Source of the DNA: Candidatus Bathycorpusculum sp.
Lineage (GTDB): Archaea > Thermoproteota > Bathyarchaeia > Bathyarchaeales > Bathycorpusculaceae
Reading direction: 5' to 3'
NCBI GenBank assembly: GCA_009778385.1
Contig: WRJX01000096.1
Location: 1-48,016 of the forward strand
Length of the DNA stretch: 48,016 bases
Positions 1-48,016 of this stretch are shown here, in pieces. Made by a program: the position numbers and the translations under genes. Numbering within the stretch: the first letter of the stretch is position 1; every line of letters starts with the position of its first letter. The notes beneath the pieces are model-generated. The model had not been told where the DNA came from. It searched no databases and saw only the letters and a program-made list of their open reading frames with translations.

Positions 1-542
1 AACTAAAACGTGCCTTCACCGCAGAAAAAATAGACTACGTACTAAACACCCTAAACAAACCAATATTCATAACAGAATGCGGCGCAAACGTAGAAAGAAC
101 GGGTCAAGAATCGATTTATGAACTTCAAGCATTTGAAAACGAACTAAAAATCTTCAACGAATGGGGCATAAACTGGATAGTACACTGGTTCAGAGACATA
201 GGCATATTCAGACTACATAATGGCGCACCAAACTATACGCCCACAAAAGGTGGACAAATAACACAACAATATCTAAAAGAACAAAAAGTCTTTCCATCAA
301 CTACTCAAACACCAACACCAACTACATCAACAACGCCTACCGATCCAGCACCGACAATAGATCCAAGCCAAACACCAACACCAACAACAGATCCAACCCA
401 AACACCAACACCAACACCGACAACATCAGCGCCACAGTTTGACATACCAGTAATTTTTAAACCATTCCACTATGGGTGTACTTGGAAAATCTACTATTTT
501 CCAATACAAATAAACATATGGCACATTTTTATTTTTAGATAA
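1..542 (+). CDS. C-terminal part of a GH5-like secreted glycoside hydrolase (partial)
   Basis: The reading frame is open from base 3 to the TAA at 540-542 and enters from outside the window. The first ~90 residues look like the end of a family 5 (cellulase-type) TIM barrel: FITECG matches the strand carrying the nucleophile Glu of GH5 enzymes, and WGINWIVHWFRD matches the following Trp-rich strand. A Thr/Pro-rich linker follows at about 302-430, built from QTPTPT-like units. This suggests an extracellular enzyme with a flexible stalk. The last ~30 residues are aromatic-rich and do not form an obvious sorting signal or membrane anchor, so the extreme C-terminus could be frameshifted. Family assignment rests on the short barrel segment only; substrate unknown. 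Confidence 0.6.
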   Translation, partial: LKRAFTAEKIDYVLNTLNKPIFITECGANVERTGQESIYELQAFENELKIFNEWGINWIVHWFRDIGIFRLHNGAPNYTPTKGGQITQQYLKEQKVFPSTTQTPTPTTSTTPTDPAPTIDPSQTPTPTTDPTQTPTPTPTTSAPQFDIPVIFKPFHYGCTWKIYYFPIQINIWHIFIFR

Positions 543-651
543 AAAGTAGCCATACACTTTCCTTTTTTGTTTTAACTTTACTATTTTCTAATTAATCTAA
601 GGCTTATTAGATAAATCCTTAAGTGCTTTTAGGATAAGGATAAAATCTACA

Positions 652-671
652 TGTATTACTTATGTAATACA
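652..671. promoter_or_regulatory. Perfect inverted repeat before the RHH regulator gene
   Basis: TGTATTAC-TTAT-GTAATACA has 8-bp arms and a 4-base spacer. It ends 10 bases before the ATG at 682 and sits where the transcription start should be, given the TATA-like GGATAAAATC at about 637-646. Ribbon-helix-helix proteins bind such dyads as dimers of dimers, so an autoregulatory operator is the simplest reading. That link is inferred. Confidence 0.6.
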
Positions 672-681
672 GGGTGTCAAT

Positions 682-1611
682 ATGGAAGTTATTAACGTGC
701 GTTTACCGGACAAAATCGCAGGCGACTTAGACAATTTAGCTAAAAAACACGAGTTGACACGTAGTGAAGTCATGCGTCAAGCCCTAACTATATATCTGCA
801 TATAGTTGAGAATGTTGGTACAATACTACGGCCTTTTGTTTTTCAAGTCAAACCCGCTCAAATGGATTACACACGACACGGCGATGTCTCAATTATAAAA
901 ACTCCAACAGGGCATGCTATCGTTACAGGCTCAACTAGCAGCGGTGCAATTGGCCCTAAAGAACTTGACGAAGTCAAGGTAACAGGCGCAATACTTGGAA
1001 AATTTCTTGCTCGCGTCGCATTGATGGATGTGACTGCGACAGGTGCCTTTCCATTATTGCTTTCAGTCACGTTAGGAGTCGAGAAGGAGCCAACAGGCAA
1101 TCAGATCCTTGAAGGTATACGCAAAGAAACTCGTTTCCTTGGTTTAGACCCAAATCAAGTCCTTTTGGAAAACACGGAAGACAACATTAAAACTCTGCAA
1201 ACAGGTGTAGGCATAACCGTGGTCGGTTTTGCAAACGAGCCTGAGCTGCGTCTGGCAAGAACATGTCCAGGTGATAAAATTGTTGCAATTGGACGACCAA
1301 AGGTGGGCAAAGAAGTCATACCTGCTGAAGTGCATGGTGAAATTGCGGATTTACGTAATGTTGGACAACTAGTTCAAAAAAGTTATGTGCATGACATTGC
1401 AGCTGTTGGCACGTATGGTATTGCAGCGGAAGCACGGATGATGGCTTACAGCGTAGGAAGGCAACTAAAACTGTTTAACGTAGAAGGTTTAGATCTTAAC
1501 AAGTCAGCAGGGCCAGCAACAGTAGTCTTGGCAAGTGTTGACTCTGAACATGTAGAAGACCTAAAAGATCTATTTCCCAAACCAGTTAACGTAATCGGCG
1601 AAATCCAATAG
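682..1611 (+). CDS. Ribbon-helix-helix DNA-binding domain fused to AIR-synthase-like domain
   Basis: Residues 1-45 form a CopG/NikR-type ribbon-helix-helix: the strand EVINVRLP followed by two helices containing LTRSEVMRQAL. The remaining ~240 residues resemble the PurM/AIR-synthase-like superfamily (ThiL, HypE, SelD, CblS), with conserved-looking segments VALMDVTATGAFP and TLQTGVGITVVG. Members of that superfamily bind ATP and a small substrate, so the protein could be a ligand- or ATP-sensing repressor. The C-terminal part recalls the alpha-ribazole kinase CblS, but I recall this only from general sequence character. The ATG start lies just after a perfect 20-bp dyad. The gene converges on the CoA operon with a 2-base gap. 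Ligand unknown. Confidence 0.7.
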   Translation: MEVINVRLPDKIAGDLDNLAKKHELTRSEVMRQALTIYLHIVENVGTILRPFVFQVKPAQMDYTRHGDVSIIKTPTGHAIVTGSTSSGAIGPKELDEVKVTGAILGKFLARVALMDVTATGAFPLLLSVTLGVEKEPTGNQILEGIRKETRFLGLDPNQVLLENTEDNIKTLQTGVGITVVGFANEPELRLARTCPGDKIVAIGRPKVGKEVIPAEVHGEIADLRNVGQLVQKSYVHDIAAVGTYGIAAEARMMAYSVGRQLKLFNVEGLDLNKSAGPATVVLASVDSEHVEDLKDLFPKPVNVIGEIQ

Positions 1612-1613
1612 AC

Positions 1614-2102
1614 TTAGACTTTATGTTTTAGTAAGTGCCCGTTTTTGTCAATTTCGTTTGCGCGGATACGTGTAGTGGAGATTGGTGTTTTATTTTCTGC
1701 GGGCACTAAATCGATTTTCACTATACTTAAGGGCGGCAGTTCCATTTCGGCACGTTTTTTGTTAATTGCTTCGCCTGTTTTAACGGTTTCTTGACTGACA
1801 ACCAAAGCGTCTAAGCCACTTTGGTTCAGGGTTAATCCATATGAGTTATATAAGGGAGAAATCTCAAACCGGTTCTTAAAGCCAGATTTTTCCAAAAAAC
1901 AAGTCAAACTCACAAGCCGTTCGTTATAAGGCGCGATTTTATGGGATTTATGCATTTTAGCAACAAATTCGTCACTTGTCAAGCCTATAAGCACGTATTC
2001 ACCAACTTGAAAAGCTTTACTAAGCAGTGCTCTGTGCCCTTTATGCAACTCGTCAAAGGTTCCGCCAACTGCAACTTTTTTAAATTGTTTTTTTATTGTC
2101 AA
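1614..2102 (-). CDS. coaD: Archaeal phosphopantetheine adenylyltransferase (PPAT)
   Basis: It transfers AMP from ATP to 4'-phosphopantetheine to give dephospho-CoA. The 162-residue length fits the archaeal PPAT family. The N-terminus has the nucleotidyltransferase signature GGTFDELHKGH (residues 13-23) with the catalytic HxGH motif (20-23), and ISTTRIR near the C-terminus matches the family's ISSTR-like motif. It is the last gene of a three-gene operon and its start overlaps the pantoate kinase gene by 23 bases. Both upstream and downstream CoA steps are in character with archaea. Identification is strong. Confidence 0.88.
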   Translation of the reverse strand: MTIKKQFKKVAVGGTFDELHKGHRALLSKAFQVGEYVLIGLTSDEFVAKMHKSHKIAPYNERLVSLTCFLEKSGFKNRFEISPLYNSYGLTLNQSGLDALVVSQETVKTGEAINKKRAEMELPPLSIVKIDLVPAENKTPISTTRIRANEIDKNGHLLKHKV

Positions 2103-3033
2103 CTAATCTGGCACCTTGGAAATCCACTTTACACATTAACACTTGCTTTTCTGGCAAAACTCGCTTAAAAGCTTCTACTACAGAAAGGGCGTTTTCCTCC
2201 AAAACTACAGCGTGAACTGCCTTACCAATCATGTTCTGAGCTGCACCAACCGCTCCTGCCTTCACGGCTATCCTTACAAGTTCACATACACCATCTGATG
2301 CAAAACCAGTTTTTTGGGCAAACATCCAACAACTTGACAAGAAATTCTCTATACTTGGTTCCTCTAAAATTTTTGCCATAGTTTGTTTACCGTAACGATC
2401 AATTTTAATTCTGCGTTCAGGAGAAGAAAGGAATGCTTTAGAGATTTTTGTGTTATAGAACCCAGCTACAATTACATATTCGGGGTTAATGGGTATACGA
2501 TCGATTTTACACACACCAGGCGCGCCGGGTTCAGTTACAAGAATTAAGCCACCGCCAACCGTTAACGAACTGACGGTACCTAATCCTGTTTGAGATTGAA
2601 TTTCAACTAAATGCGCAATTTTTCCGATTTGATTGTAAGTTAAAGGTAAATTCAGGGCTTCTTTAAGTGCCAATCCGGTGGTTAATGCACCACCTGCACT
2701 AGTTCCAAACCCCATACCAACAGGAACATCAATTTGGTGTTCCACTGTAACGGCATATTTCGCGGTAATCTGGTTGAGGATCATTTGGGTTATGCTTTTG
2801 GTTACTTTAGCCTCTGTGGATGACTGATTGTTTATAATGACATGGACGCTGTTTTCAAAGGCGTCTTCAAGAGTAACCTTGGTGTGGACACCATATTGTA
2901 GCCCAAAACCACCGCCTCTTGCACCCATGTACTGCAGGTCAGTTATGGGAGTGCCATCGGGGTTAGTGTTAAAAATTTCAAAGAAACTGGATATTGCTCC
3001 AGGTGCAAATGCTTTAGCGATTTTTTTGACCAA
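2080..3033 (-). CDS. Pantoate kinase (archaeal GHMP family)
   Basis: Archaea make CoA through pantoate kinase and phosphopantothenate synthetase instead of the bacterial PanC/PanK pair. This 317-residue protein begins with KAFAPGAISSFF, like known pantoate kinases, and carries the GHMP ATP-binding motif PVGMGFGTSAGGALTTG at about 104-120. It overlaps the ECF gene upstream by 20 bases and the PPAT gene downstream by 23, so the three are almost certainly co-transcribed and translationally coupled. The adjacency to PPAT supports the CoA role over other GHMP kinases. Phosphopantothenate synthetase is not in the window. Confidence 0.85.
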   Translation of the reverse strand: MVKKIAKAFAPGAISSFFEIFNTNPDGTPITDLQYMGARGGGFGLQYGVHTKVTLEDAFENSVHVIINNQSSTEAKVTKSITQMILNQITAKYAVTVEHQIDVPVGMGFGTSAGGALTTGLALKEALNLPLTYNQIGKIAHLVEIQSQTGLGTVSSLTVGGGLILVTEPGAPGVCKIDRIPINPEYVIVAGFYNTKISKAFLSSPERRIKIDRYGKQTMAKILEEPSIENFLSSCWMFAQKTGFASDGVCELVRIAVKAGAVGAAQNMIGKAVHAVVLEENALSVVEAFKRVLPEKQVLMCKVDFQGARLVDNKKTI

Positions 3034-3784
3034 TAGTTCCGCCTTTTTGAGGTTTATTTCGGTATTGCAAGACTGGAAAAGCTCTTTGAACTACCGCGAT
3101 TATAGGAGGCCCAGCTAACAGAATAAAAGGAATTTCGGTAGCTATAGTCCAAACAAAAAGAGGCAAAACAAAGACAGCCTCGAAAGGTACCTCGAAATAG
3201 TTTAAAAACAAGGGGCTTACAGCCCATACGGTTATCGAAAGCAAAAAACCACCAGCAATTTGCCCAACTACAGCACCTATAGCGTAACTGCGCCATTCTT
3301 TCCAACGTATAGAGACCACAGCAATAGCAACTAAACTACCAATTACGGTTAACACAAATGTAAGTAAAAATGCTCTAGCTGAGAAACCAGCATAAGCAGT
3401 CATATCAGGGAGTAAAACAATTGAAAGAACCAACAACCCGACAATTGCTAAAGATACGTATGTGAGGGCTTGCTTTAAACGAATATTTTTAGTGTATAGG
3501 TAACCAATCAAGAAGAACAAAATAAAATTGGCTGGAACACCTGCTACTAAGCTTAACGGAGCGTTTCCGTGTACAAGCATATCACGTATGAATATGCCAA
3601 TTGCACCACTTATACCGCCAACCCATGGACCAAAAAGCGCAGCAAAAACTGCAGGAATGAGAACTGCGGGAAGAAAACCTATTCCAAAAAAAGTAATCCC
3701 TGCTGTTAAGTATCCAAATACTGCATATAGCGCTGAGCAAATACCTATTACAGCAACATCTTGTGTTGTAAGATTAATTTTCAA
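3014..3784 (-). CDS. ECF transporter S component, probably for a CoA precursor
   Basis: A 256-residue polytopic membrane protein with about six hydrophobic segments. The opening (VAVIGICSALYAVFGYLTAG, then LIPAVFAALFGPWVGGISGAIG) is typical of substrate-binding S subunits of energy-coupling-factor vitamin transporters. The start is TTG at 3784 with GGGG about 8 bases upstream. Because it heads an overlapping operon with pantoate kinase and PPAT, uptake of pantoate or pantothenate is the most economical substrate guess. The regulator downstream has a CblS-like domain, so a corrinoid precursor cannot be excluded. The ECF ATPases and T component are not in the window. Confidence 0.75.
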   Translation of the reverse strand: MKINLTTQDVAVIGICSALYAVFGYLTAGITFFGIGFLPAVLIPAVFAALFGPWVGGISGAIGIFIRDMLVHGNAPLSLVAGVPANFILFFLIGYLYTKNIRLKQALTYVSLAIVGLLVLSIVLLPDMTAYAGFSARAFLLTFVLTVIGSLVAIAVVSIRWKEWRSYAIGAVVGQIAGGFLLSITVWAVSPLFLNYFEVPFEAVFVLPLFVWTIATEIPFILLAGPPIIAVVQRAFPVLQYRNKPQKGGTIGQKNR

Positions 3785-3852
3785 TAGTCATCCCCTTAAA
3801 CTTGAGTTTAACTTCTAAAAGTTGGGACCCAAATAAGTATTCCGTTTATAAT

Positions 3853-3872
3853 GTTTAAACATGTTTAAACAA
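3853..3872. promoter_or_regulatory. Perfect 20-bp palindrome upstream of the CoA/ECF operon
   Basis: TGTTTAAACATGTTTAAACA is its own reverse complement and is also a tandem of two 10-base units. It lies 69 bases before the operon's start codon. On the minus strand it directly abuts a TATA-like ATTATAAAC. The position fits an operator for a dimeric regulator or an activator site. No regulator is shown to bind it. Confidence 0.55.
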
Positions 3873-3972
3873 CATAGCAGAAAACAAACAACCACAACAG
3901 CAAGAACCTAATTTAACATAGGAAAAGAATAAACTTTGAAACTTGAAAGCAACCACGTTAAGCCTTAAACGT

Positions 3973-4332
3973 TTACTTCTTGTGGCGTTTTATGCGGTCT
4001 TGACGTTGAGTCTTCTTACGCCAATCCTTCTTACGCTGAGTCTGCATCGTAAAACGTTCCTGCCTAGGCACATCCATCTTGCGGAAAGGCGCCACTTCAC
4101 GATAGAAGGTTTCATAGTTCATTTTGTTATCTTTTAAATCCAAAATAAACTGGTTTAAGTCTTCTTTTGTTTCACCATCACTGGTTCTGTCAAAGGCTTC
4201 AGCATACACAGAGTATGCTGCGTGGAACTGAAAATTTTCTGGGTCATCAATTTCGAGTTTTTCTGGGGTTTGTAGGTTTTTCTCGTAAGGTTGTTCAGTC
4301 ATTCTATTTTCCCAAGTATTTGCATTTAGCAT
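3973..4332 (-). CDS. Hypothetical charged small protein
   Basis: I do not recognise a family. The reading frame extends up to 4383, but the ATG at 4332 is preferred because GAGGG lies about 8 bases upstream; the ATG at 4302 is another option. The product (119 residues) is very hydrophilic. The middle is acidic (ETKEDLNQFILDLKDNKMNY) and the tail strongly basic (QRKKDWRKKTQRQDRIKRHKK-like), so nucleic acid or ribosome contact is possible. There are no membrane segments or cysteine motifs in the mature part. It follows a promoter with a 24-bp inverted repeat. Confidence 0.55.
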   Translation of the reverse strand: MLNANTWENRMTEQPYEKNLQTPEKLEIDDPENFQFHAAYSVYAEAFDRTSDGETKEDLNQFILDLKDNKMNYETFYREVAPFRKMDVPRQERFTMQTQRKKDWRKKTQRQDRIKRHKK

Positions 4333-4345
4333 GTTGCTGCACCCT

Positions 4346-4369
4346 CTTTTATAGGTGTGCCTATAAAAG
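4346..4369. promoter_or_regulatory. 24-bp inverted repeat overlapping a TATA-like element
   Basis: Arms CTTTTATAGG and CCTATAAAAG are perfectly complementary over 10 bases with TGTG between. The site lies 14 bases upstream of the preferred start at 4332 on the minus strand. Each arm contains CTATAAAAG, so the repeat may combine a promoter with an operator, or it may form a hairpin in the 5' leader. Confidence 0.5.
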
Positions 4370-4383
4370 TCAAGTTCGTACAA

Positions 4384-4683
4384 TCCAAACAGCCAGTATT
4401 TTACGTTTGAAAAAGAACTTTACTACTAATTGAACCCCATACCTTACTTGATCAAAAGGAGGAAACTTAAATGCAGATATTAACAACATATTCATCAACA
4501 ACTTGAGACAACTATACTGTGGGAAATGAAAACTATGGACAGAAAAAGTAAAACCCTCAAGTTAAAAAAGGCACATATTTTCTGCACCAAACCAAAACAG
4601 CGAATTATAATTCTATCTTAGATAATTCTTATAAGCATCCTTAAGAAAGTTGTTATAATTAAATTTTATGGGAGCTGCATTTT
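4384..4683. other. Intergenic region with two tiny start-codon ORFs
   Basis: This 300-base gap separates divergent genes and holds the histidine kinase promoter (AT-rich, with CTTATAAGC at about 4629-4637). An 11-codon ORF at 4471-4506 is preceded by a perfect AGGAGG at good spacing. A 31-codon basic ORF runs 4526-4621 behind GGGAA. Neither resembles a known protein, and I do not call them as genes. Confidence 0.3.
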
Positions 4684-6138
4684 ATGAATAAACCTTCGAA
4701 CATCAACTCAAATTCTCCACCACTTGAACCATTTCCAATACTTAACCCTAACCCAATAATTGAAGCTGACCTCGAAGGCAACTTGATATATTTAAATGAA
4801 GCAGCAAAAACAATGTTTCCAGATTTAGAACAAAAACGCAAAATTCAAGCAATATTTACCAACTGGGAACAAACAACAAAGCACCTCACAAATAAAACTA
4901 TGAATAGTTTCTGCAAAGAAAGCCAAATCGGCGCCAACTGGTTTATTACACGATTCTTTTTGGTTCCAAACACCAAAAAAATCCAAGTGTATTTCATACC
5001 GATAAATGAATTAAAACAGAAAAAACAGGAACTTGAAAAAGAAAAAATTTTACTTCAAACAATGATGAATTGCTCAAATGTCCACTTAGTTTATTTAGAC
5101 CGTGACTTTAACTTTGCAGAAGTCAATCAAACATACGCACAAGCCTGCGGGTATAATCAACAAGAAATTATTGGAAAAAATTATTTTGATATTTATCCAA
5201 ACAAAGAGGATAAAGAAATCTTCTGCAATGCAAGAGATACAGGAATGCCAATTGGTTTTAAAGATAAACCGTTCAATTTTGCTAACCAACAAGAAAGAAA
5301 AACAACCTATTGGGACTGGACGCTTCAACCAATCAAAAGCGCTCAAGGAAAAGTAGAAGGGATAGTTTTTTCACTTGTGGAAACAACTGAACGGAAAATG
5401 TTTCAGATAAAACTTGAATATGCCAATCAGATGGAAATGTTTGCAGAAGTACGGGCAAAACAACTTAGCCAATTAGAACGGTTAGCAGCAATTGAGCAAA
5501 CCGCCAGCATAATTGGACATAACATCAGAAATCCACTACAATCCATGGTAGGGGAGCTTTATTTAGCTAAAGAAAATCTGGATGCCATGCTGGATTGTCA
5601 GTCTAAAAAGAACTTGCGTGAAAACATTGACAACATTGAAGAGGATCTGTATTATATAGACAAAATAGTAGCTGACTTACAAGATCATACAAAACCATTA
5701 AAACCTAACAAAAACCCCGTAGAAATAGAAAGAGTAATCGAAGGAGCCCTATTGGCTGTTAGCATTCCAAGCAAACTTAATGTTAACATAACAATTGAAG
5801 AAAACTTGCCAAAAATCAAAGTAGATTTTCCAATGCTAAAACATGCATTAACCAATCTTATCCAAAACGCAGTTCAAGCCATGCCAAATGATGGAACACT
5901 AAAAATCACGGCACAAACCAAAAACAACCAAGTCCAAATCAGCATCCAAGACACCGGAGAAGGCATTTCCCAAGAAGCACAGAAAAATCTTTTCATGCCA
6001 CTTTTTACCACCAAAGCCAAGGGACAAGGTTTTGGTTTAGCTGTTGTAAAACGGTTAATTGAAGCACAAGACGGAAAAGTTACCTACGAAACTCAAAAAG
6101 ATGAAGGCACAACCTTCACCATACATTTACCCCTATAA
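4684..6138 (+). CDS. PAS-domain sensor histidine kinase
   Basis: A soluble 484-residue kinase. Residues ~20-110 look like a first PAS domain (PIIEADLEGNLIYLNEAA), ~121-240 a second PAS/PAC (NVHLVYLDRDFNFAEVNQTY, then YWDWTLQPI), ~265-335 a dimerisation/phosphoacceptor helix with GHNIRNPL (His279), and ~345-484 an HATPase domain. The ATPase N box (Asn395 in NLIQNAVQAM), DTGEG (423-427) and GQGFGL (447-452) are intact, so it should be active. There are no membrane segments or response regulator next to it, so the partner is unknown. Cytoplasmic sensing of redox or a ligand through PAS is likely. A GGGAG motif lies about 9-10 bases before the ATG. Confidence 0.9.
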   Translation: MNKPSNINSNSPPLEPFPILNPNPIIEADLEGNLIYLNEAAKTMFPDLEQKRKIQAIFTNWEQTTKHLTNKTMNSFCKESQIGANWFITRFFLVPNTKKIQVYFIPINELKQKKQELEKEKILLQTMMNCSNVHLVYLDRDFNFAEVNQTYAQACGYNQQEIIGKNYFDIYPNKEDKEIFCNARDTGMPIGFKDKPFNFANQQERKTTYWDWTLQPIKSAQGKVEGIVFSLVETTERKMFQIKLEYANQMEMFAEVRAKQLSQLERLAAIEQTASIIGHNIRNPLQSMVGELYLAKENLDAMLDCQSKKNLRENIDNIEEDLYYIDKIVADLQDHTKPLKPNKNPVEIERVIEGALLAVSIPSKLNVNITIEENLPKIKVDFPMLKHALTNLIQNAVQAMPNDGTLKITAQTKNNQVQISIQDTGEGISQEAQKNLFMPLFTTKAKGQGFGLAVVKRLIEAQDGKVTYETQKDEGTTFTIHLPL

Positions 6139-6144
6139 GGAGAT

Positions 6145-6261
6145 TCAGCGTTTAATACATTGCCTTAATGCAGCGTCAAAATGGTTTGTTGCACCATAAT
6201 CACAGTTCTTACAATCATTTCTATTATCTTGCCCAAAAGGGCAACCTTTCAAATCAGCCAT
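6145..6261 (-). CDS. Small four-cysteine protein (38 aa)
   Basis: The frame starts at ATG 6261 and ends with TGA at 6145-6147. Its cysteines are spaced C-x9-C-x2-C-x14-C (CPFGQDNRND, CKNCDYG, QCIKR), which suggests a zinc or iron-sulphur knuckle. It is convergent to the histidine kinase gene. No family is recognised; the evidence is the cysteine pattern and clean frame only. Confidence 0.4.
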   Translation of the reverse strand: MADLKGCPFGQDNRNDCKNCDYGATNHFDAALRQCIKR

Positions 6262-6359
6262 AACTCTTCACTAAGAATTCAGTGAATAATAATATATAAA
6301 AATTACACCAAATCACCAAACCAAAATCGTTCAAAATCAAACACTTTTATTTTGTTTGA

Positions 6360-6506
6360 GCTAAACATTTTTTTAAAGCCAGAATAAACCTGGGCAACTG
6401 GCAGGATACAACCATAGTTGATGTATTCACCGTTTCAACTGGAGGCTCAACAATATCAACAGGGATTTCACAAAATTATGTGAACCCTTTTCCAGAACAC
6501 TTTTAG
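6360..6506 (+). pseudogene. Start-less fragment of a protein-coding gene
   Basis: A 48-codon open frame ends at TAG 6504-6506 and is closed upstream by TGA with no start codon inside the plausible part. The translation has ordinary protein character (INLGNWQDTTIVDVFTVSTG, then NYVNPFPEHF), resembling the end of a secreted beta-rich protein. It is probably the remnant of a truncated gene in the 6262-6586 gap. Nothing else is visible there. Confidence 0.3.
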
Positions 6507-6586
6507 TTAAAACTTACGCCCAAACGTCAATCCTTGTATTACATTTAACAGCTTAATCAAAATGCTGAAAAATGTAAATGAGAAAG

Positions 6587-6659
6587 TAGCCCAGAAGAGA
6601 TTCGAACTCTTGTCAAGGGCTCCAGAGGCCCCTATGCTTGACCACTACACCACTGGGCT
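6587..6659 (-). tRNA. tRNA-Gln (anticodon CUG)
   Basis: The minus strand folds into a full cloverleaf. The acceptor arm is AGCCCAG/CTGGGCT, the T arm is AAGAG-TTCGAAT-CTCTT, and the anticodon stem GGGGC/GCCCT carries the loop CTCTGGA, giving anticodon CUG. The discriminator base is A. CCA is not encoded and no intron is seen. Confidence 0.93.
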
Positions 6660-6784
6660 GTATTGTAGAACGATAGTTAAAATTCTACATTATAACCTTA
6701 CCGTTTTAGTTAAGCCTCAAAAGCCATGCGCATATGTAATAATGAATAACTGTTTTTAAATAAAAATAAAAGTAAAGGGTGTAT

Positions 6785-9571
6785 CTATTGCCGTCTTCTT
6801 AGAACGAGAAGTGCTACTGCCACAATTAGGGCAATTGCGAGCACAAGCACGATAGCGTATAGATAGTTAGGTATCTGGGTTATTGTTGTGGGAGGTAGAG
6901 GTGTTGTTGATAGTGAGTTTAAGGTGAAGGTTAACGTTGGGCTTGTTATGGGTATTTTTGATTGGTAAGTTGCTGTAACGTTGTAGGCGCCGTCTATGTT
7001 TGGTGTATAGAGGTAACTATATGATCCGTTAGGTTTAGTAGTAACTGTAGAGGTCTGTATGTTCCCGTCAGGATTAGTGAAGCTAAGTAGTATGTTAACA
7101 CTGGGTAACACTGGTGAGAGCTGTCCTGAAAGGGTTAGAGATTCGCCTGTTTTAAGTTGGGATTTGTCAGTTTGCAGTGTAACAGTCATTGTGTCTGTGT
7201 TGTATTCACCAAGGCAGTAAAGATTCCAGTCTTTGCTTCCAATGTATAATTTACCGTCATATGGCGTTGGTGAAGACCAGCTTGCAGAGGGGAGAATATA
7301 CCAGTCAAGTTTTTCACCTGTTGTTGCATCGAAGATAAAGATGTTACGTTCGCTTGTGACAATGTAGATTTTACCATCTGCATAAGAGGGTGAAACATAG
7401 TATTCGTCACCAGTGAAAGTGTTCCAGATTTTTTCGCCAGTTGAAGCATTTAAGCATGTTATATCAAACTTGTCGACAACGAATACTTTGCCGTTTAGAT
7501 AGATTGGTGAGGATACAATGAATTCGTTAGCTGCAGTGTTTGTAAAGTTCCATATTATGTTTCCATTTTGATCATTTAGGCAGTAGTAAGTTCTAAGGTT
7601 AGCAGAAGTGAATACTTTGCCATCGGCTACTGTTGGGGTACCTATCATGTCAGAGCCTCCGGTGAATTGATGTTCGTATGGTAGAGTTTGTTTCCAAATC
7701 AAAACACCAGTAGTTGCATTAAGTTTGTAAATTGTGCCAACATCAGGGGTTTCTGAAGTGATGTAGACGGCACCGTTAGAAATTGTTGGCGAAGATTTTA
7801 TCCATCCGCCGGTTTGGTATTTCCACATAATTGTGCCATCGGCAAAGTTGAGTGCGTAAAGGTTACCATCTAAAGAGCCTATGTAAACCATATTATCAAC
7901 TATCGCGGGAGAAGATCGAATCATAACTGCTGCACCATAGGTTACCGGCTGGTTTCCGTTGACAAATGTCTTCCAGTGTAGTTTACCAGTGTAGGCATCA
8001 AGACAATACACATAACCATCTTCAGCACCTGTTACAACTTTGCCGTCAACAACCGCAACTGAAGACTCGACTGTGTTATTAGTTGAAAAAGTCCAAATTG
8101 GTTTGCCATACTTAGCGTCAACAGCATAGATATTATGATCTTGTGACCCAAAGTAAACAATGCCATTAACAACGCTTGGTGAAGACATAACTGCACCACC
8201 TGTTGCAAAGCTCCACACTAAACTTAGATTCGCAGGTCCTCTTTCACCAATGGAAGAACGCCCTGCATCATGTCGAAACATGCTCCATGAATCAGTTTCG
8301 GGTTCAGTTTCACTTGAGGCAATTGCCCAAATATGGCCCATCAAATCATATTCATCACCAGAAGTAGAGTCAACTGCTTCAGTAACTTCACCTGGGATAA
8401 GGTATAGGTAACCATACGCAATCGCAACCGATTCTCTTGGCGCATAAGCCTCAATTGGCAATGTCCAAATAGCTTCACCCGTGAAGGCATCTAGACACGC
8501 AAATTGGGATGAACCTGATTCAGCACCATAACTAGCGTTTTGACCTGAGGTAACATACACTTTGCCATCGGCAACTGTGGGCATTCCTGGAAACAGCATT
8601 GTCCCAGGACCTTTATAGCGCCAAACTAGTTCACCATTAGCTAAGTTGATAGCATAGATATATCCGTCTTTATTTGGCGAGTAGACCATACCATACCCAA
8701 TTGCTGTACCTGAGCAGAAATAACCAGAAGTATCAGCAATATAAGTCCACAGAACCTCACCTGTATTAGCATCAAAACAATACATTGTGTTATCATCGGT
8801 ACCGCCTCTAACGAATTTACCATCAGCATATGAACCAAAGAAAATCATTGCCGTCTTGGTAAAGGTTGTCCATAGAACTTTACCTGTTTTAGCATCAATA
8901 GCTATTTGTTGATCTTGGAAGGAACCAGGGAAAATTTTACCATCACCATATGTTACGCCTGAACCAACTCTGCCACCACCTGGAACATAGGTGGTCCAAG
9001 CTAAAGTTGGCGGTTTTGAAAGATCAGAAAAGTCCCAAGCTTCTACGAAAGAGTCCACTTTTAAGTAGAACATTTTCTCTTCAGAAACATATACGTTAGA
9101 GTTAAAGTTTCCAGTGTCAGCACAAAAATCGCTACTAGTCCAAAGAATGTTGCCTGTTGCAGTTTCAATACAGGTGCTTTCTACTATCATACGGGTATCA
9201 TCTAGTTTGTATGCTACTGGCCAGGTGCCCTTCATTGGAATTTCTTTACTCCAAACAGTGGCGCCTGTATCATAATTAAGAGCAAATACTAAGTCATCTG
9301 TTGCAGCAAAAACAAGACCATTAAAAGCTGCAAGATAACTATGCAAATTGGCGATGTCAGCTTGCCAAGTAACCTCTGGTGTTGAGGGCGCTGGCCCTGG
9401 TGAGAAACGTGTAAATGCGGAGTCCCCGTTAAATTGTGGCCATTCAAAGTTAAGCAGGTAATCTGAAGGAGCCGCTGTTGCATTGTTTTGTATGGCCATC
9501 AGTAAAGTGAAACTTGAAGATACGAGAATTGTAATGATTATGAATGTTAGGATTTTTTTTGATGTTCCCAT
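6785..9571 (-). CDS. Secreted PQQ-type beta-propeller protein with C-terminal anchor
   Basis: A 928-residue surface protein. Residues ~1-33 are a signal peptide (KKILTFIIITILVSSSFTLL). Residues ~45-770 contain many quinoprotein-like repeats with patterns such as YALNFADGTIMWKYQTGG and FDATTGEKL, enough for two propellers split near residue 420-440. A beta-sandwich Ig-like domain follows at ~790-880 (SQLKTGESLTLSGQL), then a Thr/Pro spacer and a single membrane helix ending RRRQ. The fold is shared with BamB-type and PQQ enzyme propellers, but no dehydrogenase active site is obvious, so it may be an adhesion or scaffolding protein. Archaea of this type often carry several. Confidence 0.85.
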   Translation of the reverse strand: MGTSKKILTFIIITILVSSSFTLLMAIQNNATAAPSDYLLNFEWPQFNGDSAFTRFSPGPAPSTPEVTWQADIANLHSYLAAFNGLVFAATDDLVFALNYDTGATVWSKEIPMKGTWPVAYKLDDTRMIVESTCIETATGNILWTSSDFCADTGNFNSNVYVSEEKMFYLKVDSFVEAWDFSDLSKPPTLAWTTYVPGGGRVGSGVTYGDGKIFPGSFQDQQIAIDAKTGKVLWTTFTKTAMIFFGSYADGKFVRGGTDDNTMYCFDANTGEVLWTYIADTSGYFCSGTAIGYGMVYSPNKDGYIYAINLANGELVWRYKGPGTMLFPGMPTVADGKVYVTSGQNASYGAESGSSQFACLDAFTGEAIWTLPIEAYAPRESVAIAYGYLYLIPGEVTEAVDSTSGDEYDLMGHIWAIASSETEPETDSWSMFRHDAGRSSIGERGPANLSLVWSFATGGAVMSSPSVVNGIVYFGSQDHNIYAVDAKYGKPIWTFSTNNTVESSVAVVDGKVVTGAEDGYVYCLDAYTGKLHWKTFVNGNQPVTYGAAVMIRSSPAIVDNMVYIGSLDGNLYALNFADGTIMWKYQTGGWIKSSPTISNGAVYITSETPDVGTIYKLNATTGVLIWKQTLPYEHQFTGGSDMIGTPTVADGKVFTSANLRTYYCLNDQNGNIIWNFTNTAANEFIVSSPIYLNGKVFVVDKFDITCLNASTGEKIWNTFTGDEYYVSPSYADGKIYIVTSERNIFIFDATTGEKLDWYILPSASWSSPTPYDGKLYIGSKDWNLYCLGEYNTDTMTVTLQTDKSQLKTGESLTLSGQLSPVLPSVNILLSFTNPDGNIQTSTVTTKPNGSYSYLYTPNIDGAYNVTATYQSKIPITSPTLTFTLNSLSTTPLPPTTITQIPNYLYAIVLVLAIALIVAVALLVLRRRQ

Positions 9572-9943
9572 GTTTTTTCCCTTAATGTTTCATCTGAAAG
9601 TTTAATGTAAAAACGCTCGAGGACTGTTTGCGTTCACGCAATATTCTGGTTGTGCTCAGGCTATTTACTTTTCGGAAAATGTACAAAAAAGATAGAGAAT
9701 TCTTTTTGAGCAGAAATGGCAACAGCAATAAAACATAGCATAGAGGGTTGGTTGGGTTTTGGATTATTTAACATCAACAGGGTAGACCGAAATAATTTTG
9801 ATTGTTAATTTGGGTGTAAGTAGGTAGGCTTTTATTTTGTTTACACGCATTTGTTGATTGTTTCTTTGGAAGTTAACTTGTTGTAGATTTAACGCTATGT
9901 GTTTGTCTAAGTGTAGTAAGGCTCTTTAAGGGTAAATCCGTTT
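9572..9943. other. Intergenic region, no gene seen
   Basis: This AT-rich stretch carries the upstream region of the minus-strand propeller gene and the plus-strand zinc-ribbon gene. I see no RNA gene, repeat or convincing small frame. Confidence 0.4.
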
Positions 9944-10123
9944 ATGCATGTTGACAGTGATTTAATGCCGAATTTTGATGTGAAGTGTCCAAAGTGCGGT
10001 TCTCAGGTTATTGAGAGACTAAAGAATCAGGAACACCGATGTTGTAAGTGTGGATATGTATTTTATTTTGTTACTCCTGAATGTGGTTCACAACTTGACT
10101 TGTCACGTTATGATTTTAAATAA
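9944..10123 (+). CDS. Small zinc-ribbon protein
   Basis: The product is 59 residues from ATG 9944, or 52 from ATG 9965. It has two CxxC knuckles about 16 residues apart, in VKCPKCGSQVIERL and RCCKCGYVFYF, a classic single zinc ribbon, and then one further cysteine. Such proteins bind nucleic acid or act as small transcription or translation accessories. The precise role is unknown. AAGGG lies ahead of 9944 with long spacing. Confidence 0.65.
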   Translation: MHVDSDLMPNFDVKCPKCGSQVIERLKNQEHRCCKCGYVFYFVTPECGSQLDLSRYDFK

Positions 10124-10246
10124 AAGGTTTCTCTTCAATGAAACAATAATAGGTACAGGAGATGCGTTTTGTTTCGTTTTTACAGCCACTCTTCAGAGTT
10201 AAACATATATGAAATATTGTGATGTTTAACTAAAGTAGGTTAACAG

Positions 10247-10872
10247 TTGGTAATTGAACAATTCACTGTGCAACCACCGTTTATGGTTAACTCAATGATT
10301 GTGGGAGTTGTTCTAATAGTGGTTGGTGTTGTTCTGTTAGTATCAAATGTGCTTTTATACGGTTTGTTAAAAAGTCGCTCAGCGTTTGGTGGAAAAATGA
10401 TGGGCATAGGAATAGGTGTAGATAGTAAATATGGTTTAGCGCTTCTCGGGTGGTGCTACTAATAGCTGGTGGTCTTGTAGTGTGTGCTTTAACGTCTGTA
10501 ACATCACCTTCAGTTGTGACTGTTGGTGATGGTTACATAAATGTGGAATCTACTTCCTTTAATCTTGTTGGCGGTCTTCTTGGTATTAGTAGTAGTAAGT
10601 ATGTTGCGTCTGAGGAAATAGCAGCTGCTTTTGTTGGTCAGGTAGGTCAGGGCGACTTTACATTACATAGGCAGCTCGGACTTGACTCTGGCGATACAAA
10701 CGTAGGTATATTTGCTTTGGGAAATGGAGCTACTGCTTACCTAGCAACAACTAACGCTACATGTCTTATAATCGAGTTAAAAAATGGCGAATACCTCATC
10801 ATAGGAACATCAGACACCCAAGCACTTGCCAATAGTTTCTCACAAAACGTCCACCCACTAAAGACGCCTTAA
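10247..10872 (+). pseudogene. Membrane protein with PH-like domain, split by a frameshift
   Basis: Two overlapping frames (10247-10462 and 10450-10872) together make one sensible protein: TTG start, a first membrane helix (MIVGVVLIVVGVVLLVSNVL), a short linker, a second helix, then a beta-rich domain ending NGEYLIIGTSDTQALANSF. This ending resembles bacterial PH-like membrane proteins. The second helix straddles the junction: ALLG in the first frame continues as VVLLIAGGLVVC in the second. One extra G in the GGG at 10448-10450 would restore the frame. So this is either a recent frameshift or a sequencing error. Two separate overlapping genes are less likely because the helix would be cut. Confidence 0.6.
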
Positions 10873-11041
10873 AATAGAAACAAGTTGAGAAAAGCTTTTC
10901 ATATATCAATAGCTTTGTTCATGTTTGTTTGATATTACAGGTTTTGGAGGGAACGTAAGGCATCGTGTGTACTCTTTTTTGGTTAATAAGACTTATAAAA
11001 GCGTACGTATTTTTGGGTTTGTACTTAAATATGAGAAGGTT

Positions 11042-11599
11042 GTGAAACGTTTGAACGCTAACAATACAACTTTAAAAAGAACAAATAAAATAGCAGCCCT
11101 AATTCTTGGTGTTGCAGCAGGTGTTATAGCTGCTTTTGCTGAAAGAGCTGATGCATTAATGACAGGGGGTAATGCAACACCGTTAGGATACATAAACACC
11201 TACACGTGGATACTTGTCTCTGCACTGCTATTTGGTTTTTGGGGTGCAATTATAACCACTGAGATTCAAGCAATGATTGGATTAATCACAGTAGCAAACC
11301 CTTTGTCATGGGTTTGGCCATTTGTAAACCTAGTTTTCGCTTTAGCGGTAGGCGTTACAGTCGTAATGCTTTCAAAAGTGCGGCCAAACGCAAAAAATAG
11401 CACCAAACTTTTGCTTATGAGTTTTGTTTGCGCATTACTTAATATTCCAATGGTTTATTTTGTAATGGTAATAGTGCTAGGCTTACCCTTCATTGTCTAT
11501 CTTGCAGCATTACCAACGTACATTGTGTTGCAGCTTGGACCTTCAACGTTTCTGTCCTACATAATAGTTAGAGCAGTAAATCGGTCCAAAATCCGTTAA
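11042..11599 (+). CDS. Integral membrane protein, ECF S-component-like
   Basis: About five or six hydrophobic segments, including IAALILGVAAGVIAAFAERA and YTWILVSALLFGFWGAIITT, have the size and look of ECF substrate-binding subunits. The frame is open from TTG 10925, but a TATA-like CTTATAAAA at about 10991-10999 implies transcription from near 11020, so GTG 11042 (or TTG 11051) is preferred. It ends two bases before the frame of the diverged TrpD-like gene, so the two are probably coupled. A transported aromatic or nucleobase-like precursor would fit that neighbour. The S-component call is tentative. Confidence 0.55.
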   Translation: MKRLNANNTTLKRTNKIAALILGVAAGVIAAFAERADALMTGGNATPLGYINTYTWILVSALLFGFWGAIITTEIQAMIGLITVANPLSWVWPFVNLVFALAVGVTVVMLSKVRPNAKNSTKLLLMSFVCALLNIPMVYFVMVIVLGLPFIVYLAALPTYIVLQLGPSTFLSYIIVRAVNRSKIR

Positions 11600-11600
11600 C

Positions 11601-12743
11601 TTGGCGAAAGAAATGAAAACAACGATGAAAAACGATGATAAGGAAATGAGTGAAATCTTTAGTAAACTTGCCGCCAGCGAAAACTTGACTCAACAAGAAG
11701 CACAAGCTGCTGCATCTAAAATTTTTACAGCCTTAACAAACAAAGAACCAAATAACCTTGCATTGTTGACAGCGTTTTTTGGGGCTTTAACTATAAAAAA
11801 ACCTTATGTTGAAGAGTTGATTGGAACTGCTAAAGCCATGGAGGAAACAAAAACTGTTAGTTTTCACTTCAAAGTTGATAAGCCGGTGGTTACAGCGGGT
11901 GGAACAGGCGGTGATACTTTGCACACTATAAACATTACAACACCGGCAATTATAACGGCTGCAGCGGCGGGAGCTTATACGGCAAAAAGTGGATCGAAAT
12001 CGTTTTCTTCGAAAACAGGCTGCATAGATGTAGCTGAAGCCTTAGGGGTTAATGTGCATTTATCGCCAAATGAAGTAGAAAAATGTGTAGAGACAATTGG
12101 AACGGGGATTTGGGCTTCAGAGGGTATATATCCGTGGATGCATCCGTTAATTGAGTTAGGTTCAACATCACCTACAAGTCAGTTGTTGCCTCTTCTTTAC
12201 TCGTTAAGACTTGTAATTGCAACTGCGTTAAATCCGTTTTCGCTTAAGCGTCAGGTAAGAGGTGTTAGTGAGCCATTTACAGAGTTGGTTGCAGAGGTTT
12301 TAGGTGAATGTGGCTATGAGCGGGCTTTTGTTGTTTTGGGCTATGGTAAAACAGAAAAGACAAGAATTGACGAATTTTCTACTTTGGGCAGAAATGTAGT
12401 GACAGAACTAAAAATAAACGGTGATACTGAAACTTTTGATGTTTACCCTGAAGACATAGGGGTAAAGAAAGGGAAAATAAGTGAAATTGTTGCAAAAGAA
12501 AGCCATCAAAATAATGCTAAGGCTATAACACAGGTTTTGGCGGGTAAAGACACCAGCTCTCGCCGAGACATTATCCTGTTAAATGCGTCATCAATACTTA
12601 CTTTATCAGATGTGTGCCAAGATTTACGTGATGGGTATGAACTTGCTAAACAAGCCATCGAGGATGGACGAGCATTTACAAAGCTTAAACAGTTAGTACA
12701 GTTAACAAGCGGTAAACAAAACAACCTTAACAGACTAATTTGA
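11601..12743 (+). CDS. Diverged anthranilate phosphoribosyltransferase paralogue (TrpD-like)
   Basis: The TrpD/nucleoside phosphorylase fold is clear. There is a helical N-terminal domain to ~90, then the PRPP-loop TAGGTGGDTLHTINITT at ~100-116, and a second conserved segment ending GCIDVAEALGV. The canonical KHGNR is replaced by KSGSK. The segment that in true TrpD reads EIGIRTIFNILGPLTNPA is here LPLLYSLRLVIATALNPF, so anthranilate-binding residues are changed. A true TrpD lies in the trp operon at 18974-20032, so this copy probably phosphoribosylates another aromatic or base. TTG start; coupled to an ECF-like gene. Confidence 0.75.
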   Translation: MAKEMKTTMKNDDKEMSEIFSKLAASENLTQQEAQAAASKIFTALTNKEPNNLALLTAFFGALTIKKPYVEELIGTAKAMEETKTVSFHFKVDKPVVTAGGTGGDTLHTINITTPAIITAAAAGAYTAKSGSKSFSSKTGCIDVAEALGVNVHLSPNEVEKCVETIGTGIWASEGIYPWMHPLIELGSTSPTSQLLPLLYSLRLVIATALNPFSLKRQVRGVSEPFTELVAEVLGECGYERAFVVLGYGKTEKTRIDEFSTLGRNVVTELKINGDTETFDVYPEDIGVKKGKISEIVAKESHQNNAKAITQVLAGKDTSSRRDIILLNASSILTLSDVCQDLRDGYELAKQAIEDGRAFTKLKQLVQLTSGKQNNLNRLI

Positions 12744-12764
12744 AAATGGAGGCTAAAAAAAGAA

Positions 12765-13010
12765 GTGTCAACAGATCATCAGAAAACTGAGTTGAAAGTT
12801 AGTTACGATAAAGATAACCTAGAAAAACTCTACAAAGCAAAGGTACTTTTTGAACAGGACTCAAGTCACATTGTAGAAATGGATGTCTTCTTGGACATGC
12901 TTGTGGAAGCTTTTCTCTCCTATAGAAGCATAAGAGGGGTAACAGAAAGCCAACTGCTTAAAAAAATTGCCTCCAAAAACACTGACTCAACGTTTAACAC
13001 TAAACCATAA
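12765..13010 (+). CDS. Hypothetical small protein
   Basis: An 81-residue product from GTG 12765, with GGAGG at 12748-12752 upstream (spacing about 12). It is mostly helical and charged, without cysteines or membrane segments: DKDNLEKLYKAKVLFEQD and EMDVFLDMLVEAFLSY. It could be a small dimeric protein. Its end overlaps the convergent ribD gene by 24 bases. No family recognised. Confidence 0.55.
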   Translation: MSTDHQKTELKVSYDKDNLEKLYKAKVLFEQDSSHIVEMDVFLDMLVEAFLSYRSIRGVTESQLLKKIASKNTDSTFNTKP

Positions 13011-13649
13011 AATCAATATGCCCTCAACCTGTTTAACACTTTTAAGTTCTATGTTAACTGCATCCTCTGCGCTAAGAAAACCTGCACCATCAACTAGTGT
13101 TGGCGCATTTCGTCCACCCCAAATGGCAGGTATAATCCAAACAAATAATTCATCCACAAGCTTTTGTTCAAAAAAGCTCCAACGCACTTCTCCACCGCCT
13201 TCAACTAACACTCGCTTAACACCTCGCTCGGATAGTTTGACTAATAGTTCGTTTAAATCAATCTTTTGAGTTGATGAAAACAGTATATCCACATTTTTAC
13301 TTTTGAATAGGTCAATTTTGTCGTTAGGTGCATCTTTAGCGACCGCAATTAGTGTTGGTGCTTCCTCAATGTTTAAAATTTTTGATTCAATCGGTGTTTT
13401 AGCTTGGCTGTCTAATATTACCCTTAGAGGGTTTCTACCTTTAGCTCTTCGCACAGTAAGGGACGGATCATCAGCTATTACTGTGTTGACTCCAATTATT
13501 ACTGCATCAACACTGGCACGGATTTCATGTAATAATTGCTCATGTTGAGATGTCATATATTGTGAAAATTCGCGACCTTTATGGTTAGCAGGCGCTATCT
13601 TTCCGTCCGCACTCATAAGACCCCCAACTATAACATGCATACCCCTCAA
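12987..13649 (-). CDS. Archaeal RibD-type 2,5-diamino-6-ribosylaminopyrimidinone 5'-phosphate reductase
   Basis: It catalyses the NADPH-dependent reduction of the ribose side chain in riboflavin/F420 precursor synthesis. The 220-residue stand-alone reductase domain is usual in archaea. Family features are the opening VIVGGLMSADGKIA, DAVIIGVNTVIADDPSLTVR at about 47-66, NPLRVILDS, and RVLVEGGGEVRWSFFEQ toward the C-terminus. No deaminase domain is fused. No other riboflavin genes are adjacent. Confidence 0.85.
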   Translation of the reverse strand: MRGMHVIVGGLMSADGKIAPANHKGREFSQYMTSQHEQLLHEIRASVDAVIIGVNTVIADDPSLTVRRAKGRNPLRVILDSQAKTPIESKILNIEEAPTLIAVAKDAPNDKIDLFKSKNVDILFSSTQKIDLNELLVKLSERGVKRVLVEGGGEVRWSFFEQKLVDELFVWIIPAIWGGRNAPTLVDGAGFLSAEDAVNIELKSVKQVEGILILWFSVKR

Positions 13650-13800
13650 TTCATAAGCCTCTTATGATTATTAGGTGATTAATAGCATATAGACGCCTAA
13701 AAAGCCTCGGGCAAGCAGTCTATGTTAAGATTTGCAATATACAATCAAACAGGTTTAATAGGGGTATTTCGTATTTTTAATTTCAATTGGAGTTGTCATA

Positions 13801-14127
13801 ATGGGCGCAATAGAAGAAGTCTTGAATTTTATAACTTCAGGAAGCATAGCGGGTTTACCACCACTTGCAGTAATGATTATCACATTTGTTATAGGTGTAA
13901 TCGTAGGCTATGTTGCGCGTAAAGTTTTAAAATTTGCCATTATTGCAGCAATAATTATTGTTGTTGTTAGCTACTTTGGCTTTTTTGGTTTAAGCCTTGG
14001 AGCCTTAAAAACAGCAGCAGAAACGTATGGCCCAATGGTCATTCAATATGGTACACTTCTCATAGGCGTGCTACCTATAGGTTTAGGATTTATAGTAGGT
14101 TTAATTATTGGATTCATATTCTCCTAA
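13801..14127 (+). CDS. Small integral membrane protein
   Basis: 108 residues with three hydrophobic segments: LAVMIITFVIGVIVGYVA, FAIIAAIIIVVVSYFGFFG and LLIGVLPIGLGFIVGLIIGF. The short loop VARKVLKF is positively charged and probably cytoplasmic. The overall look is FUN14-like, but I cannot confirm that family. ATG start with GGAG about 8 bases upstream. Confidence 0.65.
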   Translation: MGAIEEVLNFITSGSIAGLPPLAVMIITFVIGVIVGYVARKVLKFAIIAAIIIVVVSYFGFFGLSLGALKTAAETYGPMVIQYGTLLIGVLPIGLGFIVGLIIGFIFS

Positions 14128-14194
14128 ACCTACAGTGACGAGGTAGCGCAAACATATTTAGCTCTATTTAAGCAATACTTGGTAATGGTGCATA

Positions 14195-15124
14195 ATGCTT
14201 CGAAGTAATCAAGTGCAAGAAAAAGCAAATGCTTTCGACAAGGCAGGTTTAATTAAACATGACGTCGATAAGACATTTGTTAGTCTAAAAGAGTTTAGAC
14301 AGAAATTTCCCTTCGTTGAAAACTTACGTGAAATAGATCTGTTAAACCCTGATAGACTATTTAGGATAAATCCCGACAGTACTGGAGAATTTTTCCAAGC
14401 TTTAGAGGGCATTTTTAAACCATTAAGATATCCCGTGTTTGGCAACTCTAACATTTACCGCAATGCCCGCCTACAAATAAATGACTTCAAACTTTTACTC
14501 CGTACAGCAGCTGATGATCGAAAACCATTAGCTCAAAAAATTGATGCTAAATGGGAAAGAATCGGCGGCATAGGACAAGACAAAGCCCTCGCTATGGAAA
14601 TCATTTACAGTCTTAACTATGAAAACAAAACAGTTTTACCAATTTTTAGTATACAACATCTACGCTACTTTGTCAACCGCACAACTGACACTTCAAGTGA
14701 ATCAACAAAATATTTCTCGCTAGGACAAGAATATGAGCATTTCACTTTGGAGCTTTTAAAAACTAAAAATAGTTTACCTGTCACACGTGGCTGGGATAAC
14801 CTGTACTTTACACGTTTTCTGTATGAGACTTATCCACCTCCTGATAGTGAACAAGCTCAAATAGGAACAAGTGAAGAGAAAAAATTGGTAAATCAAGTAA
14901 CTGATGAGCAACTTGATATGCAGGGCTTTGTAAAGCTTCTAGGAGAGCTGCAGAGACAACAAAAAATCACTGGAGAAGAATTCAGAGAAAATCGCGCCAT
15001 TTGGATGCAACTAAAACCAAACGACCGCGAAGTACTCGTGATACGGCTAAAACAGCGCCTAAACAGTGAAACGACAACTGCTAACACACCAAAAAGTCAG
15101 CCACTAACAAAACGCAGACTATAA
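14195..15124 (+). CDS. Hypothetical soluble protein
   Basis: 309 residues, no signal or membrane segment. I do not recognise the family. A segment in the middle (DAKWERIGGIGQDKALAMEI, then KTVLPIFSIQHLRYFV) reads like a compact conserved domain. The last 70 residues are helical and charged with a Lys/Arg-rich tail (KSQPLTKRRL), which hints at nucleic-acid association. The ATG start has GGTG a few bases upstream. It stands alone between a membrane gene and tRNA-Lys. Confidence 0.6.
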   Translation: MLRSNQVQEKANAFDKAGLIKHDVDKTFVSLKEFRQKFPFVENLREIDLLNPDRLFRINPDSTGEFFQALEGIFKPLRYPVFGNSNIYRNARLQINDFKLLLRTAADDRKPLAQKIDAKWERIGGIGQDKALAMEIIYSLNYENKTVLPIFSIQHLRYFVNRTTDTSSESTKYFSLGQEYEHFTLELLKTKNSLPVTRGWDNLYFTRFLYETYPPPDSEQAQIGTSEEKKLVNQVTDEQLDMQGFVKLLGELQRQQKITGEEFRENRAIWMQLKPNDREVLVIRLKQRLNSETTTANTPKSQPLTKRRL

Positions 15125-15273
15125 AAAAATAAGACCAAAATTTTTTAATTTTATTTTACCAAAAGTGAAACAAACATATGCACAAAAATAGTGAATACGC
15201 CAACCTCTCAAAATATCATGGGCACCAAATTTTTAACATCTCCTAAAATTACCTGCAGGGGATTATTGATAAT

Positions 15274-15351
15274 TGGCGGGCCCGACGGGAATTGAACCCG
15301 CGACCTAAGGATTAAGAGTCCTCCGCTCTAGCCTGACTGAGCCACGGGCCC
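15274..15351 (-). tRNA. tRNA-Lys (anticodon CUU), CCA encoded
   Basis: The minus strand gives a cloverleaf with acceptor GGGCCCG/CGGGCCC, T arm GCGGG-TTCAATT-CCCGT, and anticodon stem GAGGA/TCCTT with loop CTCTTAA, so anticodon CUU. Discriminator G at 15277 is followed by CCA in the genome, unlike the tRNA-Gln in this window. Confidence 0.93.
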
Positions 15352-15960
15352 ACTTGTTGCAGTTCAAAAAATGCTTCATTGAATAATATAGAGCTTACGG
15401 TTTCTTTTGTTTTACAGCATTGTGGTCTGGCTCCTTTGGAGATAATAAAGTCATTTTTTCAAGAGAATTTACCAAATTTATATTCAGTCACCTTGCTAAT
15501 CAAAAGACTTATTCATTCATAGTATTGATATTCATCAAAAAAATATGTTGATATAGAGAATATGAGACCCATTTTATATAGCTGAAACAAGTCAGGGATA
15601 GTTGTGGGAGAGAGGAAGTTTTTACCTACCAAACATTCATTTTCTTATCTCTTTCTTCCTTCCTCTTACAACCCTAACAACAAAAAGAGTTTTACAAAAT
15701 TTGATGCAAGTTTACAGAATTTAGGATACATGTTGATCATTACAAAATAAGAACAATACTAAAGACACAATTATCTTACGGATTATAGGAAGACACTTGG
15801 GATTAGTGCTTGATTTTGTGATTTAGGACAATTACCTAAAAGCAATACATATAGCTAATGTATTTTTGTCACTCCTTGTGAGAAGATAATTACATTAACC
15901 TGATATGGTGCAGTAATCCAGAAGCGTGTTTTTCAGAGACGCAAAAACTTGAAGAAACAG
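15352..15960. other. Intergenic region of about 600 bases, no gene seen
   Basis: AT-rich sequence between tRNA-Lys and a minus-strand regulator's 3' end. No open frame of credible composition, tRNA, repeat array or clear hairpin was found. A pyrimidine-rich stretch lies near 15640-15672. A non-coding RNA cannot be ruled out by eye. Confidence 0.4.
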
Positions 15961-16542
15961 TCAAAGTAAGTCCTTAAGGCCATATTTTTGATCTATTGCG
16001 TTTAAAAGTTCTTTTCTAATTATGTCATGTTGCAGAGGGGTTTTTTTGATTGCTTCTACTTTTTTGGCCAATTCACTGTCAGCAAGGACATCGTTAAACC
16101 ATTTTTCAAAGTCTCCGCGTGATAGATGAAAATTAAGGCTGTCTTCGTCTATTTGTTGGATGATGTTGTAGAAGTCTATGAGGCTTTGTGCAGTGTAAGC
16201 TGTTGGACACTCTATTCGGGCGTAGAAATGGAATGCTTTATCTTCAGGTGTCTGTGTGAATGCTTTGAGGGTGGTTTTTCCTTTGTCGGTTACGCCATAA
16301 CCTCGGCTGGTTTTATGTACTAACCCTTCGTTGGTGAGTTCTTGCACGTTTGCTATGACATCGGTGGGGGCGAGATTAATTTTTTGGGCAAACATTGTTA
16401 GATCCATGCGGTTTGTGACTTGGCTCATTAATTCTAAAATTTTTAATTGGACGTTGTTCAATGCAGAATCACCGTATGTTATTATTTTATCGTTGAGGTT
16501 TAAATTTGTTAATGCGTAAACAAAGAAGCTTTTATTTGTCAA
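15961..16542 (-). CDS. Winged-helix protein with DUF5752-like domain
   Basis: Residues ~25-95 form a winged helix (VQLKILELMSQV, NVQELTNEGLVHKTSRGYGV, DKGKTTLKAF). Residues ~100-190 match the look of DUF5752: FHFYARIECPTAYTAQSL, then SLNFHLSRGDFEKWFNDVL. This suggests a DNA-binding regulator with a helical sensor or interaction domain. The start is TTG 16542, 29 bases from the divergent cutA start, so the two share a compact promoter region and the mRNA is probably leaderless. Confidence 0.7.
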   Translation of the reverse strand: MTNKSFFVYALTNLNLNDKIITYGDSALNNVQLKILELMSQVTNRMDLTMFAQKINLAPTDVIANVQELTNEGLVHKTSRGYGVTDKGKTTLKAFTQTPEDKAFHFYARIECPTAYTAQSLIDFYNIIQQIDEDSLNFHLSRGDFEKWFNDVLADSELAKKVEAIKKTPLQHDIIRKELLNAIDQKYGLKDLL

Positions 16543-16571
16543 TTTTAGATAGTTAATAGAGGTTAGTGTTC

Positions 16572-16892
16572 TTGAGCGACTTTATAATGGTTTATGTCAC
16601 AGTGGCCAGTAAGGTAGAGGCGGAGAAAATTGCTCATGCCCTGTTAAGTGAGCGTTTGATTGCTTGTGTTAATGTTATTGGGCCGGTGTTTTCGCATTTT
16701 CATTGGGGTGGAAAAGTTGATTCGGTTGAGGAGTATTTGATGATTATGAAAACGTGTGGGGATTTGTTTACGGTTTTGGAGGAGCGCGTTAGGGTTTTGC
16801 ATAGTTATGAGGTGCCTGAGATTATTGCGGTGCCTATTGTTGATGGTTCTAAGAAGTATTTTGAGTGGATGGCTGGCGCACTCAACCATTAA
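16572..16892 (+). CDS. cutA: CutA1 divalent-cation tolerance protein
   Basis: A 106-residue trimeric ferredoxin-like-fold protein. Family landmarks are MVYVTVASKVEAEKIA, LLSERLIACVNVIGPVFSHF, HWGGKVDSVEEYLMIMKT, and HSYEVPEIIAVPI. The cellular role of CutA is still vague (metal tolerance, signalling). I chose TTG 16572, giving MSDFIMVYVT; GTG 16566 and ATG 16587 are in frame. Its stop is two bases before the TGTACA boxes of the trp operon. Confidence 0.92.
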   Translation: MSDFIMVYVTVASKVEAEKIAHALLSERLIACVNVIGPVFSHFHWGGKVDSVEEYLMIMKTCGDLFTVLEERVRVLHSYEVPEIIAVPIVDGSKKYFEWMAGALNH

Positions 16893-16894
16893 CG

Positions 16895-16910
16895 TGTACA
16901 TTTATGTACA
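16895..16910. promoter_or_regulatory. Paired TGTACA boxes upstream of the trp operon
   Basis: TGTACATTTATGTACA contains two TGTACA sites arranged as an inverted repeat, just before a TATA-like CTTAAATAAA at about 16918-16927. TGTACA is the TRP box bound by TrpY in Methanothermobacter, where it represses trp genes when tryptophan is plentiful. The same role here is inferred from sequence and position. No TrpY-like gene is in the window. Confidence 0.65.
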
Positions 16911-16987
16911 AATAAGCCTTAAATAAAGCATTGTAGTATGTTTGTGAGCTGATAGGAGTACATGTAAAATGAGGAATCGTCTTTGGC

Positions 16988-18409
16988 ATGCAAACACCCA
17001 AAACAACATCAATCAAACAAGCTAACCCCATAACCTACAAAAAAATCCTCTACACAAAACAACCCTTCGAAATCTTTTCAAAACTCCAAACCCACTACAA
17101 AAACGCATACTTCCTAGAATCTATAGAAGGCCCAAAAAGGCTAGCTCAATACACATTCATAGGTTTTTCGCCAACAATAACCATTCAAGCCAAAAATGGA
17201 CAAGCTACCACTATAAATGAGAAAACAGGCGAAAAAACCCAGCAAAAAACCACAGACCCACTTAAACTAATTCAAGAAGCATTAAAACCCAAAACAGTCC
17301 ACAACCGTGAATTCCGATTTGTTGGAGGAGCAGTAGGTTATATCTCATATGACGCAGTACGGTACTGGGAAAAACTACCCCAAACCAAAGGCGACATAGA
17401 CTTCCCAGACGTTGAAATGGGCATTTATGATGACGGTTTCATATTTGACCACACCCAACAGTTAGCACTTTACTATTATCAAGAAGAAAACAGATTATCA
17501 GAAGTTGAAAAACTCCTAAAACCCGATAACAATCAAGAAATTGAGACACTTGAGGTTTATGAACCGAAAGTTAACATTTCAAAAGAACATTTTGAAAGGG
17601 CAGTTGAAAAGGCCAAAGAATATGTAACTACAGGCGATATTTTCCAAGTTGTCCTCTCAAAACGTTATCAGTTTCAAATCAAAGGCTCCTTAATCCCGTT
17701 CTACCAAGCCTTACGCCAAATTAACCCTTCACCATACATGTACTACTACAAGGCAGGTGAACACCAAATTGTTGGCTCTAGCCCCGAAATGCTCGTCCGC
17801 GTCGATAATCGTATGGTTGAAACTTTTCCAATCGCAGGAACTACCCAAATCACGCAAGACCAAACAGAAAACATCCGCTTAGCTCATCAGTTACTCTCAG
17901 ATCCCAAAGAATGCGCTGAACACATCATGCTTGTGGATTTAGCTCGAAATGATGTAGGAAAAATTTCCAAATTTGGAAGCGTACGTGTACCAGAATTCAT
18001 GAAAGTACACCAATACAGCCATGTACAGCACATCGTGTCTCAGGTAGTCGGTGAACTACAGGACAATTTAGAATGCTTTGATGCATTAAAGTCAGTTTTT
18101 CCAGCAGGCACTGTTTCTGGAGCACCAAAAGTTAGAGCAATGGAAATCATAGATGAATTAGAACCCTCACAACGGGGACCTTATGCGGGTGCAGTTGGCT
18201 ATTTCTCATACAACGGCAACGCAGACTTTGCAATCACAATTAGAACATTGTTTGCTGACAAAAACCAGGCCTACATACAAGCAGGCGCAGGTATTGTTGC
18301 AGATTCAATTCCTGAGCGCGAATGGGTCGAGACCGAAAACAAGGCCAAAGCTCTAATGAAAGCACTCAAAACATTTGGAGGCGTTGAAAATAAAAGTCTT
18401 AGTAATTGA
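16988..18409 (+). CDS. trpE: Anthranilate synthase component I
   Basis: It converts chorismate to anthranilate with ammonia from TrpG. The 473-residue length is normal. The N-terminal domain has FLESIEGPKRLAQYTFIGFS, which includes the region binding feedback tryptophan. The chorismate-binding half has DIFQVVLSKRYQF, VGSSPEMLVRV, GTVSGAPKVRAMEIIDELE and YAGAVGYFSYNGNADFAI. ATG 16988 is the only start in frame after an upstream stop. First gene of trpEGDCBA. Confidence 0.95.
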   Translation: MQTPKTTSIKQANPITYKKILYTKQPFEIFSKLQTHYKNAYFLESIEGPKRLAQYTFIGFSPTITIQAKNGQATTINEKTGEKTQQKTTDPLKLIQEALKPKTVHNREFRFVGGAVGYISYDAVRYWEKLPQTKGDIDFPDVEMGIYDDGFIFDHTQQLALYYYQEENRLSEVEKLLKPDNNQEIETLEVYEPKVNISKEHFERAVEKAKEYVTTGDIFQVVLSKRYQFQIKGSLIPFYQALRQINPSPYMYYYKAGEHQIVGSSPEMLVRVDNRMVETFPIAGTTQITQDQTENIRLAHQLLSDPKECAEHIMLVDLARNDVGKISKFGSVRVPEFMKVHQYSHVQHIVSQVVGELQDNLECFDALKSVFPAGTVSGAPKVRAMEIIDELEPSQRGPYAGAVGYFSYNGNADFAITIRTLFADKNQAYIQAGAGIVADSIPEREWVETENKAKALMKALKTFGGVENKSLSN

Positions 18410-18977
18410 TAACTATGACTCATTTGTCTACAACCTCGTGCAATACATCGGCGAAATGGGTGCAGACACCCTAGTTTACCGAAATAACCAAACAAACATA
18501 CAAGAACTCACCAAACTTGAACCCGATCGCATCGTCATTTCACCAGGTCCAGGTACTCCTGAAGATGAAAAATATTTTGGTATCTGTAAAACAATCCTGC
18601 AAACCCTAAGCCACAACATTCCCACACTTGGCGTCTGCTTAGGACATCAAGGAATAATCCACACCTACGGCGGAAAAATAGTCCACGCCAAAAGACTCAT
18701 GCACGGCAAAACTTGCACCATCAAACATGATGATAAAGCACTCTTCACAGACGTACGCAATCCCTTCTCAGCCACACGTTACCATTCACTTGCAGGCGAA
18801 CGCAACTCAATCCCAAACTGTCTACAAATAACCGCAGAAACAGTAGATGATGGAGAAATCATGGGCATACGCCATGTCAAGTACCCAATTTACGGCGTCC
18901 AGTTTCACCCTGAATCCATTCTCTGCCAAGACGGCAAAAAAATCATCCACAACTTCATTGAAGGCAAAAACCTATGA
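18384..18977 (+). CDS. trpG: Anthranilate synthase glutamine amidotransferase
   Basis: A class I amidotransferase that supplies ammonia to TrpE. The sequence starts VLVIDNYDSFVYNLVQYIGE. It has the oxyanion loop ISPGPGTPED, the nucleophile Cys85 in GVCLGHQG and the His-Glu pair in GVQFHPES. TTG 18384 gives the usual N-terminus; TTG 18375 is also possible. It overlaps trpE by 26 bases and shares ATGA with trpD. Confidence 0.95.
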   Translation: MKIKVLVIDNYDSFVYNLVQYIGEMGADTLVYRNNQTNIQELTKLEPDRIVISPGPGTPEDEKYFGICKTILQTLSHNIPTLGVCLGHQGIIHTYGGKIVHAKRLMHGKTCTIKHDDKALFTDVRNPFSATRYHSLAGERNSIPNCLQITAETVDDGEIMGIRHVKYPIYGVQFHPESILCQDGKKIIHNFIEGKNL

Positions 18978-20032
18978 TACAAGAATGCATCCAAAAACTC
19001 ATTGAAGGCACAGACCTCTCACATAACGAAGCCACACAAACCATGCAAAAAATCATGACAGGAGAAGTAACAAACGCCCAAACAGGCGCACTTCTAACAG
19101 CACTACGAATTAAAGGCGAATCAATTGAAGAACTCATAGCCTTTGCTAACGTAATGAAAAGCAAATGCCAACAAATCAAACCCAAAGTACAGGGCAGACT
19201 TGTAGACACTTGCGGTACAGGCGGAGATAAAATCAAAACCTTCAACGTAAGCACCGCAACTGCATTTGTAATTGCAGGCGCAGGCATTCCAGTTGCCAAA
19301 CACGGAAACCGCGCAGTAACAAGCAAAAGTGGCAGCGCAGACGTACTTGAAAAACTGGGACTAAACATAACTATGACACCTCAAACCGTACAGACCGCAA
19401 TTGAAAAGGTAGGCATCGGCTTTATGTTTGCACCAGCATTTCACCCCGCTATGAAATTTGCAATTCAACCACGCAAAGAAATAGGCATACGCACCATATT
19501 TAACATACTTGGACCACTAACTAACCCTGCAAACGCCACCGGACAACTACTTGGCGTTTATGACCCAAAACTTACCACACCCTTAGCCAACGTGCTAAAC
19601 AAGCTTGGCTGCAAAGAAGCAATGGTCGTACACGGCCTAAACGGACTAGACGAAATATCAACGTTAGGCAAAACACGAATTGCATACTTAAAACAAGGCC
19701 AAATCTATGAATTAGAAGTTACCCCAGAATTTTTTGGGATAAAACAAGCAGAAGCCGCAGATCTAAAAGTTTCAAACGTTCAAGAAAGCGCCAAAACCAT
19801 CTACCACATATTAGCAGGTAAAAACATAAAAGATCCTAAAGCAGAAATGGTTTTAGTTAACAGCGCAGCAGGCATCATCGTGGGCGGCAAAGCAAACAAT
19901 TTCACAGAAGCCATACAAATAGCTAGAGAATCCATCTTGAGCGGTGCAGCTTACAGCAAACTAAAAGAGTTAATTAGCATTTCTGGCGGTAACTTACAAA
20001 CACTTGAGGAGTTAGAATCACAACATGAGTGA
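18974..20032 (+). CDS. trpD: Anthranilate phosphoribosyltransferase
   Basis: It joins anthranilate and PRPP. All canonical motifs are present: CGTGGDKIKTFNVSTATA for PRPP, VAKHGNRAVTSKSGSADVLE, and EIGIRTIFNILGPLTNPA for anthranilate binding. The length of 352 residues is typical. Its start overlaps trpG in ATGA and its end overlaps trpC by 8 bases. It contrasts with the diverged paralogue at 11601-12743. Confidence 0.95.
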   Translation: MIQECIQKLIEGTDLSHNEATQTMQKIMTGEVTNAQTGALLTALRIKGESIEELIAFANVMKSKCQQIKPKVQGRLVDTCGTGGDKIKTFNVSTATAFVIAGAGIPVAKHGNRAVTSKSGSADVLEKLGLNITMTPQTVQTAIEKVGIGFMFAPAFHPAMKFAIQPRKEIGIRTIFNILGPLTNPANATGQLLGVYDPKLTTPLANVLNKLGCKEAMVVHGLNGLDEISTLGKTRIAYLKQGQIYELEVTPEFFGIKQAEAADLKVSNVQESAKTIYHILAGKNIKDPKAEMVLVNSAAGIIVGGKANNFTEAIQIARESILSGAAYSKLKELISISGGNLQTLEELESQHE

Positions 20033-20801
20033 CTTCTATGATACATTAGGCTTTGATGCACAAGCAACCATTAACGGCGGATACTATGACGTTTTCAAAC
20101 CTATGCCAAGCCTGCACTTAAGCCTTAAAAAGGCAATCCTAGAATGCAATAAAAATCCAGTAATAACTGAAATCAAATTGGCCTCGCCAACCCTTGGAAC
20201 TATACGAGAAAGCATAAATCTAACAGAAATTGCCAAAGTTATGGAGAAGGGTGGGGCAACAGCGATATCAGTATTAACAGAGCCAAGACATTTTAAAGGC
20301 TCAATAGACACACTCTCAGATGTTCGAAGAGCAGTAAAGCTTCCACTATTAATGAAAGATATAATTCTAAGTCAGAAACAAGTTACAGTTGCATCCCAAA
20401 TTGGGGCAGATGCAGTGCTGCTAATTAAAACACTTTATGATCGAGGGTATGGCGAGACAGATCTTGATAATATGATAGAGTATGTACATAGGAATCGTCT
20501 TGAAGTTTTGCTTGAAGTTCACACAGAAGGAGAATTTAAAGCAGCTAAAAAAACAGATGCTGATGTGATTGGCATAAATAATCGGAATCTTGCAGATTTA
20601 AAAATAGACTTAAACACTACTAAAAAAATTCTTAAAACAAATAGTTTTAACGGTTTAGTTGTTGTAAGTGAAAGCGGAATTAACACATCAGCAGATCTAC
20701 GTTTTCTAAGTCAAACGGGCGTGTCTGCTTTTCTTATCGGTTCAAGTATAATGTTAACAGCAGATATTGAAGAGAAAGTTAGGGAGTTTGTAAACGCATG
20801 A
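20025..20801 (+). CDS. trpC: Indole-3-glycerol phosphate synthase
   Basis: A 258-residue TIM barrel that closes the indole ring from carboxyphenylaminodeoxyribulose phosphate. Landmarks are [68 protein letters not shown] and VVSESGI. No phosphoribosylanthranilate isomerase domain is fused and no trpF follows. It overlaps trpB in ATGA. Confidence 0.94.
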
Positions 20802-21994
20802 AAATAAGCAGTTATCCACAGGATGGGAAATACGGAAAATTTGGAGGCAGATTTGTTCCAGAAATTTTAATGGAAGCAATAAGTGAACTTGAAGCTGCCT
20901 ATGACCAAGCTAAAAGAGATATAGAATTTCAAAAACAGCTTGATTATTACTTGGCGGATTTTGTTGGTAGACCAACGCCGCTATATCTTGCAGAAAACTT
21001 GACACGTAAACTGGGTGGGGCAAAAATCTACTTAAAACGTGAAGATTTAGCGCATGGTGGAGCACATAAAATCAACAATACTCTTGGACAGGCGTTGCTT
21101 GCAAAACGTATGGGTAAAACGCGCGTTATCGCTGAGACTGGTGCAGGGCAGCATGGGGTAGCTACAGCTATTGCTTGCGCAGCTTTGGGTTTAAAGGCTG
21201 AAGTGTACATGGGCACCGAGGACTGCGAGCGTCAAAAGCTAAACGTGTTTCGTATGAAACTTTTAGATGCCAAAGTGCACCCGGTGGATTCTGGTTCAAA
21301 AACTCTTAAAGACTCTATTAATGAGGCTTTTCGTGATTGGGTAACTAATCTTGAATCCACATATTATCTGATAGGTTCAACAATGGGACCACATCCTTAC
21401 CCAATGATGGTTCGTGACTTCCAAAGTGTAATAGGAAAAGAAATCAAACAGCAATTTCAACAAAAAGAAGGCCGCCTACCAGACGCATTGGTAGCTTGTG
21501 TGGGTGGCGGAAGCAACGCTATGGGCACATTTTACCCATTTGAAGATGACAAAGAAGTCAAACTTTATGGCGTAGAAGCTGCAGGCGAGGGTATAGAAAC
21601 GGGTAATCATGCAGCAACACTTACAGCAGGTTATGAAGGAGTTTTCCATGGCATGCACACATACATTCTACAAGACGATAATGGACAAATAAGAAACACC
21701 TCAAGCATCTCGGCAGGCCTTGACTACCCAGGTGTTGGACCAGAACATTCATTCCTTAAAACACTTAACCGGGCAAATTATGTCTCAGCTACAGATAAAG
21801 AAGTTGTTGAGGCATTCTTGATACTATGTAAAACTGAAGGCATCCTACCCGCGTTAGAATCATCTCATGCTCTTGTACATGCAATGAAAATTGCTCCACA
21901 AATGAGCAAAAATCAATCAATCGTTGTTACTTTGTCTGGACGCGGCGACAAAGACGTAGAAACAATAGCAGAATTTACAGGTGTAAAAATATGA
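20798..21994 (+). CDS. trpB: Tryptophan synthase beta chain (TrpB1 type)
   Basis: A PLP enzyme that condenses indole with serine. The 398-residue protein starts with [16 protein letters not shown], carries the PLP lysine in [16 protein letters not shown] (Lys91), [15 protein letters not shown], and the glycine-rich phosphate loop [12 protein letters not shown]. The N-terminus and length fit the TrpB1 form that complexes with TrpA, not stand-alone TrpB2. It overlaps trpA by 4 bases. Confidence 0.95.
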
Positions 21995-22812
21995 ACACCA
22001 TAAAACAAGTCTTCGAAAACAACCGCAAAAACGGAAAAGGCTGCCTCATAGGCTACATCACCGCTGGAGACCCCACACCAGAAATGACTCCCAAAATCGC
22101 TGAAGCATTAATCCGCGGCGGCGTAGACATCCTTGAGTTAGGATTACCATTCTCTGACCCAATTGCTGACGGCCCAACAATTCAAGCAGCAAGCTTACGC
22201 GCACTAAATGCAGGCACCACACCAATGAAAGTACTAGAAATTGCAAAAGAAATCAAAACTAAACAAGAAAATGTACCAATAGTTATCATGACCTACTACA
22301 ATCCAGTGTTTCGCATTGGTCTTAACAAATTCTTAGCATCAGCCAAAGCACACGGTGTTAATGGCTTTATCGTACCCGATTTGCCAGTTGAAGAGGCAGC
22401 AGACTTTAAAAAAACTGCAGAAACACACAACTTAGATACAATTTTTCTTGCAGCACCAGCTACATCAAATGAACGGTTAACCAGAATTGTCGATGCATCA
22501 TCTGGTTTTCTATATTTGATTTCACGCTTCGGTGTTACCGGCGCAAAATCCTCAATAGAGGACTCAACGATACAACTGATTCAACGGGTTCAGCCATTTA
22601 CCGCTAAAAAGATCCCGCTTTCCGTTGGCTTTGGCATTTCCCAACCTGAACACGTTCAAAGGGTTATCAAAGCAGGTGCAGACGCTGCAATTGTAGGCAG
22701 CGCATTTATCAACATAGTCCAAAAAAACAGCAACAACATAGTCACTATGCTAGAGGAACTTGAGACAACCGCAAAAGCATTAAAAGCAGCAACTAAACTT
22801 GAAAGTCAATAA
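21991..22812 (+). CDS. trpA: Tryptophan synthase alpha chain
   Basis: It cleaves indole-3-glycerol phosphate to indole, channelled to TrpB. Catalytic Glu49 lies in [12 protein letters not shown] and Asp60 in [15 protein letters not shown]. The phosphate-binding GFGIS and the ISRFGVTG loop are present. Last gene of the operon; a short gap separates it from the SRP RNA gene. Confidence 0.95.
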
Positions 22813-22857
22813 CCATTACTGGGAAAGTTTTAATGTACCTTCTTCGTTGTAGATTGC

Positions 22858-23177
22858 GGCGATGGATCTTAGGCGGTGGGTCAGGGGTCCATTATTTCCG
22901 TAAATCCTCTACATGACGGGCTGACATCTGCGGATGAGACGTCAAAGGCCGCTTGAGTTTCCCCTTCCGAAACGTTGATTATCCGTCCTTTGGGGCTGGC
23001 GGTCAATGGGTGGCTTCCGTAGGGGAGCTGCTTCATTGTCTACCAGGCGAACCCGGCTAGGCTCGGGAGAGAGCAACCTAAGTTTGGACGTTATGCGCTC
23101 AAGGGGGTGCGGGTATGAGTATAGGACCGGGAAGTCTCAGGCGGAGTCTGGGCGACAAACCGCAGTGATTCATCGCT
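22858..23177 (+). ncRNA. ffs: Signal recognition particle RNA (7S RNA)
   Basis: A GC-rich island of about 320 bases in AT-rich DNA. Ends pair as helix 1: GCGATGGATC (22859-22868) with GATTCATCGC (23167-23176). The Alu part has CCGTAAATCC and ACGGGCTGA at about 22899-22925, matching the UGUAAUCC...GGCUGA core. Helix 8 at about 23048-23080 reads GCGAACCCGG, AGGCTCGGGAGAGAGCAACC, with GNRA-type loop and the conserved AGCA bulge that binds SRP54. CTGGGCGACAAACCGC closes the 3' Alu strand. TTTTAA lies about 25 bases upstream, and TTTTT follows. It works with SRP54/SRP19 and the SecY translocon. Confidence 0.92.
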
Positions 23178-23288
23178 ACTTATTCACCCAACAAAGCCAA
23201 CATTTTTAGTTAAGTCACAAATTAAAAAAATAATCAACTATTGAAAACTATTTTTGCAAGTTAACACAGGGATTTAAGATAAGAAATA

Positions 23289-24470
23289 TCAGCTTACCAA
23301 CTCAATGTGCTCTCTATTAGTAGCTCCACTCAATTTTTTAAATTTCAAATAGAGAAAAGTTATACTAAAAATGCTATCCATTAGAATTAACGCTATTACA
23401 ATATGGTTATTTAAGGAAAATACAAAAGTAACAGTTGGTAGAGCACTATAACCAATCGGCACATATTGCTCATTTAAAGATGAAGGCACTAACGTAGAAT
23501 AACCTTCTGCAAGGGAAATGCTTCCTCCAATCACGTACAAAATATCATCAACAACGGCCACACCAAAATCACTTCGAGTGGTAGGTATAGCCTCGGTAAC
23601 CGACCAAGTATCACTTACAGGGTCATAAACCTGGTTAATTAGGTAGACCTTCTGAGGAGCATAATGACCAGTTGTCACCCCAGCACCGTCATACTCACAA
23701 ACAGACCATGCTTCTTTTTCACTCCACACATCCGTCTTTGGATCATAAATCATAACTCTTGGTGTGCTGGAGATAATGGTTATTTGAATAAAGTCTTCAG
23801 TTCCTATATATTCAACCAATCGTTCAACCCGTACATCACCAATAACTATTATCTTGTCATCTACAACAACTGAAACGCAAGCCGAATTAAAAGTATCCTC
23901 CATAAAAGGTTTAGACATACTGGCTTTTTGAATCCATGTATCTGTAATTGGGTCATACATGTACATGGCACCTCCCTGTATAACGAAAATTTTCCCCTTT
24001 ACGACACTTGCATGACGCGCTCCATTAACCGATGGAGAAGCTTTAGTACTCCAACTGTCGGTAGTAGTATCATAAACCTCATTTACATTACATGCAATCC
24101 AATCACCCTTTTCATCAGGGGCTGAGCCGCCTATGCAGTAAATCTTGCCCTGAGAGGCAGCTATAGCAAAATGGGCCCTTCTGGTAGGCATAGCGGTCAT
24201 AGTAACCCATGTATCAGTTTTAGGATCATAACACTCATTTGTACCTACAAAACCACTATTATCATAACCATATAATGTGGAACCCCCAATAGCATAAATT
24301 TTGTCATCTACAGCAATAACACCTAAACCATACCGCGCCTGACTCATTGACATCTTTGTGTTCCAAGAATCCTCAACCAGCTCTGAGGAGGCTGAAACAG
24401 AACTAAACACAACAACAAATGATCCACATATGAAAAAGAAAAGCAACATAAAGAGAAAGACTTTGTTCAT
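23289..24470 (-). CDS. Secreted kelch-repeat beta-propeller protein
   Basis: The preferred start is ATG 24470, giving a clean signal peptide (KVFLFMLLFFFICGSFVVVF); the frame opens at 24530. Six or so kelch blades follow, with repeats such as VDDKIYAIGGSTLYG, QGKIYCIGGSAPDE, KGKIFVIQGGAMYMYDP and VDDILYVIGGSISL. The C-terminus has a hydrophobic anchor (HIVIALILMDSIFSITFLYL) and a short charged tail. It is a cell-surface protein of unknown binding partner. It is expressed away from the SRP RNA's strand. Confidence 0.85.
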   Translation of the reverse strand: MNKVFLFMLLFFFICGSFVVVFSSVSASSELVEDSWNTKMSMSQARYGLGVIAVDDKIYAIGGSTLYGYDNSGFVGTNECYDPKTDTWVTMTAMPTRRAHFAIAASQGKIYCIGGSAPDEKGDWIACNVNEVYDTTTDSWSTKASPSVNGARHASVVKGKIFVIQGGAMYMYDPITDTWIQKASMSKPFMEDTFNSACVSVVVDDKIIVIGDVRVERLVEYIGTEDFIQITIISSTPRVMIYDPKTDVWSEKEAWSVCEYDGAGVTTGHYAPQKVYLINQVYDPVSDTWSVTEAIPTTRSDFGVAVVDDILYVIGGSISLAEGYSTLVPSSLNEQYVPIGYSALPTVTFVFSLNNHIVIALILMDSIFSITFLYLKFKKLSGATNREHIELVS

Positions 24471-24752
24471 ACTGACACTTCTTTTACCATTTAACGCTTT
24501 CTTGATAAAAAGATTTCGTACAGTTAACACCTCTAAACTAACTCGCTAAAAACTGACAACAGCCCACAACAAAAAAGGCATACTTGTAACACAGTTCGCA
24601 ACAGAACAAATGATACTATTTTAGTCATATAAACAAGCTGTTCAAAAGCTTTAACAAGACGCTTGTCTGTTTTAGGTGTTTCCAACTTTTACATCGTTGT
24701 AGTCATTTACTACCGGTAACAGGTGGTTTGACATTTGGTGTTACCTTACAGG

Positions 24753-25406
24753 TTAGCTATGTCCGATATGGCAAGTAGTACATTTTTGGCGTTCACCGTT
24801 TTCGAATAAATATATTTGATTAATACAAGACAAAACGCCCTTACTGTAAACTATTGCTGAGCCCATTGGAACAGCAAAAATTTGTTCACCTATAGAAAGT
24901 CTCTTTAGCTGTTCATCCTTTTTAGGAGTATAGTGTGCTTTCATTGTTAAATCAAGCAGTCCTAAGCCATCAACTATTTTGACCTGTTTAGTGGATCTAA
25001 TGGTTACGAGACATTTTTTGCATAAAGCTAACGCTCCAGCACTTCGACCAACAATTACACCGTTAAAATCTTTTAGTAAAGCGTCTACTTCGATACGTTT
25101 GAAACGTTCAATTAGAACACTTGGGCTACCTCCAGTTAAGTAAATAAGGTCGGTTTGACTGATTTTTTCTCTAAGTTCTTGTTTGGAAGTTGAGTAGCCA
25201 GCAACAGTTACGCTATTAGCGCCTAGATACCGCAGATAATTGTAAATCAGCTTTTGGCGTTGATATGTCTGGTCAAAATTTGCCCTTGCCCACGAAAAAA
25301 CTAAAACATCAGGTGACCCACCAGCGTCGCTAAAAGCTTGCTGGTTGACTGTTTCACCGTCACGTTTACGGATGCGTTCCCCACCTAAAAGGTATACTTT
25401 ATGCAT
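24753..25406 (-). CDS. Peptidase S51 family protein (dipeptidase E-like)
   Basis: Serine peptidase of the class I amidotransferase-like fold. The nucleophile Ser122 lies in the elbow VGRSAGALALC; LIYLTGGSPSVLIERF upstream and AHYTPKKDEQLKRL downstream, with a candidate catalytic His, match the family. At 217 residues it is the size of aspartyl dipeptidases and shorter than cyanophycinases. The C-terminal CTTCH is unusual. ATG start. Confidence 0.8.
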   Translation of the reverse strand: MHKVYLLGGERIRKRDGETVNQQAFSDAGGSPDVLVFSWARANFDQTYQRQKLIYNYLRYLGANSVTVAGYSTSKQELREKISQTDLIYLTGGSPSVLIERFKRIEVDALLKDFNGVIVGRSAGALALCKKCLVTIRSTKQVKIVDGLGLLDLTMKAHYTPKKDEQLKRLSIGEQIFAVPMGSAIVYSKGVLSCINQIYLFENGERQKCTTCHIGHS

Positions 25407-25599
25407 ACTAAAATAATGAGAGCTTAAACTAAAAAGTAAACCTAAAAAATTTAGTTGATTCCAAGATTTATGCCTAAGTATTTGTGAGAGGGGTTAAAAA
25501 TATTTAGTTGATATTAAAACATCAGAAACCTAATGCCTTAGCATTATAGCTGTTTCTTAAAATAAGGCTTATAAGCCTATTTGAAGGCTATTTTAGTCG

Positions 25600-25824
25600 A
25601 TGAATATGACATTAGAGGGTTTTGTTGAGTATAAACGTAGAGAGTATTGTAACGACGTTAAATGTTCTGTTCAAATGGAGCTTAATAAGCAAAAAGAAGG
25701 CTCTGAAGAGTATGAGAAAATCCGTAAGACTTGCGCGTTGGGCTGCTTATTTACTACATACCAGTTTCATCATTGGCTGATTGATAAGGGCTATGTGATT
25801 GTGAAGCCTATAAAGGAAAGTTAG
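25600..25824 (+). CDS. Small four-cysteine hypothetical protein
   Basis: 74 residues. Cysteines occur in the pairs YCNDVKC and TCALGC, about 23 residues apart, with an aromatic C-terminal helix (TYQFHHWLIDKGYVIV). This may bind zinc or an iron-sulphur cluster. The context (between a peptidase and nrdR) is not informative. No family recognised. Confidence 0.6.
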   Translation: MNMTLEGFVEYKRREYCNDVKCSVQMELNKQKEGSEEYEKIRKTCALGCLFTTYQFHHWLIDKGYVIVKPIKES

Positions 25825-26053
25825 ATCAACTTTTAACCCTAAAATTTAAACCCTAAATCATTTTGGACATATAGAGTTTTTTTGCTTAAACAGACCTATT
25901 TTGAGGTTTTTATTTACTCCAAATTTGTCTATTTTTCACGGAACTATATTTTATGATTATATGTTTATTTCATGTTTAATGTAAAAACGACTTAAATAGA
26001 CGCTAATTGTAGTGTATCACGTAAGTTTGTTAGCACTATACATGGTGAAATTC

Positions 26054-26503
26054 ATGAAATGTCCTTACTGTAGCTCCGAAAACTTCAAAACCCTAGAAAC
26101 ACGCGATTCTCCAGATAACACCACACGCCGACGAAAAGAATGCATAAACTGCGGCAAACGTTTCACAACCTACGAGTATGTCGAAATAATAGAGTTAATG
26201 GTGCGCAAAAAAGACGGCAAACTGGAACGCTTTGATGTCAACAAAATAATCCGCGGTATACAGAAAGCGTGTGAAAAAAGACCGGTCACCATGACTCAGA
26301 TTAACGAGCTATCAGGACAGATACGACAAGACCTAATGATGAAAGGCACTCAAGAAGTTTCATCACAAGAAATTGGCGATCTAATTATGAAGTACCTCAA
26401 AAATTTAGACCGCGTCGTCTACATCAGATTTGCGTCTGTTTACAAAAAATTTGAAGAACCCGAAGACTTCGGGCGTTTACTTATGGAAGTGAATAAACAA
26501 TGA
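26054..26503 (+). CDS. nrdR: Transcriptional repressor NrdR
   Basis: Zinc ribbon plus ATP-cone repressor of ribonucleotide reductase genes. The ribbon is KCPYCSSENFKTL then RRRKECINCGKRFTTYE; the ATP cone runs from about residue 48 with VRKKDGKLERFDVNKIIRGI. ATG 26054 gives the standard 149-residue protein beginning MKCPYC; ATG 26042 and GTG 26012 are in frame. The stop overlaps the nrdD start, so regulator and target are co-transcribed. dATP/ATP sensing is known for the family. Confidence 0.9.
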   Translation: MKCPYCSSENFKTLETRDSPDNTTRRRKECINCGKRFTTYEYVEIIELMVRKKDGKLERFDVNKIIRGIQKACEKRPVTMTQINELSGQIRQDLMMKGTQEVSSQEIGDLIMKYLKNLDRVVYIRFASVYKKFEEPEDFGRLLMEVNKQ

Positions 26504-28626
26504 AATTTGTACTAAAACGTGATAGTAAATTAGAACCCTTTGATCAAGAGCGTATTACACAAGCTATTTGGAAAGCTGCCAAAGCTGTTGGCGGAAAAGA
26601 CAAAGAACAAGCTAAACGCATCAGTGATGAAGTAGTAACCATATTAAACAAACAGTATGGTGATGACGGCGTCCCTACTGTTGAAGAAGTACAAGACCTT
26701 GTCGAAAAACAATTAATCGAAAACGGTCACGCCTCCACCGCAAAAGCCTACATCCTCTACCGCAAACAACACAACGACATGCGCGAACTAGCCTCGTTAT
26801 TAAGTTCTGCAGATCTTGTTGACCAGTATCTCGAAGTTGAAGACTGGCGAGTAAAAGAAAATAGCAACATGAGCTACTCACTTCAAGGTTTAAACAATTA
26901 CCTTTCATCCACAGTAATTGCCAAATATTGGATAAGCCGCATTTACCCACCAAAAATCGCCGAATCCCACTTCTCAGGCGACATACACATTCACGATTTA
27001 GGAGTCCTTGGACCGTACTGTGTTGGCTGGGACCTAAGTGACCTACTGCTTTCAGGCTTTGGCGGTGTAGCAGGAAAAATTGAAAGCAAACCAGCCAAAC
27101 ATTTCCGTACCGCATTAGGCCACATAGTGAACTTTTTCTACACACTACAAGGAGAAGCAGCCGGCGCACAGGCATTTAGCAATTTCGATACTTACCTAGC
27201 ACCATTTATACACTATGACAACTTGAGTCAAAAAGATGTTGAACAAGCATTACAAGAATTCTTCTTTAACATGAACGTCCCCACACGCGTTGGCTTCCAA
27301 ACACCCTTCACTAACCTCACATTAGATTTAATGGTTCCAGAATTCATGAAAAATGAAGCCATCATTTTCAATGGAAAAGTAACAAAAGACACCTATGGCG
27401 ACATGACAAAAGAAATGGAAATGCTCAACATAGCTTTCGCTCAAGTTATGGCCAGAGGTGACTCAAAAGGCAGAGTATTCACCTTCCCAATTCCAACATA
27501 TAACATCACCAAAGACTTCGATTGGGACTCACCCGTTTCACAGGCAATCTTTGAAGTTACAGCCAAATATGGCGTACCTAACTTTAGTAACTTTATAAAC
27601 AGCGACCTAAAACCTGAAGACGTACGCAGCATGTGCTGCCGACTACGCATCGACAACCGAGAGTTACGCAAACGCGGAGGCGGCTTCTTTGGTGCTAACC
27701 CATTAACAGGCAGCATCGGCGTAGTTACACTAAACATTCCACGAACCGGATACCTTTCAAAAAATGAAGACGAATTTTTTGAAAAACTAGGTACTCTTAT
27801 GGATGTAGCTAAAGCAAGTTTGGAAATCAAACGCAAAGTACTGGAAGGTTTCACTGAAAAAGGACTATATCCATACTCTAAACGTTATCTTCGCAACGTA
27901 AAAGAAAGATACGGTAAATACTGGAAGAACCACTTCTCAACAATAGGCATAGTAGGTATAAATGAAGCAGTTTTAAATCTGCTTGGACAAAACATCGCCT
28001 CTAAAGATGGACAAGCATTTGCAGTAAAAACTCTTACATTTATGCGCGAACGCATTAGTGAATACCAAGAAGAATCAGGCGACATCTACAACCTTGAAGC
28101 GACACCTGCAGAAGGCACCGCATACAGGTTAGCTCGCATTGATCAGAAACGTTACCGTGACATAGTATTTGCTAACCAAAAACATGTCCAAAAAGAACAT
28201 GCAGAACCATTCTATACTAACTCATCGCAACTACCCGTTGACTTTACAGGGGACCTCTTTGAAGCTTTAGAACACCAAAACACACTACAAACACTCTACA
28301 CAGGCGGAACCAACTTCCACGTATTCTTAGGCGAACGCTTACCCTCATGGAAGTCAGCAGCGGAATTAGTCAAAAAAGTAGCATGCAACACAAACATTCC
28401 CTACTTCACCTTAACACCTACCTTTAGCATCTGCCCCAACCATGGGTACACCACAGGAGAGCACAATCACTGCCCAGTCTGCGGTGCATCCAGCGAAGTC
28501 TACAGTCGCGTCGTCGGCTACTTACGTCCAGTTGACCAATGGAACAACGGAAAACAAGCAGAATTTGCCATACGCAAAACTTTTGACCGCTCAAACACCA
28601 TCGCCTCAATCCCCTTGATACATTAG
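26500..28626 (+). CDS. nrdD: Anaerobic (class III) ribonucleoside-triphosphate reductase
   Basis: It reduces NTPs to dNTPs with a glycyl radical. An ATP cone occupies residues ~1-95 (allosteric site). The catalytic ten-stranded barrel follows, with GDIHIHDLGVLGPYCVGWDL and NPLTGSIGVVTLNIPRTGYL. The C-terminal zinc site is formed by CPNHGYTTGEHNHCPVCG (about 645-662). The glycyl radical motif RVVGYLRPVDQWNNGKQ places the radical Gly at about 673. Length 708 is normal. The overlap with nrdR is 4 bases. Confidence 0.96.
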   Translation: MKFVLKRDSKLEPFDQERITQAIWKAAKAVGGKDKEQAKRISDEVVTILNKQYGDDGVPTVEEVQDLVEKQLIENGHASTAKAYILYRKQHNDMRELASLLSSADLVDQYLEVEDWRVKENSNMSYSLQGLNNYLSSTVIAKYWISRIYPPKIAESHFSGDIHIHDLGVLGPYCVGWDLSDLLLSGFGGVAGKIESKPAKHFRTALGHIVNFFYTLQGEAAGAQAFSNFDTYLAPFIHYDNLSQKDVEQALQEFFFNMNVPTRVGFQTPFTNLTLDLMVPEFMKNEAIIFNGKVTKDTYGDMTKEMEMLNIAFAQVMARGDSKGRVFTFPIPTYNITKDFDWDSPVSQAIFEVTAKYGVPNFSNFINSDLKPEDVRSMCCRLRIDNRELRKRGGGFFGANPLTGSIGVVTLNIPRTGYLSKNEDEFFEKLGTLMDVAKASLEIKRKVLEGFTEKGLYPYSKRYLRNVKERYGKYWKNHFSTIGIVGINEAVLNLLGQNIASKDGQAFAVKTLTFMRERISEYQEESGDIYNLEATPAEGTAYRLARIDQKRYRDIVFANQKHVQKEHAEPFYTNSSQLPVDFTGDLFEALEHQNTLQTLYTGGTNFHVFLGERLPSWKSAAELVKKVACNTNIPYFTLTPTFSICPNHGYTTGEHNHCPVCGASSEVYSRVVGYLRPVDQWNNGKQAEFAIRKTFDRSNTIASIPLIH

Positions 28627-28640
28627 GTGAAAAGTAAAAG

Positions 28641-29318
28641 ATGAAATTTAGCGGACTGCAAAAAACAAGTTTACTTGATTACCCTGACAAAGTAGCCAGC
28701 GTGCTATTTACCCCTGGCTGCAATCTACGCTGCCCATACTGCCACAACTGGAAAATCGCCACCGACCCCCAACCACCATTTCTACAAGAAGCTGCCGCCT
28801 TAGAAATTTTAGAGAGCCGCAAAAAATACGTTGACGCCGTAGTCATTACAGGCGGAGAACCATGCATGCATAAGGAATTACCCAAATTTCTTGCTAAACT
28901 AAAAGAGCGAGGCTTCTTTGTAAAGCTAGACACTAACGGATTCTATCCAGAAGTGCTTGAAGAGTGCCTCAATCACGTGGATTACATAGCTTTAGACGTT
29001 AAAACTTCCCCAGAAAAATACAAACAGCTAGGTGCACAAGATACCAACAACCTACAAAAAAGCATAGAAATACTCAAAATGGGCAAAGTACCCTACGAAT
29101 TCCGCACCACCATCGTTCCTGAAATAGTCACCTTACAAGATATAGACCACATAGGCAAACTAATCAAAGGCTCCAAAACTCATGCATTACAACAATTTGT
29201 ACCAGAAAACACCCCAGACAAACACTACCAAACACTACAAATTTACACACCAGAAACCATAAACGAATTCACAAACATACTAAGCCAATACACAGAAAAA
29301 ATAATACTACGCACCTAA
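28641..29318 (+). CDS. nrdG: Anaerobic ribonucleotide reductase activase (radical SAM)
   Basis: It generates the glycyl radical on NrdD. The iron-sulphur/SAM motif CNLRCPYC lies at residues 27-34, followed by VVITGGEPCMHKELPKFL and KLDTNGFYPEVLEECL. The sequence begins FSGLQKTSLLDYPDKVA, typical of archaeal activases that resemble pyruvate formate-lyase activase. It lies 14 bases after nrdD; together nrdRDG form a self-contained anaerobic dNTP module. Confidence 0.93.
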   Translation: MKFSGLQKTSLLDYPDKVASVLFTPGCNLRCPYCHNWKIATDPQPPFLQEAAALEILESRKKYVDAVVITGGEPCMHKELPKFLAKLKERGFFVKLDTNGFYPEVLEECLNHVDYIALDVKTSPEKYKQLGAQDTNNLQKSIEILKMGKVPYEFRTTIVPEIVTLQDIDHIGKLIKGSKTHALQQFVPENTPDKHYQTLQIYTPETINEFTNILSQYTEKIILRT

Positions 29319-29780
29319 ATTTTCCATTTTACTCCAACCACCCAACAAATCACTATTTTAATAACCAAACAACAAAAAACCAAACACATACCCTCTTCAA
29401 AACCACATCAAAACTATCCCACATATTTCTCGTGTTACATACAATCAAACATATCCACACATAAAAACAAAATTTTCGTATATTTAAGTCGCGTTGAGGT
29501 TTATGGACAATATAGCAGTACTATTGTAATGTTGCTTATAGTTTTTCCATAACACTAAATACATGCATTTAAAAAAATCAAACCAGCCGCAGTAGCGTTT
29601 TGGAGGGATTTTCATCTGCAGTTTAACTCTGTTTCTATAAGTCTTTTTCTCAGTTACAAAAAGGAGGCGGTTAATTAGCTTACTTTTCCATAATTGATTC
29701 TTTCCGAGTAGTTGACGAAAGTCTTAGTCAAAAAACCTTAAAGCTTATCACGGCAATAAGCCGGTTGGAGATATGTCTGA
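29319..29780. other. Intergenic region upstream of the 29781 gene
   Basis: A C/A-rich 3' tail after nrdG is followed by AT-rich promoter sequence. GGAGG-containing stretches at about 29602 and 29661 do not precede credible reading frames. The operator candidate at 29712 is listed separately. Confidence 0.4.
29712..29731. promoter_or_regulatory. Operator candidate, copy 1
   Basis: TTGACGA-AAGTCT-TAGTCAA is an inverted repeat with one mismatched pair in the arms, followed by AAAAACCTTAAA (BRE/TATA-like). The same arrangement recurs at 30652. It lies 50 bases before the TTG/ATG region of the 29781 gene. Confidence 0.55.
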
Positions 29781-30644
29781 ATGTTCAAACAGCAAAACAA
29801 ACCCATCTTGTCATTGCTATCCCCTGAAATTCAAAAAAACGGCAACAAACATCACCGAGTCTTATACGTTGCCTTCGCGGTGTTAGCGGTACTTATTGTG
29901 ATAATCGTGGCGGCACTTTTGATTCCACAAAATGAGATTCCACAAAGTGATAGTTCACCTCGGGAGTTAAGCCTAAACTATGCTGTAGGCGAGCGCATGG
30001 TTTATGAAAATACAAACATAGCGACAACCCAAATGACAGACACAACACTTTCTTTGCCTGATACTATCACTGGTGACAGCTCCAATTCAACCCTAATTAT
30101 AGAGGTTCTAAGCGAAAACAGCGATAGCTATACAGTAAAACAAACAGGTACTATGACCCCCGATTTAGGCATGACTATACCGCCACTTACGCGATCCATT
30201 GACAAAGCAAGTTATTACAACAACTTTGTGGAGCCACAGGGACAATTTATTTTCTACAACGCTGATAGTAATCCAGCACTTTTGGCATATTTGGCCCAAG
30301 ATAAGATAACAATCGGCGATGTCTGGAACATACCTGTAAACACAGGCACTGCAAGCTTGGGACTGACAGGGGAAGTCACACTAAAATTTGTGGACACCCA
30401 AGAGATAAACGTCCCAGCAGGCACCTTCCAAACCATGCGCATTGAAGTAACAAGTAATGGTCTTAGTTATCACTCAGACGGCACCATACTGAGCGGCATT
30501 GATGGCATGAATTTGCAGATAAATGGCACCTCATACGTAGAACTTGGAACCTTCCGCTTAATCAAAGCTGACCTAACACAAATTGGAAATGGGAGCACAA
30601 TATTGTATTCAGAGAGGACTTTGGTTGAATATACAAAACCATAA
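29781..30644 (+). CDS. Membrane-anchored extracellular protein, unknown function
   Basis: 287 residues: a short cytoplasmic segment, one membrane helix at ~27-50 (VLYVAFAVLAVLIVIIVAALL), and a large beta-rich outside domain. Segments such as YAVGERMVYENTNI, VPAGTFQTMRIEVTS and ELGTFRLIKADL resemble DUF3108-like secreted proteins where a lipocalin-like barrel is expected; this is tentative. It shares an operator-like repeat with the membrane HTH gene just downstream and is likely under its control. Confidence 0.65.
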   Translation: MFKQQNKPILSLLSPEIQKNGNKHHRVLYVAFAVLAVLIVIIVAALLIPQNEIPQSDSSPRELSLNYAVGERMVYENTNIATTQMTDTTLSLPDTITGDSSNSTLIIEVLSENSDSYTVKQTGTMTPDLGMTIPPLTRSIDKASYYNNFVEPQGQFIFYNADSNPALLAYLAQDKITIGDVWNIPVNTGTASLGLTGEVTLKFVDTQEINVPAGTFQTMRIEVTSNGLSYHSDGTILSGIDGMNLQINGTSYVELGTFRLIKADLTQIGNGSTILYSERTLVEYTKP

Positions 30645-30651
30645 TTTTTGT

Positions 30652-30671
30652 TTGACGACCTTTCTCGTCAA
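30652..30671. promoter_or_regulatory. Operator candidate, copy 2 (perfect dyad)
   Basis: TTGACGA-CCTTTC-TCGTCAA has perfect 7-bp arms with a 6-base spacer and is followed by AAAAACCTAAAA. That TATA-like element would start transcription near 30706, that is at the ATG 30707, so the mRNA is probably leaderless. Confidence 0.6.
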
Positions 30672-30706
30672 AAAACCTAAAATGTTCCGCCTTGATATAA
30701 CAGTCT

Positions 30707-31546
30707 ATGAGTTCTGAAATCGAAGCCTTAAACAAGATCCTCAAGGACAAAACAAGAAGAAAAATCATCCTGACCTTAACTGATAGAGAAAGCCTAAGTT
30801 ATACCGAGCTCATGGAAACTCTTCGAATCGACAGTACGGGAACGCTTAATTATCATCTTAAGGTCTTAGGCGACCTTTTAGGGAAAACTGATTCGGGGCA
30901 GTATAGGCTCTCTGAAAAAGGGAAACTCGCTTCTCGGTTTTTAACAGAGTTTCCAGAACAGGATGGTACATTGAAGACTAAGAAGGTTTGGTGGCGCAGA
31001 TTCTGGATTGTAGCTATTCTGTTTCCAACTTTGTGGATGTTGATAGTTCTGTATTTGTACTTTTCAGATTATTTAGATGCATATCGGGCGATGCAAGCGA
31101 CATTTGGATTTATTTTCGCAATAATGTTTACTTATTTCTTCTATAGAATGATTCGACCAAATACCAAAAAACAAAACCAAAAAGAACAAAATAGAACAGT
31201 TCAAGACGTCTTTGTTTCAGGAAGACGACCAAAGGAAGTAAAAGAAGAGATCCAGAAGTGGATAAGAGAAGAAGGCATAGTTATAGAAGCTGAAAGAGAG
31301 GAGTTCGTGAGAGGACGCCTTGGAATCCCTAGTGGATTGGGTTTGACTGCTCCAAAATACTTTGAGGTGTCATTAAAGTCCGATCAGAATGGTGTAATGG
31401 TTCATACTGAGGGCTGGATTAGTGTATATAATGTAAGTGAGAGAAGCTTTTCAAACAAGATATTAGCCTTTGGTAACATACCACGAAAAAAAGGCTGGGA
31501 CGTAATCAACCGACTCTGGCAAAAGCTAAGAGCGATCTCAAAATAG
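30707..31546 (+). CDS. Membrane-bound ArsR-type winged-helix regulator
   Basis: Residues 1-85 form an ArsR-like winged helix (LNKILKDKTRRKIILTLTD, SYTELMETLRIDSTGTLNYH, YRLSEKGKLASRFL). Two membrane helices follow (FWIVAILFPTLWMLIVLYLY, then YRAMQATFGFIFAIMFTYFF). The C-terminal ~110 residues form a soluble domain with EVKEEIQKWIREEGI and a beta region. DNA-binding plus membrane anchoring suggests one-component sensing of envelope state. The dyad overlapping its promoter and the copy before the upstream gene are the obvious targets. Confidence 0.8.
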   Translation: MSSEIEALNKILKDKTRRKIILTLTDRESLSYTELMETLRIDSTGTLNYHLKVLGDLLGKTDSGQYRLSEKGKLASRFLTEFPEQDGTLKTKKVWWRRFWIVAILFPTLWMLIVLYLYFSDYLDAYRAMQATFGFIFAIMFTYFFYRMIRPNTKKQNQKEQNRTVQDVFVSGRRPKEVKEEIQKWIREEGIVIEAEREEFVRGRLGIPSGLGLTAPKYFEVSLKSDQNGVMVHTEGWISVYNVSERSFSNKILAFGNIPRKKGWDVINRLWQKLRAISK

Positions 31547-31939
31547 AGGTAAAATCTTATAACTAATTTGAGAATGCGTTGAAACATTGCACACAGACAG
31601 CGACTATCGGTTTAAACACCAAGTATGGGTAACTATTAGTGATTACTATACTTGAGACACCCCATTTCATAACTGCTCTGCCAAAAAATTCATAGACATA
31701 GATCATATACCCATACCAACCACCAACACAAACCCAAACCAGCAATCAAAACCATACACATACAGCAAACTAAATACGTAAATTTTTAAATTCAATAGAT
31801 AAAATCACACAAAAATCCAAGAATCTCCAACATAACTATACGTTAATCAACAAATTTAACTTAAACCCCAATGCACTATGCAACACAAAGTTAATCAAAC
31901 ATCCAGTACTTATCATTAAAAAAAAGTAGGTGCGTCAAT
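31547..31939. other. Intergenic region of about 390 bases
   Basis: AT-rich. A 60-codon minus-strand frame at 31563-31745 has mixed composition and no start signal I trust. No RNA gene or repeat is apparent. GTAGGTG at about 31927 is the ribosome binding site of the next gene. Confidence 0.4.
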
Positions 31940-32221
31940 ATGGCTATCGCAAATTTATCTGGATCAACTTTGTTTGGGATGGCAATAACTTTAGCTGTAT
32001 TGGGCGTTATTATATTGATTGTAGGCCTGTTTAGCAAAACATATACAGGCCCTAAACGTTTTGGCGGATTATTTATCTTTCCTTCTGAAATGGTGCCTAT
32101 AGGAAAAGATACCAAAAGAATTGGGTCTATAATTATAGGACTAATCCTCATATGCGCAGGATTGGTTTGTATGCTATGGGTTGTATACCAACAACAATTA
32201 CTACTGATTATAGCTGTATAA
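31940..32221 (+). CDS. Small two-helix membrane protein (DUF131-like)
   Basis: 93 residues with helices MAITLAVLGVIILIVGLF and SIIIGLILICAGLVCMLWVV. The loop between (KRFGGLFIFPSEMVPIGKDT) recalls the DUF131/TIGR00304 archaeal membrane family, whose loop is GGVVLIGPIPIVFG; match is loose. ATG start with GTAGGTG eight bases upstream. Confidence 0.55.
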   Translation: MAIANLSGSTLFGMAITLAVLGVIILIVGLFSKTYTGPKRFGGLFIFPSEMVPIGKDTKRIGSIIIGLILICAGLVCMLWVVYQQQLLLIIAV

Positions 32222-32225
32222 GTTT

Positions 32226-32324
32226 TCAGGCATCTTTTGCTTCTTCAGCGGAAATATCAACATTGTCTCCAGTGAAATAACATATGCCCTGTGCTAAACA
32301 AATAAATTCATAAAACCAACTCAT
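32226..32324 (-). CDS. Tiny ORF coupled to a broken small gene
   Basis: A 32-residue product begins MSWFYEFICLAQGICYFTG and ends EEAKDA. ATG 32324 overlaps the stop of the gene upstream as TGATG, which is typical of coupled genes. The composition is protein-like but the family is unknown. Confidence 0.35.
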   Translation of the reverse strand: MSWFYEFICLAQGICYFTGDNVDISAEEAKDA

Positions 32325-32474
32325 CAAGACAGTATGGAAGTAACAATAGAGGGTTCATGTTTAGTAGATGGCGTCATTTTTTCATAACTTTGCCGGTTTC
32401 AACACTTCTCTCTAACGGACACTCCACACATTTTATCGGAATTTTTTACCATCTCGCTGTCTTGTGGAAACCAT
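32324..32474 (-). pseudogene. Small CxxC protein broken by two homopolymer frameshifts
   Basis: No single frame is long, but adding one base to each of the two T-runs (32377-32382 and 32442-32447 on the plus strand) gives a continuous frame of exactly 51 codons from ATG 32474 to the TGA at 32324. The restored product contains IPIKCVECPLERSVETGKV and TKHEPSIVTSILS, a CxxC knuckle followed by a KHE pattern known from small zinc-binding archaeal proteins. It is either a decayed gene or an assembly artefact at homopolymers. Confidence 0.45.
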
Positions 32475-32529
32475 TATGTCGATATTTCTATCTAAGTGAA
32501 AACAAAAAAATAAATAAAAAATTATGGGG

Positions 32530-32943
32530 TTAAGAGAAGACCGAAAATGAGGAGTCTTCGTCGCCAGCAGCGTTTTGTTTGTTAATTTCATCATTAATTT
32601 CTTTTATTCGAACCTCAATTTCTTCTGCTTCTTTAGTGTTCCCTTCTGCTTTTTGGGCATTTCTTGCCTCTTCAAGTGCGCTTAACCCGTATCGGTCAAA
32701 CCCTTTGTTTAAAGCGATGTCAGCAGCTTTATTGAAAAACTCAACGGCTTGTGAATACTCTTTTAAGGTTACGCTGCATTCACCAGCCTTGTAATACATT
32801 TCAGCAGCGCCGAAATAGTTTTGTCCTTTATAATAAAGTTCACCGACTTTTGTAAATAAATCACGCGCTTCGGCTGATTTACCAGTTTCCATCAATGCAT
32901 TAGCGTCTTTGTGGAGCTTAATTGGATCTTCTTTAATACTCAT
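32530..32943 (-). CDS. Small tetratricopeptide-repeat protein
   Basis: 137 residues of paired helices. TPR-type units include KLHKDANALMETGKSAEAR, ELYYKGQNYFGAAEMYYKAG, and LKEYSQAVEFFNKAADIA. A charged helix and an acidic tail (AGDEDSSFSVFS) close the protein. It resembles SNAP-like TPR proteins and probably mediates protein-protein contact; partner unknown. ATG start. Confidence 0.8.
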   Translation of the reverse strand: MSIKEDPIKLHKDANALMETGKSAEARDLFTKVGELYYKGQNYFGAAEMYYKAGECSVTLKEYSQAVEFFNKAADIALNKGFDRYGLSALEEARNAQKAEGNTKEAEEIEVRIKEINDEINKQNAAGDEDSSFSVFS

Positions 32944-33129
32944 AAACTGTCACTGTAAATGATTTACGGAAAACATACATTTAGAATTTTCCTCTTCAAC
33001 AAAAACTTGTAGCATTATAACTGACAGCAGACTAAGACCCACAGATGTCTGCAGATACTAAAATAATGGTTTTTTTACATCACAAATACAGTAAGAAGCC
33101 TTGACAACGTTTAACAATAATTCGTTACT

Positions 33130-33149
33130 TGTTTGAAACAATTAAACAA
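33130..33149. promoter_or_regulatory. Dyad upstream of the second ECF gene
   Basis: TGTTTGAAACAATTAAACAA has TTGTTT...AAACAA arms (with the T at 33129) and shares TGTTT(G)AAACA with the palindrome at 3853-3872. It ends 62 bases before the preferred start at 33211, much like the 69-base spacing of the first site. AT-rich sequence makes chance similarity possible. Confidence 0.3.
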
Positions 33150-33210
33150 CATTTATCAATATTTGGACTTAACCATTCTACAATCAAATTATAATCCGCA
33201 AGGTGAAACA

Positions 33211-33753
33211 ATGCAACCCAACAAGACAACCACAAAAAAGCGCAGCCCGTCAACCTTCCAATTAGCAACTGCAGTAATTCTAGCGGCCCTCGTCGCCGTA
33301 GCCACTCTAGCCTTTGTCTTCTTTATTCCTGCAACAAGCGGATACTTTAATCTCGGTGATGTAATCATCTACGCTGCTGCACTACTTTTTGGACCATTTG
33401 TAGGGTTAATCGCTGGAGCCGGCGCATCCATAGCCGACATACTGATAGCACCAGTATATGCTCCTGCAACCCTTATCATAAAAGCAACAGAAGGCTTTCT
33501 TGTTGGCTATCTAATAAAAAAACTTAACAAAAAAATTAAAAGCTTAACCCTATGTGCATCAATTGCAGTTTTAATTGGAGGATCTGAGATGGTTGCTGGA
33601 TATTTCATATACGACACACTCATAGCAGGTTACTCATTTGCATTAGTGGCAGTACCATTCAACGTTGTCCAAATGCTGGTAGGTTTAATAATTGCTGTAC
33701 CTGTCATGCATGCTGTGTTACGTGTTTTCCCACAACTTAAAAGCTACCTTTAA
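33211..33753 (+). CDS. ECF transporter S component
   Basis: 180 residues, about six membrane segments after a basic N-terminus (TTTKKRSPSTFQLATAVIL). FNLGDVIIYAAALLFGPFVG and LIAGAGASIADILIAPVYAP are strongly characteristic of ECF S proteins. ATG 33211 has AAGGTGA at correct spacing; TTG 33133 would extend through a promoter dyad and is disfavoured. The HypE/CblS-like enzyme begins 14 bases downstream, implying that it phosphorylates the imported molecule. The pairing is like cblT-cblS in Firmicutes. Confidence 0.8.
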   Translation: MQPNKTTTKKRSPSTFQLATAVILAALVAVATLAFVFFIPATSGYFNLGDVIIYAAALLFGPFVGLIAGAGASIADILIAPVYAPATLIIKATEGFLVGYLIKKLNKKIKSLTLCASIAVLIGGSEMVAGYFIYDTLIAGYSFALVAVPFNVVQMLVGLIIAVPVMHAVLRVFPQLKSYL

Positions 33754-33767
33754 CAGAGAATATAAGT

Positions 33768-34775
33768 ATGAAACTACCACCTGGAAAAATACCTATAGAC
33801 ATCTTGCAGAACATTGTTTTCAAAAATTTGGGCGCACAACGCAAAGAGGTCATACTTGGCCCAACCACAGGTAGTGATGGCGCAGTACTTGAAATCGGCG
33901 ACAAGTCAGTCATCATCTCCATGGATCCCATCACTGGCGCAGTGGAACACATAGGCCTTGAAGCTGTAAATGTTAATGCTAATGATGTTGCAACTTTTGG
34001 CGTCCAACCAGCTTTCATCTTTTCCTGCATCATGCTTCCTGAAGGCGCAGACAGTCAAATAGTTGAAACCATAAGCACCCAAATGGGCATGGCAGCTAAA
34101 GAGTTGGGAATCGCCATAGTAGGGGGACACTGTGAATCGACCCCCAACTTAACCAATCCAATTATAGTCTGCTGCGTCATGGGCTTAACCAAAAAGGGTG
34201 AATATGTTACCACTGCAGGAGCAAAAGAAGGCGACAAGTTAATCCTTACTAAAAGTGCAGGAATTGAAGGCACAGCCATTTTAGCCACAGATCGAGAAAC
34301 ACAACTATCAAAAGTGTTAAACTCTGAAATAATACAAACCGCTAAAAGCTTTTACAATAAAATCAGCGTTGTAAAAGACGCCTTAATAGCTTACCAAACA
34401 GGTGGAGTACACGCTATGCATGATCCTACAGAAGGGGGAATACTTAACGGTATTCATGAAATGGCTGACTCGGCAAAGCTGGGGTTGAGAATATTTGAGG
34501 AAAAAATTGTTGTTGCACCTGAAACCGCAGAAATTTGTCGTTACTTCAAAATTGACCCCTTGCAACTCATAAGTTCAGGCGCTCTACTAATTGCAGCAGA
34601 ACCTAAATCAACTCCAAAGATTATTGAGGCCCTAAAGCAACAGGGCATTTACGCGGCAGTTATAGGTGAATTTAACGACAGCCCAGAAGAACGCACCTTT
34701 GAATTAAAAATAGGATCACATCAAACACTACCAAGACCACTAACTGACCAACTTTGGACTGCATTATCACGTTGA
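33768..34775 (+). CDS. AIR-synthase-like (HypE/ThiL/CblS superfamily) protein
   Basis: 335 residues. The N-terminal half has SVIISMDPITGAVEHIGLEA and VNVNANDVATFGVQPAFIF, then GIAIVGGHCESTPNL; the C-terminal half has HAMHDPTEGGILNGIHEMA. These fit ATP-dependent members of the AIR synthase superfamily. HypE and SelD act on hydrogenase and selenium; ThiL and CblS are vitamin kinases. No hyp genes are near, and the preceding ECF S gene favours a salvage kinase. HypE's C-terminal Cys is absent, which argues against HypE itself. Its 3' end overlaps a convergent glycosyltransferase by 9 bases. Confidence 0.75.
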   Translation: MKLPPGKIPIDILQNIVFKNLGAQRKEVILGPTTGSDGAVLEIGDKSVIISMDPITGAVEHIGLEAVNVNANDVATFGVQPAFIFSCIMLPEGADSQIVETISTQMGMAAKELGIAIVGGHCESTPNLTNPIIVCCVMGLTKKGEYVTTAGAKEGDKLILTKSAGIEGTAILATDRETQLSKVLNSEIIQTAKSFYNKISVVKDALIAYQTGGVHAMHDPTEGGILNGIHEMADSAKLGLRIFEEKIVVAPETAEICRYFKIDPLQLISSGALLIAAEPKSTPKIIEALKQQGIYAAVIGEFNDSPEERTFELKIGSHQTLPRPLTDQLWTALSR

Positions 34776-35519
34776 CTTGCCACTAAAACCATTCAACGGC
34801 ACTTGCAAAAACCAATAGAACGCAAATACCGGATAAAAAAAAGCATAAGCAAACATATGCGAGCAAAGTATGCCACATTTGAATTCCACAATTGCTTGAT
34901 CAATGGCATTTTGTAGACTCCAATTTGTTGGCGGCTTATAATGTAGACAGTAAATGTTGCTACCAACAACTGCTTTATACCCTTGTTTTTTAATCCAATG
35001 AATAATGTAGGCATCTTCGAAAGCATGTAGTTCAGAAGGAATATGCAACCGTTCTAACGCTTTTTTTCGGATAAGCGTATCATGAGTACCCCCTCGTAGA
35101 CGAAAACCTTGCCGCGCAATCATGCTTTCTAGCAACAAAAACCATTTTCGTTTAACGTTTGGAATCACATCAATGTTTATTCCCCATACAGCACCAACAT
35201 CTTCCTGCACCTCAGAGGATGCTTTTTTGAACCAATCCTTACATAGAATGATGTCGCTATCTATAAAAGCAAAGAATTCAGTTGTGACATGCTGTATACC
35301 TGTTTCACGTGCTTGTGCACGAGTGCCTTTTGTCATTATTATTTTTATATTGTTATATTTTTTATTGAATTTCTCTAGAATTTCAAAAGTACAGTCAGTT
35401 GAGTAGCCATCGATAACAATCAAAGTATGTACAGGTACATTTTGGTAGATTGATGTTAGACATTTTGTCAGTAGGTACTCACTGTTTTTTGTAAGTAACA
35501 CCACATCAATTTGTACCAT
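34767..35519 (-). CDS. Family 2 glycosyltransferase
   Basis: 250 residues from ATG 35519, whose N-terminus MVQIDVVLLTKNSEYLL lines up with the paralogue next door; ATG 35540 is in frame. GT-A motifs are VIDGYSTDCTFEIL, the DxD-like AFIDSDIILCKDWF, and EDAYIIHWIKKQGYK. C-terminal aromatic helices may touch the membrane. It probably transfers a sugar onto a lipid or surface glycan. It is one of two tandem copies with separate promoters. Confidence 0.85.
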   Translation of the reverse strand: MVQIDVVLLTKNSEYLLTKCLTSIYQNVPVHTLIVIDGYSTDCTFEILEKFNKKYNNIKIIMTKGTRAQARETGIQHVTTEFFAFIDSDIILCKDWFKKASSEVQEDVGAVWGINIDVIPNVKRKWFLLLESMIARQGFRLRGGTHDTLIRKKALERLHIPSELHAFEDAYIIHWIKKQGYKAVVGSNIYCLHYKPPTNWSLQNAIDQAIVEFKCGILCSHMFAYAFFYPVFAFYWFLQVPLNGFSGKST

Positions 35520-35560
35520 AGACTCGCTCAAATTTAACACGCCAAAATATTTTCATATAG

Positions 35561-35593
35561 AGTAAGAATTAAAATATAGTAAGAATTAAAATA
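35561..35593. repeat. Short tandem repeat, two copies of 16-17 bases
   Basis: AGTAAGAATTAAAATA occurs at 35561-35576 and again at 35578-35593. The pair lies in the 59-base-long promoter region of the first glycosyltransferase. It may be a slippage duplication or a paired binding site. Confidence 0.45.
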
Positions 35594-35604
35594 ATAAGTT
35601 ATTG

Positions 35605-36345
35605 TCAAAGGCTATTTTTTCTGTTTACAAAAAACTGGTAAACCGAGTAAACAGTGTAAAAGCCGTAAGCTAAAAATAGTTTTGAAATTAAACGTGGACT
35701 ACCCAACCGTAATGCTTCAGCAACCAAACTTAAGCTACCTTTAAACGTCCACACTGAATCAGACCTAAAATGGATACAAAATAGGTCATAACAAGCGACA
35801 AACTTGTAGCCTTTTTGAGTTATATGTTCTTTGATGTAAGCATCTTCAAAAATGTGTAGTTTCATTGGGATTTGGATATCCTTTACAAGTACAGATCGTA
35901 TGAGAGTATCATGAGTGCCGCCGCGAATCTCAAAAATTTTGCGTGTTACCAGCAAAAATAATTTTAGCATTTTAGGATTTTTTAGCGTTGACCATACTTC
36001 TGTACCCCAAACCGCGCCAACGTGTAAATCAATGTTTTTTACGGCTTTTTGGAACCAATCACGACAGAGAACAACATCGCTATCTATAAACATAAACCAT
36101 TCAGTTTGCACAGCCATTATACCCTTTTGGCGAGCTGAAGCGCGAGTACCACAATCAAAAATTATGTCCACATTGTGATGTTTCTGGTTATAGGTTTCCA
36201 CTATTGTAAGAGTATCATCAGTTGAGTAACCGTCAACAACAATTAACCGGTGGACTGGAACGTTTTGATAGAGCGAATCTAAACATCTAACTAGCACCCG
36301 CTCACTATTCTTTGTCAACAAAACGACGTCTATTGAATCCACCAT
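35605..36345 (-). CDS. Family 2 glycosyltransferase, paralogue
   Basis: 246 residues sharing motif order and spacing with the 34767 gene: IDVVLLTKNSERVLVRCLDS, VVDGYSTDDTLTIVE, the DxD-like MFIDSDVVLCRDWFQKA, and GGTHDTLIRS followed by FEDAYIKEHITQKGYK. The tandem pair arose by duplication. The C-terminal part (LFLAYGFYTVYSVYQFFV) is hydrophobic. Both precede a divergent radical SAM gene, suggesting a lipid or glycan modification locus. Confidence 0.85.
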   Translation of the reverse strand: MVDSIDVVLLTKNSERVLVRCLDSLYQNVPVHRLIVVDGYSTDDTLTIVETYNQKHHNVDIIFDCGTRASARQKGIMAVQTEWFMFIDSDVVLCRDWFQKAVKNIDLHVGAVWGTEVWSTLKNPKMLKLFLLVTRKIFEIRGGTHDTLIRSVLVKDIQIPMKLHIFEDAYIKEHITQKGYKFVACYDLFCIHFRSDSVWTFKGSLSLVAEALRLGSPRLISKLFLAYGFYTVYSVYQFFVNRKNSL

Positions 36346-36510
36346 TTGTTAATCACTTTCGTTTCAGTGTACACTTGTACTTGTATCTATAAGGTTTAGT
36401 TGAATAAAACTGTTAAACCATCTAAAATTCAGATACTAAACAAGTGAACTTTAACAATGGTTTTTATAGTTCAGACTTGATTAAGTGCTAATGTTAAATT
36501 TAAGCGGCTT

Positions 36511-37560
36511 GTGACCCTTTTGGTTATGGGAGTAAAAAAGGCAGCAAATATAGCGGCACGCTCACTTGTTCACGGCAAACCACATCATGCACAGTGGCTT
36601 ATTACAAGAAAATGCAATTACAGATGTTTAGGCTGCAATGTATGGAAAGAACAAGACGAAAATGAGCTTTCAACAGATGAGATTAAACACGGCATGGATA
36701 TTCTTAAAGAGGCGGGCATAATGGAGCTTGTCCTATCCGGTGGGGATCCACTTCTAAGAGAGGACATTGGAGAAATAATTGATTATGCTACAAAACGATT
36801 TGTAACCACAGTTTATGATAACGGTAGTATGGCAGCAAAAAAAATTGATCTCTTAAGAAATGTTGATTTTGTTGCTTTGTCAATTGATAGTTTAGATGAA
36901 AAAAAACAGGATTTTATAAAAAACGTCCCGGGCGCATGGAAAAATGCCATGAAAACAGTTGAAACCCTTCAGAAAGAGGGTATAAAAGTAAGTGTTACTC
37001 CAACGATTTCTCAAATTAACCTTTATGAAATCCCAGATATTACCAACCACTTCACGGATAGAGGTATTCCTGTTTGGTACTGCCTTTACTCATATGATAT
37101 GACAGCAGATTCTGATCAGCTGTTCCGTATCGGCAAACCTAACGATGAATTTATAATAACGGATAAAGAAGCAATGGTTAAACTCTGTGACACTTTAATG
37201 GAAATGAAGAAAACCAACAAAAGAATCCTTATGACAGATAGGCTTCTAAAAACTTTAAAAAGTCTCTATGCTGAAGAAAAACGAACATGGGATTGCAAAG
37301 CACTTCAAAGCTTTCTAGTTGTGGATCATTTGGGTAGAGTTGCAGGGTGCCATAATCGCACTTTTGCGAGCTTAATCTTTGACTTACCTAAAAGTTGGAA
37401 GAGTAAAAAATTCAACGATTTGCGGGAACAGTACAAAACCTGTACCCAATGCACATATTTGTGCTATGTATTTTACTCGATTTATGGATCACCCTCAGGG
37501 CACATTTCGTTAGCTATGGAACAATGGAGAAACGCATCTCTTTTATTGAAGAAGAACTGA
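36511..37560 (+). CDS. Radical SAM protein with C-terminal cysteine-rich domain
   Basis: 349 residues. The SAM/4Fe-4S motif CNYRCLGC lies at 35-42, with ELVLSGGDPLLREDIGEII and VALSIDSLDEKKQDFI as usual barrel strands. Near residues ~275-320 a second cysteine set (VAGCHNRTF, then CTQCTYLCYVF) forms a SPASM-like or auxiliary cluster site. The N-terminus, with GKPHHAQWLITRK, recalls HpnH-like proteins that modify lipids. ATG 36526 is an alternative start to GTG 36511. Substrate unknown; the divergent glycosyltransferases suggest envelope lipid or glycan work. Confidence 0.82.
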   Translation: MTLLVMGVKKAANIAARSLVHGKPHHAQWLITRKCNYRCLGCNVWKEQDENELSTDEIKHGMDILKEAGIMELVLSGGDPLLREDIGEIIDYATKRFVTTVYDNGSMAAKKIDLLRNVDFVALSIDSLDEKKQDFIKNVPGAWKNAMKTVETLQKEGIKVSVTPTISQINLYEIPDITNHFTDRGIPVWYCLYSYDMTADSDQLFRIGKPNDEFIITDKEAMVKLCDTLMEMKKTNKRILMTDRLLKTLKSLYAEEKRTWDCKALQSFLVVDHLGRVAGCHNRTFASLIFDLPKSWKSKKFNDLREQYKTCTQCTYLCYVFYSIYGSPSGHISLAMEQWRNASLLLKKN

Positions 37561-37846
37561 GTGCTCACCTAAATATACATAGTTCAACACTTTGCAGGGG
37601 TAAAATAAGTAATTGGAAAAACACACATTAACGTTGAACAAATAACAGCAAAACACAGTACCATTTAAACGGTTTAAGGCTGCAAAAGCTATTTCATGAA
37701 GCAGACACGCAATTAACTCAATCCTATGCATGACATAACGTAACAACCATAAACCTGCTTTATCGACCGCAAAACACAGCAACAAACAGATTCAGGTTAA
37801 CACCTTCGAAAAATAGGGCAGCACCCAGTTGGTATATTTTAAACTA

Positions 37847-38452
37847 TTAACAGACACAAACGGTATTATCAATCACTCGACAAAGAACTTCAAAAACTTG
37901 ATCAGCGTTCAAATTGTCGGTATCCAAAATGAAATTGAACGGAACAAAGTCTTCGCCTAAATTAAAATCGTAAAGCTTCTTGTAAATCGCTTTTGTTTGA
38001 GCCTCTTTCTCTTTAAGAACAGCGTAAGCTTGCTCAAAAGTCATTTTATCGCGTTCAGCCACTCTTGCCGCACGCTTGTCAAAAGACGCCATTAACCATA
38101 TTTTAAAACCGTCTTTAAGCAGCCAAGGCATAGTCCAACTGTCAAGCAACACATTACCCAGTTTTGCATAACCAAGCAGTTTGCTGTCTACCTCCTTGTC
38201 AAACTGGGGATCTTTAACCCGTTTCTCTATAAAGCTTAAACCATCAGGGCTTTCCCACCAACCCTCACCGGTTATCTCATAACCAGCCTCTTTAGCTAAC
38301 TCCTTAAGAGCATCGCCGCCAGAATAGCATTTTAAATTGTATCTCTCAGCTATTTTTTTAGAAAGCGTACTTTTACCTGTACCAGCCATTCCAGAAATAC
38401 ATAAAATAAGGGGTTTACGGGTAACGCATTGAAAAATGTTATTTGTAGACAT
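37847..38452 (-). CDS. cmk: Archaeal cytidylate kinase
   Basis: 201 residues. The P-loop GMAGTGKSTLSKKIAERY (21-38) and YSGGDALKELAKEAG match archaeal CMP kinase, and RAARVAERDKMTFEQAY matches the lid. It phosphorylates CMP/dCMP. In many archaea cmk lies downstream of secY with adk, DUF106, eL34 and eL14; only DUF106 is kept next to it here. A 14-base gap follows DUF106, so the two are co-transcribed. It also resembles other AAA_18 kinases. Confidence 0.75.
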   Translation of the reverse strand: MSTNNIFQCVTRKPLILCISGMAGTGKSTLSKKIAERYNLKCYSGGDALKELAKEAGYEITGEGWWESPDGLSFIEKRVKDPQFDKEVDSKLLGYAKLGNVLLDSWTMPWLLKDGFKIWLMASFDKRAARVAERDKMTFEQAYAVLKEKEAQTKAIYKKLYDFNLGEDFVPFNFILDTDNLNADQVFEVLCRVIDNTVCVC

Positions 38453-38466
38453 GGCATTACCTCGGC

Positions 38467-38949
38467 TTATTCAATAGGCAACGTACCCAAAACGCGTTGC
38501 ATTACAGTCCCTAGGAATAAAGATGAAATCATGTACCAAAGGAATAATGGAAGCTGATAGTAACCATCTCCAACAGGCAACAAAGCTACAGGCTTATTTC
38601 CGAATGTTGGTGTTAAGAAAAAGATCCAAACTGGAAAGTAAATTAGAACTAGTGCCATTTGAATCATTTGGGGTTTAAACATTTGTTGCTGCATTGCGTT
38701 AATTTGTGATTGTCTTTTCTTTAGTTTTTCGAGTTGCTTTTTGTCGTTTGAACGGGCGGCAGCCATGCTTTCTTTTCGGAATTCAGCCATTTCTTTCTGC
38801 ATTGTACGGTATTTATCCCAACCGATAAAGTGACTGAGAAGTGCCCGATTAATTGACATGTTAATGACTGAAACTATAAATGCAGTAGCCATGATAACTA
38901 CTGTTGCAACTGGTAAAGCTGTAACCCATTCTGCTGCCGACATTCTCAT
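38467..38949 (-). CDS. EMC3/DUF106 family membrane insertase (Oxa1 superfamily)
   Basis: 160 residues with three membrane helices: VATVVIMATAFIVSVINMSI, MIQMALVLIYFPVWIFFL and YQLPLFLWYMISSLFLGTVM. A long charged coiled coil (EMAEFRKESMAAARSNDKKQ, then KLKKRQSQINAMQQQM) lies between the first two, the signature of archaeal Ylp1/DUF106 proteins related to YidC and EMC3. It helps insert membrane proteins after SecY/SRP delivery. Start: two ATGs six bases apart. Confidence 0.9.
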   Translation of the reverse strand: MRMSAAEWVTALPVATVVIMATAFIVSVINMSINRALLSHFIGWDKYRTMQKEMAEFRKESMAAARSNDKKQLEKLKKRQSQINAMQQQMFKPQMIQMALVLIYFPVWIFFLTPTFGNKPVALLPVGDGYYQLPLFLWYMISSLFLGTVMQRVLGTLPIE

Positions 38950-39170
38950 TCACTTGAAATACTTTTGTGTATGCGTATCCTTCTTCCTTGTTTATAACCG
39001 TTTTTACTGATTTACTTGCAACTCACAGGTTCCATATTGATCTCAAAACACCCTCCTAAAAATGGCAGCACATCAGGTATAAAAAAACAGTTTTACCAGA
39101 CAACATAGAGCTTTGTAAGCAAATTATTAAAAGCTGAAAATACAAAATAGATAAAGAGGCAAAATATTAA

Positions 39171-40424
39171 ATGGTAACTGATGATTTGCATTCCTTGCTA
39201 GCGAAGTTTGTAAGAACTAACACGAACGTCGCTGATATGCAGTGGGACAGAAGAATGAGTCCACGGTTACTGTTCAACCCTTATTCAAAAGATTATGAAG
39301 AAAAAAAGAAAACAGCACACTATTTTTTACTTGTTGCGTCAATTCTTGACGATCAAATGGTTGGTTTTTCAGAAAACGCTAGAAACCTACTTATTAACTT
39401 GCATGAAAAATTTGGAACCTCACGGCTTTTTGAAATCACTAAACCACATCTTTTTGGCGAAGAAATAGTAAAATATAGTTTTTACAATTATCTTGGCCCA
39501 CGCAAAGAAACTATTCCGGAAACTTTAGCTGCAGTAAACATTTTTGTCAAGTTCAAAGCTGAAAAAGACTTAATACGTTATGCACTAAAATTTGCAAAAC
39601 CTAAAGATTTTGTTGAAGGAGTAACTAAAAACATTGAACGAATGAGAGATAAAGACAAAGCTTGGACGTACATGCGTTGGATGGCGCGTCCAGAACCTGA
39701 CCTTGAAATCTTTAAGCATTACTCACCCGAAGATTTACAGGTACCCTTAACAAGAGAAAATGCCAGCGTTGCAATAAGCTTAGGCTTGATAAACTCTACT
39801 GTACCGTATTTATGGAAAGATGAAACCGCTGCCCTAAAAGCACAACTAAAAATCACCGAATATGCCAAACGAATTTTTCTTTACGATCCAGCAAAAGCAG
39901 ATTACCCATTTTTCCTTTTAGGCAGATGGCTTAAACGTAAAAACCTTAACCGAAACACCCTAAAAGAGGCATTACAATTCTTTGAGCAAATCCAAAAAGT
40001 TACAGGGCAACCTCAAGCGCATTATCAAAAATTAAGCCGTTACAAAAGCGGTTGGGAAAAAGAAACCGCACGAATACTAATGCAGATGCACATTTCTTAT
40101 GGCTATGAAACCATCACGTTTCCGTTACCAGGAGACAAGTATACACCAGATTTTATTTTAGACAAAGAAATTAACGGTAGAAAAATTGTTCTTGAACCGC
40201 ATTACGAAATGAATCTTAAGCAGTCTTCAAAGTATTCCCTGTTCAAACAAACCTATGGACACAAATTTATGCTTATTTTACTTTTGAAAAATGACTTGAT
40301 ATCATTCTTTAATAAAAGAAACATACTCACAAGTGACGTGTGTGATGATGTGTGGCCAATAGAGTTTGTTGGTTTACTTATAGACAAGATAAAATCCGGC
40401 GAGTATGGTCAAGATAAAAAATAA
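39171..40424 (+). CDS. Helix-hairpin-helix (DUF2400-like) domain fused to PD-(D/E)XK nuclease-like domain
   Basis: Residues 1-260 resemble DUF2400/TIGR02757, relatives of helix-hairpin-helix DNA glycosylases. The signature is YMRWMARPEPDLEIF (167-181) with LQVPLTRENASVAISLGL (189-206) and YDPAKADYPFFLLGRW (238-253). Residues 290-417 look like a PD-(D/E)XK fold: helix GWEKETARIL with Glu296, YTPDFIL with Asp327 and IVLEPH with Glu342, where His344 stands in place of the usual Lys. So one chain may recognise a lesion or mismatch and cut DNA. It is inserted on the opposite strand between secY and DUF106. ATG start; function is inferred. Confidence 0.65.
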   Translation: MVTDDLHSLLAKFVRTNTNVADMQWDRRMSPRLLFNPYSKDYEEKKKTAHYFLLVASILDDQMVGFSENARNLLINLHEKFGTSRLFEITKPHLFGEEIVKYSFYNYLGPRKETIPETLAAVNIFVKFKAEKDLIRYALKFAKPKDFVEGVTKNIERMRDKDKAWTYMRWMARPEPDLEIFKHYSPEDLQVPLTRENASVAISLGLINSTVPYLWKDETAALKAQLKITEYAKRIFLYDPAKADYPFFLLGRWLKRKNLNRNTLKEALQFFEQIQKVTGQPQAHYQKLSRYKSGWEKETARILMQMHISYGYETITFPLPGDKYTPDFILDKEINGRKIVLEPHYEMNLKQSSKYSLFKQTYGHKFMLILLLKNDLISFFNKRNILTSDVCDDVWPIEFVGLLIDKIKSGEYGQDKK

Positions 40425-40474
40425 GCCTTTCAAAAATTTTATGTAAATTCAAGAATAAATTTAAAAAATAAAAA

Positions 40475-40491
40475 TAGGCTAAAAAAGCCTA
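40475..40491. terminator. Hairpin between convergent genes
   Basis: TAGGCT-AAAAA-AGCCTA forms a 6-bp stem with a 5-base loop. On the minus strand it is followed by a T-rich tract, so it could end the secY/ribosomal operon and also insulate the convergent 39171 gene. Confidence 0.45.
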
Positions 40492-40500
40492 ACTTGATAT

Positions 40501-41913
40501 TTAGTCGCCCAGTATTCGCCTAAACGCTGGGAACATTTCTGCAGCTCGTTCACGCATCAACAGTTCATAGTACTGATAGATGATACCCACTGACAGCAAG
40601 ATACCAGTGCCTGAGCCGAAAACACCTAGGAAATCGGCAAAGCAAGCTACTAAACCAACTATTATACCGCCGAGCACTGTCACTACTGGAATATAGCGTT
40701 TTAGTATTTGCTCAATTGGTCTTTCACTGCGTCTGTATCCTGGAATTTGCATACCACTGTCCATGAGTTGCTTTGCTACTTTACTAGGGCCTAATCCACC
40801 AATTTCAAGCCAAGTTAACGAGAAGAAGGCACAGAAAACCACCAAGATGCCAAGGTAACCCAATGCACGCAATGGTTCAGCTGCAACATTAAGGAGTCCT
40901 GATGGTGGAGACATATAATGTGACAAGCCACCAACGTTTATGACATTACCACTTTCTGTTACGCTGTAATCACCTATGATTCGGAAGAACCAGTTTGTAC
41001 CTGCCGCAGGTCTTCCAAATTGTGACCATATCAGCTGTGAGAAGAAGAATACGTTTGCAAATAGTGCGCTGGCAAAGATGACGGGTAAGTTGCTGACGTA
41101 GAGTAATTTAATTGGATATCTGCTGCGGAATCCTTTGTAGCCTGCATAAGTCATTGGCAGTTCAACACGAATACCTTGGAGGTAAATGATTATGACGAAT
41201 ATGATGATTGTTGCGATGAAGCCGATTAATGTTGGGAAGTATCCGCTGGTGGTACCTACGACCCATTCAAAGGTTGTTATACCTTTGTTTAGTAATTCGG
41301 TTAATGCGCCTACGAATAAGCCGTTTGAGGGGGAAAACATTGACCAGAATATGCTTTGGGCAACACCGGCCATGATGAAAAGGCTTATACCGCTACCTAG
41401 GCCCCAACCTTTTTGGATTAATTCGTCAAGAAGCATCACAATTATGCCTGCAACCAACAACTGGAAGAATATAGCAACCATTATTGGACCAGTGATTGCA
41501 CCATACATACCACTGAGGATGTATGCACCTGCTTGAACACCAGTTAGCAGGATAGAGAAAACTTTACTTGCTGAAGTAAAGAGCCCTCGATCCTCAGGAT
41601 TTGACATATCACATTTAATGATCGAGGAACCAACGAGTAATTGGAGAATTAAACCAGCCGTCACGATAGGGCCAATACCCAACTCCATTAAAGTTCCTTT
41701 ATTAGAAGCAAAGATAACCCTCAACTGGCCAAAATTGTCTTGCACATCTGAGCTGATCCCGTATAGGGGAATTTCAGTCATAACTAAGAAGATGATTAAA
41801 ACAAGCGCAGTCCAGAAGATTTTTTCATTAAAGGAAACTTTGCGTCCAGGTTTTTTTATTTCAGGTAGAATTCTACCTATTGGCTTGAATATACTAAGGA
41901 ATCTTCCGGCCAT
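40501..41913 (-). CDS. secY: Preprotein translocase subunit SecY
   Basis: The 470-residue channel of the Sec translocon with ten membrane helices. The start IFKPIGRILPEIKKPGRKVS is the archaeal N-terminus. Conserved parts include LGIGPIVTAGLILQLLVGS (helix 2 and plug region) and GLGSGISLFIMAGVAQSIF. It works with SecE, SecG and the SRP RNA/SRP54 pathway. It is the last gene of the spc-type operon here, 9 bases after uL15. Confidence 0.95.
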   Translation of the reverse strand: MAGRFLSIFKPIGRILPEIKKPGRKVSFNEKIFWTALVLIIFLVMTEIPLYGISSDVQDNFGQLRVIFASNKGTLMELGIGPIVTAGLILQLLVGSSIIKCDMSNPEDRGLFTSASKVFSILLTGVQAGAYILSGMYGAITGPIMVAIFFQLLVAGIIVMLLDELIQKGWGLGSGISLFIMAGVAQSIFWSMFSPSNGLFVGALTELLNKGITTFEWVVGTTSGYFPTLIGFIATIIIFVIIIYLQGIRVELPMTYAGYKGFRSRYPIKLLYVSNLPVIFASALFANVFFFSQLIWSQFGRPAAGTNWFFRIIGDYSVTESGNVINVGGLSHYMSPPSGLLNVAAEPLRALGYLGILVVFCAFFSLTWLEIGGLGPSKVAKQLMDSGMQIPGYRRSERPIEQILKRYIPVVTVLGGIIVGLVACFADFLGVFGSGTGILLSVGIIYQYYELLMRERAAEMFPAFRRILGD

Positions 41914-41922
41914 ATGTTAGTT

Positions 41923-42339
41923 TTACTCTCCGTTCTCTTGGGAGACAGTGATTACTTTTCCGCCTGCTTGGGCGATTTTTTCTTCGGCTGACTTGGAGCA
42001 GGTTGGTACTGTAACAGTCAAGGGTTTTGTTATTCTTCCGGCACCCAACAGTTTAGTGTAACCCATTTCAGTTAAATTGACTGTTGTATTGGCTTCAGCG
42101 AGTTCAGTCAATTTTTGGAGGTTTAGAGTGTTCTCTTTTCTGTGGAGACTTTGTGGAGATGTAAAACCGTGGTTTCCAAAATAGTCAGGTTCATAAGTAA
42201 CAACTTTACTCCAAAGATGTTTATGTCGTCCAACTTTTCGGTTGCCTTTACTGCCCGCATCGCGGTGCTGACCGATTCTTCCGTAACCTTGTGTTCTTGA
42301 ACCTCTTGTTTTTCGTATTTTTCTAAGTTTATGAGGCAT
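41923..42339 (-). CDS. 50S ribosomal protein uL15
   Basis: 138 residues starting PHKLRKIRKTRGSRTQGYGR, with GQHRDAGSKGNRKVGRHKH, the basic glycine-rich N-terminus of archaeal uL15. The globular C-terminal part has LLGAGRITKPLTVTV and KIAQAGGKVI. Canonical position just before secY. A non-ribosomal gene (Hsp20-like) lies between it and uL30. Confidence 0.94.
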   Translation of the reverse strand: MPHKLRKIRKTRGSRTQGYGRIGQHRDAGSKGNRKVGRHKHLWSKVVTYEPDYFGNHGFTSPQSLHRKENTLNLQKLTELAEANTTVNLTEMGYTKLLGAGRITKPLTVTVPTCSKSAEEKIAQAGGKVITVSQENGE

Positions 42340-42362
42340 ATTCTAATCCGCTTCTTTGTTTA

Positions 42363-42803
42363 TTATTTGTTGTGGATTTCAGCTTTCTTTAATTTTATTT
42401 CCAGTACGCCGTTCTTGAAAGTTGTGTGTATATCGCTGGGAATGACTACTTTCGGTAGATTTAAACTTTTATAGTATCTGCGCTCTTTTGATTTTGCAGA
42501 CAGCGTAATTTTCTGGTCTTTCACATTTATTTTGAAGGATTCCTTATTAAAGCCTGCGATTTCTGCAACTATAGTTATCCAATTATTCTCTTGAAAAATG
42601 TCAATTAACGGTTTAGGATCAACAAATTTGCGCTTGCTAAAACTTTTGGGGGTCCTAAAACTTTGGCTAGAACGGACACTTTTAACAGGCTTAATAGTTT
42701 CACTTCGCAGGGTTTTTGGTTTACTTTTAACAACCTTATTATCATTATCATTAAGGTCTAGCCACTTACGATTTTTAGTGCTTCTACGCCATTTTGCACT
42801 CAT
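42363..42803 (-). CDS. Hsp20/alpha-crystallin-like protein inserted in the ribosomal operon
   Basis: 146 residues. The first ~70 are very basic and Ser-rich (KSVRSSQSFRTPKSFSKRK). The rest fits an alpha-crystallin/CS beta sandwich: PLIDIFQENNWITIVAEIAG, FKINVKDQKITLSAKSKERR and FKNGVLEIKLKKAE, with the NGVLEIKL strand typical of Hsp20. The C-terminal IXI motif is absent. The basic extension may tether it to RNA or ribosomes. Its position between uL30 and uL15 is unusual. Confidence 0.75.
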   Translation of the reverse strand: MSAKWRRSTKNRKWLDLNDNDNKVVKSKPKTLRSETIKPVKSVRSSQSFRTPKSFSKRKFVDPKPLIDIFQENNWITIVAEIAGFNKESFKINVKDQKITLSAKSKERRYYKSLNLPKVVIPSDIHTTFKNGVLEIKLKKAEIHNK

Positions 42804-44388
42804 TTTTCCCCCTCCAATTTACTTACGCATTTCTATATCGATACTATAAAAGATATCGCATATCAAAGGGCAAAAACACCTACAACGAGAAGAGAAACAT
42901 CATTAAAAGAAAAAACCGCCAAAAAACACATACCCCACATGCAAATCAAGTGGCTAATACACTTAATGCACACTTGTTTATAACCAAACTAACCGGCTCC
43001 TTTAAGAGGCTTCGGGACATCACGGTTATTTGGATTAAAAAGCCATTATAACCCACTTCTGATGGTTCTTGATAGATATAACTAAAATACAGACTACAAA
43101 AACTTGCCCTTGAGAGATGTGCCAATTTTATTGTTTTTTTAGCAAATTCATAGCCATTTTTTACAATTTTTTTCATATACATTAGATTTACAAAAAATTT
43201 ACAAACTATACTGCACGAAATATTTGCTTTTGTGCATCCTCGTTTAAAATTAAACCATAAACACAATGAAGCTATTGAATTAATATCTACTAATCATGCA
43301 TACACATATTTTAGAGCCATTAGCCATGTACAGTTTCGAGCAAGTTTCTACCTACCCTAAAATTGGATGCCAACTTAGGGGTTATTAATGTTTTTAATTT
43401 ATAGCTGCCATTACCTTTCTCAAAATATTGTCCTGACATAAACTCAGTCTGTAACGCTACTAATAACTATACTGAGGGATAAGCGCATACTCTTGGTGGA
43501 TACAGCTTAATAAAAGAAAAGAGAGCCAAAATAGCCAGACTGTATTGGAATTAAAATAGGTAACTTCAAGCTACAATCAGACCATACAAGCCCCAATATG
43601 GGATCAAACGTTAGCAGACACCGAAAATCAATTTAGAAACAGTGAAAACGCAACGACGTAGGAAGTACACAGTAACCATCATTTCAATGTATTAACACTG
43701 GAAAAGGTAGTGTTCCATGAAAGAAAAGGAGAATGTCGCATAACCCATATAGAAATGATAGAGAAGGTTATGCAATGCATGTGAACTGCAAACAACCAGA
43801 AGAAGTGTAAGACCTTGAGCTATGAACGGATCATCATTGTCAGATGCAGGTGGATTGATGACAACAGGTTGTTTCTGGCACGAATGTATGTGTTGTACTG
43901 GATAATTGACAAAAGGTTCTACAGGTGATGAGTTCTAATTCATGTCTGAGAGCTTTTCTGCTGCTAAAAGAAACTTTGGAACAAATGTAGATTGAGCCAA
44001 ATTCTGATGTTAGAAAAAGAATGCATCAACATATATCACAGTTATGGTAAAAGACATGACAGGTGGTGTTATGCTGATCATGTTTTTGAGATTTTCTAAC
44101 CATTTTTGTGGAGTTACTTGTTGACTAATTGTAGAGAACATCATAGCTTGAACAAGGTTGCTAAGTCAATGAGGACATTTATTAAAAAACTATCAGTGGA
44201 ATGTCTGTACTGAATTACTATAGGGACTATTTAGTGACGATATATTTTAGGAAAAATCAAAAAAGCGGAAATACTTTCAGGAAAAGATACGTTATAGCCA
44301 CTATGGAAGCCAAATTACCACTAAAAATACTTAAAGACAATAAAATGGTTGATTGAGAATTAAAAAAACAAAAATATACGCTGATCAG
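42804..44388. other. 1.6 kb gene-poor gap inside the ribosomal protein cluster
   Basis: No intact gene is recognised between the Hsp20-like gene and uL30. A 106-codon minus frame at 42946-43266 has poor composition. The stretch 43692-44165 looks like a decayed gene (listed separately). No tRNA or rRNA is apparent. The promoter of the hsp20-uL15-secY unit must lie near 42830-42870. Confidence 0.5.
43692..44165 (-). pseudogene. Possible decayed protein gene
   Basis: One minus-strand frame stays open for ~155 codons apart from an internal TAA and an internal TAG. Translated pieces are protein-like, for example VTPQKWLENLKNMISITPPV, QSTFVPKFLLAAEKLSDM and QKQPVVINPPASDNDDPFIA. About ten stops would be expected by chance in that length at this base composition. 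The upstream part continues in another frame, suggesting a further frameshift. I do not recognise the ancestor, and chance remains possible. Confidence 0.3.
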
Positions 44389-44889
44389 TTAGATCATGCG
44401 TTTGACTAGATCGTTAATAGCTTCGCCGCGGTATCCTGCTTCGCCGCCAGCTTTAAAAGATTTCTTGACGTTACCTTTAAAGCCTTTTGATGGTGGGTGC
44501 AGTTTGAACAGTGGAGTCATAAATGGTAGTTTACCGTGTTCTACTTTGCCAGTCATTATTGCGTCTGCAAGATCTTCAAAAGTTTTGAGACCAAGTTTTT
44601 CAAGGTATTCAGTTGTCAATTTTTTGTTACCCATTAAACGGGCTCTTTTTTCAAGCATAGCTGTAACGGTTTCTTTTGTGACTTCGCCCCATGTGACATA
44701 GCTGTTTACTTTTTGTAACATACCTTTGTATGATGGGCGGTCATCGATAAGGACAGCATGGTTAGTATGATCTAAGCGGAGTAGTGTTAGAGTTTCTCGT
44801 GCTTCTCTTAGTGCGCTAACTGTGCCGCGGATTCGGACTACTGCTATTTGTTTGATTTGTTCTGTTTGTGCCATTTTTACTTCACCCAA
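44389..44889 (-). CDS. 50S ribosomal protein uL30
   Basis: 166 residues, the long archaeal/eukaryotic form. It has IAVVRIRGTVSALREARETL, LLRLDHTNHAVLIDDRPSYK, a typical loop, and FKLHPPSKGFKGNVKKSFKA near the end. The likely start is ATG 44874 (MAQTEQIKQIAVV), slightly inside the full frame at 44889, which overlaps uS5. It is followed by the gene-poor gap instead of uL15. Confidence 0.93.
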   Translation of the reverse strand: MGEVKMAQTEQIKQIAVVRIRGTVSALREARETLTLLRLDHTNHAVLIDDRPSYKGMLQKVNSYVTWGEVTKETVTAMLEKRARLMGNKKLTTEYLEKLGLKTFEDLADAIMTGKVEHGKLPFMTPLFKLHPPSKGFKGNVKKSFKAGGEAGYRGEAINDLVKRMI

Positions 44890-45533
44890 TCGGCTTGAGT
44901 AATCAAGTTATATGTTTTGCGTAAGCCATAAAAGATTGCGTATGCGTATGATGGAACTGTTCTTGTTGAACCAAAGCTTCTCATCCAAAGGTCTTTAACG
45001 CCTGCTAAGCCAAAGATTGTTTTTGCAACTTCACTTGAAACAAGACCTAAGCCTCTTGGACCTGGAACGATGACAACTCGGACACCACCACATTTGCCTT
45101 CAACCTCGAAAGGCACTGAATGAGGTTGTCCACAACTGCATTCCCAACTTCCGCAACCACGTTTTATTGGAACAATGTTTAGGCGTGCGCTTGCTGCTGC
45201 TTTCTCAATTGCGTTGCGTACTTGACTGGCTTTTCCGTTGCCGATACCAATGTATCCATCTCTGTTACCAACGGCTACTATTGCTTTGAAACGGGATTTT
45301 TCGCCTGCGTCAGTTTGTTTCTGAACCAAGTTAACGTTTATAACTTCTTCCTGAATATCTGGAAGCAGAGCATCAACGATTTGTGGTTCAGAAATTTTTA
45401 TGCCGCTAAGGAATAGATCTTCCATTGTTGTAATCTTGCCTTCTTGAATCATCTTGCCGAGGCGAGTTTTTGGAACCCACTCTTCAAGATTTACGGTACG
45501 TCTATCGCGATCTTCTCGTTGTTGTCTACTCAT
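44877..45533 (-). CDS. 30S ribosomal protein uS5
   Basis: 218 residues. Landmarks are EEWVPKTRLGKMIQEGKITT, FKAIVAVGNRDGYIGIGNGK (the S5 RNA-binding domain) and GVRVVIVPGPRGLGLVSSEV. The CSCGQPHSVPF insertion is the archaeal/eukaryotic type. It overlaps uL18 by 4 bases. Confidence 0.95.
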   Translation of the reverse strand: MSRQQREDRDRRTVNLEEWVPKTRLGKMIQEGKITTMEDLFLSGIKISEPQIVDALLPDIQEEVINVNLVQKQTDAGEKSRFKAIVAVGNRDGYIGIGNGKASQVRNAIEKAAASARLNIVPIKRGCGSWECSCGQPHSVPFEVEGKCGGVRVVIVPGPRGLGLVSSEVAKTIFGLAGVKDLWMRSFGSTRTVPSYAYAIFYGLRKTYNLITQADWVK

Positions 45534-46132
45534 TCTTTCTTCTCACCTTTAAATGACGCAATTATGTCGGCTTTAACTTTTGTGAAGTGTTCAGGTAATT
45601 TTTCTGGGGCAATACCTGCTTTAAGATATGCAGCAAATTTCTGATTGTATTCTTCGGAACCGACGCCAAGTTTCTTTGCATACTTTGCAACTTGTTCGCC
45701 TTTTATGCGTTCCTTAACCAGTTTTTCTTCACTATGGGGAACATTAACGCCTGCATCAACAACACCATTTAGCATAGCGAAGATTCTTGCACCCTTAGTT
45801 GGGGAAACAAGACCTATGTCTAAGATAGCTTCTTTAACACCTTTGTTTTTAGCTTTTAGACCGCAGAGCAAACCGGTTAAGTATGCTGATGGAATATTAC
45901 CTGTTGGAGCTTTCCAACCGAATAGTTTACTTAACTCTTTGCTGTTTGCAGCCACTAAAACTATGTCGCCTTCTGGTTTTGCTTGAATGATTTGTACGGT
46001 AGCGTTTTTTAATGAACCTCTAACGACTAGACGGGGTTTACCAGAAATGACCATGCCTTTGCGGGCTTGATAATCAGTTTTACCTTCGCGTCTGCGTCTT
46101 AATTGTACACGGTAATTTGCATTTTTTGCCAT
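45530..46132 (-). CDS. 50S ribosomal protein uL18
   Basis: 200 residues that bind 5S rRNA. It opens YRVQLRRRREGKTDYQARKG, with PRLVVRGSLKNATVQIIQA and SAYLTGLLCGLKAKNKGVKE, and GGV-like NGVVDAGVNVPHSEEK. The long form is archaeal/eukaryotic. One base separates it from eL19. Confidence 0.95.
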   Translation of the reverse strand: MAKNANYRVQLRRRREGKTDYQARKGMVISGKPRLVVRGSLKNATVQIIQAKPEGDIVLVAANSKELSKLFGWKAPTGNIPSAYLTGLLCGLKAKNKGVKEAILDIGLVSPTKGARIFAMLNGVVDAGVNVPHSEEKLVKERIKGEQVAKYAKKLGVGSEEYNQKFAAYLKAGIAPEKLPEHFTKVKADIIASFKGEKKE

Positions 46133-46133
46133 C

Positions 46134-46589
46134 TTAACGTTTCCTCCATAAATCCTTGGCTTTCAAATAACGCTCTAAATCAGCAATAGATTCAAACCGA
46201 CCACTGCCGATCATACGGTAGAATTCTGTATATGTCTCTTCAGTGATTGTTCGGCTTGCTTTAAGCTCGCGTAGTTTGCGACGCAATGAACGGACTTTAA
46301 TCATCCAAGCTTCTTTTTTGGTTACATTAGCTTTTGGTGAACCAGTATAACTACCTGGACCTTGTCGTCTACCTTTGCGTTTCTTTTCGCGAATGATCTT
46401 TGCTCTGGAGCGGCTAACGCCTTTTTCAGGTAATGAAGTTATAACATTCTCGTGAATCAGTTTCTTGATTTCTTCACGTGTAATAGCGCCCTCAACATCG
46501 CCGATGTACTCAGGGTTAATCCAAACACGGTTTTCACCAGTTTTAAGAATTTCTGAAGCAAGGCGTCTTTGACTGGATAAGTTGGTCAT
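46134..46589 (-). CDS. 50S ribosomal protein eL19
   Basis: 151 residues; found in archaea and eukaryotes only. SQRRLASEILKTGENRVWIN, AITREEIKKLIHENVITS and the basic loop KKRKGRRQGPGSYTGSPKA are diagnostic, followed by a long helix. It overlaps the eL32 stop by one base. Confidence 0.95.
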   Translation of the reverse strand: MTNLSSQRRLASEILKTGENRVWINPEYIGDVEGAITREEIKKLIHENVITSLPEKGVSRSRAKIIREKKRKGRRQGPGSYTGSPKANVTKKEAWMIKVRSLRRKLRELKASRTITEETYTEFYRMIGSGRFESIADLERYLKAKDLWRKR

Positions 46590-47134
46590 TATTTCTTCTT
46601 CTCCTTAGATTTTTTAGCCTTTGATTTGTCTTCTTTAGCTTTGGCCGGCTTCTTCTCTTTCTTTTCTTTAGATTTCTCAGATTTTTCAGTTTCTTGCTCA
46701 GTCTCAGCGTCTTCGCCTTCAACCTCTGTCGCTTCCTCAATAAGTGTAGCATTGAGGATTTTTATTTGTAACTTTTCAGCTTCAGCGATGATTAAAGCGC
46801 GTTTTCTTTTGCCGACTGTGTGAGCAATGCGGATAGCCTGAGTGTTAGGGTCAACGGCAACTACGTCTTCTGCATTGTAAACAATGACTTCTCGATAGCC
46901 TGATGGGTGCAACCCACGGGCAATTTTAGGTCCCTTGTATCCAGTGCTTGGACTTGCTGGCCAACCTTTGACTTTTTGGCGAACTTTATTATCTAAGCCG
47001 CGGGGTCTTCTCCAGCTTTCGCTAAACTTTGCATCTCTCCAGCTTTCTGGCCTAAGGAAAGCAGGTTTCTTGTTTCGTGCACGTGCCCTTGTTCTAAGTG
47101 CTTTGCGCTGTAATTGTGGTTTCTTTTCAGTCAT
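46589..47134 (-). CDS. 50S ribosomal protein eL32 with charged tail
   Basis: 181 residues. The conserved core (KPAFLRPESWRDAKFSESWR, RPRGLDNKVRQKVKGWPASP, GYKGPKIARGLHPSGYREVI) ends near residue 130. The last ~45 residues are an unusual low-complexity Glu/Lys tail (ETEKSEKSKEKKEKKPAKAK). Such tails vary between archaea and may be unstructured. One base is shared with each neighbour. Confidence 0.94.
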   Translation of the reverse strand: MTEKKPQLQRKALRTRARARNKKPAFLRPESWRDAKFSESWRRPRGLDNKVRQKVKGWPASPSTGYKGPKIARGLHPSGYREVIVYNAEDVVAVDPNTQAIRIAHTVGKRKRALIIAEAEKLQIKILNATLIEEATEVEGEDAETEQETEKSEKSKEKKEKKPAKAKEDKSKAKKSKEKKK

Positions 47135-47688
47135 TATGCCATACCTTCATTTCTTTCGTAAACGTACAAACCGTCAAGGAAAACACGTGCGTCTTTACCT
47201 CTGACACGTGTTGCTTGCTCAATATTGGCTGATGTTTGACTTACGTCTTCCAAGTTTATTCCTGAGATGATGATGTCGTCTGTTTCAATTTTGACTTTGA
47301 CGTCGCCAATGATTTTAACGTGTCTTGCTCTTCGTTCACCTGTAAAGTTTTCAATCAGGATGCTTTTACCTTCAAGTTTTACAGATATCGGAAAGTGAGA
47401 GAACACAATTTTTAGCTTGTAAGAGTAACCTTTGGTTACTCCAGTTATCATGTTCTGTATATGTGAGTATATCGTACCGACAAGAGCAGACTCCTTTTTA
47501 CGGGGCCATTTTGCTGAAACACGGATGTTTTTTCCTTCAGCATCAATTGAGATTGGAGCAAAAGAGAAGTCTCGTGTTAAGGAGCCTTTTTCACCTTTTA
47601 CACTAATCAGTTTACTCTGTAGATTAACAGTTACGTCCTCAGGAACCTGAATGGTTCTAGATATTTCTGGGAGCCGCATAAAAAACAC
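47134..47688 (-). CDS. 50S ribosomal protein uL6
   Basis: 184 residues with two similar domains. LPEISRTIQVPEDVTVNLQS, KLISVKGEKGSLTRDFSF, then TGVTKGYSYKLKIVFSHFP and RVRGKDARVFLDGLYVYER match archaeal uL6. The frame starts TTG/ATG at 47688, with ATG 47679 (MRLPEIS) the more usual N-terminus. One base from uS8. Confidence 0.94.
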   Translation of the reverse strand: MFFMRLPEISRTIQVPEDVTVNLQSKLISVKGEKGSLTRDFSFAPISIDAEGKNIRVSAKWPRKKESALVGTIYSHIQNMITGVTKGYSYKLKIVFSHFPISVKLEGKSILIENFTGERRARHVKIIGDVKVKIETDDIIISGINLEDVSQTSANIEQATRVRGKDARVFLDGLYVYERNEGMA

Positions 47689-47689
47689 C

Positions 47690-48016
47690 TTAGTACACGA
47701 AGGCTAATAGCCTTCCTCCTACGTTCTTTTGTTCAGCATCCTTATGTGCAATAACGCCTTTTGACGTTGAAACAACCATTAATCCCACATCTCTTGATGG
47801 AAGGAATTTCTTTTCCCATTCTTCGAATTCACCAACTTTTGATGGAAAACGTGGCTTAATTGCACCACACTTGTTTATTCTGCCTAATAGCTGAACTTTG
47901 AATTTGCCTAGGCGACCATCATCGATGAATTCGAATTCACCTATGTAACCGTTAAGTTGCATTATACGTAAAACGCGACCTAACAGTTTAGAGGCTGGGC
48001 TAATGATGCATTCACG
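47690..48016 (-). CDS. 30S ribosomal protein uS8 (partial, N-terminus outside window)
   Basis: The frame continues upstream of ATG 47962 to the window edge, reading [20 protein letters not shown] before [20 protein letters not shown]. It is therefore truncated by the window, lacking roughly 20 N-terminal residues. [20 protein letters not shown] and [11 protein letters not shown] are the conserved end of archaeal uS8. It binds the central domain of 16S rRNA. Confidence 0.95.

Follow-up and report, generated by a model that had tools for sequence, protein, structure and literature searches.

DUF2400 (PF09674; TIGR02757) is a domain without an assigned function, and is scarcely mentioned in the literature searched. 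The canonical members examined keep a lysine and, mostly, the aspartate of a PLD motif, and the bacterial ones are proteins of 235–261 aa that carry no nuclease. The archaeal 8-oxoguanine DNA glycosylase AGOG needs K140 and D172, spaced 32 residues apart, for catalysis (PMC9638937), and the residues mutated in structures of the queuosine nucleosidase DUF2419/Qng1 (K199 and D231) show the same spacing. The GPD aspartate has been described as missing from HhH proteins that are not glycosylases (PMC8307549). Among nucleases, the closest described systems are T7 endonuclease I (Pfam Phage_endo_I), the stand-alone resolvase Hjc, and Bax1, a protein in its own right that partners the XPB helicase. 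In the cap-snatching endonucleases of viruses, such as the RNA endonuclease PA-Nter, the lysine of the PD-(D/E)XK motif has shifted from its strand to the following helix (ExT.....K; PMC2940753). A search of the open-access literature found no description of a DUF2400 domain fused to a nuclease. The protein described below joins parts that are known, and their combination is a new variant.

The window analysed here is a stretch of 48,016 nt from a genome of Candidatus Bathycorpusculum, a member of the Bathyarchaeia. It contains a forward-strand ORF of 417 aa with an ATG start (Table 1), which a first-pass annotation had read as a DUF2400-like glycosylase domain fused to a PD-(D/E)XK nuclease-like domain. 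The ORF, the segments RWMARPEPDLEIF and YDPAKADYPFFLLGRW, and residues Glu296, Asp327, Glu342 and His344 all lie where that annotation had placed them, and the fusion itself is borne out by two independent profile-level matches and two confident models. The ORF is not a chance reading frame, since it has a DUF2400 match, a PHROG endonuclease match, intact orthologues (58–88% identity within the genus) and low dN/dS. Purifying selection on the gene is strong, and is strongest in the nuclease half; in pairwise comparisons of the window gene with its near orthologues, dN/dS was 0.05–0.10 for the whole gene and 0.01–0.04 for the nuclease half alone. The locus encodes a conserved, selected two-domain protein.

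Table 1. Coordinates of the fusion gene, its domains and key residues, and of other features. Positions are those of the window, except where a locus precedes the colon.
Feature	Position	Strand	Basis
Whole fusion gene, 417 aa	39171..40424	+	ORF, orthologues, dN/dS
N-terminal all-helical domain, residues 1–278, DUF2400-type, predicted HhH-GPD/AGOG/DUF2419-like fold	39171..40004	+	AlphaFold2, Foldseek
Asp162 codon, position of the Lys invariant in canonical DUF2400	39654..39656	+	21-sequence comparison
Pfam DUF2400 match, residues 166–251	39666..39923	+	hmmscan, E 2.5e-8
Thr194 codon, position of the PLD aspartate in canonical DUF2400	39750..39752	+	21-sequence comparison
Predicted PD-(D/E)XK nuclease domain, residues 290–409	40038..40397	+	PHROG 945, T7 endonuclease I profile, model, Foldseek
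Glu296, invariant, first nuclease-core helix	40056..40058	+	alignments A1, A4, A5
Asp327, PD motif (Y-T/K-PDF), invariant	40149..40151	+	alignments; aligned with T7 endonuclease I PDF
Glu342-Pro-His344, (D/E)xK position reads ExH; invariant Glu, with L099 having Arg for His	40194..40202	+	alignments
Lys354, invariant, helix after core strands, candidate migrated catalytic lysine	40230..40232	+	alignments; helix 349–362 in model
Hairpin-forming palindrome in the gap where the fusion gene and secY converge	40475..40491	.	consensus scan; terminator-like on - strand; no functional evidence
Thermoproteota Cys4-bearing DUF2400 proteins	L125:1069-2304, L127:380-1660, L102:4046-5287, L128:934-2271, L129:1246-2637		

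In the N-terminal half, the DUF2400 profile scored 34.7 bits by hmmscan, above its gathering threshold of 25, and TIGR02757 matched the same residues (E 1.1e-7) with 31.9 bits, below the NCBIfam cut-off of 139.2. An AlphaFold2 model of the whole protein, made from 26 sequences (pLDDT 84.8, pTM 0.75), is helical up to residue 278 and alpha-beta from residue 294 onwards. Foldseek searches with this model returned the queuosine salvage enzyme DUF2419 first (7u07; E 6.5e-4, probability 1.0) and also Pa-AGOG (1xqo; E 0.013, probability 1.0), giving the N-terminal half a predicted fold of the HhH-GPD type. The resemblance to AGOG and DUF2419 lies in this predicted fold, whereas profile searches showed no sequence similarity; none of the AGOG chains in the PDB was matched by the DUF2400 profile.

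Ten representatives of the fusion family were compared with eleven canonical DUF2400 proteins (five from Bacteroidota, five from Thermoproteota, and the stand-alone Bathyarchaeal protein G151). The RWMxR and D-P motifs and residues of the terminal helix are common to both sets, and in alignments the fusions retain Arg169, Trp170, Arg173, Asp177, Asp239-Pro240 and Asp244. In contrast, the lysine seven residues before RWMxR, present in all eleven canonical proteins, is absent from all ten fusions, which have Asp, Ser, Gly or Glu instead. The PLD aspartate is found in nine of the eleven (G537 and G525 have Gly) and likewise in none of the fusions, where the position is Thr or Asn. The canonical lysine and aspartate are separated by 32 residues in the archaeal proteins that carry the aspartate, and by 35 in Parabacteroides. 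Judged by fold, position and spacing, they may well be the equivalent of the AGOG catalytic pair.

Because both putative catalytic residues are replaced in every fusion inspected, base excision by the N-terminal half is unlikely, and the active glycosylase of the first-pass annotation is rejected. The same evidence bears on the reading of the protein as a bifunctional enzyme, in which base removal by a working glycosylase, at damage or a mismatch, would precede cutting by the fused nuclease. The similarity of fold to AGOG and DUF2419 and the DUF2400 match above the cut-off are in its favour, but the pair is gone from the fusions while the stand-alone relatives G151 and G153 keep it, and we regard this reading as very improbable. 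Recognition without excision would be the simplest role for the N-terminal half, given that the GPD aspartate is also missing from non-glycosylase HhH proteins. An active DUF2400 partner encoded by the same genome was looked for across the genus, but no DUF2400 protein besides the fusion and its paralogues was found, save for a weak partial match in one genome (G021).

The C-terminal half matched PHROG 945, an endonuclease family, over residues 282–368 (E 4.3e-7), and the fusion protein also matched PHROG 9019, annotated as a Holliday junction resolvase (E 3.9e-5). A profile of the family found T7 endonuclease I chains with E values of 8.9e-6 to 2.5e-4, aligning the first helix and the PDF motif, while the match to Pfam Phage_endo_I was sub-threshold (E 0.0042; 17.2 bits against a gathering threshold of 29.1). 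Modelled separately, the nuclease half gave a pLDDT of 86.2 and a pTM of 0.82. Its best Foldseek match was Bax1 (8gy8; E 9.9e-4, probability 0.99), and AF1548, Can2 and Hjc were also found. The alpha-beta-beta-beta-alpha-beta core of PD-(D/E)XK enzymes is present by DSSP of the two models and by Foldseek. The Glu, Asp, Glu and His residues named by the first-pass annotation lie in the core of this confident model, and the PDDEXK profile match that it called for was found. By computation, the C-terminal half is a PD-(D/E)XK nuclease domain with its acidic residues intact.

These nuclease relatives raise the possibility of a branched-DNA resolvase of the T7 endonuclease I or Hjc kind, acting on Holliday junctions or forks, with the N-terminal half as a DNA-binding or dimerising scaffold that has no lesion role. 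The nearest sequence families of the nuclease half are T7 endonuclease I and the PHROG annotated as a Holliday junction resolvase, and Hjc is among its fold matches. However, of the 32 genomes in the genus, 29 encode Hjc, which leaves no vacant resolvase role, and a replacement of Hjc by the fusion is rejected; moreover, the N-terminal half keeps DUF2400 core residues that a mere scaffold need not keep. A resolvase is therefore an unlikely reading, if the least unlikely of the alternatives. Unlike T7 endonuclease I, the fusion has ExH in place of ExK, an additional invariant lysine (Lys354) and an N-terminal domain.

All 26 aligned sequences, a stand-alone copy from Micrarchaeota among them, share Glu296, Pro326-Asp327 and Glu342. 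The lysine position of the ExK motif is occupied by His344 in all relatives except L099, which has Arg, leaving the motif lysine absent throughout. A distant stand-alone protein (G532) reads LIEVHES at this point, again ExH. The first-pass annotation had singled out His344 as unusual; it does stand at the ExK position, but the arginine of L099 makes it less special, and Lys354 had been overlooked. This lysine lies 12 residues past Glu342, in the next helix, and is invariant in every alignment. Given the shifted lysine of PA-Nter, a precedent for geometry that implies no kinship, and the invariance of Lys354, it is plausible by analogy that Lys354 is a migrated catalytic lysine, with His344 as an accessory residue. 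The ExH motif could also mean that nuclease activity is altered or weak.

The same architecture was sought in related genomes, and 31 of the 32 genomes of the genus match the fusion family. In seven of them there is a paralogue at about 33–40% identity, and three genomes (G002, G021, G025) have the paralogue without the orthologue. Across the class, 44 of 257 Bathyarchaeia genomes match, most of them from one family, and a scan of 84,980 species yielded 37 loci. These are in MAGs that are Bathyarchaeal or broadly labelled as archaeal (Crenarchaeota, Nitrososphaerota), with two exceptions: a Nitrososphaerales MAG in which both domains are present (L070), and a Micrarchaeota contig that encodes the ExH nuclease domain alone, as a 185 aa protein without the DUF2400 half (L072:5965-6522). 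The fusion family is patchy across Bathyarchaeia. No relative of the fusion protein was found on viral contigs.

In a tree of the DUF2400 core, the ten fusions form one group (support 100/96) adjoining G151, one of the two closest stand-alone relatives (G151 and G153), both of which retain the lysine and the aspartate. The tree, rooted by midpoint, gives no direction of change. These stand-alone genes, in two genomes of one genus, each consist of two overlapping ORFs in different frames (L097:3674-4487 for G151 and L098:1331-2081 for G153; the ORFs in L097 are 98 and 181 aa), and may represent a gene with a frameshift, one that is truly split, or a case of recoding.

Other archaeal DUF2400 proteins are longer, at 411–463 aa, and carry both a Cys4 motif similar to that of endonuclease III (CX8CX2CX5C) and an extra C-terminal domain. 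This domain is of one kind in G310, G390 and G059 and of another in G537 and G525. In G525 it gave sub-threshold PD-(D/E)XK matches only (Cas4, E 0.0099; HSDR_N, 0.045), and in G310 a sequence search matched none of the PD-(D/E)XK families. For this reason, repeated fusion of DUF2400 to nucleases is at most suggested by the sequences.

In the clade of the window, about 10 genomes, the fusion gene is flanked by DUF106 and secY, which are read from the other strand, a position peculiar to this clade. The first-pass annotation had taken it to interrupt a secY-adk-DUF106 order. The placement between secY and DUF106 holds, but a genome that lacks the fusion at this site (G012; L155) reads secY-DUF106-cmk; adk is missing there too, and the fusion gene therefore does not displace it. 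In another (G015; L152), the site is occupied by a flavodoxin-like gene. In 18 other neighbourhoods, the fusion gene is followed by genes for an HExxH protein and a JAB-domain protein. The small HExxH and Prok-JAB genes form a convergent pair, which adjoins the fusion at L048:5397-6178 and is found away from the fusion in the window's own genome (L156:2748-3646), so that the two are rejected as obligate partners. No repair genes were found next to the fusion at the orthologue loci inspected, where secY/DUF106 or HExxH/JAB adjoin it instead. Elsewhere in the window (42363–44388), an ORF resembling Hsp20 by eye lies within the run of ribosomal protein genes, next to rpl15. Between it and the ribosomal gene that follows lie about 1.5 kb in which no convincing ORF and no tRNA or Rfam match was found, and the length of this gap differs among relatives.

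Patchy spread outside the genus would suit a restriction-like defence system, in which foreign DNA would be recognised by the pseudo-glycosylase through a modified base and then destroyed by the nuclease. The ExH nuclease relative G532 is found beside a SNF2 helicase and a NOV_C-domain protein (L170:277-3857), both of which match PADLOC models, and this cluster is possibly a defence or restriction locus. Within its own genus, however, the fusion is near-universal, single-copy and stable in position. PADLOC models matched the fusion protein in no family and viral contigs hold no relative, for which reasons a phage or defence origin is rejected; defence as the present function of the fusion appears improbable.

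The paralogues have surroundings of a different type. Their neighbours include a MrfB-like RNase H and a MrfA helicase (L065), a SF1 helicase, a RMMBL nuclease and a HhH-GPD protein (L067), a UvrD_C+PDDEXK_1 protein (L070) and a PDDEXK/Exo5-like protein (L071). A TIGR02757 gene of Parabacteroides also adjoins a DNA alkylation repair gene. The repair-type surroundings belong to the paralogues of 33–40% identity and vary between loci; they support a DNA-repair role for the family, and do so indirectly for the window gene. A protein of 180–188 aa with no known Pfam family adjoins the paralogue at two loci, on opposite sides (L065:4827-5393 and L066:7418-7960).

The transporter QueT is encoded near two of the paralogues (L066:8081-9302 and L067:9256-9753), and QueC is also present in L066. 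Together with the queuosine nucleosidase DUF2419 as the best fold match, this recalls 7-deazaguanine metabolism of tRNA (of the archaeosine or queuosine type), in which the N-terminal half would bind the base in the manner of DUF2419 and the nuclease would cut the tRNA. However, QueT is found in 29 of the 32 genomes of the genus, including elsewhere in the window's own genome, and being near-universal its proximity is weak evidence; the association is probably incidental and the queuosine link through these neighbours is judged weak. If the residue mapping holds, K199 and D231 of DUF2419 have no counterpart in the fusion, and the kin of its nuclease are DNA enzymes. A role in tRNA metabolism is the most remote of the readings considered.

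The reading we narrowly favour, at slightly better than even, is that the fusion is a DNA-repair endonuclease consisting of a pseudo-glycosylase reader and a PD-(D/E)XK cutter. The two domains, their folds, their conservation and the loss of the lysine–aspartate pair are computed from the sequence, and from these we infer a DNA rather than RNA substrate, metal-dependent cutting, recognition of a lesion or distortion, and a role in repair. The N-terminal domain has kept its fold and much of the DUF2400/AGOG core (Arg169, Trp170, Arg173, Asp177, Asp239-Pro240), and since the putative lysine and aspartate of excision have been lost, it would act as a reader, presumably binding DNA where damage, a flipped-out base or some other distortion marks the site. 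By doing so it would place the nuclease domain, which would cut a phosphodiester bond with the help of a divalent metal. Glu296, Asp327 and Glu342 would be catalytic, assisted by His344 and probably by Lys354. The product would be a nick beside the site, giving a route of incision that involves no base removal.

A wider proposal, which we hold tentatively and at somewhat less than even, is that a glycosylase fold without excision may serve its own nuclease by reading lesions or modified bases, in a single-chain form of archaeal incision repair, and that DUF2400 may have gained nuclease-like C-terminal domains more than once: the ExH domain of the fusions, the Cas4/HSDR_N-like domain of G537 and G525, and possibly a third kind in G310 and G059. 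That the putative catalytic pair is lost from the fusions and kept by their nearest stand-alone relatives would point to nucleic-acid recognition as the task that DUF2400 has retained. The setting is the Bathyarchaeia, abundant uncultured archaea that are little studied and whose repair pathways are poorly known. If the proposal is true, folds of base excision can be recycled into enzymes of direct incision.
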